Assembly: GCA_016195915.1 (NCBI GenBank)
Contig: JACPYS010000012.1
Coordinates: forward strand, 167,810-231,809
Direction of reading: 5' to 3'
From: Betaproteobacteria bacterium
GTDB taxonomy: Bacteria > Pseudomonadota > Gammaproteobacteria > Burkholderiales > SG8-39
DNA length: 64,000 nt
The notes below the pieces were generated by a model that saw only the letters and a list, made by a program, of their open reading frames with translations, made no database searches and was not told where the DNA came from. The first letter of the stretch is position 1. Every line of letters begins with the position of its first letter. Shown piece after piece: positions 1-64,000 of the stretch. The translations under genes were made by a program, and so were the position numbers.

Positions 1-840
1 AAGTAGTTAGCGACGGTGTCCAGATCGCCCACGCGCTTGAGGGTGTTTTCGAGATCGGTCCCCGCGGTGCCCATCACCGGCGCATTGAGTCCGAATTTCT
101 TCGCATCTTTCAGGAAGATCGCGGTTTCGGCCTCGTAGAGGCAAGCAATGACGAAATCCGGATTGGCCTGCTTGATCCTGAGGGTTTGCGCCGTGGCGTC
201 GGTCTGGCCGCGTTCGAGGGCGACCTCCACGACCGGCTTGATGCTCTGGGAGGCGAGAAACTCCATGGCAGGACCGCAATAACTCTTCGCCCAGTCATCC
301 GTATGCTGGATCACCGCCACCTTCGCGACTCCCGGCTTCGTCATGACGAACCGTCCCATTGCCAGACCCATGGTCTTGCCGACCGGCACCCCGTGAAAGA
401 TGTTCTTCGTTGCGGGCGACGAGATCGCGCCATTGGCGGCATGTGCGATGACCCACGGAATCCCCGCTTCGAGCACCACCGGCTTGATGGCCATCGCCAC
501 GGCGCTGCAGGAGTTGCCATGCAGCATGAACACCTTGTCCTGATGGATGAGTTTCTTTACCGCGGCGATGCCTTTCGTGCTGTCGCACGCGTAGTCCTCG
601 AGCACGGTTTCGATCTTGCGTCCGTTCACGCCGCCCTGATCGTTGACCCACTTGTAGTACGCATCGAGCCCGATCTCGGCCTTGCTGTAGCTCGAACCGC
701 TGCCGGTCAATGGCGCCATCACGCCGATCTTGATCGCGGTATCGGTAATCCCCGCAGTGTCGGCCGCAGACGCAGTCGTTGCCAGCGCATACGCAACAAT
801 TGCAATGCACGGCCTGAGCAAATGGACGAACGGTTTCATG
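1..840 (-). CDS. ABC transporter substrate-binding protein (branched-chain amino acid type), 3' end cut by window edge
   Basis: Reverse-strand translation MKPFVHLLRPCIAIVAYALATTASA|ADTAGITDTAIKIGVMAPLTGSGSSYSKAEIGLDAYYKWVNDQGGVNGRKIE...; signal peptide plus periplasmic binding protein type I pattern; AGGAGGT RBS before the ATG at 840. Confidence 0.85.
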
Positions 841-893
841 CTGACCTCCTGAGTTGGATCGCAACCACGCAATCGACGAAGCGAACGGCAATC

Positions 894-1994
894 TTACGCC
901 ATACGGACCACCTCTTCGGCAAGCGCGAGCGACGCGGTCAGGCCCGGAGATTCGATGGCGAACAGGTTTACCAGGCCCGCCACGCCGTGTTCGCGCGCCC
1001 CCTGAATGACGAAATCCGCCGCCGGCTCGCCGGGAGGCGTAATTTTCGGCCGGATTCCGGCATAGCCCGGAATCAGTGCGCCGTCGCGCAGTCCGGGCCA
1101 GTAGCGGCGCACGGCGGCGTAGAAGCGCTCGGCACGGCGCGGGTCCACGCTGTAGTCGATCGCGTCGATCCATTCGACGTCAGGTCCGAAGCGCGCCTGC
1201 CCGGCAAGATCGAGCGTGACGTGTACGCCCAGGCCGCCGGGTTCGGGAACCGGGTACACGAGACGCTTGAACGGCGCGCGGCCGGTCAGTGCGTAGTAGT
1301 TGCCTTTCGCGAACCACATCCCCGGGACCTTGGCAGAGGGAAAACCCTCGATGGCGCGCGCAACGCGCGGCGCCACCAGGCCGGCGCAGTTCACGACGGT
1401 TCGTGCCGCGAGCCGCATCGGATCCGCGCCGCCGACCTCGAGCTCGATGCGCCCATCGTCGCACACGTGGCCGCGCTGCACCGGCGAACGCAACGCGAGC
1501 ATCGCCCCGCGTGCCTCGGCATCGCCAAGCAGCGCGAGCATGAACGCGTGGCTGTCGATGATGCCCGTGGAGGGCGAATGCAGCGCCGCGGCGCAGGCGA
1601 TTTCGGGCTCCATCGAAAGCGCCTGCGCCACGGCAATGCGGACCACATCGCTCACGCCGTTGGCATGCGCCCTGGCGTGGATAGCCTCGAGTTCCGCCTT
1701 TTGCGCCGCGTCGGCAGCGACGATCAACTTGCCGCAGCGCGCGTGCGGCACACCGTGTTCGGCGCAGTACCGGTAAAGCCGTTCGCGCCCCTCGACGCAA
1801 AGGCGCGCCTTGAGCGAGCCCCTGGGGTAGTAGATCCCGGCGTGAATTACTTCGGAATTTCGCGAACTGGTGTGCGATCCGATGGTATCTTCCGCCTCGA
1901 GCACAACCACTTCACGCCCGCCGAGCGCGAGCGCGCGCGCCACGGCGAGCCCGACGACCCCCGCTCCGATGACTATCGCATCCACGCTCTCCAT
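894..1994 (-). CDS. FAD-dependent oxidoreductase (L-2-hydroxyglutarate/glycine oxidase-like)
   Basis: [57 protein letters not shown]: GxGxxG Rossmann plus the DAO/L2HGDH signature; start taken at the internal ATG (1992-1994 complement) rather than the longer ORF. Confidence 0.85.
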
Positions 1995-4900
1995 GGCCGG
2001 GAAAACTAACACATTCCGCTGGCAGTTCTGGATAGACCGGGGCGGCACGTTCACCGACGTGGTGGCGCGCCGTCCGGACGGCAGCCTCGTGACGCACAAG
2101 CTGCTCTCGGACAACCCCGAGCGCTACGCCGACGCCGCACTCGCCGGCATTCGAGCACTGCTCGGACTCGGGCCGCAGGCCGCGATTCCCGGCGAAGCGA
2201 TCGAGGCGGTGAAGATGGGCACCACGGTCGCCACCAATGCGCTGCTCGAGAGGACGGGCGAACCCACGGTGCTGCTCGTGACGCGTGGATTTCGCGACGC
2301 CCTGCGCATCGCCTACCAGAACCGGCCGCGCCTGTTCGACCGGCACATCGTCCTGCCCGAACTGCTCTACAAGGAGGTGGTGGAGGTAGAGGAGCGGATC
2401 GGCGCTCACGGGGAGGTGCTGGTGCCGCTCGACGAGGCAAAGGCGCGCGCCGACCTCGAGCGCGCGGCAGCGGCGGGCTACCGCTCGGTGGCGATCGTGT
2501 TCATGCACGGCTACCGCTATACGGATCACGAAACGCGTGTCGCCGCACTCGCCCGCGCGGCGGGCTTCGCGCAGATCTCGGTCTCGCACCGCGTCAGTCC
2601 GCTCATGAAGTTCGTCGGTCGCGGCGATACGACGGTGGTCGATGCGTACCTTTCACCGATCCTGCGCCGCTACGTGGACCGCGTGGCCGGCGAACTTTCG
2701 GGCGTGCGCCTGATGTTCATGCAATCGAACGGCGGCCTGACGGATGCGCGGCGCTTCCAGGGCAAGGATTCGATCCTTTCCGGCCCCGCGGGCGGCATCG
2801 TGGGCGCCGTACGCACGTCGCAGGCAGCGGGTTTCGAAAAGATCATCGGATTCGACATGGGCGGAACTTCGACCGACGTATCGCACTACGCAGGGGAATT
2901 CGAGCGCGAATTCGAAACACGTGTTGCCGGTGTGCGCATGCGCGCCCCGATGATGAGCATCCACACGGTGGCGGCGGGGGGGGGTCGATCCTGCACTTCG
3001 ACGGCGCGCGCTACCGGGTCGGCCCCGATTCGGCCGGCGCCAATCCGGGACCGGCGAGCTATCGCCGCGGCGGGCCTCTTGCTGTCACCGATGCGAACGT
3101 GATGCTCGGCAAAGTTCAGCCGGCGTATTTCCCATGCGTGTTCGGCGCGGGCGGCGGCGAGGCGCTCGACGGCAAAGTGGTGCTGGAGAGATTTTCCGCG
3201 CTGGCAGAAGAAATCCGCCGCGCCACCGGAAATGCGCGGACTCCCGAGCAGGTCGCCGAAGGATTCGTCGAAATTGCGGTGGGCAACATGGCCAACGCGA
3301 TCAAGCACATCTCGGTGCAGCGCGGCCACGATGTCACCGAGTACACGCTGTGCTGCTTTGGCGGGGCCGCGGGGCAGCATGCCTGCCTCGTCGCCGACGC
3401 GCTGGCGATGACGCGCGTGTTCATCCATCCGTTCGCCGGAGTGCTCTCGGCCTACGGCATGGGGCTGGCCGACCAGACCGCCATGCGCGAGAAGTCGATC
3501 GAGGTCCGCCTCGAGGGCGCTAGTCGCGCGGTGCTGGAAGAGGAACTGGAACGGCTGGCGTGCGCGGCGCGCGAGGAACTGCTCGCCCAAGGGGTATCGG
3601 ACGAACGCATGCGAGTCGTGCGGCGTGTGCACCTGCGCTATGAAGGGACGGACAGCGCGCTCGTCGTGCTATTCGGGACGCTCGGGGAAATGCTCGGGCA
3701 GTTCGAGTCGGCTTATCGCAAGCAGTTTTCGTTTCTCATGCCGGGCAAGGCGCTGATTGTCGAGGCCGTGTCGGTGGAAGCGATTGGCGCGGGAGAATCG
3801 CCGCCTGAGACCGAAGTGGCCGGACGGGCATCAGAGGCGCCCGCGGCGATCGACCGCGCGCGCATGTTCACCGGCGGCACCTGGCATGACACGCCGGTGT
3901 ACCGGCGCGAAGAACTCGGGGCCGGGGCGAGGCTCGACGGCCCAGCGGTCATCGCCGAGGCCAACGCGACGACCGTGGTCGAACCGGGCTGGCGCGCCGA
4001 AGTCACGCGCCTCGGCCACCTCGTGCTCGAGCGCGCGGTAGCGCGCGAGCGGCGTACGGCACTCGGCACACAGGCCGATCCCGTCATGCTCGAGATCTTC
4101 AACAACCTTTACATGTCGATCGCCGAGCAGATGGGACTGCGGCTGCAGAACACCGCTTATTCGGTCAACATCAAGGAGCGGCTCGACTTTTCCTGCGCGT
4201 TGTTCGATGTCGAAGGAAACCTCATCGCCAACGCGCCGCACATGCCGGTGCATCTGGGTTCGATGGGTGAGTCGATCCGTACCGTCATGCGCGAAAACGC
4301 CGGAACGATGAAACCCGGGAACGTCTACGTCCTCAACGCGCCCTATAACGGCGGCACGCACTTGCCGGACGTCACAGTGATCACTCCGGTGTTCGATAGG
4401 GCGGGACGGGAGATCCTGTTTTACGTGGGCTCGCGCGGCCACCACGCCGACATCGGCGGAATCACGCCGGGATCCATGCCGCCGGATTCCAAAACGGTGG
4501 ACGAGGAAGGCGTCCTGATCGACAACTTCCTGTTGGTCGAAGAAGGGCGCATGCGCGAGCAGGAGACGATCGCGCTGCTTTCCTCCGGCCGCTATCCGGC
4601 GCGCAACGTGCAGCAGAACATCGCAGATCTGCGCGCGCAGGTGGCTGCCAACGAGAAGGGCGTGCAGGAATTGCGGCGCATGGTGGAGCACTTCGGTCTG
4701 GAAGTCGTGCGAGCCTACATGCGTCACGTGCAGGACAACGCCGAGGCCTCCGTGCGGCGTGTGCTGGGCGTGCTCAAGGACGGGGCATTCGAGTTTCCGC
4801 TGGACAACGGCGCGGCGGTCCGGGTAAGGATACGGATTTCGGCGGACCGCCGCAGCGCGAGCATCGATTTCACGGGCACCTCGGCGCAGTTGCCGGACAA

Positions 4901-5606
4901 TTTCAACGCGCCCAAGGCGGTCGCGATGGCGGCGGTGCTGTATGTCTTCCGCACGCTGGTCGATGACGAGATTCCGCTCAATGCCGGTTGCCTGAAACCG
5001 CTCGAAGTGATCGTTCCCGAAGGATGCATGCTCAATCCTCGCTATCCGGCTGCGGTCGTGGCGGGCAACGTCGAGACTTCGCAGTGCATTACCGACTGCC
5101 TGTACGGCGCGCTCGGCGTCATGGCCGCTTCGCAGGGCACGATGAACAATTTCACCTTTGGAAACGACCGCTACCAGTACTACGAGACCATCGCAGGCGG
5201 TTCGGGCGCGGGTCCGGGTTTTGCCGGAGCCGACGTGGTGCAGACGCACATGACCAACTCGCGGCTGACCGACCCGGAAATTCTGGAGTGGCGTTTCCCG
5301 GTCCTGCTGGAGAGCTTTTCGATACGCCTGGGTTCGGGCGGGAAAGGACACTGGAGGGGCGGACACGGTGCCGTTCGGCGGGTGCGTTTTCTCGAGCCGA
5401 TGACCGCGGCCATCCTTTCCGGCCATCGGCTCCTGCGGCCGCATGGCATGGCGGGCGGGGAGCCCGGCCAGCCCGGACGGAACTGGATTCGGCGCAGCGG
5501 CGGCGGCATTTCGGAACTCGGCCCCAACGACAAGGCGGAGATGCAGGCCGGCGACACGTTCGTAATCGAAACCCCGGGTGGCGGGGGATGGGGTCCGAGC
5601 GATTAA
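1993..5606 (+). pseudogene. Hydantoinase/5-oxoprolinase, fused HyuA-HyuB type, with an apparent 1-bp frameshift in a G homopolymer near 2976-2984
   Basis: Frame 1 gives [21 protein letters not shown]...IHTVAAGGG; homology continues only in another frame as [30 protein letters not shown]...[12 protein letters not shown]... into ORF 3099-5606 (Hyu[42 protein letters not shown]). Confidence 0.8.
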
Positions 5607-5690
5607 CCGAATCCACTCGCCCATATACAATACCCGGACCCTGGGAGGGTGCCCACCGCGACGGCCGGGTAAAACGCGTCTTGAGAGCCT

Positions 5691-8600
5691 ATGAACGAAA
5701 CGTCGATCTTTTCGAAGACCGGTAAGGGGATGCAGGAGGCTTCCGGCAAGACCAGCCTTCTGTCGCGTGCCACGCGCAAAATCCTCACGGAGATCGACGG
5801 CAAGTCTCCGCTGCTTGAACTGGCGATGAAATTCCCGGAAATCGGCGGCGGCAAGCTCGAGGCGGCCGTCGCGCAGATGGAAAGAGAAGGGTTCATTCGC
5901 GAGCTCGCTTCGAGCGCCTCGGCGGCGGCTCCGGCGCGTCCACAGGCACCGGCTCCGGCGCGCCCGCAGGCACCGACGCCGCCGCCGGCCGACGACGGGG
6001 AAGAACTCGATTTTACGGCCGCGATGTCTTCCGGGTCGGACACTGCCAGGGGGCGGGAGGACGCCGGGCGAAAAGAGAAGGACGACGCGCTGCGCAAGGG
6101 CCAGGCTTCGGCGGCCCTCAAGGCGCGTCTGGACGCGGAACAAAAAGCGAAGGCGATGGCCGAGGCGCAGGCGCGAGTGCGCGCGCTTACCGAGGCGAAG
6201 GCGAAAGCGGAAGCGGCTGCCAAGGCCAAGGCGCTCGCGGATGCGCAGGCGCGCGCGAAAGCACAGGCAGAGGCGAAGGTCAGGGCGGAGATTGAAGCGG
6301 AGGCCAAGGCCAAGGCGGAGGCCGAAGCAAAGGCGAAGACGGAAGCGGAGGCGCGAGCCAAGGCGGAAGCAGAAGCGAAAGCAAGGGCGTTGGCTGAGGC
6401 AGAAGCGCTGGTGCGTCTGGAAGCAGAACGTAAAGCGAAGGAAGAATCGGAGCGGGTCGCGCGCGAAGCTGAAGAGCTGGCGCGCCGCGAAGCCGAGGAG
6501 AAGGCGCAGCGCGAGGCCGAAGAACTCCGCGCGAAGCTCGACGAAGAGCGCAGGGCGCGCGAGGAAGCCGAACGCAGGGCGAAGGAAGAAGCTGAGAGAA
6601 CGGCGCGCGAAGCCGAAGAGCGGGCACGGCGCGAGGCCGAGGAGAAGGCCCGGCGCGAAGCTGAGGAGAAGGCCCGGCGCGAGGCGGAGGAGAAGGCGCG
6701 GCGCGAATCCGAAGAACTCCGCGCGAAGCTCGAAGAAGAGCGCAGGGCGCGCGAGGAAGCCGAACGCAAGGTGAAGGAAGAAGCCGAGCGAACGGCGCGC
6801 GAGGCCGAAGAGCGGGCCCGGCGCGAGGCGGAGGAGAAGGCACGGCGCGAAGCCGAAGAGAAGGCCCGGCGCGAGGCCGAAGAGAAGGCCCGGCGCGAGG
6901 CCGAAGAGAAGGCCCAGCGCGAAGCCGAGGAACTCCGCGCGAAGCTCGAGCAAGAGCGCAGGGCGCGCGAGGAGGCCGAACGCAAGGCGAAGGAAGAAGC
7001 CGAGCGAACGGCGCGCGAGGCCGAAGAGCGTGCGCGTCGCGAGGCGGAGGAGAAGGCGCGGCGCGAAGCCGAAGAACTTCGCGCGAAACTCGAAGAAGAG
7101 CGCAGGGCGCGCGAGGAAGCCGAACGCAGGGCGAAGGAAGAAGCCGAGCGAACGGCGCGCGAGGCCGAAGAGCGAGCCCGGCGCGAGGCCGAGGAGAAGG
7201 CACGGCGCGAAGCTGAAGAACTCCGCGCGAAGCTCGAAGAAGAGCGCAGGGCGCGCGAGGAAGCTGAGCGCGTCGCACGCGAAGCCGAAGAACGCGCACG
7301 CCGCGAGGCTGAGGAGAAGGCCCGGCGTGAAGCCGAGGAATTGCGCGCGAGGCTCGAGGAAGAGCGCCGCGCACGAGAGGAGGCCGAGCGCAGGGCGAAA
7401 GAAGAGGCTGAGCGTCTTGCGCGGGAGGCTGAGGAGCGCGTTCATCGCGAAGTGGCGGAAAAGACCAGGCGCGAGACCGAATTGTTGCGCGAGCAGATCG
7501 AACAAGAGCGCCGGGCGCGCGAGGACGCCGAGCGCAGAGCGAAGGAAGAAGCGGAGCGTAGAGGGAAAGAAGACGCCGAGCGTAAGGCGAAAGAGGACGC
7601 CGAGCGCAAGGCGAAAGAGGAAGCCGAGCGCAAGGCGAAAGAGGAAGCCGAGCGTAAGGCGAAAGAGGAAGCCGAGCGCAAGGCGAAAGAGGAAGCCGAG
7701 CGTATGGCGAAAGAGGACGCCGAGCGTAAGGCGAAAGAGGACGCCGAGCGTAAGGCGAAAGACGAAGCGGTGCACAAAGCGAAGCAAGAGGCTGAACGCA
7801 AGCAACGCGAGGCAGACGAGGCCGCGCGTGCAGCAGTCGAAGCTAAGTCGGCTGCCGCGAGTCCCGTTTCCAAGCCCGGCGCTGAAGCTTCGTTCAGCGA
7901 CTCGCTGCTTGGCGACCTGGATTCCTTTTCTCAACGGGAGGGCGGTGACACGGCTGCGAAACCGGATGCCAAGGCCAAGCCTGCCCCTGTTACGCCCCCT
8001 CCCATAGCGGCGGGTGGAGACTCGTTTGGCGATTCGCTGCTCGGCGACCTGGATTCATTCTCCCAACGGGAAGGCGAGGAGGCGAAGAAGAAGGAAGAAG
8101 ACGAGCGCCTTCGGAAGGAAGCTGAAGTCAAGGCGAAGCGGGAAGCAGAGGAGCGCACGCGCAGGGAGGAAGAAGAACGCAAGCGCCAGGAGGAAGAAGA
8201 GCTCCGCGGAAAGGAGGAGGAGGCACGCAAAGCACACGAGGCGGAAGAGCTCAGGAAAAAAGAACAGGAAGAACGCGAGCAGGCCGAAGCGGCGGAACGC
8301 AAGCGCAAGGCCGAGGAATCAAGGCGCAAGGCCGCGCAGGCCGCTGCTGGTCCGGCTGTGGGCACGGCTGCACGGGTCTCGGCTGCCAAGCCTGCCGACG
8401 ACGATATTCCGTTCTCCGAAGACGACCTGGACATGGAGGACGTGCTGCGCGACCAGCGTGCCGTGTCCAAGGAATCGGGCGCAGCCGCGGGTGGAGCCGT
8501 GCGGGGGGCGAAAGGCGCGCAGGAGGCCGATGCGGCCCCGGCGGTGGCGAAGAAGCCGCCGGTCAAGTGGGGGAAACCCGTCGCGATCGGCTTGTTCGCG

Positions 8601-9731
8601 TTCCTCGTCGGCGGCATCGGGCTGATTCACGTGATGCCGTTGTCGAGCGCTGATTACGCCAAAGCCCTGTCCGGCGCGATCGGCCGGCCGGTGAAGATTC
8701 GCTCGGTGCACGTTTCACTGTTCACCGGGGTCGAACTCAAGGCCGAAGATGTCGACATCGGCGAAGGCGGCCGCATTCCGCACGTGCGCGCCACTCCCGA
8801 AGTGGGCTCGCTGTTCGGCGAAAAGAAGGTGTTCTCGCAGATTACGCTCGACGGCGCCGTGTTGCCGCAGGCCATCCTTGGCGAGGTACTGTTGGGAAGC
8901 ATGCAGGGCGATGGCTTGCGCGTTGGACGACTGCGCTTTTCGGATCTGCAGATCGATGGAGACCTCGCATTGCCGAAACTTTCCGGCGAAGTCGGGTTCG
9001 GTGACGGGGGACGCATCAGTTCCGTTTCCCTGAAAGGCGGCGGAGAAGCGAAGGTCACGGGGCAGATGCAGCCCCAGAGCGGCACGATCGCGTTCGAGAT
9101 CAACGCCGAAAGCGCCACGATCCCGTTCGTGCCCGGCATCAATTTGTCGAATTTCGGCATGAAAGGCACTGCAAACCAGCAGGAGGCAAACGTCACCCAG
9201 TTCAGCGGCAAGGCGTTTGAAGGGATCCTGAGCGGAAATGCGCGCATCCGCTGGTCTGGCGGCTGGAACGTGGCGGGCGAGCTCACCGCCAGGCAGATGA
9301 ACGCCGCGGTATTCGCGCCAACGCTGATTTCCGATGGCAGGCTCGAGGGGAGCGGGCGTTTTTCGCTGACCGGCCCTGATCCGGCGAAGCTCGGGCCCAA
9401 CGGCCGGATGGAGGGAACGTTCAACATCTCCAAGGGCGCGGTCGGCAGCGTCGACCTCTCGCGCATGCTCCAGAGCGCGAGCGGCACGATCGGCGGAGGC
9501 CGCACGCCATTCACCGAACTCACTGCGCGCGGCGCCTACAACAAGGGAGCGGTCGAATTGCGCGATATCCGCGTGAACGCAGGCTTGCTCAGCGCCACGG
9601 CGAGCCTGGATATCGATGCGGTCGGTAACCTCCTCGGGAAGATCAATGCGGAGGTCAAGACGGCAAGCACCAGTTTGCGAGGCGCGCTTGGCGTCAGCGG
9701 AAAGCTTGCGGATCCGATGGTGAAGCGCTAG
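5691..9731 (+). CDS. Large coiled-coil protein with C-terminal TM segment and AsmA-like domain (1346 aa)
   Basis: N-term ~75 aa (ATRKILTEIDGKSPLLELAMKFPEIGGGKLEAAVAQMEREGFI), ~700 aa Glu/Ala/Arg/Lys repeats, duplicated SLLGDLDSFSQREG motif, TM KPVAIGLFAFLVGGIGLIHVM, AsmA-like C-terminus (IGRPVKIRSVHVSLFTGVELKAEDVDIGEG...). Confidence 0.75.
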   Translation: MNETSIFSKTGKGMQEASGKTSLLSRATRKILTEIDGKSPLLELAMKFPEIGGGKLEAAVAQMEREGFIRELASSASAAAPARPQAPAPARPQAPTPPPADDGEELDFTAAMSSGSDTARGREDAGRKEKDDALRKGQASAALKARLDAEQKAKAMAEAQARVRALTEAKAKAEAAAKAKALADAQARAKAQAEAKVRAEIEAEAKAKAEAEAKAKTEAEARAKAEAEAKARALAEAEALVRLEAERKAKEESERVAREAEELARREAEEKAQREAEELRAKLDEERRAREEAERRAKEEAERTAREAEERARREAEEKARREAEEKARREAEEKARRESEELRAKLEEERRAREEAERKVKEEAERTAREAEERARREAEEKARREAEEKARREAEEKARREAEEKAQREAEELRAKLEQERRAREEAERKAKEEAERTAREAEERARREAEEKARREAEELRAKLEEERRAREEAERRAKEEAERTAREAEERARREAEEKARREAEELRAKLEEERRAREEAERVAREAEERARREAEEKARREAEELRARLEEERRAREEAERRAKEEAERLAREAEERVHREVAEKTRRETELLREQIEQERRAREDAERRAKEEAERRGKEDAERKAKEDAERKAKEEAERKAKEEAERKAKEEAERKAKEEAERMAKEDAERKAKEDAERKAKDEAVHKAKQEAERKQREADEAARAAVEAKSAAASPVSKPGAEASFSDSLLGDLDSFSQREGGDTAAKPDAKAKPAPVTPPPIAAGGDSFGDSLLGDLDSFSQREGEEAKKKEEDERLRKEAEVKAKREAEERTRREEEERKRQEEEELRGKEEEARKAHEAEELRKKEQEEREQAEAAERKRKAEESRRKAAQAAAGPAVGTAARVSAAKPADDDIPFSEDDLDMEDVLRDQRAVSKESGAAAGGAVRGAKGAQEADAAPAVAKKPPVKWGKPVAIGLFAFLVGGIGLIHVMPLSSADYAKALSGAIGRPVKIRSVHVSLFTGVELKAEDVDIGEGGRIPHVRATPEVGSLFGEKKVFSQITLDGAVLPQAILGEVLLGSMQGDGLRVGRLRFSDLQIDGDLALPKLSGEVGFGDGGRISSVSLKGGGEAKVTGQMQPQSGTIAFEINAESATIPFVPGINLSNFGMKGTANQQEANVTQFSGKAFEGILSGNARIRWSGGWNVAGELTARQMNAAVFAPTLISDGRLEGSGRFSLTGPDPAKLGPNGRMEGTFNISKGAVGSVDLSRMLQSASGTIGGGRTPFTELTARGAYNKGAVELRDIRVNAGLLSATASLDIDAVGNLLGKINAEVKTASTSLRGALGVSGKLADPMVKR
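6100..7800 (+). repeat. Degenerate tandem coding repeats (ELRAKLEEERRAREEAER.AKEEAERTAREAEERARREAEEKARREAE modules)
   Basis: Six ELRA[KR]L-type modules plus a degenerate one, read from the translation; near-identical DNA between modules. Confidence 0.85.
7569..7760 (+). repeat. Eight tandem copies of a 24-bp coding unit (GAGGAAGCCGAGCGYAAGGCGAAA, ED/EEAERKAK)
   Basis: Units counted directly in the sequence; differ at only a few positions. Confidence 0.93.
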
Positions 9732-9819
9732 GAGGGGGGACGGGGGAACCTGGGTTCCCCTGTAACGACAGCGGCCGGAGGCATCCGGTATAATTCCACT
9801 TTACCGGATCGCCGCGTAA

Positions 9820-12800
9820 ATGGCCCAGATCCTTCGACTGCGGGGCGCGATCGCGCTCTCGCAGTTTCGCATCACCAAGCTTGTTGCCCGTTTAACGGAA
9901 CTCGATCCCGCAATCGAGCGGCTTGGTGCGGAGTACACGCATTTCGTGGAATGCGTGGATGAACTCGACGCGCGCGAGATGCTTTTGCTCGAGCGGCTCC
10001 TCGCGTACGGGGAGCCGGTGCAAGGCGCGGCCAACGGCGCGCTGTTTCTCGTCGTCCCCCGCATCGGAACGATTTCCTCGTGGTCGTCGAAGGCGACCGA
10101 CATCGCCCATTCCTGCGGTTTGACGAAAGTCCGCCGCATCGAGCGCGGCACCGCGTTCCGGGTTGCGGCGCGCCGTACGCTTGAAATGGCGCAGCGCGCC
10201 GCCATCGCGCCGCTGCTTCACGATCGTATGACCGAGACGGTTCTCGCGGCGCCGGAGCAGGCCGACGCGCTGTTTCAGCACGTTCCGCCGCGGCCGCTGG
10301 CACGCATTGCTCTGCTCTCGCGCGGCCGCGCCGCGCTGGAGGAAGCGAATGCAACGCTCGGATTGGCGCTCTCTGCCGACGAAGTCGATTACCTCGTCGC
10401 TGCGCATGCGACACTCGCGCGCGACCCGACCGACGCCGAGCTGACGATGTTCGCGCAGGCAAACTCCGAGCATTGCCGCCACAAGATCTTCAACGGCGAA
10501 TGGATCATCGATGGCAAGCGGCAGGCCGAGACGCTGTTCGGCATGATTCGCGAAACGGAACGTGCCAATCCGCAGGGCACGGTGCTCGCGTATTCGGACA
10601 ACGCCGCGATCATGCACGGCCGTCTCGCGCAGCGATTCCAGCCCGATGCCGAACGGCAATGGCGCACCTGCGCGGAACTCACGCATACGGTGATGAAGTG
10701 CGAGACGCACAACCACCCGACCGCGATATCGCCGTTTCCGGGCGCTGCCACAGGTGCGGGTGGCGAGATCCGCGACGAAGGTGCGACCGGACGCGGCGCG
10801 AAGCCAAAGGCGGGGCTGGTCGGTTTTTCCGTCTCCAACCTGCGCCTTCCCGGTGCGCTTCGGCCGTGGGAAGGCGAGGGCGCCGGCAAGCCCGGGCGCA
10901 TCGCATCCGCGCTCGACATCATGCTCGAGGGGCCGATCGGCGCCGCGGCATTCAACAACGAATTCGGCCGGCCGAATCTCGCCGGATACTTTCGCAGTTT
11001 CGAGATGCAAGTCGCGGGCGTGCAGCGCGGCTACCACAAGCCCATCATGCTCGCCGGCGGCATCGGCAACATCTCCTCCGAACACGTCGGCAAATCGGCG
11101 CTGCCGCAGGGCACGCTGCTGATACAGCTCGGCGGTCCCGGAATGCTGATCGGAATGGGCGGGGGCGCCGCGTCCTCCATGGGAGCAGGCACGAATACCG
11201 AGGACCTCGATTTCGATTCGGTGCAGCGCGGCAACGCCGAGATGGAACGTCGCGCACAGGAAGTGATCGACCGGTGTTGCCAGCTTGGCAAGGCCAATCC
11301 GATCCTGTCGATCCACGATGTGGGCGCCGGAGGGCTGTCTAACGCACTGCCCGAACTTGTTCACGCTGCCGGCCGCGGCGCACGTGTCGACCTGCGCGCC
11401 GCGCCTTCCGAGGAAAGCGCAATGTCGCCGCGCGAGATCTGGTGCAACGAGTCGCAGGAGCGGTACATGCTGGCGATCGCACCCGATGAACTTCCGCTGT
11501 TCGATGCAATCTGCAAGCGGGAACGCTGTCCCTACGCGGTGCTGGGCTCGGCCACGGATGAGGACCGTCTGGTGGTCGATGATTCGCAGCTCGGCGATAC
11601 GCCGGTAGACATGCCGCTCGAGACGCTGCTCGGCAAACCGCCCCGGATGCTTCGAGACGTGAGCCGGCTCGCCCGGGTCGAGGCCGAATTCGCGACTCCC
11701 GGACTGGACCTGAAGGATGCGGCTTACCGCGTCCTGCGGCACCCTGCCGTAGCCGACAAGACGTTTCTCGTTTCCATCGGTGATCGCACCGTCGGCGGTT
11801 TGTGTTCGCGAGATCCATTCGTCGGGCCATGGCAGGTGCCGGTTGCGGACTGCGCGGTTACGCTGCTCGATTTCGAAGGCTGCGCCGGCGAGGCGTACGC
11901 GATCGGCGAAAGAACGCCGCTCGCCGCACTGAACGCGCCTGCTTCCGGGCGCATGGCGGTCGGCGAGGCGCTCACCAATCTCGCCGCGGCGCGCATCAGC
12001 GGCCTGAACAGGGTAAAGCTTTCCGCCAACTGGATGGCGGCAGCGGGCTCGCCGGGCGAGGATGCGGACCTGTTCGACACTGTGCGCGCGGTGGCTCTCG
12101 AGCTTTGTCCTGCACTGGGTGTGTCGATACCCGTCGGCAAGGATTCCCTTTCGATGCGCACGGCGTGGACGCAAGGCCCCGCGTCGAAGGAGGTCGTCGC
12201 ACCGGTTTCGCTCATCGTTTCGGCATTTGCGCCAGTTGAGGATGCGCGGGGCACGCTCACACCGCGGCTGCGCAGCGATTGCGGAAATACGGAACTCTTG
12301 CTGATCGACCTCGGCCGCGGCAGAAACCGCCTGGGCGGCAGCATCCTCGCCCAGGTGTACGGCCGTTTCGGCCGGAGCGTTCCGGACCTGGACGAGCCGG
12401 CGAAACTCGCCGGCCTTTTCGCCGCAGTGCAGCGGCTTGCGGCCGAGCGGCTGATCCTCGCTTACCATGACCGTTCGGACGGAGGATTGTTCGCCACGCT
12501 GTGCGAGATGGCGTTTGCGGGACATTGCGGCGTTACGGTGAACCTGGATGAGCTTTGTTTCGACAGACAGATGGACGACGTCGACGGCCTCGAGCGCAAT
12601 CCGGAGTTGCTCGTGGGTCGTTTGCGCGAGCGCCTGTTTGCCGCGCTGTTTGCCGAGGAACTGGGAGCGGTGCTGCAGATCCGCGCCGCCGATCGGCAAC
12701 GCGTCATGGACGTGCTGCGCGAGGCGGGAGTGCACGATTGCGCGTGCGTCGTCGGCTTCCCGAATAACCGGGGCGAGGTGCGCGTGGTGCGCAATGCGCG

Positions 12801-13788
12801 CGCCGTTTTTTCGGAGAGTCGCGTTGAGCTGCAGCGCGCGTGGGCCGAGACCAGCTATTGCATGCAGGCGCTGCGCGACCATCCGGAATGCGCGCAGGAG
12901 GAGTACGACCGCCTTCTCGATGCGGGCGATCCGGGTCTCTCGGTTTCGCTCACCTACGATCCCGCGGAGGACATTGCGGCGCCGTTCGTTTCCCTTGGCG
13001 CCGGGCCGAAGATTGCCATCCTGCGCGAGCAGGGCGTGAACGGCCAGGTGGAAATGGCCGCTGCATTCCGGCGCGCAGGCTTCAGGCCGTTCGACGTGCA
13101 CATGACCGACATTCTCGCCGGCCGGACCCGCCTCGAGGAGTTCGCGGGCTTCGTGGCCTGCGGCGGGTTCTCCTATGGCGACGTTCTCGGAGCGGGGCAG
13201 GGATGGGCGAAATCGATTCTGTTCAACGAGCGTGCGCGCAGCGCGTTCGAGGGATTCTTCGCACGCGGCGACACGTTTGCGCTCGGGGTGTGCAACGGTT
13301 GCCAGATGATGGCGGCGCTCAAGGAACTGATCCCGGGTGCCGGCGCCTGGCCGGTTTTCCTGCGCAACCGCTCGGAACAGTATGAGGCGCGTTTTGTCAT
13401 GGTCGAGGTGACGGACAGTCCTTCGCTTTTTTTCGCGGGCATGGCTGGAAGCCGCATGCCGATCGCTACTGCCCACGGCGAGGGGTTCGCGCGATTTGCC
13501 GAACCCGGCCATCGCGAGCAGGCACAGGTCTGCCTGCGCTTTGTCGATAATCGCGGCAAGGTCGCGGGAACTTATCCATCCAATCCGAACGGTTCGCCGG
13601 AGGGAATCACCGGATTGACCACGCCGGATGGCCGGTTTACCGTTGTGATGCCGCATCCGGAACGCATGTTTCGCACCGTGCAGCAGTCCTGGGCGCCGGA
13701 GCACGACCGCTTTGCCGTGGATGGCGGGTGGGGAGAAGATTCGCCGTGGATGCGCATGTTTCGCAATGCGCGAGTTTGGCTGGGTTGA
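9820..13788 (+). CDS. purL: Phosphoribosylformylglycinamidine synthase
   Basis: 1322 aa; [50 protein letters not shown]-terminal glutamine amidotransferase [17 protein letters not shown]...GVCNGCQMM. Confidence 0.98.
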
Positions 13789-13814
13789 AGCGTCGTTAAC
13801 GAAGGGAGGAGAGC

Positions 13815-14162
13815 ATGAGTATTGCGCGTTACGAGTCGAGTGGCATTCTGTCTTCGGCAGTCGAGCACGGCGACACGGTCTATCTCGCCGGAATCGTTGC
13901 CGACGATCCGTCGAAGGACATCAAAGGTCAGACGGAACAGATTCTCGGAAAGATCGACGGCCTGCTGGCGAAGTGCGGGAGCAACAAGTCGAAGGTGATG
14001 ACGGCGACCATCTGGGTCACCGACATCCGCAATCGCCCTGCGATGAACGAGGCTTGGACGGCGTGGGTCGATCCGAACAATCTGCCCGCACGGGCCTGCG
14101 TGGAGGCAAAACTGGCCGATCCGCGCATGCTGGTGGAGATCATGGTGGTGGCGGGGAAGTAG
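13815..14162 (+). CDS. RidA/YjgF family protein
   Basis: 115 aa; GDTVYLAGIVADDPSKDIKGQTEQILGKIDGLLAKCG... RidA-like pattern; RBS ggaggagag. Confidence 0.85.
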   Translation: MSIARYESSGILSSAVEHGDTVYLAGIVADDPSKDIKGQTEQILGKIDGLLAKCGSNKSKVMTATIWVTDIRNRPAMNEAWTAWVDPNNLPARACVEAKLADPRMLVEIMVVAGK

Positions 14163-14205
14163 AGGGTGAAGTAGTGATGCGCCAGCGCCGTACGTTTCGT
14201 GTTAG

Positions 14206-14220
14206 ACTTTAATGTAAAGT
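14206..14220. promoter_or_regulatory. Perfect inverted repeat ACTTTA-ATG-TAAAGT upstream of the AbrB/PIN module; candidate autoregulatory operator
   Basis: Palindrome read directly; further AGTAAA half-sites before the start codon (gtaaacgaggaaaagtaaagc). Confidence 0.5.
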
Positions 14221-14239
14221 AAACGAGGAAAAGTAAAGC

Positions 14240-14491
14240 ATGAGCGCAGTTGTAAAGATCGCTAAAGTGTCCGGTAAAGGCCAGATTACGCTTCCGCGTG
14301 CGGTGCGCAAAGCGCTCGGCACCGATCATGTGCGCATCGTCTCGGAGGCAGGATCGGTGCGTATCGAGCCGGTCAACGATGTCGCCGGCAGTCTTGCGCA
14401 CTATGCCAAAGGGCGCACACGGATCGCGTTCCGCGTCGCTCGCGAGCAGGCTTGGGAAGCAGTTGTCCGAGAAAAGCACAAGCGTCGTTGA
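14240..14491 (+). CDS. AbrB/MazE-type (SpoVT-AbrB fold) antitoxin
   Basis: 83 aa; VSGKGQITLPRAVRKALGTDHVRIVSEAGSVRIEPV swapped-hairpin signature. Confidence 0.85.
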   Translation: MSAVVKIAKVSGKGQITLPRAVRKALGTDHVRIVSEAGSVRIEPVNDVAGSLAHYAKGRTRIAFRVAREQAWEAVVREKHKRR

Positions 14492-14855
14492 CGCAAACGC
14501 GATTCTCGCTCTTCTGCTCGGGGGAGAGCGGGTTCACTTCCACCGTGCGCGTGCGTTCTTCGAACCGGTGCGTGAAGGCAAGACTGCTGCCTACGTTCCC
14601 GCTGCTGTTCTGGCCGAGTGCGTGTACGTCCTCACGCGCGTATACAAAGTGACCCGCGCCGATGCGGCGACGAAGTTGCTGAGCCTCCTCGACTACCGCG
14701 GAGTGATCACGGAGTCTCCGGCCGTTCGGCAAGCCCTGACTTTGTATCGGGATCTGAATGTGGATTTCGTCGACGCACTGGTCGCCGCGACCGCACGCGA
14801 GCGCAATTGGGGTGTGTTCAGCTTTGACCGCGATCTGGAGCGATTGACGAAGTGA
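14463..14855 (+). CDS. PIN-domain (VapC-like) toxin
   Basis: VVDANAILALLLGGERVHF...VPAAVLAECVYVLTRVY...DLNVDFVDALVAATARERNWGVFSFDRDLERL; overlaps the antitoxin 3' end; TTG start inferred. Confidence 0.85.
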   Translation: MSEKSTSVVDANAILALLLGGERVHFHRARAFFEPVREGKTAAYVPAAVLAECVYVLTRVYKVTRADAATKLLSLLDYRGVITESPAVRQALTLYRDLNVDFVDALVAATARERNWGVFSFDRDLERLTK

Positions 14856-15080
14856 GCGATCGGCGCCGCAGGGTTTTGAGGTCTAGCGCGCTGCAGAAAA
14901 TTTGGGAGCGGCGGTCTGGTGGCTTCGGTCCGTTTATTTCGTCGCTCGACCGTCGGGAGTCTCATGCCTCAGCCCCACGAAAGTCTCGGCCATCGACAGC
15001 TGCCGCCAGTGCTTCGCCGAAAGGCACCGAAATGCAGCCGACCGTGCGCGCCCAAGGTCGTTCGCCTAAGCGTTGGCGCT

Positions 15081-16135
15081 TCATGCGGCAAATCCAATGG
15101 TGCGGCGCCCACCCTCGGGTTTCATTTCGCACTCCGCCCGCAGGCGCTGGAGAAGTGTCATGCTGGATCGAACGGGGCGGAGTCTCGCCTGCCGAACCAC
15201 GTTGGCGAAGTCGCCTGGCGTCAGGCAGTCAAGGCGGGCGATGAGCGACTGCAGATTCATTTCGTCGCCGATTCCAAGCTGATTCCTGGTATCGACAAAC
15301 AGCGTCCATGCCTGTTCCGGCTTGAGATAGTCAAAGCGGATTTTCAGGTCGAAACGCCGAAGCGCTGCCGAATCGAGGCTCGCCATCAGGTTGGTCGAGG
15401 CAATGAGGATCCCCTCGAAGCCCTCCATCTGGGTCAGCATCTCGTTGACCTGCGTCAGTTCCCAACTTGCCTGGGCACCTTGCCGGTCCTGAAGGAAGCT
15501 GTCGGCCTCGTCGAGCAGGAGCACTGCCTCTTCCTCGTGCGCCTGCCGGAACATCCGGGCGAGGTTCTTCTCTGTCATGCCCACCCACATCGAAACAATG
15601 TCCGAGGCGCGACGCACAAGCAGTGGTCTGTCGAGCACGGACGCGACATGCTTGCCGAAAGCCGTCTTGCCTGTACCGGCCGGACCATAGAGGCAGATGC
15701 GTCCCTGGCGCTGGGCCATCAAACCATCCTGAAGTTCGCCCATGTCGCAGTCCGTATTGAGCACATCCAGTCGGTACACAGTGGCCAATTTGTTACAACG
15801 CGGATCGCGTGAGAGGCCGATGACTTCAAGCGTATTGCCTATGACTCGGGCAAGCGAACGCTCCACCCCGTCAGATGGAAGCGTCTTGGCTGATCGGACG
15901 ACCTTGGCGGCGCGCTCAACCACGGCAGGCATCAAGTCCTCGTGTTCCGCCATTCGCATCTTCCATGCGTCCGATACCGGCAGGTCCCCGAGATACTCAT
16001 CGAGAATCCGGCCGCGCACGCTGCGCGGCGGGACCTTCATCTCCAGCACGTAGTCAAAGCGTCTGAGATAGGCGCGGTCGATGACATGAATATTGTTCGA
16101 TATCCAGAAGGCCGGGGTCGCGTTGCCTTCCAGAC
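15081..16135 (-). pseudogene. 5'-truncated double-AAA+ ATPase (C-terminal AAA module intact)
   Basis: Walker A LYGPAGTGKTAFGKHV, Walker B AVLLLDEADSFL, ASTNLMASLDSAALRRFDLKIRFDYL; upstream in-frame residue of the N-terminal module EGNATPAFWISNNIHVIDRAYLRRFDYVLEMKVPPRS with no full domain before it. Confidence 0.75.
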
Positions 16136-16154
16136 GTGACCGGACGTCATCAAC

Positions 16155-17699
16155 TTGGGACGATTTATGGGCAAATCCCGGAATTCGTCCGTCGGGGTGA
16201 AGAGGAGGGAAGCGGACGTTCGCGTTACATCAGAGGATTATTCCCTCCTTCGATCGAAGCCGAGCAGTCGGCAATCGGGAGCCCTCTTCTCGACAATGAG
16301 GCCCGATCGGACGCCGCAGCGGATGCGCAACAGACGGCGCTCCGCTGAACCCAATAAACGGTTGCTCCCTCACTCCGTCGAGGCCGAGCAGTCGGTGATC
16401 GGCAGCCTGCTTCGCGACAACGAAGCCTGGATCAAGGTCGGCGACCTCATCTCCGAACAGGATTTCTTCCGGGACGACCACCGTTGCATCTTTCGGCACA
16501 TCATGGGCTTGCTGGAAAAGGAAGGCGCCGCCGACATTGTGACGGTCTCCGACTCGATCCAGAAATCGGACGAGGTCAATCAGACCGGCGGGCTGGCCTA
16601 TCTGAAGAAAATCGCGAACGCCACGCCGCCGGCTGCCAATGTCCGCCAATACGCGGAAATCGTTTGCGACAACGCCATACTGCGTTTGCTGATAAGCGCC
16701 TGCAATGATGCGGCTGGATCTGCGTTCAACCGTTCAGGCCGGGATGTCCAGCAAATTCTTGATGAGGCGCAATCCCGCATCTTCGAGGTCGCCGAGGCCG
16801 GCGCACGCTCGCGCAAAAAGATTCAAACACTATCAAGTGCGCTCGGACAGTCTGTGGAGCGCATTCACGAACGGTGCGATCGTAATCGCCCTGACGCGGT
16901 GACTGGCCTTGCTACCGGCTACATTGACTTTGACGACATCACGTCCGGCTTGCAGCGTGGCGACATGATTGTCATCGCCGGTCGGCCGGGCATGGGTAGC
17001 TCCACACTGGCGATGAACATCGCGGAACATGTCGGCGTCGATCTCGGCCTGCCTGTGCTGATCTTCAGCTTGGAGATGTCCGCACCCCAGCTGGCATTGC
17101 GTTTCCTGTCGTCCCGAGCGCGAGTGGATTTCGCGAAGCTGCGATCGGCAAGATTGACTTCCGAGGACTGGGACAAGCTGACTGCCGGACTGGAGCGGCT
17201 CCACAGTGCCAAGATAAGCATCGACGCAAACGGGATCATCAACGCGAGTGAACTGCGCGCCCATGCTCGTCGCACGCAGCGCGAATTCAAGGGACTTGGA
17301 CTCATCGTCATTGACAACATCCAGATGATCGCCAGTCCGCAGAATGCCGAGAATCGTCCCGGCGAGGTGGTTAGCACCTCTTGTTTGCTCAAGGACTTGG
17401 CCGACGAGCTGGACGTTCCGGTGGTCGCAGTTTCGCAGCTTCCCAGGAGGATCGACGAACGCGCCGACAAGCGACCGCTGCTGTCGGACCTGCGCGAGTG
17501 CGGGACAATCGCGCAGGATGCCGATCTGGTCATGTTCCTGTACCGGGACGACTACTACAGCATTGAGGCGTCGAAGGAACGGGGCGTGACCGAGGTCATC
17601 ATCGGCAAGCACCTGAACGGGTCGATTGGTGAATTTCGCCTGGCGTTCAACCGGGAATTCTGTCGGTTTGAAAGTCTCGCACGCCCGCGAAGCGCATGA
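16155..17699 (+). CDS. DnaB-type replicative helicase paralogue with degenerate Walker A
   Basis: LLPHSVEAEQSVIGSLLRDNEAW...DMIVIAGRPGMGSSTLAMN...IFSLEMSAPQLALRFL...ADKRPLLSDLRECGTIAQDADLVMFLYRDDYY; N-terminal ~60 aa not DnaB-like, so the true start may lie downstream. Confidence 0.85.
   Translation: MGRFMGKSRNSSVGVKRREADVRVTSEDYSLLRSKPSSRQSGALFSTMRPDRTPQRMRNRRRSAEPNKRLLPHSVEAEQSVIGSLLRDNEAWIKVGDLISEQDFFRDDHRCIFRHIMGLLEKEGAADIVTVSDSIQKSDEVNQTGGLAYLKKIANATPPAANVRQYAEIVCDNAILRLLISACNDAAGSAFNRSGRDVQQILDEAQSRIFEVAEAGARSRKKIQTLSSALGQSVERIHERCDRNRPDAVTGLATGYIDFDDITSGLQRGDMIVIAGRPGMGSSTLAMNIAEHVGVDLGLPVLIFSLEMSAPQLALRFLSSRARVDFAKLRSARLTSEDWDKLTAGLERLHSAKISIDANGIINASELRAHARRTQREFKGLGLIVIDNIQMIASPQNAENRPGEVVSTSCLLKDLADELDVPVVAVSQLPRRIDERADKRPLLSDLRECGTIAQDADLVMFLYRDDYYSIEASKERGVTEVIIGKHLNGSIGEFRLAFNREFCRFESLARPRSA
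16241..16306 (+). repeat. Partial out-of-frame duplicate of the dnaB-like N-terminal segment (copy 2 near 16365-16430)
   Basis: Frame 16136 encodes LFPPSIEAEQSAIGSPLLDNEA versus LLPHSVEAEQSVIGSLLRDNEA in the main ORF; gccgagcagtcgg at 16259 and 16383, offset 124 bp (not a multiple of 3). Confidence 0.85.
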
Positions 17700-17838
17700 G
17701 GGTGGCTGTTTCGACACGGGGCTGCTCCCGATCGGAGAGCAACCAACCCCGGTGTGCAGCCATTCAGCCGAGAAACGCGGAAGCCGAAGATAATGTGGGT
17801 CCAGATTGTTTCTTTTGTTTTTACAGATCAACAGGTTT

Positions 17839-17867
17839 TTGACAAACTTAGCCCAACTTAGTTTATA
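17839..17867 (+). promoter_or_regulatory. Candidate sigma70-like promoter TTGACA-N17-TTTATA before the Phd antitoxin, with direct repeat AACTTAG
   Basis: ttgaca aacttagcccaacttag tttata read directly; spacer 17 bp. Confidence 0.5.
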
Positions 17868-17887
17868 AGCCGAACGAGGCTGACATC

Positions 17888-18124
17888 ATGCAAATCGTCA
17901 ATATCCATGAGGCGAAGACCAATCTTTCCCGCTTGGTGGAAGAAGTGGCGGCCGGCAAGGAAATCATTATCGCCAAAGCCGGCAAGCCGATGGCCCGGCT
18001 CGTACCCCTGGCCGCCGCGCCCAAGGCGCGCCGCCTCGGAATGTTCAAAGGGGAACTCAACGTCCCGGATGATTTTGATGCGCCGTTGGCCGAGGACGAA
18101 CTCGCCTCGTTCGCGGGACGCTGA
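17888..18124 (+). CDS. Phd/YefM-family type II antitoxin
   Basis: 78 aa; MQIVNIHEAKTNLSRLVEEVAAGKEIIIAKAGKPMARLVPL, classic prevent-host-death signature. Confidence 0.92.
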   Translation: MQIVNIHEAKTNLSRLVEEVAAGKEIIIAKAGKPMARLVPLAAAPKARRLGMFKGELNVPDDFDAPLAEDELASFAGR

Positions 18125-18238
18125 GTGGTTCTATTGCTCAATACACACGTCCTGATGTGGGCGCTGCTACTGCCCGCGCAGTTGCTCACCGCCGATTCCG
18201 CTCTTTTGCCTTATTCCGAATTGGTGCGGCTGATCTGA
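18125..18238 (+). pseudogene. Internally deleted VapC/PIN toxin remnant (37 codons)
   Basis: VVLLLNTHVLMWALLLPAQLLTADSALLPYSELVRLI*: PIN N-term LLL[DN]THVL.WAL joined directly to the C-terminal LLTAD.AL..Y motif. Confidence 0.75.
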
Positions 18239-18279
18239 AGGCTGAAGGGTCAATACGATCGAACCGGGGCCGCGCGCCC

Positions 18280-19203
18280 TCAGAGCAACAATACCTTGCG
18301 GCATTCCGCCTTTTCCATTCCCTCGCCCCAATACCAATAGAACCGGGAATCCTTCAGGCCGATGCTGGCGACGAAGGGCGTTCCTTCCCGGTCCATCACG
18401 TGAACGATGACAGGTCCGAGATAGCCGCCCTTCAGATAGCGCAGGTCGTCGAGAGCTTCGCGACATGCTTCCTCCGCTGACGCTCCCCGCTTGAGGTAGG
18501 CGATGACTGCGCGTGCGGTTCCCGCGCGAATCGTCATTTCTCCGGTATGCGTGCAGGCCGCGGCGCCATACCGATTGTCGACGTACATGCCCGCTCCGAT
18601 GATGGGCGAATCACCAAGGCGTCCCGGGTACTTGTATCCCCAACCTGAAGTACTGACCCCGCCGCCCCAGTTCTCGTCTTGCGTTCTCACCAGAAAACAG
18701 GTGGTTCCCTTGGCGGTTTCGGGCTCTGCGGACGGCCAGACCACCGGGGACAGCGGAACATTTGGCCACGCATTGGCCAAGTCTGGAGGCACATGCGCGC
18801 GGATCCATTTCTCGTAGTCGGCCTTGGCCTCATCCGACAAGAGATTGCCTTTTCGCTCTCCGATCTCTGCAGCAAATCTCGCTGCCCCTTCGCCGACGAG
18901 CATCACGTGCGGCGTACTCTCCATCACCTGGCGCGCGACGGAGATGGCGTGGAAATAGTCCTGCAGCGCGCCGACCGCTCCCGTGCGGAGCGTGGCGCCG
19001 CACATGATGGAGGCGTCGCATTCCATGACGCCAAGAACATTGGGCGCGCCGCCAAGGCCTGCGCTGCGAACCGCCGGATCGAGTTCGACCACGCGGATGC
19101 CGGCCTCGATCGCGTCGAGCGCCGACCGCCCGTTTCGAACGGATTCGACGGCCGCGGACATGCCGACTGCGCCTTCTCCATTCGCCAAGACAACGGGGCT
19201 CAT
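18280..19203 (-). CDS. N(4)-(beta-N-acetylglucosaminyl)-L-asparaginase / isoaspartyl peptidase family (Ntn hydrolase)
   Basis: ALDAIEAGIRVVELDPAVRSAGLGGAPNVLGVMECDASIM...GRLGDSPIIGAGMYVDNRYGAAACTHTGEM. Confidence 0.85.
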   Translation of the reverse strand: MSPVVLANGEGAVGMSAAVESVRNGRSALDAIEAGIRVVELDPAVRSAGLGGAPNVLGVMECDASIMCGATLRTGAVGALQDYFHAISVARQVMESTPHVMLVGEGAARFAAEIGERKGNLLSDEAKADYEKWIRAHVPPDLANAWPNVPLSPVVWPSAEPETAKGTTCFLVRTQDENWGGGVSTSGWGYKYPGRLGDSPIIGAGMYVDNRYGAAACTHTGEMTIRAGTARAVIAYLKRGASAEEACREALDDLRYLKGGYLGPVIVHVMDREGTPFVASIGLKDSRFYWYWGEGMEKAECRKVLLL

Positions 19204-19240
19204 GTCCGGAATGCGAAACGCAGTGGTGACGTCGTGCTGG

Positions 19241-19373
19241 TCAGATTTGCTTGAAGGCCTGCAACGACGCTGCAGTGCGGTCGAAGGTCAGTGTCGATTC
19301 GCAGCCGGCCAAGTCGTTGATGACGCCGATCAGAGATTCGGAAAAATCCGACCAATTCGATCTTATCTCTTGC
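19241..19373 (-). pseudogene. C-terminal remnant of a PIN-domain toxin directly after the AbrB-type antitoxin
   Basis: Reverse-strand frame WQEIRSNWSDFSESLIGVINDLAGCESTLTFDRTAASLQAFKQI* matches the PIN C-terminus pattern (DF..ALI...N..AGC..T.TFDR.AA.L.GF); no N-terminal part present. Confidence 0.65.
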
Positions 19374-19608
19374 CAGTCGCGGCTCTGGCGATCGTGGCAT
19401 TCATCTTCTCGATCGACAATTCCTTCCCGTCGCGCCGTTTGAGAAATCCCTTGAGGTTCCGCACGTCGAGCGTTGCCGGCTTGATTACGACGCGCCCGTC
19501 GGACTCGATCACAAAATCAAGCTTATCGCCGGGACGGAGTTTCAGATAGTCCCGCACTTGCTTCGGGATCGCCGTCCGTCCCTTGCTGGTGAGTGTAGCG
19601 ACCGTCAT
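19363..19608 (-). CDS. AbrB/MazE-type antitoxin
   Basis: 81 aa; MTVATLTSKGRTAIPKQVRDYLKLRPGDKLDFVIESDGRVVIKPA. Confidence 0.88.
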   Translation of the reverse strand: MTVATLTSKGRTAIPKQVRDYLKLRPGDKLDFVIESDGRVVIKPATLDVRNLKGFLKRRDGKELSIEKMNATIARAATGKR

Positions 19609-19710
19609 CCTGATTCCTTTCCATTACTCCATTCCTTACACACGCAAAAGGATAACACTGTCGCGAATCGGAAATTTCCCGTTTCGTTGGCCGAATTCCC
19701 AGAGTCGGAC

Positions 19711-20457
19711 CTACTCAGCGGGTGCCAGAGGCGCGACCGAAACACCACGCACCTTGTGTCTCGCGATCAACTGTGCAACAAGACCTGACCCCTTGATGTC
19801 CTCGGCGAATTCGCACAGGTACTTCGCACCCGCGTCGCGTCCGCGCGGTGTGCCGATCGCCTGCTGGATCGCCGTGAAGCGGCCCTCCAGAATGCGTGAT
19901 CCGGGAAGCTTTTCGGCGTCGCTTACCAGACGGGGTTTGAGCCCGGCCAGTACCTCGAGTTTGTCTTTGACGAACAGGTCGAACGAGGCATCGAGTCCCT
20001 GCGCCGGGACGAGACGAGCGTGCTTGAGGCTGCGTTTCAGATACAGATCGTAGGCGCTCTTGTCCGCCACTGCGATACGAACGCCTGCGCGGTCCACGTC
20101 CGCAATCGTGCGAATTGCAGAACCGGCGGGCACCAGATACGTGGCTTCGATTTCAAGATAGGCGGCCGTGAACGCAATTTCGGTCGCGCGCGCGGGTTCT
20201 GCACCGATGAACGCGACGTCCCAGGCGCCGTCCTTCGCTGCATCGGCAACGTTGCCAGCGCCGGGAAAGGTGACAAATTCGACCGGTGCAGCGGCTCGAC
20301 GCCCCAATTCGTGCGCGAGATCGACGACGACGCCGCTGAGGGTTCCACTCACCGGATCTTTCGTCACCAGCAGGAAATTTCCCATGTTGACCCCGATGCG
20401 GAGCTTACCCGTGGGTGTCAGTTCGGATCGTGCTGCAGGGGAGATAGCAGGTGTCAT
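19711..20457 (-). CDS. Amino-acid ABC transporter substrate-binding-like protein (SBP_bac_3 fold)
   Basis: GKLRIGVNMGNFLLVTKDPVSGTLSGVVVDLAHELGRRAAAPVEFVTFPGAGNVADAAKDGAWDVAFIG. Confidence 0.8.
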   Translation of the reverse strand: MTPAISPAARSELTPTGKLRIGVNMGNFLLVTKDPVSGTLSGVVVDLAHELGRRAAAPVEFVTFPGAGNVADAAKDGAWDVAFIGAEPARATEIAFTAAYLEIEATYLVPAGSAIRTIADVDRAGVRIAVADKSAYDLYLKRSLKHARLVPAQGLDASFDLFVKDKLEVLAGLKPRLVSDAEKLPGSRILEGRFTAIQQAIGTPRGRDAGAKYLCEFAEDIKGSGLVAQLIARHKVRGVSVAPLAPAE

Positions 20458-20469
20458 GGATATCGCATC

Positions 20470-21813
20470 TCAATAAAGGGTCGTCTTCACCCGCTCGGGC
20501 CACTCGCGGTCGTACTTTTCGCCATCGATTTCGGACTGGCTCACGGCGGAAAGAATCTCACCGGTGCTTGGCAGTTCCTTGCGATCGATGTGCCGGGATG
20601 GATCCCAGATGTTGGAGCGCAGGATGGCACGCGAACACTGAAAGTACACTGTCTCGATCTTCACCACGAGCACCGAGCGGGGAGCCTTGCCGTCGACGGC
20701 GAAGCGCCCGAGCAGGTCGGGGTCGATGCTGATGTGCGCGCTCCCGTTGATCCGGAGCGTTTCGCCGACGCCAGGGACAAGAAACAGTAGCGCCACGCGG
20801 GAGTCGCTGATGATGTTGCGCAGGCTGTCGATTCGATTGTTTCCCCTGCGGTCGGGAATCAGCAGCGTTTTTTCGTCCTGCACCGCAACGAAGCCGGGCG
20901 CGTCTCCCCTCGGCGAGGCATCGAGCCCGCCGGGACCGCTCGTCGCGAGGATCGTAAACGGGGATGCATCGACGAATGCGCGATAGTGCGGGTGGAGGTA
21001 ATCGACCTCCTTGCGGATCGACGCGGGAGACGGAGTGCCGTACAGGCGTTCGAGAACGGCGGCATCCACGATGCGATGCGGATCGGCTTGGTTCATGGGT
21101 TCTGATTTCATTGAGCTCTCAATTCCCTCAAAACGCATACGCTGCTTTCCCTGCGCGTCGAAATTAGCGGGATCGAGCCACGCCTCGAAAGCCTTGCGCA
21201 ACTCAGGCCACTCGCCATCGATGATGGAATACCACGCGGTGTCGCGGTTGCGACCCTTGTACACGAGCGCCTGGCGGAAAATTCCCTCGAAGCTGAAGCC
21301 CAGCCGCAGAGCCGCCGCGCGCGAAGGCGCATTCAGTGAATCGCACTTCCATTCGTAACGCCGGTAGCCGAGATCGAATGCCTTGCGCATCATCAGGTAC
21401 ATCGCCTCGGTCGCGATCGGGCTGCGTTTCATGCGCTCCGAATAGTGGATATGGCCGACCTCGATCGCGCCCGCCGCGGGCGTGATGCGCATGTAGCTCG
21501 CGATGCCGACCGGCTTGCCCGAAGCCCGCTCTACGATCGCGAAGAACATCGGGTCTTTCCCCAGGCAGGTGGCAGCCATCCACTCGCGATACTCGTCCAG
21601 CGTCTTGCACGGAACGCCCGAGAGATAGGTCCAGTTGCGGCCGTCGTCGAGGCGGTTCGCGGCATGGAGGTCCGCCGCGTGGCGCACGTGATCGAGCGGT
21701 TCCAGCCGGCAGTATCTGCCTTCGATCGCCTCGTTCGAAGGGAACGGCGGAGCCGACCACCCCGGAAGAGGGACCCCGACGGGCTGTCCGAACTCGTTAC
21801 TCGGTTGATTCAC
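20470..21813 (-). CDS. GNAT N-acetyltransferase fused to FMN-dependent PPOX-type flavoprotein
   Basis: N-term RimJ/RimL-like (VGHIHYSERMKRSPIATEAMYLMMRKAFDLGYRRYEWKCDSLNAPSRAAALRLGFSFEGIFR); C-term pyridoxamine oxidase-like (FTILATSGPGGLDASPRGDAPGFVAVQDEKTLLIPDRRGNNRIDSLRNI). Confidence 0.85.
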   Translation of the reverse strand: MNQPSNEFGQPVGVPLPGWSAPPFPSNEAIEGRYCRLEPLDHVRHAADLHAANRLDDGRNWTYLSGVPCKTLDEYREWMAATCLGKDPMFFAIVERASGKPVGIASYMRITPAAGAIEVGHIHYSERMKRSPIATEAMYLMMRKAFDLGYRRYEWKCDSLNAPSRAAALRLGFSFEGIFRQALVYKGRNRDTAWYSIIDGEWPELRKAFEAWLDPANFDAQGKQRMRFEGIESSMKSEPMNQADPHRIVDAAVLERLYGTPSPASIRKEVDYLHPHYRAFVDASPFTILATSGPGGLDASPRGDAPGFVAVQDEKTLLIPDRRGNNRIDSLRNIISDSRVALLFLVPGVGETLRINGSAHISIDPDLLGRFAVDGKAPRSVLVVKIETVYFQCSRAILRSNIWDPSRHIDRKELPSTGEILSAVSQSEIDGEKYDREWPERVKTTLY

Positions 21814-21835
21814 AGCCGGCGGACCCGCCCTGCAA

Positions 21836-21997
21836 TCAGACGGGTGCCTTTTCGTCCACCACCGCCGGCACTTCGGGCGGGGCCTCGGGCGACTGCGGGT
21901 CGCGCTCGGCGGCTTTCCTCAGCCGCTTTTCTTCCTTCTTCTGCTTCTTGGCCAAGTCCCTCTGGCGCTTCGCGAATCCGTAATTGGGCTTCATCAT
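21836..21997 (-). CDS. Small highly charged conserved-type hypothetical protein (53 aa)
   Basis: MMKPNYGFAKRQRDLAKKQKKEEKRLRKAAERDPQSPEAPPEVPAVVDEKAPV; RBS aggagagc upstream. Confidence 0.65.
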   Translation of the reverse strand: MMKPNYGFAKRQRDLAKKQKKEEKRLRKAAERDPQSPEAPPEVPAVVDEKAPV

Positions 21998-22076
21998 AGG
22001 GCTGCTCTCCTGGTTCGATTTGGGGAACCGAAACCAGAAGAGTAAGCCATTTCGCCCCGGACCGCTTTTGCGGCGA

Positions 22077-23447
22077 TCAGACCGTGGCCGGCACCGAAGG
22101 CAATCCCGCCAGCGCCATCGCCAGTTCGGCCTCGTCGTAATGCTGGTCGGTGAGCTTGCCGCCGAAGTAGTCGATGTAAGCCTGCATGTCGAAGTGGCCA
22201 TGCCCGCACAGGTTGAACAGGATCACCTTGGACTTGCCCTCCGTCTTGCAGCGCACCGCCTCGTCGATCGCGCCTTTCACTGCGTGGTTCGCCTCGGGCG
22301 CAGGCACGATCCCCTCTGCGCGCGCGAACTGCACGCCGGCGCTGAAGCATTCGACCTGTTTGTAGGCCTTGGCTTCGATCAGTCCGAGATTGCACACATG
22401 CGACACCAGCGGCGCCATGCCGTGATAGCGCAGGCCGCCCGCGTGGAACCCCGGCGGCGTAAAGGTCGAGCCCAGCGTGTGCATCTTCACAAGCGGCGTG
22501 AGATGTGCGGTGTCGCCGAAGTCGTAGGCGAACCTGCCGCGCGTGAGGCTCGGGCAGGCCGCCGGTTCGATCGCCACGACACGCACCTTCTTTCCGCCGC
22601 GCAGTTGGGCACCGATGAACGGGAATGCGATGCCGGCGAAGTTCGATCCGCCGCCCGTGCAGCCGACGATGATGTCCGGGTAATCGCCCGCCATCTCGAG
22701 TTGCGCCATCGCCTCCTGACCGACGACCGTCTGGTGCGTCAGCACGTTGTTGAGCACGGAGCCGAGCGCGTACTTGGTGTCGTCATTCGTCGCCGCGACC
22801 TCGACCGCCTCGGAAATCGCAATGCCGAGGCTGCCTGGATGGTCCTTGTTCTGTGCAAGGATCGCGCGCCCCGAGTTGGTCTCGGCCGAAGGCGAGGGAA
22901 CGCACTTCGCGCCGTAGGTCTCCATCAGCGAACGGCGGTAGGGTTTCTGGTTGTACGAAACGCGCACCATGTAGACCTTGACTTCGATGCCGAACAGGGC
23001 GCCCGCGAAAGCCAGCGCCGATCCCCACTGGCCGGCGCCGGTCTCGGTGGTGATCTTCTTGATCCCGGCTTCCCTGTTGAAGAACGCCTGCGGTACGGCG
23101 GTGTTCGGCTTGTGGCTGCCCGCGGGGCTCACGCCCTCGTACTTGTAATAGATCTTCGCCGGGGTCTGCAGCGCTTTTTCCAGCCGGCGCGCGCGAAACA
23201 GGGGCGAGGGCCGCCACTGCCGGTAGATCTCGCGCACGGGTTCGGGGATCTCGATCTCGCGGTCGGTGCTCACCTCCTGCATGATCAACGACATCGGGAA
23301 CAACGGCGCGAGGTCATCGGGGCCGACCGGCTGCATCGTTCCCGGATGCAGCACCGGCGCCGGCGGCGAGGGCAAGTCCGCCATGATGTTGTACCAGACC
23401 TTCGGCATGCGGGATTCGTCGAGCAGATACTTCACCGTGTCAGCCAT
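22077..23447 (-). CDS. trpB2: TrpB-like PLP-dependent enzyme (tryptophan synthase beta, TrpB2 type)
   Basis: [56 protein letters not shown]. Confidence 0.9.
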
Positions 23448-23609
23448 CGATGTCTCCTGGTTATTTGTTGTCTGCGCCGGTCGAATCGCCGGTCGCGCCG
23501 TAGGATCTTAGCGTGCCGCCGCCCGCACACCAACAACCGTATGGTGCCACAAGCTTGCTGCATCGTTGCCGCAAGGCAACGGGGAGAACAAACGCCGTGC
23601 TGCGGTGCA

Positions 23610-24440
23610 CTACATGAACAGGTTGAGTACGGCGTCCAAGCCGGCGTGATCGATGGCGTGCGTGGCCTGCTCGCGCACGACCGGCTTGGCGCGATAGGCG
23701 ACCGAGATTCCGGCCTGCGCCATCATCGGCAGGTCGTTTGCCCCGTCCCCGACCGCGATGGTCTGCTCACGCGCGGCGCCGATTGCATTCATCGTCCGCA
23801 CCAGCCTCGCCGCCTTCGCATCCGCGTCGACGATCTCGCCGATCACGCGGCCGGTGAGCCGGCCGTTCACGATCTCCAGCTCGTTGGAAAGAGCCTCATC
23901 GATGCCGAGCCGGGTCTTGAGCCAGTTTGTGAAGAAGGAGAATCCGCCCGAGACGAGAAGGGTGTACAGGCCGAGTTCCCGGCAACGCGCGACGAGCGGC
24001 TCGGCACCCGGGGAAAGCAGCAAGCGTTCCTCCAGCACCTGCTCGAGTCCGCTCTCCTCCATTCCCGCGAGGAGGGCGACGCGCTGTCGCAGCGAATCGG
24101 TATAGTCGATCTCGCCGCGCATCGCCATCGCGGTGATGGCGGCGATGCGGCCCCGTATTCCGAGCAGGTCGCCGATTTCATCGATACACTCGATCGTGAT
24201 CAGGGTCGAGTCCATGTCGAGCGCGAGCAGCCGCATGCCGGCGAGGCGCCGTTCGTCGGGTATCCATGCGAAATCGAGTCCCCGCTGGGCGCAGAACGCC
24301 TCGATCGAAGGGTCGTCCTGCGCGCGCGCGAGACGCCAGGCGCCCGGCCCGAGATCGATCACGTGGTTCGCCTGTACCAGCGCAACCAGCTGCGTAAGCT
24401 CGTCGCGGCTGATCGGGTGTCCCTGAATGACCAGATTCAT
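23610..24440 (-). CDS. serB: Phosphoserine phosphatase
   Basis: RLLALDMDSTLITIECIDEIGDLLG...LLVSGGFSFFTNWLKTRLG...AVGDGANDLPMMAQAGISVAYRAKP. Confidence 0.95.
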   Translation of the reverse strand: MNLVIQGHPISRDELTQLVALVQANHVIDLGPGAWRLARAQDDPSIEAFCAQRGLDFAWIPDERRLAGMRLLALDMDSTLITIECIDEIGDLLGIRGRIAAITAMAMRGEIDYTDSLRQRVALLAGMEESGLEQVLEERLLLSPGAEPLVARCRELGLYTLLVSGGFSFFTNWLKTRLGIDEALSNELEIVNGRLTGRVIGEIVDADAKAARLVRTMNAIGAAREQTIAVGDGANDLPMMAQAGISVAYRAKPVVREQATHAIDHAGLDAVLNLFM

Positions 24441-25256
24441 TGCGCGGGCGTTTCGATCTTTGCGGCCTGTTCGTTCCAGCGGCGCGCGCTTTCGGGGTCG
24501 GCGGGCACGCCCAAGCCCAACTCGTAGATCTTTGCCAGTTCCCGCATTGCCGGTACGTTCCCCGCGTCGGCGGCTCTGACGAACCATGCGTGCGCGGCGT
24601 CCAGATCACGCATCACGCCTTGGCCTTTTTGCAGCAGCAACCCGAGGAAGAACTGCGCCCAGGCGTGACCGTTCCGCGCCGCGGGAAGAAACCAGCGCAC
24701 GGCCTCGGCGGCGTTCTGCTGCACACCTTCACCGTCGAGATACCGGCGCGCAAGCTGTGCCTGCGCACGGGCCGAACCGGCTTGTGCGGCCCGCATCAGC
24801 CATTTCACCATCTCGGTGTCGTCCTGCTCCACACCAAGGCCTTCGCTGTAGAGCAGCGCAAGGCTCTGTTGCGCTTCGACGTGGTTCGCGTCCGCGGCGG
24901 CGCGGTACCAGCGGGCCGCCTCCACGTAGTTACGCGGCACGCCGCGACCGGTGAAGTAGAGCGCGCCGAGATTGTTCTGGGCGCCCGGGTGACCGGCTTT
25001 GGCGGCGCGGAGGTAGGCGTCATGCGCCTCCTTGCTGTCGCCCAGCGGGGGCCGTGCGAGTTCGAGTGCGAGGCCGAGAAGAAACAGCGCCTCGACGTCG
25101 CCACCTTTGGCGAGCGGCCGCAACTGGTCGATGGCCTGGGCGAAGTCGCCGTGCGCGAGTGCACCCTGCGCCGGTACGAGACGCGGGTCCTCTTCGCCGT
25201 GCGCGCGCGCAGCCGCCAGCGCTGCTGCAAGGAACAGGGCGGCGAACAGCCTCATG
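24437..25256 (-). CDS. Sel1-repeat (TPR-like) secreted protein
   Basis: Signal peptide MRLFAALFLAAALAAARAHG; repeated A..G...AQ..LG.LY..G.GV...AWY..AA; 4-bp overlap with serB. Confidence 0.88.
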
Positions 25257-28200
25257 CGGTCAACGCCTTGAAAGCTTCCTTCGTCTTGCTTGCGCGTTCC
25301 TGCCACGAAGGCAGCTTCGCTTCGATCTTCAACCGGTCCTGCCCGGCCATGCGCCAGTTCCGGTTGCCCTGCATCAATTGAACGATGCGCCGCGGGTCCA
25401 CCGGCGCATCCTTCACGAATTGAAGCAGCAGCTGCTCATGCGTTGCATCCACGCGCGACACGCCGGCGCGCTTGGACAGAATTCGCAACCGATGGCATTC
25501 GAGCAGTGCCAGCGCCGCCTCGGGCGGGAGGCCGAAGCGATCCACCAGTTCCTCGAACATCGCTTCGAGCGCATCGGCGGTCTCGCAGTTCGCGAGGCGT
25601 TTGTAGAGCGTCAGCCGCTCGTGCACGTCGCTGCAATAGGCCTCCGGCAGCAGCGCCGGGGTGTGCAGGTTGATTTCGGTGGTGACATCGAGCGGTGCGT
25701 CGAGATCGATCGACTTGCCCGTCTTCAGGGCGCGCACCGCACGCTCGAGCATTTGCGCATAGAGGTTGAACCCGATTTCCTGAATTTCACCGGATTGCGA
25801 CTCGCCCAGCGCTTCTCCTGCCCCGCGGATTTCCATGTCCTGCATCGCGAGGTAAAAACCCGAACCGAGTTCCTCCATCTGCTGTATCGCTTCGAGGCGC
25901 TTCCTTGCCTGCGATCCGAGAGCTTCCTCCGGCGGGGTGAGAAGGTAGGCGTAGGCCTGGTGGTGCGAGCGGCCGACGCGCCCGCGCAACTGGTGCAGCT
26001 GCGCCAAGCCGAACTTGTCGGCCCGATGGATGAGGATGGTGTTCGCAGTGGGGATGTCGATGCCGGTTTCGATGATGGTGGAGCACAGCAGCAGGTTGTG
26101 GCGCTGCTGGTGAAACTCTCGCATCACGCGCTCGAGATCGCGCTCGCGCATCTGGCCGTGAGCGATCGCGATGCGCGCCTCGGGCAGCAGCCTTGCCAGC
26201 TTCGCCTGCATCAGTTCGATGGTATCGACCTCGTTGTGAAGGAAATAGATCTGGCCGCCGCGCTTGAGTTCGCGCAGCACCGCTTCGCACACGATGCCTT
26301 CCGAATAGTGCGTCACGAAGGTCTTGATCGCGAGGCGCCTCTGGGGCGCGGTCGCGATGACGGAGAAATCGCGCAGTCCTTCAAGCGATAGCGCGAGGGT
26401 GCGCGGAATGGGCGTGGCGGTGAGGGTCAGCACGTCGACCTCGGCCCGCAGTTGCTTCAGCGCCTCCTTCTGGCGCACGCCGAAGCGGTGCTCTTCGTCG
26501 ATGATCACCAGCCCGAGGCGCGCGAATTTCACGTCCCGCTGCAGCAGTTTGTGCGTGCCGATGACGATGTCCACGCTGCCATCGGCGATCCCGCGCACGC
26601 TCTGCCCCGCCTGCCTGGCGGTGCGAAACCGCGACAATTCGGCGATCGTCACCGGCCAGTCCGCAAAACGGTCGCCAAACGTCTGGAAGTGCTGCTCGGC
26701 GAGCAGCGTGGTCGGGGTGAGGATCGCGACCTGTTTGCGATCCGCCACGGCGACGAACGCGGCGCGCAGCGCCACCTCGGTCTTGCCGAAACCCACGTCG
26801 CCGCAGACCAGGCGATCCATGGGTTTGCCCTGGGTCATGTCGGACACGACTGCGCTGATCGCTGCGGCCTGGTCCGCGGTCTCCTCGAAACCGAAAGACT
26901 CGGCAAAGGCCTCCAGATCCTGCGTCTTGAGGGTGAACGCGTGGCCCATGCGTGTCGCGCGTTTTGCATACAACGCGAGCAACTCGGCCGCTGTGTCCCG
27001 CACCTGGCGTGCGGCGCGCGCCTTGGCCTTGTCCCACTGCCCGCTGCCCAGTTTGTGCAGGGGCGCCGCCTCGGCTTGCGCGCCGCTGTAGCGCGAGATC
27101 ACGCCCAGTTGCGTCACCGGCACGTACAGCTTGTCGCCGCCTTCGTATTGCAGTTGCAGGAATTCCGTCATTCCTTCGCCCAGGTCGAGATTGGCAAGCC
27201 CGAGATAGCGGCCGATGCCATGCTGCACGTGCACCACCGGATCGCCGATCTTCAGCTCCGAGAGGTCGCGCAACATGCCTTCCACCGAGCTTGGCCTGGC
27301 CTCGCGCCTGTCGCGCTGCCGGACCGTGCCGGCATAGAGTTCGGATTCGGTGACGAGCGCCCAGCCCTCGGCCGGCACCGCGAATCCGTTGGCGAGCGGC
27401 GACACGGCGAGCGCGAGGCGCGTTGCGCCTTGCGCGAACGCGTCGAAGCCGGCGCAGGACTCGGGCCGCACCCCGTGTTCTGCCAGGTAGGCGAGCATGG
27501 TCTCGCGCCGTCCGGGCGATTCCGCTGCGAGCAGCACCCTCAGGCCGGAACCCGCCAGCCAGGCCTTCAGGCGCGCAAGCGGATCCTGTGCGCGGCGATC
27601 GATCGCGAGCGCGGGCAGCACCGTCGTCACCGTGCTCTGGGCGGCAGCGGGTTGCGCCTCGCAGGTGACATCCGCACGCGGGTGCTCGTGCAGGTGCACG
27701 AAGAATTCCTCTGCGGCGAGGAACAGCTGCCGCGGCGGAAGCAGCGGCCGCTCGCGATCGCCCGAGAGCAGCTTGAAGCGCGAGTTGGTGTCGCTCCAGA
27801 ACCGGTTCACGGCTTCGCTGACGTCGTGGTGCAGCACCACCGCCGAGCGCGCAGGCAGGTAATCGAACACCGTCGCGATCGACGGAAAGAACAACGGAAG
27901 GTAATACTCGATGCCGGCGCTCGCCACGCCGTTGGTGACGTCGCGATAGATGCCGCGGCTGGACGGATCGCCCTCGAAGGCCTCCCGCCAGCGGCTGCGG
28001 AACGTCGCGCGCCCGGGCTCGTCGAGCGGAAACTCACGCGCGGGCAGCAGGCGGACCTCCTTGACCCTGTAAAGCGTCCGCTGGGTGTCGACGTCGAACG
28101 TGCGGATCGATTCGATCGTCTGGTCGTCGAGTTCGATCCGGTACGGTACGGCGCTGCCCATCGGAAACAGGTCGATCAACCCCCCGCGTATGCAGAACTC

Positions 28201-28662
28201 CCCGGCTGCGACCACTTGCGTCACGTGACTGTAACCGGCGGTCGCGAGTTGCCGCTTGTGCGCGTCTAGGTCAAGGCGCTTACCCTCGGCGAGAAAAAAA
28301 GTGTAGGCCGCGAGGTGGGCCGGCGGGCAGACGCGCATGAGTGCCGTGGTCGCGGGCAACAATGCCACATCGAATGCGCCCGTCTGGATCTGGTAGAGCG
28401 TCGCGAGCCGTTCGGAAACGAGGTCCTGGTGAGGCGAAAAACTGTCGTAGGGCAGCGTTTCCCAGTCCGGAAGAAGGAAAACACGCAAACGCGGATCGAG
28501 CCATCGGATCTCCTCCAGCAGGCGCTGCGCGTCGAGCGCCGTGGCCGCGATGACGGTCAGCGGCTGCGTCTGTGCAGCAAGCCGCGCGATGGCGAGCGCA
28601 TCGCTCGAGCCTGCTAGGCCGCTCATGCGGCGATTGGCTTGGGTAAATGTGTCGCGGTGCAC
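25252..28662 (-). CDS. mfd: Transcription-repair coupling factor
   Basis: 1136 aa; VHVQHGIGRYLGLANLDLG, DRLVCGDVGFGKTEVALRAAF, DEEHRFGVRQKE, LTATPIPRTL. Confidence 0.97.
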   Translation of the reverse strand: MHRDTFTQANRRMSGLAGSSDALAIARLAAQTQPLTVIAATALDAQRLLEEIRWLDPRLRVFLLPDWETLPYDSFSPHQDLVSERLATLYQIQTGAFDVALLPATTALMRVCPPAHLAAYTFFLAEGKRLDLDAHKRQLATAGYSHVTQVVAAGEFCIRGGLIDLFPMGSAVPYRIELDDQTIESIRTFDVDTQRTLYRVKEVRLLPAREFPLDEPGRATFRSRWREAFEGDPSSRGIYRDVTNGVASAGIEYYLPLFFPSIATVFDYLPARSAVVLHHDVSEAVNRFWSDTNSRFKLLSGDRERPLLPPRQLFLAAEEFFVHLHEHPRADVTCEAQPAAAQSTVTTVLPALAIDRRAQDPLARLKAWLAGSGLRVLLAAESPGRRETMLAYLAEHGVRPESCAGFDAFAQGATRLALAVSPLANGFAVPAEGWALVTESELYAGTVRQRDRREARPSSVEGMLRDLSELKIGDPVVHVQHGIGRYLGLANLDLGEGMTEFLQLQYEGGDKLYVPVTQLGVISRYSGAQAEAAPLHKLGSGQWDKAKARAARQVRDTAAELLALYAKRATRMGHAFTLKTQDLEAFAESFGFEETADQAAAISAVVSDMTQGKPMDRLVCGDVGFGKTEVALRAAFVAVADRKQVAILTPTTLLAEQHFQTFGDRFADWPVTIAELSRFRTARQAGQSVRGIADGSVDIVIGTHKLLQRDVKFARLGLVIIDEEHRFGVRQKEALKQLRAEVDVLTLTATPIPRTLALSLEGLRDFSVIATAPQRRLAIKTFVTHYSEGIVCEAVLRELKRGGQIYFLHNEVDTIELMQAKLARLLPEARIAIAHGQMRERDLERVMREFHQQRHNLLLCSTIIETGIDIPTANTILIHRADKFGLAQLHQLRGRVGRSHHQAYAYLLTPPEEALGSQARKRLEAIQQMEELGSGFYLAMQDMEIRGAGEALGESQSGEIQEIGFNLYAQMLERAVRALKTGKSIDLDAPLDVTTEINLHTPALLPEAYCSDVHERLTLYKRLANCETADALEAMFEELVDRFGLPPEAALALLECHRLRILSKRAGVSRVDATHEQLLLQFVKDAPVDPRRIVQLMQGNRNWRMAGQDRLKIEAKLPSWQERASKTKEAFKALTA

Positions 28663-28770
28663 GTTCAGAAGTGAAAATGGCGTAGGCCGGCGGGCGTGGA
28701 ATGCTCATGCTCTCGCCCCTCCGGTGAAACACGCATACAATTATAACGTGCTGAGTTTCCATTATTTTTT

Positions 28771-29466
28771 GTGACTTACGTCGCCCTCATCCCGGCTGCG
28801 GGCAGCGGCACGCGCATGGCGAGCGAGCTGCCCAAGCAGTACCTGCGTCTGGCCGGGATGCCGATGCTCTATCACGCCGTGCGATGTCTTGCAGTGGAGC
28901 CGATCGAGACGGTGTTCGTGGTGCTCGGCGCCGAGGACACGGAATTTGCCCGGCAGGACTGGGGAGAATTCGCCGGATGCGTCGAACCGCTGTATTGCGG
29001 CGGCGCGGCGCGCCGCGATTCGGTGTACAACGGACTTGTGGCGGCGATGGGCGCGGTGGACGCCGACGACTGGGTGCTGGTGCACGACGCGGCACGCCCG
29101 TGCCTGCCGCGTGCCGACCTCGACCGGTTGATCGCCGAAGTATCCGGCGACGCAGTCGGTGGATTGCTCGCGCTGCCCGTGGCCGACACGGTAAAGCGCG
29201 TGCGACGCGGTGGCGAGCTGCGCGTCGAGGCGACCGAGGACCGTTCACTGCTGTGGCTCGCGCAGACGCCGCAGATGTTTCGGGCGGGCCTGCTTGCCGA
29301 GGCGCTACGCGCTGCGAAAGGCGAAGTGACCGACGAAGCGGGAGCGGTGGAGCAGTTGGGATTGAAGCCGAGGGTGGTGAGGGGCAGTCACCAGAACCTC
29401 AAGGTGACGTATCCGGAAGATCTCGCGATTGCCGAGGCCATATTGGCGCGGCGCGAGTTGAGGTAG
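28771..29466 (+). CDS. ispD: 2-C-methyl-D-erythritol 4-phosphate cytidylyltransferase
   Basis: GTG start; [31 protein letters not shown]...VHDAARPCL. Confidence 0.96.
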
Positions 29467-29474
29467 GAGCAGCC

Positions 29475-29963
29475 ATGCGCGTTGGGCAGGGCCTGGACGT
29501 TCACGCACTGGTGTCGGATCGCAAGCTGGTGATCGGAGGCGTGGAGATCCCGTACCACCAGGGACTCGAGGGGCATTCGGACGCGGACGTGCTCCTGCAC
29601 GCGATCTGCGATGCGCTGATCGGCGCTGCCGGACTCGGTGATATCGGGGAGCATTTCCCCGACCACGACGCGCGTTACTCCGGGCTCGACAGCCGGGTCC
29701 TGCTGCGCGACGTCGCAAGAAAGCTTGCTGCGGCCAAATGGCGCGTGGGGAACGTTGACGCAACCATCGTTGCGCAGGCCCCGCGCATGGCCCCGCACCT
29801 CCCGAAGATGATCGGCAACATCGCGGCCGACCTCGGCGTGTCGCCGGCCGCGATCAACATCAAGGCCACCACCACGGAGCGCCTGGGATTCGCCGGGCGA
29901 GGCGAGGGCATCGCCGCCATGGCGGTCGCGCTCATCGCGGCGATCGACCCGGATGACGACTGA
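29475..29963 (+). CDS. ispF: 2-C-methyl-D-erythritol 2,4-cyclodiphosphate synthase
   Basis: [12 protein letters not shown]...[39 protein letters not shown]...[22 protein letters not shown]. Confidence 0.97.
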
Positions 29964-30583
29964 TGTATTCCCCTGCCTACAATCAGGTCGAAGACCGCGC
30001 GCAGCAACTGGAGTTGATGCGTGGCAACAACTTCGCGATTCTCGTCACGGGTGCCGGAGGGGAATTGCAGGCCTCCCACCTGGTATGCCTGGTCGAGGAG
30101 CGCGGTGATGCAGTCGCCATCGTCGGCCACATGGCGAAGTCCAATCCGCAGTGGCAGTCATTTTTCGACGACGATGTCCTGCTCATCTTCCACGGACCTC
30201 ACGCCTACGTCTCGCCGCGCTGGTATGAGCAGAAGGAACGCGTGCCCACTTGGAACTACGCTGCCTTGCACGTCTATGGAAAGGTGCGCGTGATCGATGC
30301 GGGTGACACCAAGCACGCGGTGATGCGCCGGCTCGTAGCGGTTCAGGATCCCGCCTGGCTGGCCGAATTCGATGCGTTGCGACCCGAGTACCTGGGCTCG
30401 ATGCTCGACGGAATCGTCGCGTTCGAGGTGCAGGTTTCGCGCCTCGAGACGCGCTGGAAGCTATCCCAGAACCGTGGCAGGCGCGAGCAGGAACGGATTG
30501 CCGCGGCGCTGGAGAATTCTGCAGACAGCGCCGGGCGGGCCACCGCGGAGCTCACGCGCCGGCACATGGTGGAGAACGAGTGA
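29963..30583 (+). CDS. FMN-binding negative transcriptional regulator (PaiB family)
   Basis: HMAKSNPQWQSFFDDDVLLIFHGPHAYVSPRWYEQKERVPTWNYAALHVYG. Confidence 0.93.
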   Translation: MYSPAYNQVEDRAQQLELMRGNNFAILVTGAGGELQASHLVCLVEERGDAVAIVGHMAKSNPQWQSFFDDDVLLIFHGPHAYVSPRWYEQKERVPTWNYAALHVYGKVRVIDAGDTKHAVMRRLVAVQDPAWLAEFDALRPEYLGSMLDGIVAFEVQVSRLETRWKLSQNRGRREQERIAAALENSADSAGRATAELTRRHMVENE

Positions 30584-31110
30584 GCGCCGCCGCGCCCTGG
30601 AGGTTGTTTCTCGCGGTCTGGCCGGCACCCGAGATCGCAATGGCACTGAATGCGTGGGCGCGCACCGCCCAGGTGGAATGCGGCGGGCGCGTGACGCTTG
30701 CGGCGAACATCCACCTCACCCTCGCATTCCTCGGCGATATTTCTCCCGAGCGCGTGCCGCGGCTCGCCGATTGCGTGCGGCGAGCCGACGGCTCCGGGCA
30801 CGTGCTGGCGCTGGAGGAGGCGCGCTACTGGAAGCACAGCCGCGTGGTCTGGGCCGGGCCGCGGGAAATTCCGCCCGCGCTGGCCGCCGTTGCCGGAGCG
30901 CTGGAGCGCGAACTCGTTTTGGCCGGCTTCACGACCGAGGCGCGTGAATTCAACGCACACGTCACGCTGCTTCGCATGGCGCGCCTGCCGCGTTTGCTGC
31001 CCTCGCTGCCCTCGCTGCCCTGGCAGGTCGACGAAATCGTGCTGGTACGCTCGCAGTTGTCGTCGACGGGATCGAGCTACGCGGTGCTGGAGAGATTCCC
31101 TCTGGCGTAG
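30580..31110 (+). CDS. thpR: RNA 2',3'-cyclic phosphodiesterase (2H phosphoesterase)
   Basis: Two HxTx motifs: NIHLTLAFLGDI and AHVTLLRMA. Confidence 0.9.
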   Translation: MSAAAPWRLFLAVWPAPEIAMALNAWARTAQVECGGRVTLAANIHLTLAFLGDISPERVPRLADCVRRADGSGHVLALEEARYWKHSRVVWAGPREIPPALAAVAGALERELVLAGFTTEAREFNAHVTLLRMARLPRLLPSLPSLPWQVDEIVLVRSQLSSTGSSYAVLERFPLA

Positions 31111-31133
31111 CGAAACGAACAACAGGAAATACC

Positions 31134-31664
31134 ATGGTTGCTGCACGCCACTGGTCGGAGGAGGTTTTTGCGCTATTGCGCAAGTACCGAGCCGACCTCA
31201 TCAGCTACGTACCGGATGCCGGACACGCGAAACTCATCGACCGGTGCCGCGCCGACATCGAGACGCGCGTCGTGCCCCTCACCACCGAGGAAGAAGGCGT
31301 GGCGCTTGCCACCGGCGCCTGGCTCGGTGGGACCCGCCATGTGATGCTGATGCAGTCCTCCGGTGTGGGAAACTGCATCAACATGTTCGCGATGCTCAAG
31401 ACTTGCCAGGTGCCGTTTCTCACGCTGGTCACGATGCGTGGCGATTTCGGCGAGTTCCACCCGTGGCAGATGCCGATGGGGCAGGGCACCCCCGCGGCGC
31501 TCGGGCTGATGGACTTCATCGTCCTGCGGGCGGATGCGGCGAGAGACGTCGCGCCGACAGTGGAAGCCGGTCTCAGGTTCGCCTTCAACAGCTATAACCG
31601 CGTTGCGGTGCTGTTCGGCCAGAGACTGCTCGGGGCGAAGGATTTCAGGACGGTACGCGAGTGA
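31134..31664 (+). CDS. ThDP-dependent decarboxylase, PYR (alpha) subunit; sulfopyruvate/phosphonopyruvate decarboxylase-like
   Basis: YVPDAGHAKLIDRCRADIETRVVPLTTEEEGVALATGAWLGGTRHVMLMQSSGVGNCINMF. Confidence 0.82.
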   Translation: MVAARHWSEEVFALLRKYRADLISYVPDAGHAKLIDRCRADIETRVVPLTTEEEGVALATGAWLGGTRHVMLMQSSGVGNCINMFAMLKTCQVPFLTLVTMRGDFGEFHPWQMPMGQGTPAALGLMDFIVLRADAARDVAPTVEAGLRFAFNSYNRVAVLFGQRLLGAKDFRTVRE

Positions 31665-32242
31665 AACTCGACCGGCGCAAGGTGGTGGCGGAATTGCTCA
31701 CCGAACGCGGCGCTCTGGTGGTGGTCGCAGGCCTGGGCGCCTGTGCCTGGGACATCACCGCGGCAGGGGACACGGCGCTCAATTTTCCGCTTTGGGGTGG
31801 CATGGGCGCTGCGGCGATGGTCGGGCTGGGGCTCGCACTCGCCCAACCGAGGCGCCCGGTGCTGGTGATCACCGGCGACGGCGAGATGCTGATGGGAATG
31901 TCGAGCCTCGCTACCATCGCCGTGCAACGTCCGGACAACCTCTCGATCGTGGTGCTCGACAACGAGCAGTACGGGGAGACCGGCCATCAGGCTACGCACA
32001 CCGCGATGGGAGCGGAGCTCCCGGCGATTGCGCGCGGCTGCGGATTCGACCATGCGAGCACGATCACGAAAATGGGCGCCGTGGCGGAATTGCGCAATAC
32101 GATCCACGACAGGGCGGGTTTGCGGTTTGCCGCGATCAAGATCACGCCCGCGGACTACCCCAAGGCCCTGCCGCCGCGCGACGGTGCCTGGCTCAAGCAC
32201 CGCATGCGGGTTGCGCTGCTCGGGGAGCAGGCGCACGCGTGA
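31661..32242 (+). CDS. ThDP-dependent decarboxylase, PP (beta) subunit; sulfopyruvate/phosphonopyruvate decarboxylase-like
   Basis: LWGGMGAAAMVGLGLALAQPRRPVLVITGDGEMLMGMSSLATIAVQRPDNLSIVVLDNEQYGETGHQ (ThDP motif GDG...N); ATGA overlap with the alpha subunit. Confidence 0.83.
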   Translation: MKLDRRKVVAELLTERGALVVVAGLGACAWDITAAGDTALNFPLWGGMGAAAMVGLGLALAQPRRPVLVITGDGEMLMGMSSLATIAVQRPDNLSIVVLDNEQYGETGHQATHTAMGAELPAIARGCGFDHASTITKMGAVAELRNTIHDRAGLRFAAIKITPADYPKALPPRDGAWLKHRMRVALLGEQAHA

Positions 32243-32266
32243 GTAAGTTGTTTGGCGCGCGGATTC

Positions 32267-33091
32267 TCAGATTCGCAGGAACCGGTCCAGGCGCTCGTTG
32301 AACCATCGGGCATGCTCGAAATAGACCGAGTGCCCGGACCCCGGGTGCTCCTCGAAGGAGCCTGACGGCAGCGCCGACGAGAGCGCGCGCACCGCGGCGG
32401 TGGGGATCACGACGTCCTCTGCCCCGCTGATGCAAAGCACCGGCATGTTCAGCGCGGCGAGGCGCTCCGGTCCGGTCGTGCGCGCCGCGTAGAGCCTGCG
32501 CCGCAGCGCTTCCTTGTCGAGTCCCGCGTTCAGGGAATCGATCTGTCGATACAGATGGTGCAGGGCCGGTCGATCGCGCGCCATGCGCTCGCCGGCTGCC
32601 GGATGGATATCGGCCGCGCGCAATCGCTTCACGCGCAGCGCCGCGTTTTCGCTCCAGCGCGCGAGGGCTGCGGGATCCGCATCGCGCAGCCTCGCCGGAT
32701 CTGCGGTGCCGGTAGTACACGCGAGGACCAGCGCCCTTACGCGCTCCGGCAAGTGCAGGGCGTACTCCAGGCAGGTCCATCCGCCCATCGACTGGGCAAC
32801 GAGGCGCACGTCGTCCAGGCCCAGATGGTCGATCAATGCTTCCAGGTCGCCGGCAAAATCCGCCGGGTCGGGTTCCCCCCGCTGCAAACGTGAGGGCGCG
32901 AATCCGCGATGCGAGAAAACGACGCAGGTGTAGCGCCCCGAGAAATGCGCAACCTGCTGCCACCACGACAGATGGTTGCCGCCCAGCCCGTGCGCAAACA
33001 CCAGCGCCGGGCCGGCACCGCAGATTTCGCAATAGATTTCCGCGTCGCCGTGCGCGACGAAGCCCTTCGTGTACTTGTAGTTCAGGCGCAT
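32267..33091 (-). CDS. Alpha/beta hydrolase
   Basis: LVFAHGLGGNHLSWWQQ...VRLVAQSMGGWTCLEYAL...HPGSGHSVYFEHARWFNERLDRFL. Confidence 0.9.
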   Translation of the reverse strand: MRLNYKYTKGFVAHGDAEIYCEICGAGPALVFAHGLGGNHLSWWQQVAHFSGRYTCVVFSHRGFAPSRLQRGEPDPADFAGDLEALIDHLGLDDVRLVAQSMGGWTCLEYALHLPERVRALVLACTTGTADPARLRDADPAALARWSENAALRVKRLRAADIHPAAGERMARDRPALHHLYRQIDSLNAGLDKEALRRRLYAARTTGPERLAALNMPVLCISGAEDVVIPTAAVRALSSALPSGSFEEHPGSGHSVYFEHARWFNERLDRFLRI

Positions 33092-33945
33092 GTCAGCCTG
33101 CCGATGATAGCAGGGCGTTCGTCCTGGTCAGTCGTGAGAGCAAACAACACTTCATCGGTGCCGGCGCGCGATGTTCGCAGCGACGCTTCCACCGCATACG
33201 GCACCGGGCCTTTCAACCACGCGTCGAGGCGCCGCGGATGGGCGGCGGGCGCCGCGCTCAGGCGTGCGAGGCATTGCGCGAGGACCCGCTGCGGATGCAG
33301 GAACGCGCGCTTGAAGCCGAACAGCCTGGCGTAGGGATCCGAGAGATGGATGCCGTTGTAGTCCCCGGTGAGCGCGCCGAAACGCAACGCGCCGTCCGGG
33401 CTTGTTCGCCAGCGGCCGGCCTCATCGCCATTCACGGTTGGCGCCGAAGCGAGCGGCGAAGCGTTGCCCGGTGCTCCGAAGCTGCCTCGCGCGTAGAATG
33501 TGTTGGTGCCCTCCCAGGCGAGCTCACCGGCCTCCCTCACGCCACAGTGCACGTCCACCTCCAGTCCTTTTTCCAGTACCCGGTGGCCGGCAACGCTCGC
33601 TTCGAGCTCCAGCACCGCGTTTCGTCCGATCGCGCGATGTTGCCGAAGATGATTGCGGATCTGCAGCATGCGCCAGATCGGCACGGGGAACGCGGGATGC
33701 GTCAGCAGCGCCATCTGCAGTCGAAATCCAATCACATGCGGGAACAGGAACGGCAGATCCTCGCTGGCGGGCACACCGGACGAGGAGCAGAAACGATCGA
33801 TGTCGCGCGCAGTGGCCCTGTAGCCGCGCCAACGCATGACGATCGAGGGAAACGGCGCACCCGGACGCAGTCCCGGTGATGGCCAGAAGGCGAGCGTCAT
33901 GTAACGCAACGCGGAGGGCGGGCGGTCGAACTCCTGCAGAATCAT
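33082..33945 (-). CDS. MaoC-like hotdog dehydratase family protein
   Basis: RFGALTGDYNGIHLSDPYARLFGFKRAFLHPQRV hydratase-2/MaoC motif. Confidence 0.75.
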   Translation of the reverse strand: MILQEFDRPPSALRYMTLAFWPSPGLRPGAPFPSIVMRWRGYRATARDIDRFCSSSGVPASEDLPFLFPHVIGFRLQMALLTHPAFPVPIWRMLQIRNHLRQHRAIGRNAVLELEASVAGHRVLEKGLEVDVHCGVREAGELAWEGTNTFYARGSFGAPGNASPLASAPTVNGDEAGRWRTSPDGALRFGALTGDYNGIHLSDPYARLFGFKRAFLHPQRVLAQCLARLSAAPAAHPRRLDAWLKGPVPYAVEASLRTSRAGTDEVLFALTTDQDERPAIIGRLTCA

Positions 33946-33946
33946 C

Positions 33947-35245
33947 TCACGCTCGCGCGATCACGAGCCGCGCGACCAACCCGCCGTTTTCGCGCGGCAG
34001 CAATTCGACGCGCCCGCCGTGCGCTCGGGCGATGCGTTCGACGATCGCGAGGCCCAGTCCCGAGCCACCGCTGCCCGTTCTTGCCCGATCCAGCCGCGCG
34101 AAGGGCTGCTTGAGACGTTCGACTTCACCCGCCGGGATTCCCGGGCCGCGGTCGCGCACTTCGACGACTGCCGTACCGGTTGCAGCGATGGTCTCGATCT
34201 CGATCGCCCCGCCGGCATGGCGCCGCGCGTTGTCGATCAGATTCGTGATCGCCCGCCGCACCGCCATCGGGGCCAGCGTCAGGGGCGCGACGCCGCCGCG
34301 AGTACGCCTCAGCACTTCGCCGATGCGTGCGTAGCGCGATTCAATCTCGTCCAGCAGGCTCTCGAGATCCGTGAGTTGCTTGTGCTCCTGCGTGCCGCGC
34401 GCGAAATCGAGGAACTGCCCGATCACCGCGTCGATTTCCTCGATGTCGGCCGCCATCCCGTCGGCCGTCGCCTCGTCGGTGCCGGACATTTCCAGCGACA
34501 GGCGCAATCGCGCCAGCGGCGTGCGTACGTCGTGGGAAATTCCGGCGAGCACCATCGCCCGGTCGCGTTCGAGTTGCGCGAGGTCGCTCGCCATCTGGTT
34601 GAAGGCGGAGGCAAGCGTGCGCAGCTCGCGCGGGCCGGATTCGGGCAAGGGCTCCGGCGTTTCGCCCCTGCCGAGGCGCGCGGCCGCCTCCGTCAGCGCG
34701 CGCACGGGGCGATCGATGAGTGAGGCAATCACCCCTGCGCCGGTCAGTGCAAGCAGCAGCGCAAGCGCGCCCCAGCCAAACCACTGCCAGGTCGGATCGC
34801 TCTCGAAGCGCTCGCGCGGGAGTGCCACCCAGAATTCGTCCTCATCGATGAAGAAACTCACCCAGAAACTCTCGACTCCGTCTCGCGCGAACGCGAGGCG
34901 CGTGCGCTCCCCGAGCGCGCGCTTCACGCGCACGGCGACCAGGTCGATGAGAGGCTCGCGCGGCAGCAGCTCGAGCTTCTCGTTCGGATTCGCGGTGTAG
35001 ATGCGGATGCCCTCGCGCTCGTTGAGCTCGACCAGCAGTCCGCGCCGGCGCAGTGGATCGGCGTTGACGATCGCCGCGCGCGTGAGGTTGACCACACTGA
35101 TGGTCTGCTCGGCGAGTTCGTTGGCAAGCGGTTCCCGCTGGGAGCTGCGGATGATCTCGAACCAGGCGACCACCGCGACCAGCAGCAGTGCGGCAATCAG
35201 CAGGAACGTGCGCGCGAGGAGGGTGTCGGGAAGCGCTCGCCTCAC
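33947..35245 (-). CDS. Two-component sensor histidine kinase (EnvZ/OmpR family type)
   Basis: Two TMs, HAMP region, H-box LAGISHDVRTPLARLRLSLEMS, N-box NLIDNARRHAG, G-box RDRGPGIPAGEVERL..GGSGLGLAIVERIARAHGG. Confidence 0.93.
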   Translation of the reverse strand: MRRALPDTLLARTFLLIAALLLVAVVAWFEIIRSSQREPLANELAEQTISVVNLTRAAIVNADPLRRRGLLVELNEREGIRIYTANPNEKLELLPREPLIDLVAVRVKRALGERTRLAFARDGVESFWVSFFIDEDEFWVALPRERFESDPTWQWFGWGALALLLALTGAGVIASLIDRPVRALTEAAARLGRGETPEPLPESGPRELRTLASAFNQMASDLAQLERDRAMVLAGISHDVRTPLARLRLSLEMSGTDEATADGMAADIEEIDAVIGQFLDFARGTQEHKQLTDLESLLDEIESRYARIGEVLRRTRGGVAPLTLAPMAVRRAITNLIDNARRHAGGAIEIETIAATGTAVVEVRDRGPGIPAGEVERLKQPFARLDRARTGSGGSGLGLAIVERIARAHGGRVELLPRENGGLVARLVIARA

Positions 35246-35967
35246 TTCAAATTGCCATCAGGAACGAACACGTAGCCGAACCCCCAGACCGTCTGGATGT
35301 GGCGCGGGTGGGCAGGGTCCTGCTCGATCAACTTCCTGAGTCGCGAGATCTGCACGTCGATTGAGCGGTCGAACACTTCGTACTCGCGGCCGCGCGCGAG
35401 TTCCATCAGCTTGTCGCGATTGAGCGGCTGGCGGGGATGCTGCGCGAGGACCTTGAGGACCGAGAATTCGCCCGTGGTCAGATCGACCGGATCGCCGTCG
35501 CGTTTCAGCGTGCGCGTGCCCAGGTTGAGTTCGAATGTGCCGAACCGGTGAATCTCGGTATCCGGGCTCGGCGCACCGGGCGGACCGGCCGGCTGTTTCC
35601 TTCGCAGCACCGCATTGATCCGCGCCACCAGTTCCCGAGGGTTGAACGGCTTTGGCAGGTAATCGTCGGCGCCCATTTCGAGTCCGACGATGCGATCGAC
35701 CTCGTCGCCCTTGGCGGTGAGCATGATGATCGCGGGGCCGGCGGCGTCGGCGCGCAGGCGGCGGCAGATTGCCAGGCCGTCTTCGCCCGGCAGCATCAGG
35801 TCCAGCACCATCAGGTCGAACCGGTCCTTGGCAAGGGCCTTGTCCATTGCAGTGGCGTCGGCAACGGCCCGAACGGTGAATCCCTGTTCGCCCAGGTAAC
35901 GGACCAGCAGCTCGCGCAGGCGCATGTCGTCGTCGATGACCAGGATGCGTGTCTTGAGTTCAGCCAT
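35242..35967 (-). CDS. OmpR-family response regulator
   Basis: LVIDDDMRLRELLVRYL...DLMVLDLMLPGEDG...winged helix RKLIEQDPAHPRHIQTVWGFGYVFVPDG. Confidence 0.95.
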   Translation of the reverse strand: MAELKTRILVIDDDMRLRELLVRYLGEQGFTVRAVADATAMDKALAKDRFDLMVLDLMLPGEDGLAICRRLRADAAGPAIIMLTAKGDEVDRIVGLEMGADDYLPKPFNPRELVARINAVLRRKQPAGPPGAPSPDTEIHRFGTFELNLGTRTLKRDGDPVDLTTGEFSVLKVLAQHPRQPLNRDKLMELARGREYEVFDRSIDVQISRLRKLIEQDPAHPRHIQTVWGFGYVFVPDGNLK

Positions 35968-36080
35968 GCGAGAATTCTCGGTGTTTGCACGGGGCTGGCG
36001 GTAACCCTTTGTTGCCGGACGCCCCGCGCCGTTACCAATTGTTACAAAATATGGCGCAGGGACGGAGTCTGACGCATAGG

Positions 36081-36413
36081 ATGCCGGACGTGAACCGCTC
36101 TTCGCACTCCCGGATCGCTCGCTTGGCGGCGCTGGTTCTGCTCGTTTCGGGGCAGATACCGTGCGCGTACGCGCAGCACCCGCACCGGCAGGGGCCCGGC
36201 GGCCAGATGAGCCAGGAAGACCGGCGCCGGCTGCGCGACGAACTCAACGCGGCCCGGGGAGACGTCTACAAGGGCCAGAGAGAGCGGCCCGGGCAGAATC
36301 GCGGCTTGGAGCCGGTGCGCGGCACAGATCCCGGACGACTTTCCCCTGAGGAACGCGGCAAGCTGCGCCGCGACATCGAGGAAGCCAATCGCGGCCTGCC
36401 GCCGCGCCGTTAG
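36081..36413 (+). CDS. Small secreted hypothetical protein
   Basis: 110 aa with signal peptide and EEDRRRLRDELNAARGDVYKG...LSPEERGKLRRDIEEANR. Confidence 0.6.
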   Translation: MPDVNRSSHSRIARLAALVLLVSGQIPCAYAQHPHRQGPGGQMSQEDRRRLRDELNAARGDVYKGQRERPGQNRGLEPVRGTDPGRLSPEERGKLRRDIEEANRGLPPRR

Positions 36414-36440
36414 ACGACCGGGTGCGGAGGAGGCCGCGAG

Positions 36441-37904
36441 TTGAATAAAGCTGTTTCCCTTGCGCTGCTTCTGTTCCTTTTCGCAGGACCCGCGCAGGCG
36501 GGTGGAATCGGTGCGGACGACGCGCGCCACCTGCTCAATCGCACCGGGTTCGGCGCGCGCCTCGAGGAGATCGAGGCCTGTGCGAAGCTTTCACGCGAAG
36601 AAGCGCTCGAGCGGTTGCTTGCGGGCACGCGGATTTCCCCGAACACGCCTGCACCTGAATGGGTGAACGACTGGCGCTCGCCGCGCGGCCTTCGCCAGGC
36701 GAGCGTGGAAGAGCGGATGAAGTACCAGGCGGAACTGTTCCGGCGCGGGCTGGAACTCAAGAACTGGTGGGTACGCGAAATGCTCGCGACCTCCTCGCCC
36801 CTCACGGAGAGGATGACGCTGTTCTGGCACAACCACTTCACCTCCAGCCTGCAGAAGGTGCGATCGGCAAACCTGGTGTACCGGCAGAACCTGCTGCTGC
36901 GGCGCCATGCGCTGGGCAACTTCGGTGAATTGCTTCACGCGGTGTCTAGGGACCCGGCGATGCTCGTCTACCTCGACGCTGCCGCCAGCCGCCGCGGCCA
37001 GCCGAACGAGAATTTCGCGCGCGAGGTGATGGAGCTGTTCACGCTCGGGGAGGGAAAGTACGCAGAGGCCGATGTCAAGGAAGCGGCGCGCGCTTTCACC
37101 GGCTGGTCGGTGAACCCCGATTCGGGAGTGTTCATGTGGCGGCCGTTCGCGCACGATACAGGTGTAAAGGGCGTGCTGGGTCGCTCGGGAAACCTGCGCG
37201 GGGAAGATGTCCTCGATATTCTTCTCGCGCAACCCGCGACCGCCGAATTCGTCACGACCAAGCTGTGGCGCGAATTCGTTTCGCCCGCACCATCGAGCGA
37301 AGCCGAGCGTCGCGACGCAGCTCGCATCGCACAACGCTTGCGCGAAAGCGGCTACGATATCAAGTCGGCGCTGCGCGAAGTGTTCCTGTCGGACGCGTTC
37401 TGGTCGCCCGAGAACCGCGGCTCGCTGGTGAAATCGCCCGTCGAGCTGGTGGTCGGCACCTTGCGCCAGCTCGAGGTCGAGGTTTCCGATCCGCTGCCGT
37501 TCACGCTTTTGCTGCGCCGGCTCGGCCAAGATTTGTTCTCCCCGCCCAACGTCAAGGGCTGGCCGGGCGGCGAGGCGTGGATCAATGCGACCACGCTGCT
37601 CGCGCGCAAGCAGTTCCTCGAGCGGATCACGCGCGCCGATGAGGGCGTGCGCGAGATGCGCACGATGCAACCCGCTCCTGAAGGAACACCCAGGCCCGCC
37701 GTGGAAGCGAGGGAGCGCGCATTGAAGGTCATGCAGCATGTACGATTCCAGCCGCAGAACTGGTTGCGCCAGTTTGGGGAACAGGAGTCGGCCGCGCAGT
37801 TGGTATTGCTGCCGGGCGAGCCGGCGGGGAAGGGCGCGGGGAATTCACGCGGGCTCGATCTGGTGCGCGCACTGGTTTCCGATCCGATGTACCAGTTGAA
37901 ATGA
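36441..37904 (+). CDS. DUF1800 family protein
   Basis: DARHLLNRTGFG...LTERMTLFWHNHFTSS...NENFAREVMELFTLGEGKY.E.DVKEAARAFTGW; TTG start inferred. Confidence 0.92.
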   Translation: MNKAVSLALLLFLFAGPAQAGGIGADDARHLLNRTGFGARLEEIEACAKLSREEALERLLAGTRISPNTPAPEWVNDWRSPRGLRQASVEERMKYQAELFRRGLELKNWWVREMLATSSPLTERMTLFWHNHFTSSLQKVRSANLVYRQNLLLRRHALGNFGELLHAVSRDPAMLVYLDAAASRRGQPNENFAREVMELFTLGEGKYAEADVKEAARAFTGWSVNPDSGVFMWRPFAHDTGVKGVLGRSGNLRGEDVLDILLAQPATAEFVTTKLWREFVSPAPSSEAERRDAARIAQRLRESGYDIKSALREVFLSDAFWSPENRGSLVKSPVELVVGTLRQLEVEVSDPLPFTLLLRRLGQDLFSPPNVKGWPGGEAWINATTLLARKQFLERITRADEGVREMRTMQPAPEGTPRPAVEARERALKVMQHVRFQPQNWLRQFGEQESAAQLVLLPGEPAGKGAGNSRGLDLVRALVSDPMYQLK

Positions 37905-39055
37905 AACGCAGGGAATTCCTCTCGCGAACGGCCATGAGCGCCGCGGCGCTGTGCCTTCCAGGCGCGGTGTTCGCGCAAGCCGAATCCGCATATCGCCGCT
38001 TGCTCGTGCTCGTCGAACTGAAAGGCGGCAACGACGGCCTCAATACCGTAGTGCCCTACGCAGATGATGCGTACTATTCGCTGCGGCCGCAGCTGGCGGT
38101 GAAACGTGACCAGGTGCTGCAACTCGATCAGCGCACCGGGCTGCATCCCGCGATGCAGGCGCTCATGCCGCTTTGGCAGGCGCGCGAACTGGCGTTGGTG
38201 CAGGGCGTCGGATATCCGGAACCGAATCTTTCACACTTCCGCTCTATCGAGATCTGGGATACCGCGTCGAAGAGCGGGGAAACCCTGTCCGACGGCTGGC
38301 TCGCGCGCGCGTTCGCGATGCGGCCGGCGCCGGTCTCATTTGCAGCGGATGGCGTTGTGGTCGGCGGCAACGACATGGGGCCGCTCGCGGGAATTCATAC
38401 GCGCGCAGTTGCCCTCACGGACACGGAGAGCTTCCTGCGCCAGGCGCGCCTCGCGAATCCTGCCGGCAAGGCGCGCAACGGCGCGCTCGCGCATATCCTG
38501 AGAGTGGAAGCCGACGTGGTTCAGGCAGCAGCGAATCTCAATGCGGACTACGCGTTCCGCACGGAGTTTCCCCGCAACCCGTTCGGCCAGGCAGTGCGCA
38601 CGGCGGCGCAGATCGCTGCGAATCCGGCGGGAGTGGCGGTGATCCGGCTCTCGCTCGGCGGGTTCGACACGCACCGGAACCAGCCGGCGGTGCATGAACG
38701 GCTGCTCGGGGAATTGTCCGGGGGAATTGCCGCGCTCAAGTCCGCGCTCACCGAGATTGGCAAATGGGATTCGACGCTGGTGATGACCTACGCCGAGTTC
38801 GGCCGCCGCCCGCAGGAGAATGGTTCGATGGGCACGGACCACGGCACCGCCAACGCGCATTTCCTCGCGGGCGGGAGGGTCCGCGGCGGGCTCTATGGCG
38901 TGCCTCCGGATCTGACTGCTCTCGATGGAGGGAACCTGCGTTTCTCTATCGACTATCGCAATCTTTATGCGACGTTGCTGGAGCGGTGGTGGGGCGTGGA
39001 GTCCGCTCGCGTGTTGAACGGTCAATTTGCTGCGCTGGACGTGGTGCGCGCGTAA
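37901..39055 (+). CDS. DUF1501 family secreted (Tat-like) protein
   Basis: MKRREFLSRTAMSAAALCLPGAVFAQ; LVLVELKGGNDGLNTVVPY; TYAEFGRRPQENGSMGTDHGTANAHFLAGG; ATGA overlap with the DUF1800 gene. Confidence 0.93.
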   Translation: MKRREFLSRTAMSAAALCLPGAVFAQAESAYRRLLVLVELKGGNDGLNTVVPYADDAYYSLRPQLAVKRDQVLQLDQRTGLHPAMQALMPLWQARELALVQGVGYPEPNLSHFRSIEIWDTASKSGETLSDGWLARAFAMRPAPVSFAADGVVVGGNDMGPLAGIHTRAVALTDTESFLRQARLANPAGKARNGALAHILRVEADVVQAAANLNADYAFRTEFPRNPFGQAVRTAAQIAANPAGVAVIRLSLGGFDTHRNQPAVHERLLGELSGGIAALKSALTEIGKWDSTLVMTYAEFGRRPQENGSMGTDHGTANAHFLAGGRVRGGLYGVPPDLTALDGGNLRFSIDYRNLYATLLERWWGVESARVLNGQFAALDVVRA

Positions 39056-39078
39056 TCGCGATCGGACTCGCGGCCGCA

Positions 39079-40902
39079 TCATGAGAACTCCGTGGTGCTC
39101 CCGCCCAGCGCGTGATCGAACGGCAGCAACGGCCCGTCGATCGCGCGCAACTCGATGCTGTCGGCCTCGCGGTCGTAGATTGCATAGCGTATCTTGCCGA
39201 CCATGTCGCGACCGTAGCCGATCGCACCAACGCTGACGATGTAGCGCTCGTCGGGCACCAGCGCGAAGGGCCGGTTGTACTCGAACGCGTGGCGCGCCGC
39301 CTCGCCGTAGGACTGCGAGCGCTCGCCGAAAATCATCGGCACGTGCACATGGCCGATGAATATGATGCGAAAATCGCTTTCGTCGAACACGTTCCACGCC
39401 TCTACCGCATGGTTGATCTTGCGCTTGCGCGCGCGGGGGGAGACATGCACGTAGTAGACGTCGTCCTCGACGAAACTCTCGGGCAGGTTTGCCAGGTACC
39501 GGCGCGCCGCACCGGGCAGGACGACGTCGTTGTTCTCGTCGTGGTTGCCGCGCACGCAGGGGATGCCGAGGCGCCGCAAGGTTTCGATGACCTCCTCGTT
39601 TCCCGTGCCGCCCTCGACCACGTCACCCAGGCAGAGAATGCGGTCGCAGTTCTGGGTCTCGATGTCGGCCAGCGCGGCAAGCAGCCCCGCGTGGCTTCCG
39701 TGGATGTCGGAAATCAGCGCAGTGCGGCGGGCCGGCTTGCGCGTTCGCGCCGAGAGGCGTGCGCGCAGCCGCTCCGCTTCGGGGACAGCGTTCTCAATCT
39801 CGAAGCGCAACACGCGCTCGATCTCGCGCGCCATCGCCGCCGCGTTGGCGTCCGACGCCACGCGCAATGCAAGGCCCTCTACCGCGAGTCGGTGCGCGCG
39901 GGCGGTACCAACGGCATTTCCGGCTTCGCCCGGGTGTTCGAGGACATCGACAAACCGGCTGACGCGCTCCTCCAGTTCGGCGCCGCGCGCGAGCCCGGCA
40001 ACCCATCGCGCCGGCATCGCCGAAAAGCCGAAGCGAGCGCCCAGCAGGGCGCCGGCGACGGCTCCGTTCGAGTCCGCGTCGCCACCTTCATGGACGACGC
40101 GCAGGATCCCGTCTTCGAACGATCGCGCATGCCGAAGCGCCCACAGTCCCGCCTCGAGCGCCGTATAGGTATACCCAATGCGATTCGCTTCGCCTTCGCC
40201 GAGTCCCTCGTCCAGGTCGAGCGATGCGAGCGTGTCATCCTGTGTCCGCGAGAAGCATTCGCGCACGCCCGGGTCATGGCGCGCCGCGGCAAGCGCTGCC
40301 GCCTCGAGTATCGTTTCCAGCGGCAGAGCATCTTCAAGGAGTGCCGATATTGCATGACACAGCGCTACACAGGACGCGATGCAACGAGGATCGCAGTGTG
40401 TGATGCGGCAGACCCGTTCGGTCTGTTCGCGAACGCGCTCGGGGAACGGGTACTGCCAGACACCGAGCACCGATGTGCGCATGATGGCGCCGTTGGCAGC
40501 AGACCGGCGCGCGGTCTCCTCCCACACCCTGCGCGCGACGGCGGCCGGATCGCGCAGATATGCGGCGTCGCAAAGGACGCTCGCCGTCGTCTGACCCATG
40601 CCCATGCCGCCGGCAAGCGCCCAGTCGCGCAGGCGCGCGGCGATGTCGCGCTCGTCGACCACGCGCGTAGCGAGCAGGCTGTCGAGGATGCACAGCATCT
40701 GGTCGGTGTCGTCGGTCCAGTCGCCGCGCTCCCAATGCGAGCGATGGTGGTCGCGGACGATATCGGCGTAGTCGCGCAAGCCGTGCGGGTAGTACTCGAT
40801 GACCTGCGCCCGGGAAAGAAATTCGGTGCCCAGTCCGAGCGCGTCACCCACGGCCTGGCCGTAGAGAACACCCCGGATCCGGTCGGCGAGTTTCTCGTTC
40901 AT
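39079..40902 (-). CDS. ADP-ribosylglycohydrolase fused to calcineurin-like metallophosphoesterase
   Basis: ARH: IRGVLYGQAVGDALGLGTEF..DWTDDTDQMLCILDSL..EGGDADSNGAVAGALLGARFG; MPE: ALISDIHGSHAGLLAAL, ILCLGDVVEGG, VRGNHDEN, FIGHVHVPMI. Confidence 0.92.
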   Translation of the reverse strand: MNEKLADRIRGVLYGQAVGDALGLGTEFLSRAQVIEYYPHGLRDYADIVRDHHRSHWERGDWTDDTDQMLCILDSLLATRVVDERDIAARLRDWALAGGMGMGQTTASVLCDAAYLRDPAAVARRVWEETARRSAANGAIMRTSVLGVWQYPFPERVREQTERVCRITHCDPRCIASCVALCHAISALLEDALPLETILEAAALAAARHDPGVRECFSRTQDDTLASLDLDEGLGEGEANRIGYTYTALEAGLWALRHARSFEDGILRVVHEGGDADSNGAVAGALLGARFGFSAMPARWVAGLARGAELEERVSRFVDVLEHPGEAGNAVGTARAHRLAVEGLALRVASDANAAAMAREIERVLRFEIENAVPEAERLRARLSARTRKPARRTALISDIHGSHAGLLAALADIETQNCDRILCLGDVVEGGTGNEEVIETLRRLGIPCVRGNHDENNDVVLPGAARRYLANLPESFVEDDVYYVHVSPRARKRKINHAVEAWNVFDESDFRIIFIGHVHVPMIFGERSQSYGEAARHAFEYNRPFALVPDERYIVSVGAIGYGRDMVGKIRYAIYDREADSIELRAIDGPLLPFDHALGGSTTEFS

Positions 40903-40952
40903 CGCGCCTGAATGCTGCGCCCGAAGAGCGCGTTTGAGCAAGACTCGGCATC

Positions 40953-40982
40953 TTGCCGCAGTCATCGGATACGGGGTTTATA
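40953..40982 (+). promoter_or_regulatory. Candidate promoter TTGCCG-N18-TTTATA for the Hsp70 gene string
   Basis: Read in the divergent intergenic region 40903-41025. Confidence 0.35.
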
Positions 40983-41025
40983 GTGGCGCGCGGAGGTTCG
41001 CTCCCGTGTCTGCTGGGGAGGTGCA

Positions 41026-41178
41026 ATGAGTGAAAAGCTGAGGGCGCTGCTGAAGTTCGGCATGAAGGTGCACGTGGAGATGCGGCTGCGGGATTCGGAG
41101 ACAGCATTCCGACAGGTCGCCGATAGTGCACAGGGCGAGGACTGCGCATTGCCCGACCTCGCAGAGGACACGCCATGA
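41026..41178 (+). CDS. Putative 50-aa micro-ORF at head of the Hsp70 operon
   Basis: MSEKLRALLKFGMKVHVEMRLRDSETAFRQVADSAQGEDCALPDLAEDTP*; RBS gggaggtgc; overlaps the next ORF by ATGA. Confidence 0.55.
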   Translation: MSEKLRALLKFGMKVHVEMRLRDSETAFRQVADSAQGEDCALPDLAEDTP

Positions 41179-41228
41179 CCAGCCGCAATCACCAAGCGCC
41201 GACTGATGTTGAAATAGCGCTCCGATGA
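41175..41228 (+). CDS. Putative 17-aa coupling micro-ORF
   Basis: [17 protein letters not shown], with ATGA overlaps to the upstream micro-ORF (41175) and to the Hsp70 start (41225). Confidence 0.4.
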   Translation: MTSRNHQAPTDVEIALR

Positions 41229-42922
41229 TCGTCGGCATCGACCTCGGTACCACGAACAGCCTGGTCAGCGTCTGGCGCGACGGTGCGGCGCAGATCATCC
41301 CCAACGCGCTTGGCCAGCTTCTCACGCCTTCGGTCGTCGCCGTGGACGACAAGGGCGAGGTGGTGGTGGGGCTCGCCGCGCGCGAGCGTCTGCTCACCAG
41401 CCCGGAGAGCACGGCTTCGGTGTTCAAGCGTTACATGGGCAGCAACCGGACGCTGCAGCTCGGTGGCCGCGCTTTCCGGCCGGAAGAGCTGTCCTCTCTG
41501 GTGCTGCGTTCGCTCAAGGCCGATGCCGAGTCTGCGCTCGGCTGTGCGGTCGAGGAAGCGGTCATCACCGTGCCGGCCTATTTCAGCGACGCGCAGCGCA
41601 AGGCGACGCGTATCGCCGGGCAGCTTGCCGGGCTGAAGGTCGACCGGCTGTTGAACGAGCCGACCGCGGCGGCGCTCGCCTATGGACTGCACCAGCTCGA
41701 GCGCGAGTCGAAGTTCCTGGTGTTCGATCTCGGCGGCGGCACCTTCGACGTGTCGATACTCGAGATGTTCGAGGGCGTGATGGAGGTGCGCGCCAGCGCG
41801 GGTGACAATTTCCTCGGCGGCGAGGACTTCGTCGGATTTCTGGCGGAGGGTTTCATCCGCGCCACGCGATTGGACGGGGGCAAGCTGCCGGTACTCGCGC
41901 GCGCCTCTCTGAGGGAGCAGGCGGAACGTGCCAAGCGGCGTCTGAGCGCCGAGCCCTCGGCCGCGATGCGGTTGCGCGTCGAAGGCGGGCGCGGGATCGA
42001 GTGGACAGTGAGCGAACAGCAGTTCGAGGCGATGAGCGCGCCTCTGCTGGCGCGGCTGCGCGCGCCGGTGGAGCGGGCGCTGCGAGATGCGCGCATCCGC
42101 GCCGCCGAGCTCGACCAAATTGTGCTGGCCGGCGGCGCGACGCGCATGCCCATGGTCCGCAGGCTGGTGGCGAAAATGTTCGGCCGGATCCCGGCGGCGA
42201 ACCTGAACCCCGACGAAGTCGTGGCGATGGGCGCAGCGGTTCAGGCAGGTCTCAAGGCGCGCGACTCGGCGCTGGAGGAAGTCGTACTCACGGACGTCAG
42301 CCCCTACTCGCTGGGCATCGCAAGCTCGGAAGAACTTGCGCCAGGCCACTTCGAGGCCGTGTTCGCGCCGATCATCGAGCGCAACACCGTGGTACCGGCG
42401 AGCCGCACCAAGGGGTTCGTCACCACGACGGACAACCAGCGCGAGATTCTCGCGCGTATCTACCAGGGCGAGTCGCGCAGTGTCGATGAAAACATCTTCC
42501 TGGGGGAGGTGCGTGTCCAGGTGCCCGCGCGCCCGGCGGGCATGGAGCCCGTAGACGTCCGCTTCAGCTACGACATCAACGGGCTATTGGAGGTCGAGGC
42601 GAGCGTGCGCAGCACTCGCCGCAGCGCCCGCGTGGTGATCGAGAGCAATCCGGGGGTGCTCTCGCCCGAAGAGATCGCCGCGTGCCTGCGCAAGCTCTCG
42701 GCGCTGAAAATCCATCCGCGGGAAGAGTCGGAAAACCGCGCCGTTCTCGAGCGCGCCGAGCGCATCTACCGCGAAAGCCTCGGTGATCGGCGCGAGGCCG
42801 TCGGCAGGTTGATCGGCCGCTTCCTGTTGGTGCTGGACCGGCAGGATCCGCACGAATGCCAGGAGGCGCGCGCCGGCATGCAGCGCGTGCTCGACGACAT
42901 CGACGGCGAGAGCTATCTCTGA
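41225..42922 (+). CDS. HscC-like Hsp70 chaperone
   Basis: [18 protein letters not shown]...[43 protein letters not shown]...[36 protein letters not shown]; compact 565 aa. Confidence 0.93.
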
Positions 42923-42923
42923 A

Positions 42924-44705
42924 ATGCGTGTCTGGGATGTCCTCGGTATTGCGCCTACCGATGATCTCCGCGAGATACGCAAGGCCTATGCGCGGGCGCT
43001 GAAGCGCAACAATCCCGAGGACGATGCCGACGGCTTCCGGCGGTTGCGCGAAGCCTACGAGCATGCGCTGGCGGGGACCGAGCCTGTGCCAGTGCCGTCG
43101 CCGTTCGTGCGCGATGCGCCACCAACGCCTTCTCCGGCGCCCGTCCACCGGAATAACCGCGAGCAGCCAAGGGCCCCGCCAGTTCCCGTCGACCGGAATA
43201 ACCGCGAGCCACCCGCGACGCCGAGATCCGCGTCGGAGGGGCGTGCAGCCGCGCGGGCCGCGAAGGTCCTGGCAGCCCTGAACACGAAAGGCAGCGATGC
43301 GGCAGCGCAGGCGCTGGAAGAAGCGCTCGCCGACAAGGAATTTGCCGACCTTGCATTGCGCGAGCATTTCGAGGAGGCGCTCGTCGACGCGATTGCAGCG
43401 CAGGAGGAGCTTCCTGCGGCGCTGATCGCCCTTGCCGCGGATCGCTTCGGCTGGCGCGAGCGGCCGGTGCATCTGCTCCAGCGCGTGCCCGCGCAGATGG
43501 AGCGCCTTCTCGGGCGGCTGCGGGCGCGCGACGCGCGCGATGCGCTTGATGCCCTGCCGGCGGATGGGCCGCGCCGGCGCGCCGCACAGGCGCTCATCGG
43601 TCCTTTTCGTGCCGTGTTCTTCCGATGGGTGGCGCTCAACAAGCCGGTGGTGCGCGAGATGCGCTTGCTGCTACTGAGCCTTGAGCGCGGCACGCCGGAA
43701 GTATTCGACTACGAAATCGAGCCAGCCACGCGGGAGTGGTGGACGCATTGCGTAGCCGGTCCGCGCCTGTATAGCTGGCATGCCGCCCTGGTACTCGGCC
43801 TCTCGCCGGTGATGCTATTGATGGTGATGCTGGACGTTACGCAGACGCCTTTCCTCGCGCAGGCGGCCGTGCTCATCGCGGCCTGCTACGGATGGGAGAC
43901 GCTGGAGCTACGCTGGCCGGACTGGAACGCGAGGCTGCGCGTCGATCCATGGCTGAAAAGCGGCTGGGTTCCGGCCTCTGCCGTGCTGATCTTCGCCTGC
44001 GCCTGGTCCGCCGACTGGTCGAACGTGGCCATCGGGGCCTGCGCGGTGGCGATAGGATTGACGATCCTCTGGAGCCTGCCCAGCCTGCGCCGCGAGGACG
44101 TTACAACGGCTCCAGTCGTGATCGTGCTGGTGATCATTTTCCTGGGCGGTGTCGTGGGGATTGTTTTTTCGATCGCCTTCCCGCTCAACTTTCTCGCCAG
44201 CGTGATGCTGGTGATTTTCATGCTGCGGGGCGAGGACGCGATCTTGAGCCTCGGATGGCGGGTCCGCGATGCCGAGCGATACGAGCGCGCATTCCGTCGC
44301 GGGTGGGCCTATTTCGGCGCCGCACTGTTCGCCGCAGCGGCGCTTGCGCCACTAGTGCCGCTCGCGCAAAGCGGCGTGCTACAGGCAGCCGCCGTGCTGT
44401 TGCTTCTCTGCTCCGCTTGGGCGATCGTCGCGACCGGCTGCTTCTGCTCCGCTTGGGCGATCGTCGTGAATCGCCATGGCGAGCGCTGGTCGGAGGTGGG
44501 GGTCCCGTTTGCCGCGCTTTTGAGCGGCGTGATTCTGTACGATGCCGGATGGAAATCGATCAAGGTGATGGCAGGTGCATCGACCGGTCTCTGGGGCGGA
44601 GACGATCGCGTCGGCGCGATCGCCGCGGGCTGGCTCGGGACACTGTGCGTGCATGCCGGCACCGTGCTTATTCAGCGCATCAGGAAAGGCAGGCGCGGGG
44701 CCTGA
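42924..44705 (+). CDS. J-domain protein with multi-pass C-terminal membrane region (DjlB/DjlC-like)
   Basis: [49 protein letters not shown]; then low-complexity linker and multiple TM helices; immediately downstream of the Hsp70. Confidence 0.8.
44410..44481 (+). repeat. 36-bp tandem duplication in a TM coding segment ([24 protein letters not shown])
   Basis: tgctccgcttgggcgatcgtcg at 44410 and 44446. Confidence 0.85.
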
Positions 44706-44907
44706 TCTCCGGGTGAGTCCGGGTGAGCGCGGAACTGACGGGGTCTCCCCAGACGTGCAGGCAGAGCAGAAGTGAACTACTCGACCATTCGCTGGGCGTC
44801 CGTAACGCACGCTCGTTTCTCGTCGCTTGCCGACCCATGCCTGCAGGCGCAGAATCGTCGCCGAAACGCGGAATGACTACGTTCCGCGCATACTCCAGCC
44901 CCCGAAA

Positions 44908-45699
44908 ATGTGCTGCTTTACCGAAGCGGTAGAGAAGGTTTCCGATACCAGCATCTTCGCGCGTGCCAGTGGCGCGCACCAGCTCGTGGTCTACAGCATG
45001 GCCTATGCGGCGAAGAGCGACTTGGCGATGGTGCTGCCCGTTCCGGTGGTTCCCGATTCTTCCGAAGATGCGCTGCGCTTCATCAGTCTGGAGAAGTGCC
45101 CGGACTTCTTTGCCGAATTGCGCGACGGATTTCCCGCTCGCTACGACGCCGGGGTCGGCGATCTGCTGAGCGCGCCCGATGAGACCGAAACAGTGATGCG
45201 CATGCTGGAGGTCCACGAAGTCGGCGCGTTCGAAGCCTCGTTTGTGCCGCGGCCCGAGGACTTCGCCAGGCTGGACGAGCGCTTCCGTCTGCCGGTGGAA
45301 ATCTGGCTTGAGCTCAATCACTACCGCGACTGGGGCTTCGCCGTGTTCAAGCTGAAACCGACCGAGCTGGCACGCGTGCACCCGATGGCGTTCGAATTTC
45401 CGCGCTGCGACATCAAGCGGCTGTTCTTTCCCACGCTGCACGTGCACCACAGGCGACTTGAGAAGAGCGCGGAATTCGACCACTCCCTGTACTGCCAACC
45501 CGAACCGGCGATGAACTGGCACTTGGCCGAATGGGAGGACTCGGTGCACCCGGCGGGGCAGTTCGTGCACTGCGCTGACGCGGCGAAGCTGCTCGATCTC
45601 GAGTACCCGTGCTGGCGCGTGTTCGTAGACGGCGTGCGCGAGAACCGCGACACCTGGATCGGGGCGGGTGAGACTGTTCCTGCACCGAGGAGCATGTAG
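44908..45699 (+). CDS. Uncharacterised protein (263 aa)
   Basis: MCCFTEAVEKVSDTSIFARASGAHQLVVYSMAYAAKSDLAMVLPVPVVPDSSEDALRFISL...; no recognised domain. Confidence 0.7.
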   Translation: MCCFTEAVEKVSDTSIFARASGAHQLVVYSMAYAAKSDLAMVLPVPVVPDSSEDALRFISLEKCPDFFAELRDGFPARYDAGVGDLLSAPDETETVMRMLEVHEVGAFEASFVPRPEDFARLDERFRLPVEIWLELNHYRDWGFAVFKLKPTELARVHPMAFEFPRCDIKRLFFPTLHVHHRRLEKSAEFDHSLYCQPEPAMNWHLAEWEDSVHPAGQFVHCADAAKLLDLEYPCWRVFVDGVRENRDTWIGAGETVPAPRSM

Positions 45700-46765
45700 A
45701 ACAGAAATTGTGAGTAGGGGCAACAAGCTGAAGGAGAGGAGCTTGAGCGAAGGCAAGAGCTCGCAGCAGAACGCTGATCTCCTCCGCGAGATCGACTCGC
45801 TCAAAGCGCTTGCAGACACGGGCATGTGCGAGGACGCGCCGGAGGCGTGCGCACTCGCGCGCGAAAAGCTGCTACAGCTTTATCGTAATCACCATGCAGC
45901 GGTGGGACGCTTCACATTTGATGGATCGGGCGAGGGCGACTTCGAAGCCCTGGACTGGATCTGCCGGCTCGAGGCGACCGGCCACATAGGCGCCACGCGG
46001 TTGCTGAATCGGGTGTTTTTCACCAGCTATTCAAGCATGGGTATCGATGCGAGCTTTTGCCAGAAAGCCTTCGCTGCGACCCGGGAAATGCAGATGCTTG
46101 GTAGGAAGTTCGCCAAGGTAGCGCAGTTTTTGGCCGTGATGGAGATGGCGATGCCGGAACGGAATCTGGATGCGCTGTTGGTATGGCTGGATCTCGGCGG
46201 CGCGGTGCATTCGAGCCTGGCTTTCGGTATCCGGGAACTGCGCGCATCCTCCCTTGCCATTGGCCCGAACGCGCTGGGAACGATCTCGCACCATGTCCAT
46301 TGGGCAAAAGAGACTGCCAAGGCCCGGTCTGCTTCTCCCGTGAGAGTGCCGGCAGCCGATTTGTTGTCCGCTGTTGCGAGCGATTTTGCAAGAGTCGCTG
46401 ATACTGCACCCCCTCATCGCAGGCCGACCGTAGGCGAAGCAGCCGAAGCCGCGCGGCTGATCGCGCGCGCAGCGGAACTCGGCTCGGAAGAGGCGCGGGT
46501 GAAGCTCTGGTTCGATCGCTACCGTTCGGTTCCGGACAAGGATGTCCACCTTCGCGACTGGCTTTCAACCCACTTGCTACCGGAGTCCGGCGACGGCGCC
46601 TTCGCAGAAACGCAGGCCAGCCCCGTTTCTGTTGCGCGCGAATTCGTGCGGGAAGGAGACATGGACCGCGCGATGTTTGTTGCCCGCGAATTGCTCCGCA
46701 GCGGCAACGGCGCGCTTCAGACCCGCGCGCGCGGCTTGCTTGACTTGATTCGTCGGATGGCTTGA
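45668..46765 (+). CDS. Uncharacterised alpha-helical protein with Sel1-like tail
   Basis: ORF 365 aa; ...EAAEAARLIARAAELGSEEARVKLWFDRY...REFVREGDMDRAMFVARELLRSGNGALQTRARGLLDLIRRMA; start uncertain (TTG near 45743 possible). Confidence 0.6.
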   Translation: MRLFLHRGACRTEIVSRGNKLKERSLSEGKSSQQNADLLREIDSLKALADTGMCEDAPEACALAREKLLQLYRNHHAAVGRFTFDGSGEGDFEALDWICRLEATGHIGATRLLNRVFFTSYSSMGIDASFCQKAFAATREMQMLGRKFAKVAQFLAVMEMAMPERNLDALLVWLDLGGAVHSSLAFGIRELRASSLAIGPNALGTISHHVHWAKETAKARSASPVRVPAADLLSAVASDFARVADTAPPHRRPTVGEAAEAARLIARAAELGSEEARVKLWFDRYRSVPDKDVHLRDWLSTHLLPESGDGAFAETQASPVSVAREFVREGDMDRAMFVARELLRSGNGALQTRARGLLDLIRRMA

Positions 46766-46783
46766 GGAAGGGGGAATTCGACG

Positions 46784-46909
46784 ATGCCAAACGGCGGCTC
46801 CGACCATTGCGGAAGTTGCCGGCACAACCGGGTTAACGTCGGCCGCCAGTCGAAGATGGAGGAGCGGCTCGGTCTTCCCGACGGCGCACGGGAGTTGATG
46901 AAGCGATGA
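46784..46909 (+). CDS. Putative 41-aa Cys-containing micro-ORF
   Basis: MPNGGSDHCGSCRHNRVNVGRQSKMEERLGLPDGARELMKR*; ATGA overlap with the next gene; CxxC motif. Confidence 0.5.
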   Translation: MPNGGSDHCGSCRHNRVNVGRQSKMEERLGLPDGARELMKR

Positions 46910-47688
46910 TAGGCGCGATTGCCGGCGACATGATCGGCGTGCCCTGGGAGTCCGCGGGGGAGAAGCGCCATGACTTTCCCTTGTTCACCGAGTACTCGCG
47001 CTTCAGCGACGACACGGTGATGACGGTCGCGGTCGCGAGCGCCCTGCTCGAAGGCCGCGACTACGTGCGGGAAATGCGCGTACTCGGCCGCAGACACCCG
47101 TTCGTGGGCTACGGCAAGAGGTTCGAGGAATGGCTGCTGTACGAGGACCTCGAAACTTACGAGAGCTACGGCAATGGCGGGGCGATGCGTGCAGGCCCGA
47201 TCGGATATGCCGCGCGCAGCGAAGAGGAGGTTCTGGAAGAGGCGCGGCGCTGCGCCGCGCCAACGCACAACCATCCCGAGGGGGTGAAGGGCGCGCAGGC
47301 CGTCGCACTGGCGGTGTTTCTGGCCCGATCCGGCGCGGGCAAGGAGGACATCCGGCGCACGCTCGCCACTCGCCTCAATTACGACCTCGAGCGCACGGTC
47401 GAATCGATCCGTCCAGGCTACAGCTTCGACGTCGCGGCGGCGCGCTCGGTGCCGGAGGCGATCATCTGCTTCCTCGATGCAAAGGATTTCGAGGATGCGG
47501 TGCGCAATGCCGTTTCCCTGGGAGGCGATGCCGACACCATGGCATGCATCGCGGGAGTGATTGCGGAGGCGCACTGGGGCGGCGTGCCCGCAGGGATCGA
47601 GCGCGAGGTGCGCAGCCGGCTGCCGGAGGAATTCATTGAAGTGCTGGACCGGTTTCGGGCGCGGTATATGAATAGCGGCGGGCCATGA
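46906..47688 (+). CDS. ADP-ribosylglycohydrolase
   Basis: MIGAIAGDMIGVPWE...FSDDTVMTVAVASALLEG...GNGGAMRAGPIGYAA...SLGGDADTMACIAGVIAEAHWGG. Confidence 0.93.
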   Translation: MIGAIAGDMIGVPWESAGEKRHDFPLFTEYSRFSDDTVMTVAVASALLEGRDYVREMRVLGRRHPFVGYGKRFEEWLLYEDLETYESYGNGGAMRAGPIGYAARSEEEVLEEARRCAAPTHNHPEGVKGAQAVALAVFLARSGAGKEDIRRTLATRLNYDLERTVESIRPGYSFDVAAARSVPEAIICFLDAKDFEDAVRNAVSLGGDADTMACIAGVIAEAHWGGVPAGIEREVRSRLPEEFIEVLDRFRARYMNSGGP

Positions 47689-48143
47689 CACCGAACAGTT
47701 CGGGCGACATGCCAGATGAAAGCACCGTAGCGCGGCGCGGTTTCGGCTGGTGGCTGAAGCGCATCGTGGTCGCAATAGTGCTGATTGCGATGGCGTCCTT
47801 CTTCCTGATCCCGGCCTATCACGGCTTCAGGCCGCGTGCGCTGATCAGCGAAGCGCTCACCGACGGCGCCGAATTGAAATTCAAAGTGGCCGAGTTCTAC
47901 GAAAGCCACCGCAGATTGCCGCTGGATGCCGAGGTCCGGGCATTGCAAACCCTGCCCTCCGAGCTTAAGCGGGCGCAATCCGTCGTTTGGGACCCCGCCG
48001 GGCGCAGGGTCGTTGTCACCGCGGGCGACCCTCAACCGGGCAAGCGATTCGCGCTGAATGCGGAAGAACGCGACGGCAAGCTCGACTGGACGTGCCGTAC
48101 CATCGACCTCGATCCCAAGTACCTGCCCGGGACTTGCCGATGA
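47685..48143 (+). CDS. Single-TM protein with pilin-like C-terminal domain
   Basis: TM IVVAIVLIAMASFFLIP then VAEFYESHRRLPLDAEV...RDGKLDWTCRTIDLDPKYLPGTCR; ATGA overlap with the ARH gene. Confidence 0.65.
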   Translation: MTPNSSGDMPDESTVARRGFGWWLKRIVVAIVLIAMASFFLIPAYHGFRPRALISEALTDGAELKFKVAEFYESHRRLPLDAEVRALQTLPSELKRAQSVVWDPAGRRVVVTAGDPQPGKRFALNAEERDGKLDWTCRTIDLDPKYLPGTCR

Positions 48144-48631
48144 GATTCACGGATCTGTTCAAGCGCAGGGGATTCGGTCCACTCTCCGTCTCGCCGGTGG
48201 GCTTGACGGTCTTCTGCCTGTTCGTCGCAGCGGCCGCCGTAATCTCCAGGGGCGTGTACGAGGACAAGGAAATCCAGTCGAACCTCTACGCGGTCTTGGC
48301 CTATGCACGGCCGATCGCCGCGCACGTCCGCCTGTTCCATGAGCGGTCGGGCAGGTTTCCGGCCGCGCTGGCGGAAATCGCTGCTGCAAAGGCGCAGGCG
48401 CCGGCGCCGATCGCGCGGACGGAACTGCTCAAGGACGGAGAAGTTCGCCTTGTGTTCGCCAGTCCGCCGGCCATCGCCAACGCGTCTTTGACGTTGCGAG
48501 TAATCGTCCGGGGCCGCGAACATTTTCTCGAGTGCCGCGCGGAAGGCGATTTCAAGGGCGGGCTGCCCTTGGCGTGCAGGCCGGGTGAGGCTCCCGAACG
48601 GGTGCCCTGGCCGCCAGCGTCAGGAAAGTAA
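48140..48631 (+). CDS. Single-TM hypothetical protein, possible pilin-like fold
   Basis: TM VGLTVFCLFVAAAAVISRG; YARPIAAHVRLFHERSGRFPAALAEIA; ATGA overlap with the upstream gene. Confidence 0.6.
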   Translation: MRFTDLFKRRGFGPLSVSPVGLTVFCLFVAAAAVISRGVYEDKEIQSNLYAVLAYARPIAAHVRLFHERSGRFPAALAEIAAAKAQAPAPIARTELLKDGEVRLVFASPPAIANASLTLRVIVRGREHFLECRAEGDFKGGLPLACRPGEAPERVPWPPASGK

Positions 48632-48633
48632 TA

Positions 48634-49668
48634 TCACGGACGATACAACTCCTGCTTTGCCAGCCAGTTCTGAATCAACCCCGCCACCTGATCGCTGTTC
48701 TTGTCCATCATGATCATGTGCGAATTGCCTTTGACGCCGATCTGCGGAAGGTTGATCACGTCGTAGCGGCCGCCGGCGGCTTTCACCTGTTCCAGAAACC
48801 TCAGTTCGTTGGCGCGTATCGTTGGCCAGCGCGGATCTTCCTCGATGTAATCGCCGTACACCGCGAGTATCGGAATGTTCCTGAGATTGGCGGCAAGCTT
48901 GGAATCGCCCGCTCCCGCCGGTTCCACCAGCACCAGCGCCTTCACCTTGTCGGGCCGCGCCTGTGCGACCACTTGGCCGAACGTGCCGGACTGCGAATGC
49001 ACCAGCACCACGCACGGACAGACCTTGTCAACCAGTTCGGTATAGGCGCGAATGATCGCATCGTCCGTGGTGGTCCAGCGCGGCACCCCCTGCTTGGTGA
49101 AATTGTCGTAGCCCTCGGCGGGAAACTGGCCGCCGGGCTTCATCTTCATTTTCGCGGGGTCCTTGTTGTACGAACCCGGTCCTGCACCGATGCGAAATCG
49201 CTCGAACGGATTTTCCTTGGTCAGAAAAACCGGTTCGCTCTTGAACACGTCGGGAAACATCGCCCAGCCGGAACGGCCGCGCTCCACCGCATCGGAGATG
49301 TAGACCGGCCACCCTTTCCTGAGAAAGAAGTTAAGCCAACCTTCGCGCCCGTCGGGCGTGGTTTCGTAAGTTACGCCGGAAAGCCCGCCGCCGTGCCACA
49401 TCAGCAGCGGCAGCGGGCCGCGCTGATCCTGTGGAATGAAGTACTGCACATACATCTGCTCGACCTGATAGACGCCGTTCGGGTCCACCTTGGCGGGCAC
49501 GCCGCCCGGCGTGAACGTGACTTCCTTCACGGGCTTGCCGGAGATCGTGATTTCCCGCCCGCCGATGTGGAACGAGCCCATCGCCTTGAGCGTTATGGGC
49601 GCCTGCGCCGACGCGCTTCCGGCCAACAGCGCGGCGCCGAACGTGATGACCGATTTCAGTGAATACAT
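48634..49668 (-). CDS. Secreted alpha/beta hydrolase (esterase-like)
   Basis: Signal peptide MYSLKSVITFGAALLAGSASAQ; LLMWHGGGLSGVTYE; VVLVHSQSGTFGQVVAQARP; KGNSHMIMMDKNSDQVAGLIQNWL. Confidence 0.88.
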   Translation of the reverse strand: MYSLKSVITFGAALLAGSASAQAPITLKAMGSFHIGGREITISGKPVKEVTFTPGGVPAKVDPNGVYQVEQMYVQYFIPQDQRGPLPLLMWHGGGLSGVTYETTPDGREGWLNFFLRKGWPVYISDAVERGRSGWAMFPDVFKSEPVFLTKENPFERFRIGAGPGSYNKDPAKMKMKPGGQFPAEGYDNFTKQGVPRWTTTDDAIIRAYTELVDKVCPCVVLVHSQSGTFGQVVAQARPDKVKALVLVEPAGAGDSKLAANLRNIPILAVYGDYIEEDPRWPTIRANELRFLEQVKAAGGRYDVINLPQIGVKGNSHMIMMDKNSDQVAGLIQNWLAKQELYRP

Positions 49669-49859
49669 GCGCCTCTCGGTTTGAATTCGAGTTACCGCGC
49701 GGTCATTATCCTAGATCAACGTTCGCTCTTCTCCTTGTTTCATTTGTGTGCATGGTCTGCGACGCTGGTCGTGCCCCTTGGGCTGCCGGAAATGTCCCGA
49801 TGGATATGCCGCGTTGCAACAGTGATGACATGCGAGGACGACATTGAGGGAACGAACCG

Positions 49860-50375
49860 ATGGCAAGTTGGAACTGGCCGGCGTTGTTCTTCAGCACCGC
49901 ATGGTTCTGCTATCGGCGAATGCATGGCTACGCCTGGACGAACTTCTTTCTGCCGCTCCCGCCGTCGACTTCGACGGCAATTGCTGCGGCGCTGATGGCA
50001 GCCTTCGCGTTCGCTTTCTCGTCGTTCATCGCGGTTGCGCCCGCCGCCTACTCCGATTACCACCCGCGCATGCGGGTCGTGGAGGGACTTCGGGCGGCAG
50101 GCGCTTTCAGGAAACAGGTCGACGAGTTCTACGGCAAGCACCGGCGTCTGCCCACACCGGACGAAGCGGTGCAGTTTCGCGACCATGGCCCGGCGCAAAA
50201 TGCGCACTCGGTCGTTTACGATGCAGGCAAGAGGATGATTCTCGTAACCTTCAGGGAGGGATTTGCCGGCAAGCGCGTTGCGCGGCATGCCGAAGATCAA
50301 AACGGCGCTCTCTCATGGACTTGCCGTACGGTCGACGTCGAACGGAGATACCTTCCGTCGAGTTACCGTGGATGA
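49860..50375 (+). CDS. Membrane protein with DUF2628-like N-terminus and pilin-like C-terminal domain
   Basis: MASWNWPALFFSTAWFCYRRMHGYAW...FRKQVDEFYGKHRRLPTPDEAV...QNGALSWTCRTVDVERRYLPSSYRG. Confidence 0.7.
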   Translation: MASWNWPALFFSTAWFCYRRMHGYAWTNFFLPLPPSTSTAIAAALMAAFAFAFSSFIAVAPAAYSDYHPRMRVVEGLRAAGAFRKQVDEFYGKHRRLPTPDEAVQFRDHGPAQNAHSVVYDAGKRMILVTFREGFAGKRVARHAEDQNGALSWTCRTVDVERRYLPSSYRG

Positions 50376-50467
50376 CGCGGCACCGATTTCTTTCGTGTAT
50401 ATTCGCGCAGACGATTCGCTTGGTCAACCGCCGGGTGTGCCGGTGCGTTGAGGGCGGAGGAGGGGCT

Positions 50468-51007
50468 ATGAAACAGTCCCGGTACTTCTTGTCGGCGATG
50501 GCGCTTTTCGGCGCCGTCGCGTCCCCCATGAGCAGCGCATCGCATTCCCTGCACTCCCGGCCGCAGGCTGCGCCTGCTCCGGCCCAGCATGCGGCAGTGA
50601 GTCATACGGTGCCGGATCGTGCAGTTGGGACGCTGGTTGCGCGAACCCGAATGGATGTCCGACCGGTTGCCTCGCCGCCGCGGGCGGCGGTGCGATACGC
50701 CCTTCCGGCGATCCGCGTGGCTGCCATCTATCCGGTGGTGGTGCCTCAACGTATCGTTGCCGTTCCGGTCCCGTACTACGTTGCCGCCGGAGCCCAACCG
50801 GTCCAAGAGGCTGTTGCGACACCGTCCGCGGGGTTTCCGCCAGACTGGAACTGGCGGCCTGTCGAATCGTTCGCGGCGCTGGCTCCGCGCGCGAATGCAC
50901 TTTCGCCACCTCCGGAGCAGCAGCTGCGCTATTACTGCCCGGATACGCGCGAATACTTCCCGTCGGTCGAGACCTGCAATTCTTCCTGGCTCAAGGTGAT
51001 TCCGTGA
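50468..51007 (+). CDS. Secreted hypothetical protein with C-terminal YYCP....YFP.V..C...W motif
   Basis: MKQSRYFLSAMALFGAVASPMSSASHS...LRYYCPDTREYFPSVETCNSSWLKVIP. Confidence 0.75.
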   Translation: MKQSRYFLSAMALFGAVASPMSSASHSLHSRPQAAPAPAQHAAVSHTVPDRAVGTLVARTRMDVRPVASPPRAAVRYALPAIRVAAIYPVVVPQRIVAVPVPYYVAAGAQPVQEAVATPSAGFPPDWNWRPVESFAALAPRANALSPPPEQQLRYYCPDTREYFPSVETCNSSWLKVIP

Positions 51008-51057
51008 CGCGCATCGATGTATATTGAGCTCGTCGAAGGCCGATCGGGTAGCAGCGC

Positions 51058-51465
51058 ATGAAGGTTCTCTTGGTGGCAGGTCTTGCCGTGGTGCTGGCGG
51101 GTTGCGCGGCCACGGTCGCGCTGCTCCCCAGCAGTGCTGCCGTGGTTTCCGCCGCACACACGGGCGCAGCCGTTGCGGCGGCCAATGCCGCGCCCATCGT
51201 GGGCGTGGGGGCAGGCGTCGGGGTGGTTGCGCTGACCACCCAGACGGATTCGGAGAAGATGCTCGGAAAGTCGCGCGGAAACCTCGATTCCTGCGCGGGA
51301 TTTCACGATCGTGGGAGCGAGAGCCTGCGCGGTGACGTCGAGCGATTCACCTATGACCGCAATTCCTGCCGCGTCGCCATCACGCTGCAGGCCGGAGTTG
51401 TCACGAGCGTCGACTTCTCCAGCCCGTCGCTCGCCTGCCGCTCCGTGATCGGCAGGTGTCTTTAG
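51058..51465 (+). CDS. Putative lipoprotein
   Basis: Lipobox MKVLLVAGLAVVLAGCAATVALL. Confidence 0.75.
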   Translation: MKVLLVAGLAVVLAGCAATVALLPSSAAVVSAAHTGAAVAAANAAPIVGVGAGVGVVALTTQTDSEKMLGKSRGNLDSCAGFHDRGSESLRGDVERFTYDRNSCRVAITLQAGVVTSVDFSSPSLACRSVIGRCL

Positions 51466-51485
51466 CAGGCGGAACGGCTGCGGCG

Positions 51486-52904
51486 TCAACTGCCCCGGTT
51501 GAACAGGTGGGCAATCGAGTTGGCGTAGTAGCGCAGCACGGGCAAGTCGCGCGCGACCGCGCGGTATAAGCCGTCCTTTTCCTCGATCAGTCGCCGCAAC
51601 AACAGCATCCGCAGCCCGACGCGCATCGCATAGTCGAAATCGCGCCGCGGGACATACACCACCGCCCTGCTTGCATCGAGCGCGTCGAGCATGCGTTCGG
51701 CCTCCGCCTTGAGTTCGAGTTCCGACCACGCTTTCTCCGGATCGCGCGCAAATACGCTCGCCATCAGCGGCACGGGCACCACCGGCACGATGCGTCCCAC
51801 CGCACCCATGAGGTGCCTGCCGAGTTCCGAAATCCGCTCCTTGCGTTCCCCGCCGGACAGCCTGGAAAAATCGATTCCGCGTTCCTTGCAGTAGGCCCGC
51901 ATCGAAACCGGCGAGCCGAAATTGACACAGGCGTATCCGAAGCGATGCCAGTCGCTGTTCAGCATCAGGCGCAGGTTTTGCACGGCGAACCCGAGGGTGT
52001 TCCAGATCGCCCAAAAGCGGCTCGGCTTGCGCGCGTCCGGGTCGATCGACAGCAGCAGCGTCCGGTCCTCGAGAACCCGGTCGTAATTGACGCCCAGGGG
52101 CACGTATACGAGGTCGCGCTCTCCCTCGAGATGGAATCCGCGCAGCATGTAGTCGATCACGCCGAGCCGGGGTTCGCGCATCAATCCGTCGCGCGACAAT
52201 CCGCCTTCCGGGAACACTGCCTGCGGCACTCCCGCCTCGGTGGCCATCGCGATGTAGCGCTCGAGCACGCGGCGGTAGAGTTCATCCTTGGAATTGCGCC
52301 GCACGAAATAGGCGCCCATCGAGCGAATCAGTGCCGAAAGAGGCCACAGGCGTGCCCATTCGCCCACGGCGTAGGAAAGCGCCGCCTGATCCGCGGCGAG
52401 ATAGGCCGCGAGGATGTAGTCCATGTTCGAGCGGTGGTTCATGACGAACACCACGGTTGCGTTCGGGTCCACGCGCGACAGGTTCTTCGTGTCGACGTAG
52501 CCGAGCCTCACGCGGTAAAGTCCCTGGGCGACCTTGCGGCCGATCCAGTAGCCGATGCGAAAGTAGAGGTAGGCGTTGAAGGCTGGAACGATCTCGCGCG
52601 CATAGCGCTCGACGGCATGCAGTCCGGCCTGGACGGGAAGATTCTTCTGTTTCGCGTAATCCTCCGCGGCCTGCTGGACTTTCGGGTCGGTGAGCAGGCG
52701 ATGGATCAGTGCCTGGCGCTTGGTGCGCTGCCACGGCCGGATGCCGATGCGCAGCCTCGTGCCGACCTCGTCGATGACATTTTCGCCTCGACTGGAGATG
52801 AACCATCGCAGCGCCGGCATTAACAGCTTGTCGTAGGCCGCCCACGCCGCGAGGGCCGAGACGATGCACAGCAACCACAGCGGCAAGGCGATCGTTTCGG
52901 CCAT
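51486..52904 (-). CDS. Glycerol-3-phosphate O-acyltransferase-like protein (PlsB/PlsC superfamily)
   Basis: VFVMNHRSNMDYILAAYLAADQAALSYAVGEWAR (H-x4-D), AVFPEGGLSRDGLMREPRLGVIDYML. Confidence 0.85.
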   Translation of the reverse strand: MAETIALPLWLLCIVSALAAWAAYDKLLMPALRWFISSRGENVIDEVGTRLRIGIRPWQRTKRQALIHRLLTDPKVQQAAEDYAKQKNLPVQAGLHAVERYAREIVPAFNAYLYFRIGYWIGRKVAQGLYRVRLGYVDTKNLSRVDPNATVVFVMNHRSNMDYILAAYLAADQAALSYAVGEWARLWPLSALIRSMGAYFVRRNSKDELYRRVLERYIAMATEAGVPQAVFPEGGLSRDGLMREPRLGVIDYMLRGFHLEGERDLVYVPLGVNYDRVLEDRTLLLSIDPDARKPSRFWAIWNTLGFAVQNLRLMLNSDWHRFGYACVNFGSPVSMRAYCKERGIDFSRLSGGERKERISELGRHLMGAVGRIVPVVPVPLMASVFARDPEKAWSELELKAEAERMLDALDASRAVVYVPRRDFDYAMRVGLRMLLLRRLIEEKDGLYRAVARDLPVLRYYANSIAHLFNRGS

Positions 52905-52910
52905 GGTTCG

Positions 52911-53963
52911 TTATAGAGCGCCAATCACGGCGGCCGTGACGTCGGCGGTGCGCGCAGTCCCACCCAGGTCCGGGGTGAAGATTCGTCTCGACGTGACCGA
53001 CTCGATCGCCTGCATCACGCGCGCCGCCGCGCGCGGTTCGCCGAGATGCTCGAGCATCATCGACACCGTCCAGAAGGTGGCGATAGGATTGGCGATACCC
53101 TTGCCGGTGATGTCGAAGGCCGAGCCGTGGATCGGCTCGAACATCGAGGGGAATTTGCGTTCCGGGTTGAGGTTCGCCGTGGGTGCGATGCCGAGCGATC
53201 CCGAGAGAGCGGCAGCGAGATCCGAGAGGATATCCGCATGCAGATTGGATGCCACGATGGTGTCGAGCAAGGCCGGCTTCAACACCATGCGGGTGGTGAC
53301 CGCATCGACCAGCACGCGATCGGTCCGCACATCCGGGTAGTTCCCGGCCACCTCGTAGAACACTTCGTCCCACAGCACCATGCCGTGGCGCTGCGCATTC
53401 GACTTGGTCACCAGCGTGAGGTGCTTGCGCTTGCGCTTCCTTGCCAGTTCGAAAGCAAACCGGTGCACGCGTTCGACGCCCGCGCGTGTAAACACGGACG
53501 TCTCGGTGGCGATCTCCTCGGGCAGTCCACGGTGCACGCGGCCGCCCGAACCGGAATACTCGCCCTCCGTGTTTTCCCGCACGATCACCCAGTCGATCTC
53601 GTGGCCGTTCCGGAGCGGGCTCTCGACCCCGGGCAACACGCGCGAAGGGCGCACGTTCGCATACTGATCGAAGCCCTGGCAGATCGGCAGGCGCAGGCCC
53701 CAGAGAGAGATGTGATCGGGTACGCGCGGCGATCCGACTGCCCCGAACAGGATCGCATCGAACGCTTTGAGCTGATCGAGCGCGTCAACGGGCATGTACT
53801 GCTCCGTCTCGAGATACCGCTCCGAGCCCCAGTCGAATCGAGTGAACTCCACGCGGAAACCGCCCTCGCGTCGCGCGAGTTCCTCGAGCAGCTTGACACC
53901 CTCGGCAATGACCTCTATGCCGATGCCATCGCCCGGAATGGAAGCAATGTGCCAGGTCTTCAT
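52911..53963 (-). CDS. Isocitrate/isopropylmalate dehydrogenase family (tartrate dehydrogenase-like)
   Basis: IASIPGDGIGIEVIAEGVKLLEEL...IVRENTEGEYSGSGGRVHRGLPEEIATETSVFTRAGVERVHRFAFELA. Confidence 0.9.
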   Translation of the reverse strand: MKTWHIASIPGDGIGIEVIAEGVKLLEELARREGGFRVEFTRFDWGSERYLETEQYMPVDALDQLKAFDAILFGAVGSPRVPDHISLWGLRLPICQGFDQYANVRPSRVLPGVESPLRNGHEIDWVIVRENTEGEYSGSGGRVHRGLPEEIATETSVFTRAGVERVHRFAFELARKRKRKHLTLVTKSNAQRHGMVLWDEVFYEVAGNYPDVRTDRVLVDAVTTRMVLKPALLDTIVASNLHADILSDLAAALSGSLGIAPTANLNPERKFPSMFEPIHGSAFDITGKGIANPIATFWTVSMMLEHLGEPRAAARVMQAIESVTSRRIFTPDLGGTARTADVTAAVIGAL

Positions 53964-55063
53964 GCCGCCTTTCTCGCTTCTGCGCGCACCGCATCGGCGA
54001 CGGCCGCGCCCACCTCCGAAGTCGAGGCCGTGCCGCCCATGTCGCGCGTGCGCGGGCCTTCGACCAGCACGCGTTCGATGCCGTGCACCACCGCGGCCGC
54101 CGCATCGGCGTGGCCGAGGTGTTCGAGCATCAGGGCACCCGACCAGATCTGCCCGATCGGGTTCGCGATACTTTTTCCCGCGATGTCGGGTGCCGACCCG
54201 TGCACGGGTTCGAAGATGGAAGGAAAGGCGCGTTCCGGATTGATGTTGCCGGAGGGTGCGATGCCGATGGTGCCGGTGGTGGCCGGGCCCAGATCCGAGA
54301 GGATGTCGCCGAACAGGTTGGATGCGACGATCACGTCGAAACGCCCGGGGTCGAGCACCAGCTGGATGGTGAGTCCATCGACGTGGTATTGATCAGTACG
54401 GACGCCGGGGTAGTGTTTGCTGATTTCTGCGAATCGCTCGTCCCAGTATGGCATGGTGATCGATATGCCATTCGACTTGGTGCACGAGGTGACATGATTG
54501 CCGCGCAGTTTCGCCAGTTCAAAAGCGTAGCGAATGATGCGGTCGACGCCCCTGCGAGAAAAAACCGACTGCTGCGTCACCACCTCGTGCTCGGTGCCTG
54601 CGAACATGCGCCCGCCGACGCTGCCGTACTCGCCCTCCGTATTCTCGCGGATCACCAGGTAATCGATATCGCCCGGCTTGCGCCCTGCGAGCGGGCTTGG
54701 AACGCCGTTGAACAGGCGAACCGGGCGCAGGTTCACGTAAAGATCGAACCAGCGGCGAAAATTGATGAGCAGCCCCCAGGCCGAAACATGATCCGGGACG
54801 ATGGCCGGATTGCCGACAGCGCCGAAAAAGATCGCGTCGAATTTTCTCAGGATGTCGGGCGCGTCCTCCGGGCACATGCGCCCGTGTTGCCGGTACCAGT
54901 CGCAGCTCCACGGGAACGCCTCGAACTTGAAGCGCAGCCCGTATTTCGCGCCGACCGCCTCCATCACGCGCACGCCCTCGGGCATGACCTCCCTGCCGAT
55001 CCCGTCGCCCGGGATTACCGCGATACGATGCTCGGCCACGTCCGCCTCCGCGAAAATAGGCAA
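53960..55063 (-). CDS. Isocitrate/isopropylmalate dehydrogenase family (tartrate dehydrogenase-like), tandem paralogue
   Basis: IAVIPGDGIGREVMPEGVRVMEAVG...VIRENTEGEYGSVGGRMFAGTEHEVVTQQSVFSRRGVDRIIRYAFELA. Confidence 0.92.
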   Translation of the reverse strand: MPIFAEADVAEHRIAVIPGDGIGREVMPEGVRVMEAVGAKYGLRFKFEAFPWSCDWYRQHGRMCPEDAPDILRKFDAIFFGAVGNPAIVPDHVSAWGLLINFRRWFDLYVNLRPVRLFNGVPSPLAGRKPGDIDYLVIRENTEGEYGSVGGRMFAGTEHEVVTQQSVFSRRGVDRIIRYAFELAKLRGNHVTSCTKSNGISITMPYWDERFAEISKHYPGVRTDQYHVDGLTIQLVLDPGRFDVIVASNLFGDILSDLGPATTGTIGIAPSGNINPERAFPSIFEPVHGSAPDIAGKSIANPIGQIWSGALMLEHLGHADAAAAVVHGIERVLVEGPRTRDMGGTASTSEVGAAVADAVRAEARKAA

Positions 55064-55107
55064 ATTCTAGCGGATGCGTCCACCGCCCCGGGTAGAATTT
55101 CGACCCC

Positions 55108-55818
55108 ATGCGAATAGCGGCAATCGAAACGGCAACCGAGTGGTGCTCGGTAGCCTTGTGGCACGACGGCGAAATCGAGGCGCTCGAGACGCGGGCGGGC
55201 AATCGGCATGCCGAGCGCTTGCTGCCGATGATGGAACAGCTGCTCGCGCGCGCCGGCTGCGCAATCGCGCAACTCGAAGCGCTTGCCTTCGGCGCGGGAC
55301 CGGGTTCATTCACGGGATTGCGCATCGGTTGCGGCGTGGTGCAGGGAATCGCCTGTGCACGCAACCTGCCGGTGCTTGGCATCTCGACGCTCGAGGCGAT
55401 GGCCGAGGAAAGCGGCGTGTCGCGCGTCATCGTCGCCCTCGATGCGCGCATGGGCGAAGTGTATTATTCAGCATACGAGCGTGGCGACGGTCGGTGGATT
55501 GAAGTGATCGCGCCGATGTGCGTGGCGCCGCAGCGCGTACCGCGTCCGCAGGGTAACGGCTGGACAGGCTGCGGCAACGGTTTTGCGGCATATGGCGCAG
55601 CACTCGAAACTGCGCTGCATGGCGTGCTTCGAAGTGCGGTTTCGCAAGTGCGTCCGAGTGCCACGGCGGTTGCGCGGCTTGCGGCACCGCGGTTTGCGGC
55701 TGGCGAAGGGGTAGACGCGGCGCTCGCGGCGCCGGTGTATCTGCGTGACAAGGTGGCGCTGACAACGCACGAGCAGCGGCGGCTCAAACGGAACAACGGC
55801 CCGGACGGTCCTCGATGA
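55108..55818 (+). CDS. tsaB: tRNA threonylcarbamoyladenosine biosynthesis protein TsaB
   Basis: MRIAAIETATEWCSVALWHDGE...FGAGPGSFTGLRIGCGVVQGIA. Confidence 0.95.
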   Translation: MRIAAIETATEWCSVALWHDGEIEALETRAGNRHAERLLPMMEQLLARAGCAIAQLEALAFGAGPGSFTGLRIGCGVVQGIACARNLPVLGISTLEAMAEESGVSRVIVALDARMGEVYYSAYERGDGRWIEVIAPMCVAPQRVPRPQGNGWTGCGNGFAAYGAALETALHGVLRSAVSQVRPSATAVARLAAPRFAAGEGVDAALAAPVYLRDKVALTTHEQRRLKRNNGPDGPR

Positions 55819-56276
55819 GTGCGGTTCTCGAGCAGTATCCTCGGCTTGAACCAATGACCGAGGCCGACCTCGGCGAAGTCATCGCCATCGAGTCGGCGGT
55901 GTATTCACACCCGTGGACGCGCGGCAATTTTTCCGATTCCCTGCGCGCCGGCTACACGTGTTTCAACTGGCGTGCAGGCGGGGCGCTGGCAGGCTATTTC
56001 GTGCTGCTCATGGCGGCTGGCGAGGCGCACCTGCTCAACCTCAGCATCGCACCCGGGTGGCAGCGCCGCGGCCACGGTGCGGCGCTTCTCCGCGAGGTCG
56101 TGGCCATGGCCAGGCAAAGCGGTACGCGCCACCTGTTCCTCGAGGTGCGGCCAAGCAACGCCGCCGCGCACGGGCTGTATTCGCGTTTCGGTTTTCGGCA
56201 ACTCGCGGTGCGCCGCGGATACTATCCCGCGGCACGCGGGCGGGAAGACGCGCTGTTGTTGACGCTCAGCCTGTGA
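55815..56276 (+). CDS. rimI: Ribosomal-protein-alanine N-acetyltransferase
   Basis: [28 protein letters not shown]...[23 protein letters not shown]; follows tsaB with ATGA overlap. Confidence 0.93.
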
Positions 56277-57067
56277 GCCGATCGACACGGCGCGCTGTGG
56301 TGTTGCGCGAGATGGGGTTGGTGCCCGTCTGGAGGATAAGAACAGGGGACGTCGCGGCGTCCCCCGTGCCCCCTCCCGCACTGGAAACGAAGCTTGCACC
56401 AGGCTTTGCGGCGTCCCCCGCACCCCCTCCCGCACTGGTAACGAAGATTGCAGCGCGCGTTGCGACGATTCCTGACGCGGACGCGCGGGAGCGCGCGATT
56501 CGCGCGATGGGATGGGCTGAGCTCAAGCGGGCGGTTCCGGATTGCAGTGCGTGCGCTTTGCACAGGACGCGCACGCAAACGGTGTTCGGGATTGGAGACG
56601 AAAACGCCGACTGGATGCTGGTGGGCGAAGCGCCTGGCGCCGAGGAAGACCGTCTCGGAGAGCCGTTCGTCGGGCAGGCGGGAAGGCTGCTCGACAACAT
56701 GCTCGCCGCGATCAGGCTGAAGCGCGGCGAAAATGTCTATATCGCCAATGTGCTCAAGTGCCGTCCGCCGGCGAACCGGAATCCAGAGCCGGACGAGGTC
56801 GCGCGCTGCTCGCCACACCTGGTGCGCCAGATCGAGCTCATCCGCCCGAAGCTGATTGTTGCGATGGGGCGGTTCGCGGCACAGGCGCTGCTCAATTCCA
56901 ACGCCAGCATCGCTTCGATGCGGGGCCGTGTGCACCGCTACCAGGGTGTGCCGACGATCGTCACCTACCATCCGGCCTATCTGTTGCGCAGCCTTCCCGA
57001 CAAATCGAAGGCCTGGGCCGATCTGCTGTTCGCGGTACGCACGCTGCGGGAGCTGAAACAGGTTTGA
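56273..57067 (+). CDS. Uracil-DNA glycosylase, type 4/5 family
   Basis: [57 protein letters not shown] start overlapping the rimI stop. Confidence 0.92.
56354..56456 (+). repeat. 54-bp tandem duplication in the UDG N-terminal linker
   Basis: gcggcgtccccc... at 56354 and 56408; encodes [18 protein letters not shown] / [15 protein letters not shown]. Confidence 0.85.
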
Positions 57068-57105
57068 TGGCCTGGGCTGGCCGCGCCGGCGGGCCCGGGA
57101 AGCGC

Positions 57106-58389
57106 TCAGTGATGCTCGGAGCGTGCAATTGCCATCAGTTGCGCGATCTCGTCGCCGTGTACGCGCTGGTTGCGGTTGAACCACCACATTACCAGGCCCA
57201 TGGTGCTCGCTACGAACAATCCAAACAGCACGATCACCACCGAGATCGGCAGGCCCGCGGCGAGCAGCAATGAATAGGTTGCGATCATCGCCAGGATCGA
57301 CAGGTTCTCGTTGAAGTTTTGCACCGCGATCGAACGCCCCGCACCCATCAGGTTGTGCCCGCGGTGCTGCAACAGCGCGTTCATCGGTACCACGAAGAAG
57401 CCTGCGAGGGCGCCGATCAGCACCATCAGGGGAATGGCGATCCACACATCGCGTACCGGTATCATGCCGATTACCAGCAGCCCCATGCCGATGCCGAGCG
57501 GGATCACCTTCACGGCGCGGTCCAGCGAGACGGTGGCGGATGCCGCAACGGCGCCGATGGCAATTCCGAGGGCCACCACGCCCTGCAGGATTGAGGCCTT
57601 CGGGAGGTCGAAAGACAGGTTGGCCTTCGCCCACTCAATGACGATGAACTGCAGCGTCGCGCCGGCGCCCCAGAACAGCGTCGTGACGGCGAGCGAAATC
57701 TGGCCGAGGCGGTCCGCCCACAGCCGCTGAAAGCAAAGTTTGAAATCGATCAGCGTCTCGAGCGGGTGCGCCGGGAGCGGTTTCAACAGCGCACCGGTGC
57801 CGGGAATGTGCAGGTTGAATATCGCGGCGACTGCGTAGACCACGACGATCAGCGCGATCGCGGCTTCCGCGGGGGTGTCGATGCCAGTATCGATCAACGG
57901 CACGTCGATGTGGAGCAGGATGCCGGAAACATACTGATGGATGAGCACTCCGCCAAGCACGGTGCCGAGGATGATGGAGGCGACCGTCAGGCCCTCGATC
58001 CAGCCGTTGGCGATGACGAGCTTCGACGCAGGCAGGTATTCGGTAAGGATCCCGTACTTTGCGGGCGAATAGGCGGCGGCGCCGAGGCCCACCACCGCGT
58101 AGGCTACGAGCGGATTGGCCTCCAGCAGCATCATCAGGCAGCCGATGATCTTGATGGCATTGGAAATGAACATGACCTGCCCCTTGGGGAGCCGGTCGGC
58201 GAAGGCGCCCACGTAGGGCGCGAGCAGCACGTAGGAAATGACGAAGAAAAACTTGAGATAGGGCGTGAGCCAGGAGGGCGAATCGGCGTGGAGGAGCAGC
58301 GCGATCGCGGCCACCAGCAGCGCGTTGTCGGCGAGCGACGAGAAGAACTGCGCCGCCATGATGATGTAGAAACCCAGGTTCATGAGCAC
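57106..58389 (-). CDS. lplT: Lysophospholipid transporter LplT-like MFS protein
   Basis: GFYIIMAAQFFSSLADNALLVAAIALL...APYVGAFADRLPKGQVMFISNAIK, multi-TM. Confidence 0.9.
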   Translation of the reverse strand: MLMNLGFYIIMAAQFFSSLADNALLVAAIALLLHADSPSWLTPYLKFFFVISYVLLAPYVGAFADRLPKGQVMFISNAIKIIGCLMMLLEANPLVAYAVVGLGAAAYSPAKYGILTEYLPASKLVIANGWIEGLTVASIILGTVLGGVLIHQYVSGILLHIDVPLIDTGIDTPAEAAIALIVVVYAVAAIFNLHIPGTGALLKPLPAHPLETLIDFKLCFQRLWADRLGQISLAVTTLFWGAGATLQFIVIEWAKANLSFDLPKASILQGVVALGIAIGAVAASATVSLDRAVKVIPLGIGMGLLVIGMIPVRDVWIAIPLMVLIGALAGFFVVPMNALLQHRGHNLMGAGRSIAVQNFNENLSILAMIATYSLLLAAGLPISVVIVLFGLFVASTMGLVMWWFNRNQRVHGDEIAQLMAIARSEHH

Positions 58390-58520
58390 AGGGAAATCCG
58401 TCGTTCCCCCGTCGTCTTCTCCTTCGAGCAGGCGCTCTTATAACACAGCACCGATAAGCTACCGAAATTTCCCCGTTTATGCTTGAATAAGCCCACTCCG
58501 AATCCACCCCGGGTCCAAAT

Positions 58521-59426
58521 ATGGCCGACCGTCGCCTGCAGGTGTTCCACGCCGTGGCAAAGCATCTGTCCTTCACCAAGGCTGCCGATGCGTTGTTCAT
58601 GACGCAACCGGCGGTGACTTTCCAGATCAAGCAGCTCGAGGAGCATTGCAGCACGCGGCTGTTCGACCGGGGTCACGGACACATCTCGCTCACGCCCGCG
58701 GGCGAACTGGTTCTCGATTACGCGGAGCGCATTCTTTCGCTGTCGGCCGAGCTCGATACGCGGTTGAAGGAGATGACCGGGGAAGTGGCCGGAGCGCTGC
58801 TGATCGGCGCGTCCACCACGATCGCGGAGTACATGCTGCCACAGGTGCTGGGCGAGTTCGCCTCACGCTACCCCAAGGTTCTCTCCCGCCTGTTCGTCGC
58901 CAACTCGGAAATCGTCGAGCACCGTGTCGCCGAGCATACGCTCGACATCGGATTCATCGAGACCGCTTCGCACCTGGCCTCGGTGGCCTCCGACGTATGC
59001 TGCGAAGACGAATTGCAGGTTGTGTGCGCGCCCTCCCATCCGCTCGCCGCGCTCAAGTCGGTGAGCGCGAAGCAGCTGCCCCAGCACCCGTTTATCAGCC
59101 GCGAGCCGGGGTCAGGAACGCGCGAGGTTACCGACAATTATTTCGATACGCAGGGCGTCGCGCACGACAGCCTGAAGGTGGTGATGGAGCTGGGGAGCCC
59201 GGAGGCGCTCAAGGGCCTGGTGGCTACCGGCCTCGGTTTCGCAATCATGTCGCGTGCCACGGTGGCCAAGGATGTGCGTTTCGGTCAGGTGGTCGCCGTG
59301 CCTCTCGCGCCGCGTCTACTGCGTACCATGTCGGTGGTCTATCCGCGGGAAAAGTTCCGCTCACGCCTGACCAACACCTTCATCGAGTTCGCGAAGCAGC
59401 GGCTCAAGGCAGCCGCGTCGGCTTAG
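58521..59426 (+). CDS. LysR-family transcriptional regulator
   Basis: MADRRLQVFHAVAKHLSFTKAADALFMTQPAVTFQIKQLEEHCSTRLFDRG. Confidence 0.95.
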   Translation: MADRRLQVFHAVAKHLSFTKAADALFMTQPAVTFQIKQLEEHCSTRLFDRGHGHISLTPAGELVLDYAERILSLSAELDTRLKEMTGEVAGALLIGASTTIAEYMLPQVLGEFASRYPKVLSRLFVANSEIVEHRVAEHTLDIGFIETASHLASVASDVCCEDELQVVCAPSHPLAALKSVSAKQLPQHPFISREPGSGTREVTDNYFDTQGVAHDSLKVVMELGSPEALKGLVATGLGFAIMSRATVAKDVRFGQVVAVPLAPRLLRTMSVVYPREKFRSRLTNTFIEFAKQRLKAAASA

Positions 59427-59434
59427 GAGCGTCC

Positions 59435-60505
59435 ATGCCGCGCCCGATCCGCGCGACCATCGACGCCGCCGCGATGGCCCACAATCTTGCGATTGCGCGC
59501 CGCCAGGCCGGCGGCGCCAAGGTGTGGGCCGTGGTCAAGGCCAACGCCTATGGCCACGGCCTGGAACGCGCGGCGAAGGCGCTTGCGGAAGCCGACGGCT
59601 ACGCGACGCTCGATTTCATCGAGGCGCTGCGGTTGCGCAACGCGGGCGTGACCAAGCCGATATTGATGCTGGAGGGAATCTTCAAGCCGGCCGATGTGGC
59701 CTTGCTCGCGCGCCATTCGCTGACGCCGGTGATCCACAGTCTCGCGCAGGTCGAGATGCTCGAAAAACGCGTGCTTGAACGACCGATCGACGCATACCTG
59801 AAGGTCAACAGCGGGATGAACCGGCTCGGATTCACCGTGGACAGCGTGCGCATCGCATGGAATGCGCTGCAGGCGCACCCGGCGATCTCGAGCGTGACGA
59901 TGATGACCCATTTTGCCGACGCCGATGGAGCAAGTGGCGTGGCGGGCCAGCTCGAGTGGTTCAATTCGATGACCGCGGCGCTTGCCGGTCCGCGCTCGCT
60001 GGCCAATTCCGCAGCGCTGCTGCGTCATCCGGAGACCTGCGCGGACTGGGTGCGGCCGGGCCTGATGCTCTATGGCTGCTCGCCCTTCGCCGACCTGAGC
60101 GCGGAGGAACTCGGACTGCGGCCGGCGATGACGCTTGCCTCGGAGATCATCGCGGTCCAGAACCTCGAATCCGGGGAGCGCGTCGGATATGGTTTCAGCT
60201 TCGAGGCGACCGAACCGATGCGCATCGGCGTCATCGCCTGCGGCTACGCCGACGGATATCCGCGTCACGCAGCTTCGGGGACGCCGGTATTGGTCAATGG
60301 GCAGCGCACCTGCACTGTCGGGCGCGTTTCAATGGACATGATCTGCGCTGATATCACGCATCTGCCCGAGGCCGCCATCGGTACGCCGGTGACGCTGTGG
60401 GGTGCGGGACTTTCCGCGGACGAGGTCGCCGCTTCGGCCGGAACGCTCAGCTACGAGCTGCTGTGCGCGCTTGCGGCGCGCGTTCCGCTGAGCGAGACGG
60501 CGTAG
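59435..60505 (+). CDS. alr: Alanine racemase
   Basis: VWAVVKANAYGHGLERAAKAL (PLP Lys), VNSGMNRLGF, VGRVSMDMICADITHLPE. Confidence 0.97.
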   Translation: MPRPIRATIDAAAMAHNLAIARRQAGGAKVWAVVKANAYGHGLERAAKALAEADGYATLDFIEALRLRNAGVTKPILMLEGIFKPADVALLARHSLTPVIHSLAQVEMLEKRVLERPIDAYLKVNSGMNRLGFTVDSVRIAWNALQAHPAISSVTMMTHFADADGASGVAGQLEWFNSMTAALAGPRSLANSAALLRHPETCADWVRPGLMLYGCSPFADLSAEELGLRPAMTLASEIIAVQNLESGERVGYGFSFEATEPMRIGVIACGYADGYPRHAASGTPVLVNGQRTCTVGRVSMDMICADITHLPEAAIGTPVTLWGAGLSADEVAASAGTLSYELLCALAARVPLSETA

Positions 60506-61864
60506 GTGGCAAAGGCAAAATCGCATTACGCGTGCTCGGAGTGCGGTGCGAGTGCGATCAAATGGTTCGGCGCCTGCCCGTCTTGCGGTGCGGCCGCGAC
60601 CTTGATCGAGCAGGCCGCCGATGTGCGTTCGAGTCATCGCTACGCGGCGCACGCTCCGGCAAACGCGCCGCAGCCGCTCGCACGCATCGAAGCTCGCGCG
60701 CAGGCGCGCATGCCGACGGGTGTCGAGGAATTCGACCGTGTGCTCGGAGGCGGGGTGGTCGCGGGTCAGGTGGTACTGATCGGCGGCGATCCGGGCATCG
60801 GCAAATCCACACTGCTGTTGCAGACACTCTCTGCAATGGGCGCGAAGCACAGCTCGCTCTACGTCAGCGGTGAGGAATCCGCGGAGCAGGTGGCGTTGCG
60901 CGCGACGCGCCTCGCTCTGGCGGCGGGAAAGGTCGAACTGCTTGCCGAGATCCATCTCGAGCGCATTGTCGCGACGCTCGAGGCAACACGGCCCGAGGTT
61001 GCCGTTATCGACTCGATCCAGACGCTGTACTCGGAGGCATTGCAGTCTGCGCCCGGGTCGGTGGCACAGGTGCGCGAGTGCGCGGCGCAACTCGCGCGCC
61101 ATGCCAAACAGTCGGGTACGGCACTGCTCATCATCGGGCATGTAACCAAGGACGGCACGATTGCCGGACCGCGCGTACTCGAGCACATCGTCGACACCGT
61201 GCTCTATTTCGAAGGGGATCCGCATTCAAGTTTCCGTCTGGTGCGTGCGATCAAGAACCGCTTCGGCGCGGTGAACGAACTGGGCGTGTTTGCGATGACC
61301 GACAAGGGCCTGCGCGGGGTCGCGAATCCGTCGGCGCTGTTCCTGTCGCAGCACGGGCGCGACGTGCCTGGTTCCTGCGTGCTGGCGACGCTCGAGGGCA
61401 CCCGTCCGCTGCTGGTGGAGATCCAGGCGCTCGTGGACCCGACGCACTCGCCGAATCCGCGCCGGCTCTCGGTCGGTCTCGAGCAGAACCGGCTGGCGAT
61501 GCTGCTGGCGGTGCTGCATCGGCACGCCGGCATCGCGTGCTTCGACCAGGACGTCTTCGTGAACGCAGTGGGCGGGGTGCGCATCGGGGAACCGGCGGCC
61601 GACCTCGCGGTGCTGCTGGCGATTGTTTCTTCTCTCACCGATCGCGCGATTCCCGGCAAGGTTCTTGCGTTCGGCGAAGTGGGTCTGGCCGGTGAGGTTC
61701 GCCCGGCGCCGCGTGGTCAGGACCGGCTGAAGGAAGCGGCGAAGCTGGGGTTCGAGCGAGCGATCATTCCGAAGGCGAACCAGCCCAGGGGGAAGATCGG
61801 AGGGCTGGAAGTGCTCGCCGTTGAGCGAGTGGATCAGGCGGTCGCGGTGCTCCGCAATCTCTGA
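60506..61864 (+). CDS. radA: DNA repair protein RadA
   Basis: GTG start; YACSECGASAIKWFGACPSCGA zinc motif; LIGGDPGIGKSTLLLQ; KNRFGAVNELGVFAM (KNRFG). Confidence 0.97.
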   Translation: MAKAKSHYACSECGASAIKWFGACPSCGAAATLIEQAADVRSSHRYAAHAPANAPQPLARIEARAQARMPTGVEEFDRVLGGGVVAGQVVLIGGDPGIGKSTLLLQTLSAMGAKHSSLYVSGEESAEQVALRATRLALAAGKVELLAEIHLERIVATLEATRPEVAVIDSIQTLYSEALQSAPGSVAQVRECAAQLARHAKQSGTALLIIGHVTKDGTIAGPRVLEHIVDTVLYFEGDPHSSFRLVRAIKNRFGAVNELGVFAMTDKGLRGVANPSALFLSQHGRDVPGSCVLATLEGTRPLLVEIQALVDPTHSPNPRRLSVGLEQNRLAMLLAVLHRHAGIACFDQDVFVNAVGGVRIGEPAADLAVLLAIVSSLTDRAIPGKVLAFGEVGLAGEVRPAPRGQDRLKEAAKLGFERAIIPKANQPRGKIGGLEVLAVERVDQAVAVLRNL

Positions 61865-62076
61865 CTTGACGTATGAGGGTACTATATCGAATGCGCGCCG
61901 TCAGCCGCATGTTCGATCGCAGAATTGCCGCGCCACGTAGCTGGATAACCGGGCACTGCTGTAGACGGCAGAGAAGGATCCTCGCCCTTGTTACTACGCT
62001 CGACAGCCGTTTCTGGCCCAGTGTGAGCACGTTCGCTGCCGAGGGAGTAGTATTTTATCGATTGTTTTATCCAAAG

Positions 62077-62099
62077 GCCCCGTGTTACACGAACGGGGC
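62077..62099. repeat. Inverted repeat GCCCCGT-N9-ACGGGGC
   Basis: Read directly in the radA-downstream intergenic region; no T-tract follows. Confidence 0.6.
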
Positions 62100-62173
62100 A
62101 AGAGGGTGCTTCCCAAACGGTAAGTCTTGACCCACACTCGCAAATGGCTCACAAAATTCACTGAGAGCGAACG

Positions 62174-63007
62174 TTGATTAAGAACTGGAATTCCGCCAAG
62201 GAGGGACCATTGGGCCGATCTGAGAAGCAGGCTGATACAAGACATTCATATCGCCAGTTCGGCGTTCAGAGTTCCCTTATCTTTTTTTTCCTTGCCGTAG
62301 CGACGAATGCCAACAGTGCAGATATTTCGTACATCCTAAATCCGCTTCCTCCCAGCATCGCTTATACGGCTCGGTATACGGCATCGGCCTCACTAGAAGG
62401 CGCGATTGAACCGAACGACGAAGAAAAGGTCAGTACATTCTTTACTTTCTTGAAAAAAGAGAAAGCAGTAATGATTTATCTTGACCTCAAGGGCCCTGGA
62501 GGCGATGTGTCCACGGCAATTAAAATTGGACGACTAGTTCGAAAATTTGAAGTAAATATCAGGGTTCCACGCGACTCGTCCTGCGTTAGCTCATGCGTGT
62601 TGATTTTGGCGGGCAGTCCAATTCGAACGATCGAAGGCCGCGTAGGAATCCATCGTCCTTACTTTCGCACCTTACCGTCCGATTCCACATATGACAGTGT
62701 TCGCCGCGCCTTCGACCTGCTCGGAGCAGCGACGAAGTCGTATTTGACCGAAATGAATGTTAACCCCGACGTATGGGACCAGATGGTCTCTATCCCTCCA
62801 GAAAATGTCAGGTTCTTGTCTACGCGAGACCTGGACTATTTTCGGCTTGGAGGCATGGATCCAGTCACCGAGGAAGTATTGAGTCACGACCTTGCAAAAA
62901 TGCTGGGGATTCCGCGCGATGAATTCTTAAGACGTGAATCTCGCGCAAATCAAATCTGCAACAACGACGCTAGCTGTTCTTGGGATGTCCTCAAGGGATT
63001 GCGGTAG
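62174..63007 (+). CDS. Exported ClpP-like serine protease-fold protein
   Basis: Signal-like SSLIFFFLAVATNANSA; YLDLKGPGGDVSTAIKIGRLVRKFEVNIRVPRDSSCVSSCVLILAGSPIRTIEGRVGIHRPYF resembles ClpP-fold periplasmic proteins with Ser/His; TTG start uncertain. Confidence 0.75.
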   Translation: MIKNWNSAKEGPLGRSEKQADTRHSYRQFGVQSSLIFFFLAVATNANSADISYILNPLPPSIAYTARYTASASLEGAIEPNDEEKVSTFFTFLKKEKAVMIYLDLKGPGGDVSTAIKIGRLVRKFEVNIRVPRDSSCVSSCVLILAGSPIRTIEGRVGIHRPYFRTLPSDSTYDSVRRAFDLLGAATKSYLTEMNVNPDVWDQMVSIPPENVRFLSTRDLDYFRLGGMDPVTEEVLSHDLAKMLGIPRDEFLRRESRANQICNNDASCSWDVLKGLR

Positions 63008-63764
63008 TCATTCAAAAAAGAGCGCATCGACGCCAAGCGGAGTCGATCTGGTGAAACGTCACGATCTGACCGTAATGTCCGATTACGTCGGTATAGTAGA
63101 AGGCGTGCGAAAAGGCGACATGATCTTGTTCCGAGGTCAAGACCGCAACGCTCCCCTGCTTCCGAAGGTCGCTCGCCATAATCCCGAAATAGATACAACA
63201 AAGCCTGAGCAAGAGATGCTTGGGGAAGTGAGGCGCCGTGGCGGGCTGCTCCTCGACCATCGCGTATTAGCCGACGATTGGGAATTGCTAGTATATGTTC
63301 AGCATTTCGGAATGGAGACGCGCCTGCTCGACTGGACGTCCAATCCTCTTGTCGCGCTTTGGTTTGCGTGCCAAGCCAATGGAATCGATGGTCACACCTA
63401 TGTCTACGTTCTCATTGGCGGCAAGCGCGACGTTCTCGACCTCAACGCGGAATCCACACCTTTCGAAGGGTCTCGTACCAAGATTCTTAGACCCAGCTTG
63501 AACAATTCACGTATTGTCGCTCAGGCTAGTTGCTTTACGGTTCATAGGTACTCGTTGGATGGTTGTCGATTTGTGCCTCTTGAGAAAGACGGAGATTTTG
63601 AGGAAAGTCTAATAGAAATAAGGATGCGGAATGCTAGTCACGACGATTTTTTGACCAGTCTCAATTTGCTTGGCGTGAACTTCCAAACACTTTTCCCGGA
63701 TGTCGAAGGTCTCTGCAAATACGTCAATTGGCTACACGATCCGCAACGTATCGCCCGGTTGTAA
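62985..63764 (+). CDS. FRG domain-containing protein
   Basis: ILFRGQDRNAPLLPKVAR...DDWELLVYVQHFGMETRLLDWTSNPLVALWFACQAN; internal ATG start overlaps the upstream gene by 23 bp. Confidence 0.85.
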   Translation: MSSRDCGSHSKKSASTPSGVDLVKRHDLTVMSDYVGIVEGVRKGDMILFRGQDRNAPLLPKVARHNPEIDTTKPEQEMLGEVRRRGGLLLDHRVLADDWELLVYVQHFGMETRLLDWTSNPLVALWFACQANGIDGHTYVYVLIGGKRDVLDLNAESTPFEGSRTKILRPSLNNSRIVAQASCFTVHRYSLDGCRFVPLEKDGDFEESLIEIRMRNASHDDFLTSLNLLGVNFQTLFPDVEGLCKYVNWLHDPQRIARL

Positions 63765-64000
63765 CGCACTGCTCGACCCCGGCAGCGACGAAAACGGACG
63801 TCGTTGAGGAGTGTGCGCGTGCGTAGTTTGTGCCAATCAAAGGCGCCAGTGATCTGTAAGCGTCCGCGAATCCCCGTACTGATATGTATTGACCTGTCAA
63901 GTAAGTTGATGCGCCATGCAGTGTGTGGGTAGCAGAACGGGACAGTATGCCGACGGTTGATCAGTCTGATATGCGCGGGTTGGTTACCGAATGACAACCG

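Follow-up and report, generated by a model that had tools for sequence, protein, structure and literature searches.

A fused ADP-ribosylglycohydrolase and metallophosphoesterase gene in a betaproteobacterial genome and its possible role in ADP-ribose removal

Why should a bacterium join an ADP-ribosylglycohydrolase (ARH) and a calcineurin-like metallophosphoesterase (MPE) in one polypeptide? The question is raised by a gene in a 64,000-nucleotide stretch of DNA from a Betaproteobacteria bacterium (contig JACPYS010000012.1 of assembly GCA_016195915.1; the whole stretch is called the window here). A first-pass annotation of the bare sequence had described complete ARH and phosphoesterase modules in one uninterrupted reading frame and had proposed sequential chemistry on a single substrate. 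The fate of ADP-ribose once it has been stripped from its target is poorly known in bacteria, and an ARH and a phosphoesterase in one polypeptide, rebuilt with different ARHs, make a simple system for the predicted 'strip, then digest' logic. No characterised ARH-metallophosphoesterase fusion was found in the open-licence literature.

The gene and its two domains

The frame is present as described, and lies on the minus strand, which the annotation had left unstated (Table 1). It begins with an ATG at 40902 and contains no internal stops; an alternative in-frame ATG at 40965 is possible, and the relatives align to the start at 40902. Long antisense open frames are frequent in GC-rich DNA, and here the opposite strand is likewise open over 599 aa (39112-40911, +), so that the length of the frame is weak proof of a gene and the certainty comes from homology. 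The same fused architecture occurs in three other genomes (L023, L024 and L025, described below), which shows that the join is no artefact of sequencing or assembly, disposes of the possibility raised earlier that resequencing would reveal two separate ORFs, and confirms that the ARH-MPE fusion is a real gene.

Table 1. Coordinates, in the window, of the ARH-MPE gene, its parts and its neighbours
Feature	Position	Strand	Basis
ARH-MPE fusion gene, 607 aa, single frame	39079..40902	-	Pfam; homologous fusions L023, L024, L025
ARH domain, residues 11-299, motifs GDALG, WTDDTDQM, ITH, GGDADSNG intact	40006..40872	-	Pfam PF03747, motif positions, Foldseek
Helical linker (predicted), residues 326-391	39730..39927	-	tblastn matches, predicted helices
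MPE domain, about residues 393-590, five metal-site motifs intact	39133..39726	-	Pfam PF00149 / PF12850, invariant columns, Foldseek
HscC-type Hsp70, 565 aa, divergent neighbour of ARH-MPE	41225..42922	+	Pfam HSP70 2e-139
Membrane J-domain-like protein (DjlB/DjlC type), Hsp70 partner	42924..44705	+	Pfam DnaJ weak match, below cut-off
Second, short ARH, 260 aa	46906..47688	+	Only other ARH in 6.8 Mb genome

When the domain-architecture check suggested by the annotation was run, the Pfam profiles ADP_ribosyl_GH and Metallophos both matched in the one polypeptide. The former was matched over its full length (1-287 of 287; 227.9 bits against a cut-off of 26.2, E 2.7e-67), and the metal-site motifs are intact, bearing out the claim of a complete ARH module: WTDDTDQM lies at residues 62-69, ITH (the 'TH' motif) at 167-169 and GGDADSNG at 273-280, and in the alignment the conserved TDD and GDxD(S/T) metal-site motifs and the TH motif line up with those of the relatives. 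A Foldseek search with the N-terminal half matched MJ1187 (1t5j), DraG, Tri1 and ARH3. The ARH fold and motifs are common to DraG, Tri1, ARH3 and the window protein (Foldseek E about 1e-10 to 1e-12), but only the window protein has a C-terminal MPE. In addition, the ARH half reaches 95 bits whereas the NCBIfam equivalog cut-offs are 337 (DraG) and 490 (Tri1), and it is therefore an orthologue of neither. A role in nitrogenase regulation (DraG/DraT) was rejected because the DraG cut-off was missed; a search of the genome for DRAT gave no match, and its positive control gave none either.

In the C-terminal half, Metallophos and Metallophos_2 were matched at residues 393-527 with 47.4 and 45.1 bits against cut-offs of 21.5 and 27 (E 4e-12 and 1e-11). 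All the phosphoesterase motifs quoted in the annotation are present, namely SDIHGS (398-403), the GDVVEGG of LGDVVEGG (425-432), the GNHDEN of RGNHDEN (451-457) and GHVHVP (517-522), together with the histidine of the fourth motif in YVHVSPR (484-490). With a score above the cut-off and the DxH, GDxx, GNHD, H and GHxH motifs all in place, the half belongs to the calcineurin-like superfamily, its metal-site residues being D399, H401, D427, N453, H454, H486, H518 and H520. None of the fused members included in the alignment has lost either active site. We thus show that two complete domains with conserved binuclear metal sites reside in one polypeptide.

Between the domains, an AlphaFold2 model predicts linker helices at residues 334-350 and 352-371. 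The full-length model, built from a 29-row alignment, has a mean pLDDT of 89.4 and a pTM of 0.60, a value at which the orientation of the domains, and hence any channelling between them, is not reliably predicted. By tblastn, the linker has matches of 32-51% identity in L004, L023, L025, L030 and L042, and it accompanies the MPE even in loci where the MPE is unfused. The MPE half was modelled separately for its own Foldseek search, which returned the Sphaerobacter metallophosphoesterase 3rqz first, followed by SapH (Spr1479; 3qfm), an asymmetric Ap4A hydrolase/phosphodiesterase, and other Ap4A-type hydrolases. 3rqz and SapH are the nearest solved folds and sequences to the MPE half, at about 20-30% identity, but neither is fused to an ARH, and the window MPE has in addition the helical linker at its N-terminus and, in the alignment, EAWNVF...GYGRD as the conserved signature of its subfamily.

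One phosphoesterase subfamily and its ARH partners

The full protein was searched against 84,980 species genomes, which yielded 36 loci. A Burkholderiales MAG (L023) carries a fused ARH-MPE of 65% identity over 598 residues, and Achromatium (L024) one of 46% identity. The MPE of a further member of the Betaproteobacteria (L025) is 75% identical to that of the window and is fused to a different, short ARH, which is 67% identical to the window's second ARH. These three and the window make up the four genomes with the fused architecture. In Propionivibrio (L030) the MPE (68% identical) has a gene of its own, which begins within the end of the gene for a third type of ARH, and in L042 and L004 (genome G002, from the window's own family) the MPE, identical between the two, stands without an adjoining ARH.

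In the tree, this MPE subfamily is monophyletic with a support of 100/99 and stands apart from other MPEs. Its six members comprise the fusions to ARH type 1 (window, L023 and L024), the fusion to type 2 (L025), the overlapping pair in L030 and the lone MPE of L004. The exchange of ARH partners around a single MPE subfamily suggests a functional couple and is the strongest evidence for one. The re-pairing of the same subfamily with three ARH types also strengthens the sequential chemistry proposed in the first-pass annotation; the specific substrate step we infer. Counting against the pairing are the MPEs of L004 and L042, and the fact that most close ARH relatives occur without an MPE.

The subfamily is rare. 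A profile search for the MPE across 369 genomes of the class, 399 of the order and 399 of the phylum (partly overlapping samples) matched the window genome alone, and 98 genomes of the window's family held no other fusion and no other close copy of the neighbouring Hsp70. A putative horizontal acquisition of the ARH-MPE gene is likely. A phage or mobile origin was rejected: no relative on a viral contig had both domains, and the phage matches were to the ARH only.

Two further arrangements were observed. On Halapricum plasmids, a separate and distant archaeal MPE is translationally coupled to an ARH through a 4-nt gene overlap, which also speaks for a joint function of the two domains, and on one of these plasmids (L110, NZ_CP064790, 2033-7577) vWA, HEAT-repeat, ARH and MPE genes form a tight run. 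In two Cytophagales genomes, a conserved gene of ~242 aa with no Pfam match lies just upstream of the ARH (L032:7505-8239 and L039:9254-9979).

Chaperone genes and other neighbours

At 565 aa, the Hsp70 next to ARH-MPE is within the HscC size range (PMC8215388). It is 79% identical to the Hsp70 of L023 (6687-8381), and the adjoining J-proteins are 46% identical. The genes of L023 lie on one strand with Hsp70 first, the J-protein next and the fusion last, the stop of the J-protein overlapping the start of ARH-MPE (ATGA); in the window, ARH-MPE runs divergent from the Hsp70/J-protein pair. Seventeen other Pseudomonadota genomes have a close HscC-type Hsp70, and nearly all of them have a J-like neighbour, but a profile search of up to 20 kb around these Hsp70 genes found no ARH or MPE in any of the 17. 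A general association of HscC-type Hsp70 with ARH-MPE was therefore rejected; the link of Hsp70 and J-protein to ARH-MPE is real, but confined to the two lineages of the window and L023. The operon of L023 also gives a concrete lead to possible substrates: the Hsp70 and the membrane J-protein might present ADP-ribosylated clients to ARH-MPE, or ARH-MPE might regulate the Hsp70 by removing its ADP-ribose, with the MPE consuming the ADP-ribose in either case. We regard this chaperone coupling as very unlikely.

Both ARHs of the genome lie in the window, ~6 kb apart, flanking the Hsp70 and the J-like protein; the probability of two genes lying this close in the genome by chance is about 0.002. 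A pilin-like gene (47685-48143) begins at the stop of the second ARH, with which its start overlaps. The stretch from the J-protein to the second ARH contains two open frames (44827-45699 and 45668-46765, +) that have no Pfam, NCBIfam or PADLOC match, the latter frame having a weak coding character. On the other side, a DUF1800/DUF1501 gene pair with a 4-nt overlap (36441-39055, +) is convergent with ARH-MPE. With Pfam, no Nudix- or WYL-domain regulator was found among the genes from 36441 to 49668. A role as a known defence gene was dismissed, as the PADLOC scan of ARH-MPE and its neighbours was negative. The other window genes checked were of chromosomal housekeeping type (mfd, RisS-type kinase).

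What the fused enzyme may do

We tentatively favour a reading in which the ARH frees ADP-ribose and the MPE then cuts its phosphoanhydride, because the fold relatives of the MPE are Ap4A-hydrolase-like. By hydrolysing the C1'' bond, the ARH would release ADP-ribose from a modified target, either a protein or the end of a nucleic acid, and the MPE would hydrolyse the released ADP-ribose to AMP and ribose-5-phosphate; this consumption would pull the reaction forward and keep free ADP-ribose from accumulating or signalling. As part of the same reading, and held just as tentatively, the product would be a putative soluble bifunctional enzyme. The Pfam scan of the adjacent genes matched no ADP-ribosyltransferase, so that the source of the modification may be external or an enzyme that escaped recognition. 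The presumed specificity of the MPE for a phosphoanhydride is drawn from distant fold similarity. ADPRibase-Mn is a metallophosphoesterase that cuts the phosphoanhydride of ADP-ribose, and the superfamily fold is thus capable of this reaction (PMC3407115). The superfamily is common to both, but the active-site-entrance elements of ADPRibase-Mn are called unique to its family (PMC3407115), and neither the 50 best PDB fold matches nor the sequence matches listed for the MPE half include the enzyme. Release of ADP-ribose followed by cleavage of a phosphate linkage, one of the two examples offered in the annotation, stands as the best reading that we infer, its general form having already been proposed (PMC9503650).

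The other example, a phosphorylated ribosyl product (ADP-ribose-1''-phosphate), leads to KptA/Tpt1. KptA is an RNA 2'-phosphotransferase that makes ADP-ribose 1'',2''-cyclic phosphate, and cyclic or terminal phosphates are common substrates of MPE enzymes. Directly upstream of the ARH and on the same strand, KptA/Tpt1 is encoded in a Chloroflexi genome (L026:9103-9681), whose unfused ARH is 61% identical and sister to those of the window and L023 (support 91/92), and in Nostoc (L028:2128-2673); KptA and ARH at these loci may also be a gene pair in their own right. By a rough Poisson estimate with assumed gene numbers, the probability of two such cases among 27 loci is about 4e-4. KptA/Tpt1 is able to attach ADP-ribose to phosphorylated nucleic-acid ends, an adduct that ARH3 reverses (PMC8883491). 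All this speaks for the cleaning of nucleic-acid ends, whereby the ARH would free the phosphorylated ends of RNA or DNA from ADP-ribose (or hydrolyse ADP-ribose-phosphate metabolites) and the MPE would remove or open the terminal or cyclic phosphate. We nevertheless consider it unlikely, given that, of the 27 unfused ARH loci inspected, no more than these 2 have KptA next to the ARH, that no ligase or nuclease adjoins ARH-MPE in the window, and that none of the seven MPE-bearing genomes searched (window, L023, L024, L025, L030, L042 and G002) contains KptA, so that the MPE serves no resident KptA. Despite L026 and L028, KptA was for this reason rejected as the upstream enzyme, and the phosphorylated product is weakened as far as this usual source is concerned. 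Phosphate-linked ADP-ribose may still be a substrate, as KptA is found beside the nearest unfused ARHs.

The MPE half also bears a weak similarity, in sequence and fold, to the phage lambda and PP1/PP5 Ser/Thr phosphatases, and the domain pairing is conserved, as might be expected if the ARH removed ADP-ribose and the MPE a separate phosphate from the same protein or its partner. However, the nearest solved relatives, 3rqz and SapH, which are small-molecule or function-unassigned phosphoesterases, outrank the protein phosphatases, and no kinase lies beside ARH-MPE among the genes tested; we find two erasers on one target distinctly unlikely. A neutral fusion of functionally unlinked domains, kept in a few genomes, would fit the rarity of the MPE subfamily, the many ARH relatives without an MPE and the occurrence of the MPE alone. 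Yet chance hardly accounts for a six-member clade in which the MPE was fused at least twice separately, to ARHs of different types, and in one case overlaps an ARH gene, and the aligned fused members have kept both active sites, which makes neutrality improbable.

The preferred reading, in which ADP-ribose is released and then cleaved, has a close precedent in the ARH (ARG)-centred bacterial systems described in section 3.8 of Iyer et al. 2022 (PMC9503650). According to that section, a little over 55% of neighbourhoods pair the ARH with a phosphatase, either fused to it or encoded next to it, calcineurin-like phosphatases are among the partners, and the phosphatase is suggested to process the released ADP-ribose further; Nudix- or WYL-domain regulators occur in about 42% of the systems. 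Coupling of ARH and phosphatase, including calcineurin-like phosphatases, is thus already predicted, and ARH-MPE opens no new category. It resembles the systems of that section in its cis coupling and in the frequent genes for peptide-binding chaperones. Those systems have no coupled ADP-ribosyltransferase, and near ARH-MPE the Pfam scan of the adjacent genes matched none; the vWA, HEAT-repeat, ARH and MPE run of Halapricum fits the published ARH-phosphatase-chaperone pattern. The usual phosphatase described there, however, is of rhodanese type, calcineurin-like ones being listed with gene neighbourhoods (Figure 7b), and the hallmarks given in that section (Nudix/WYL regulators, REases, SseB or TY chaperones) are replaced near ARH-MPE by an HscC-type Hsp70 and a J-protein. 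What is new in our case is the fused MPE subfamily, its swapping of ARH partners, the Hsp70/J-protein operon of L023 and the presence of KptA beside the closest unfused ARHs.
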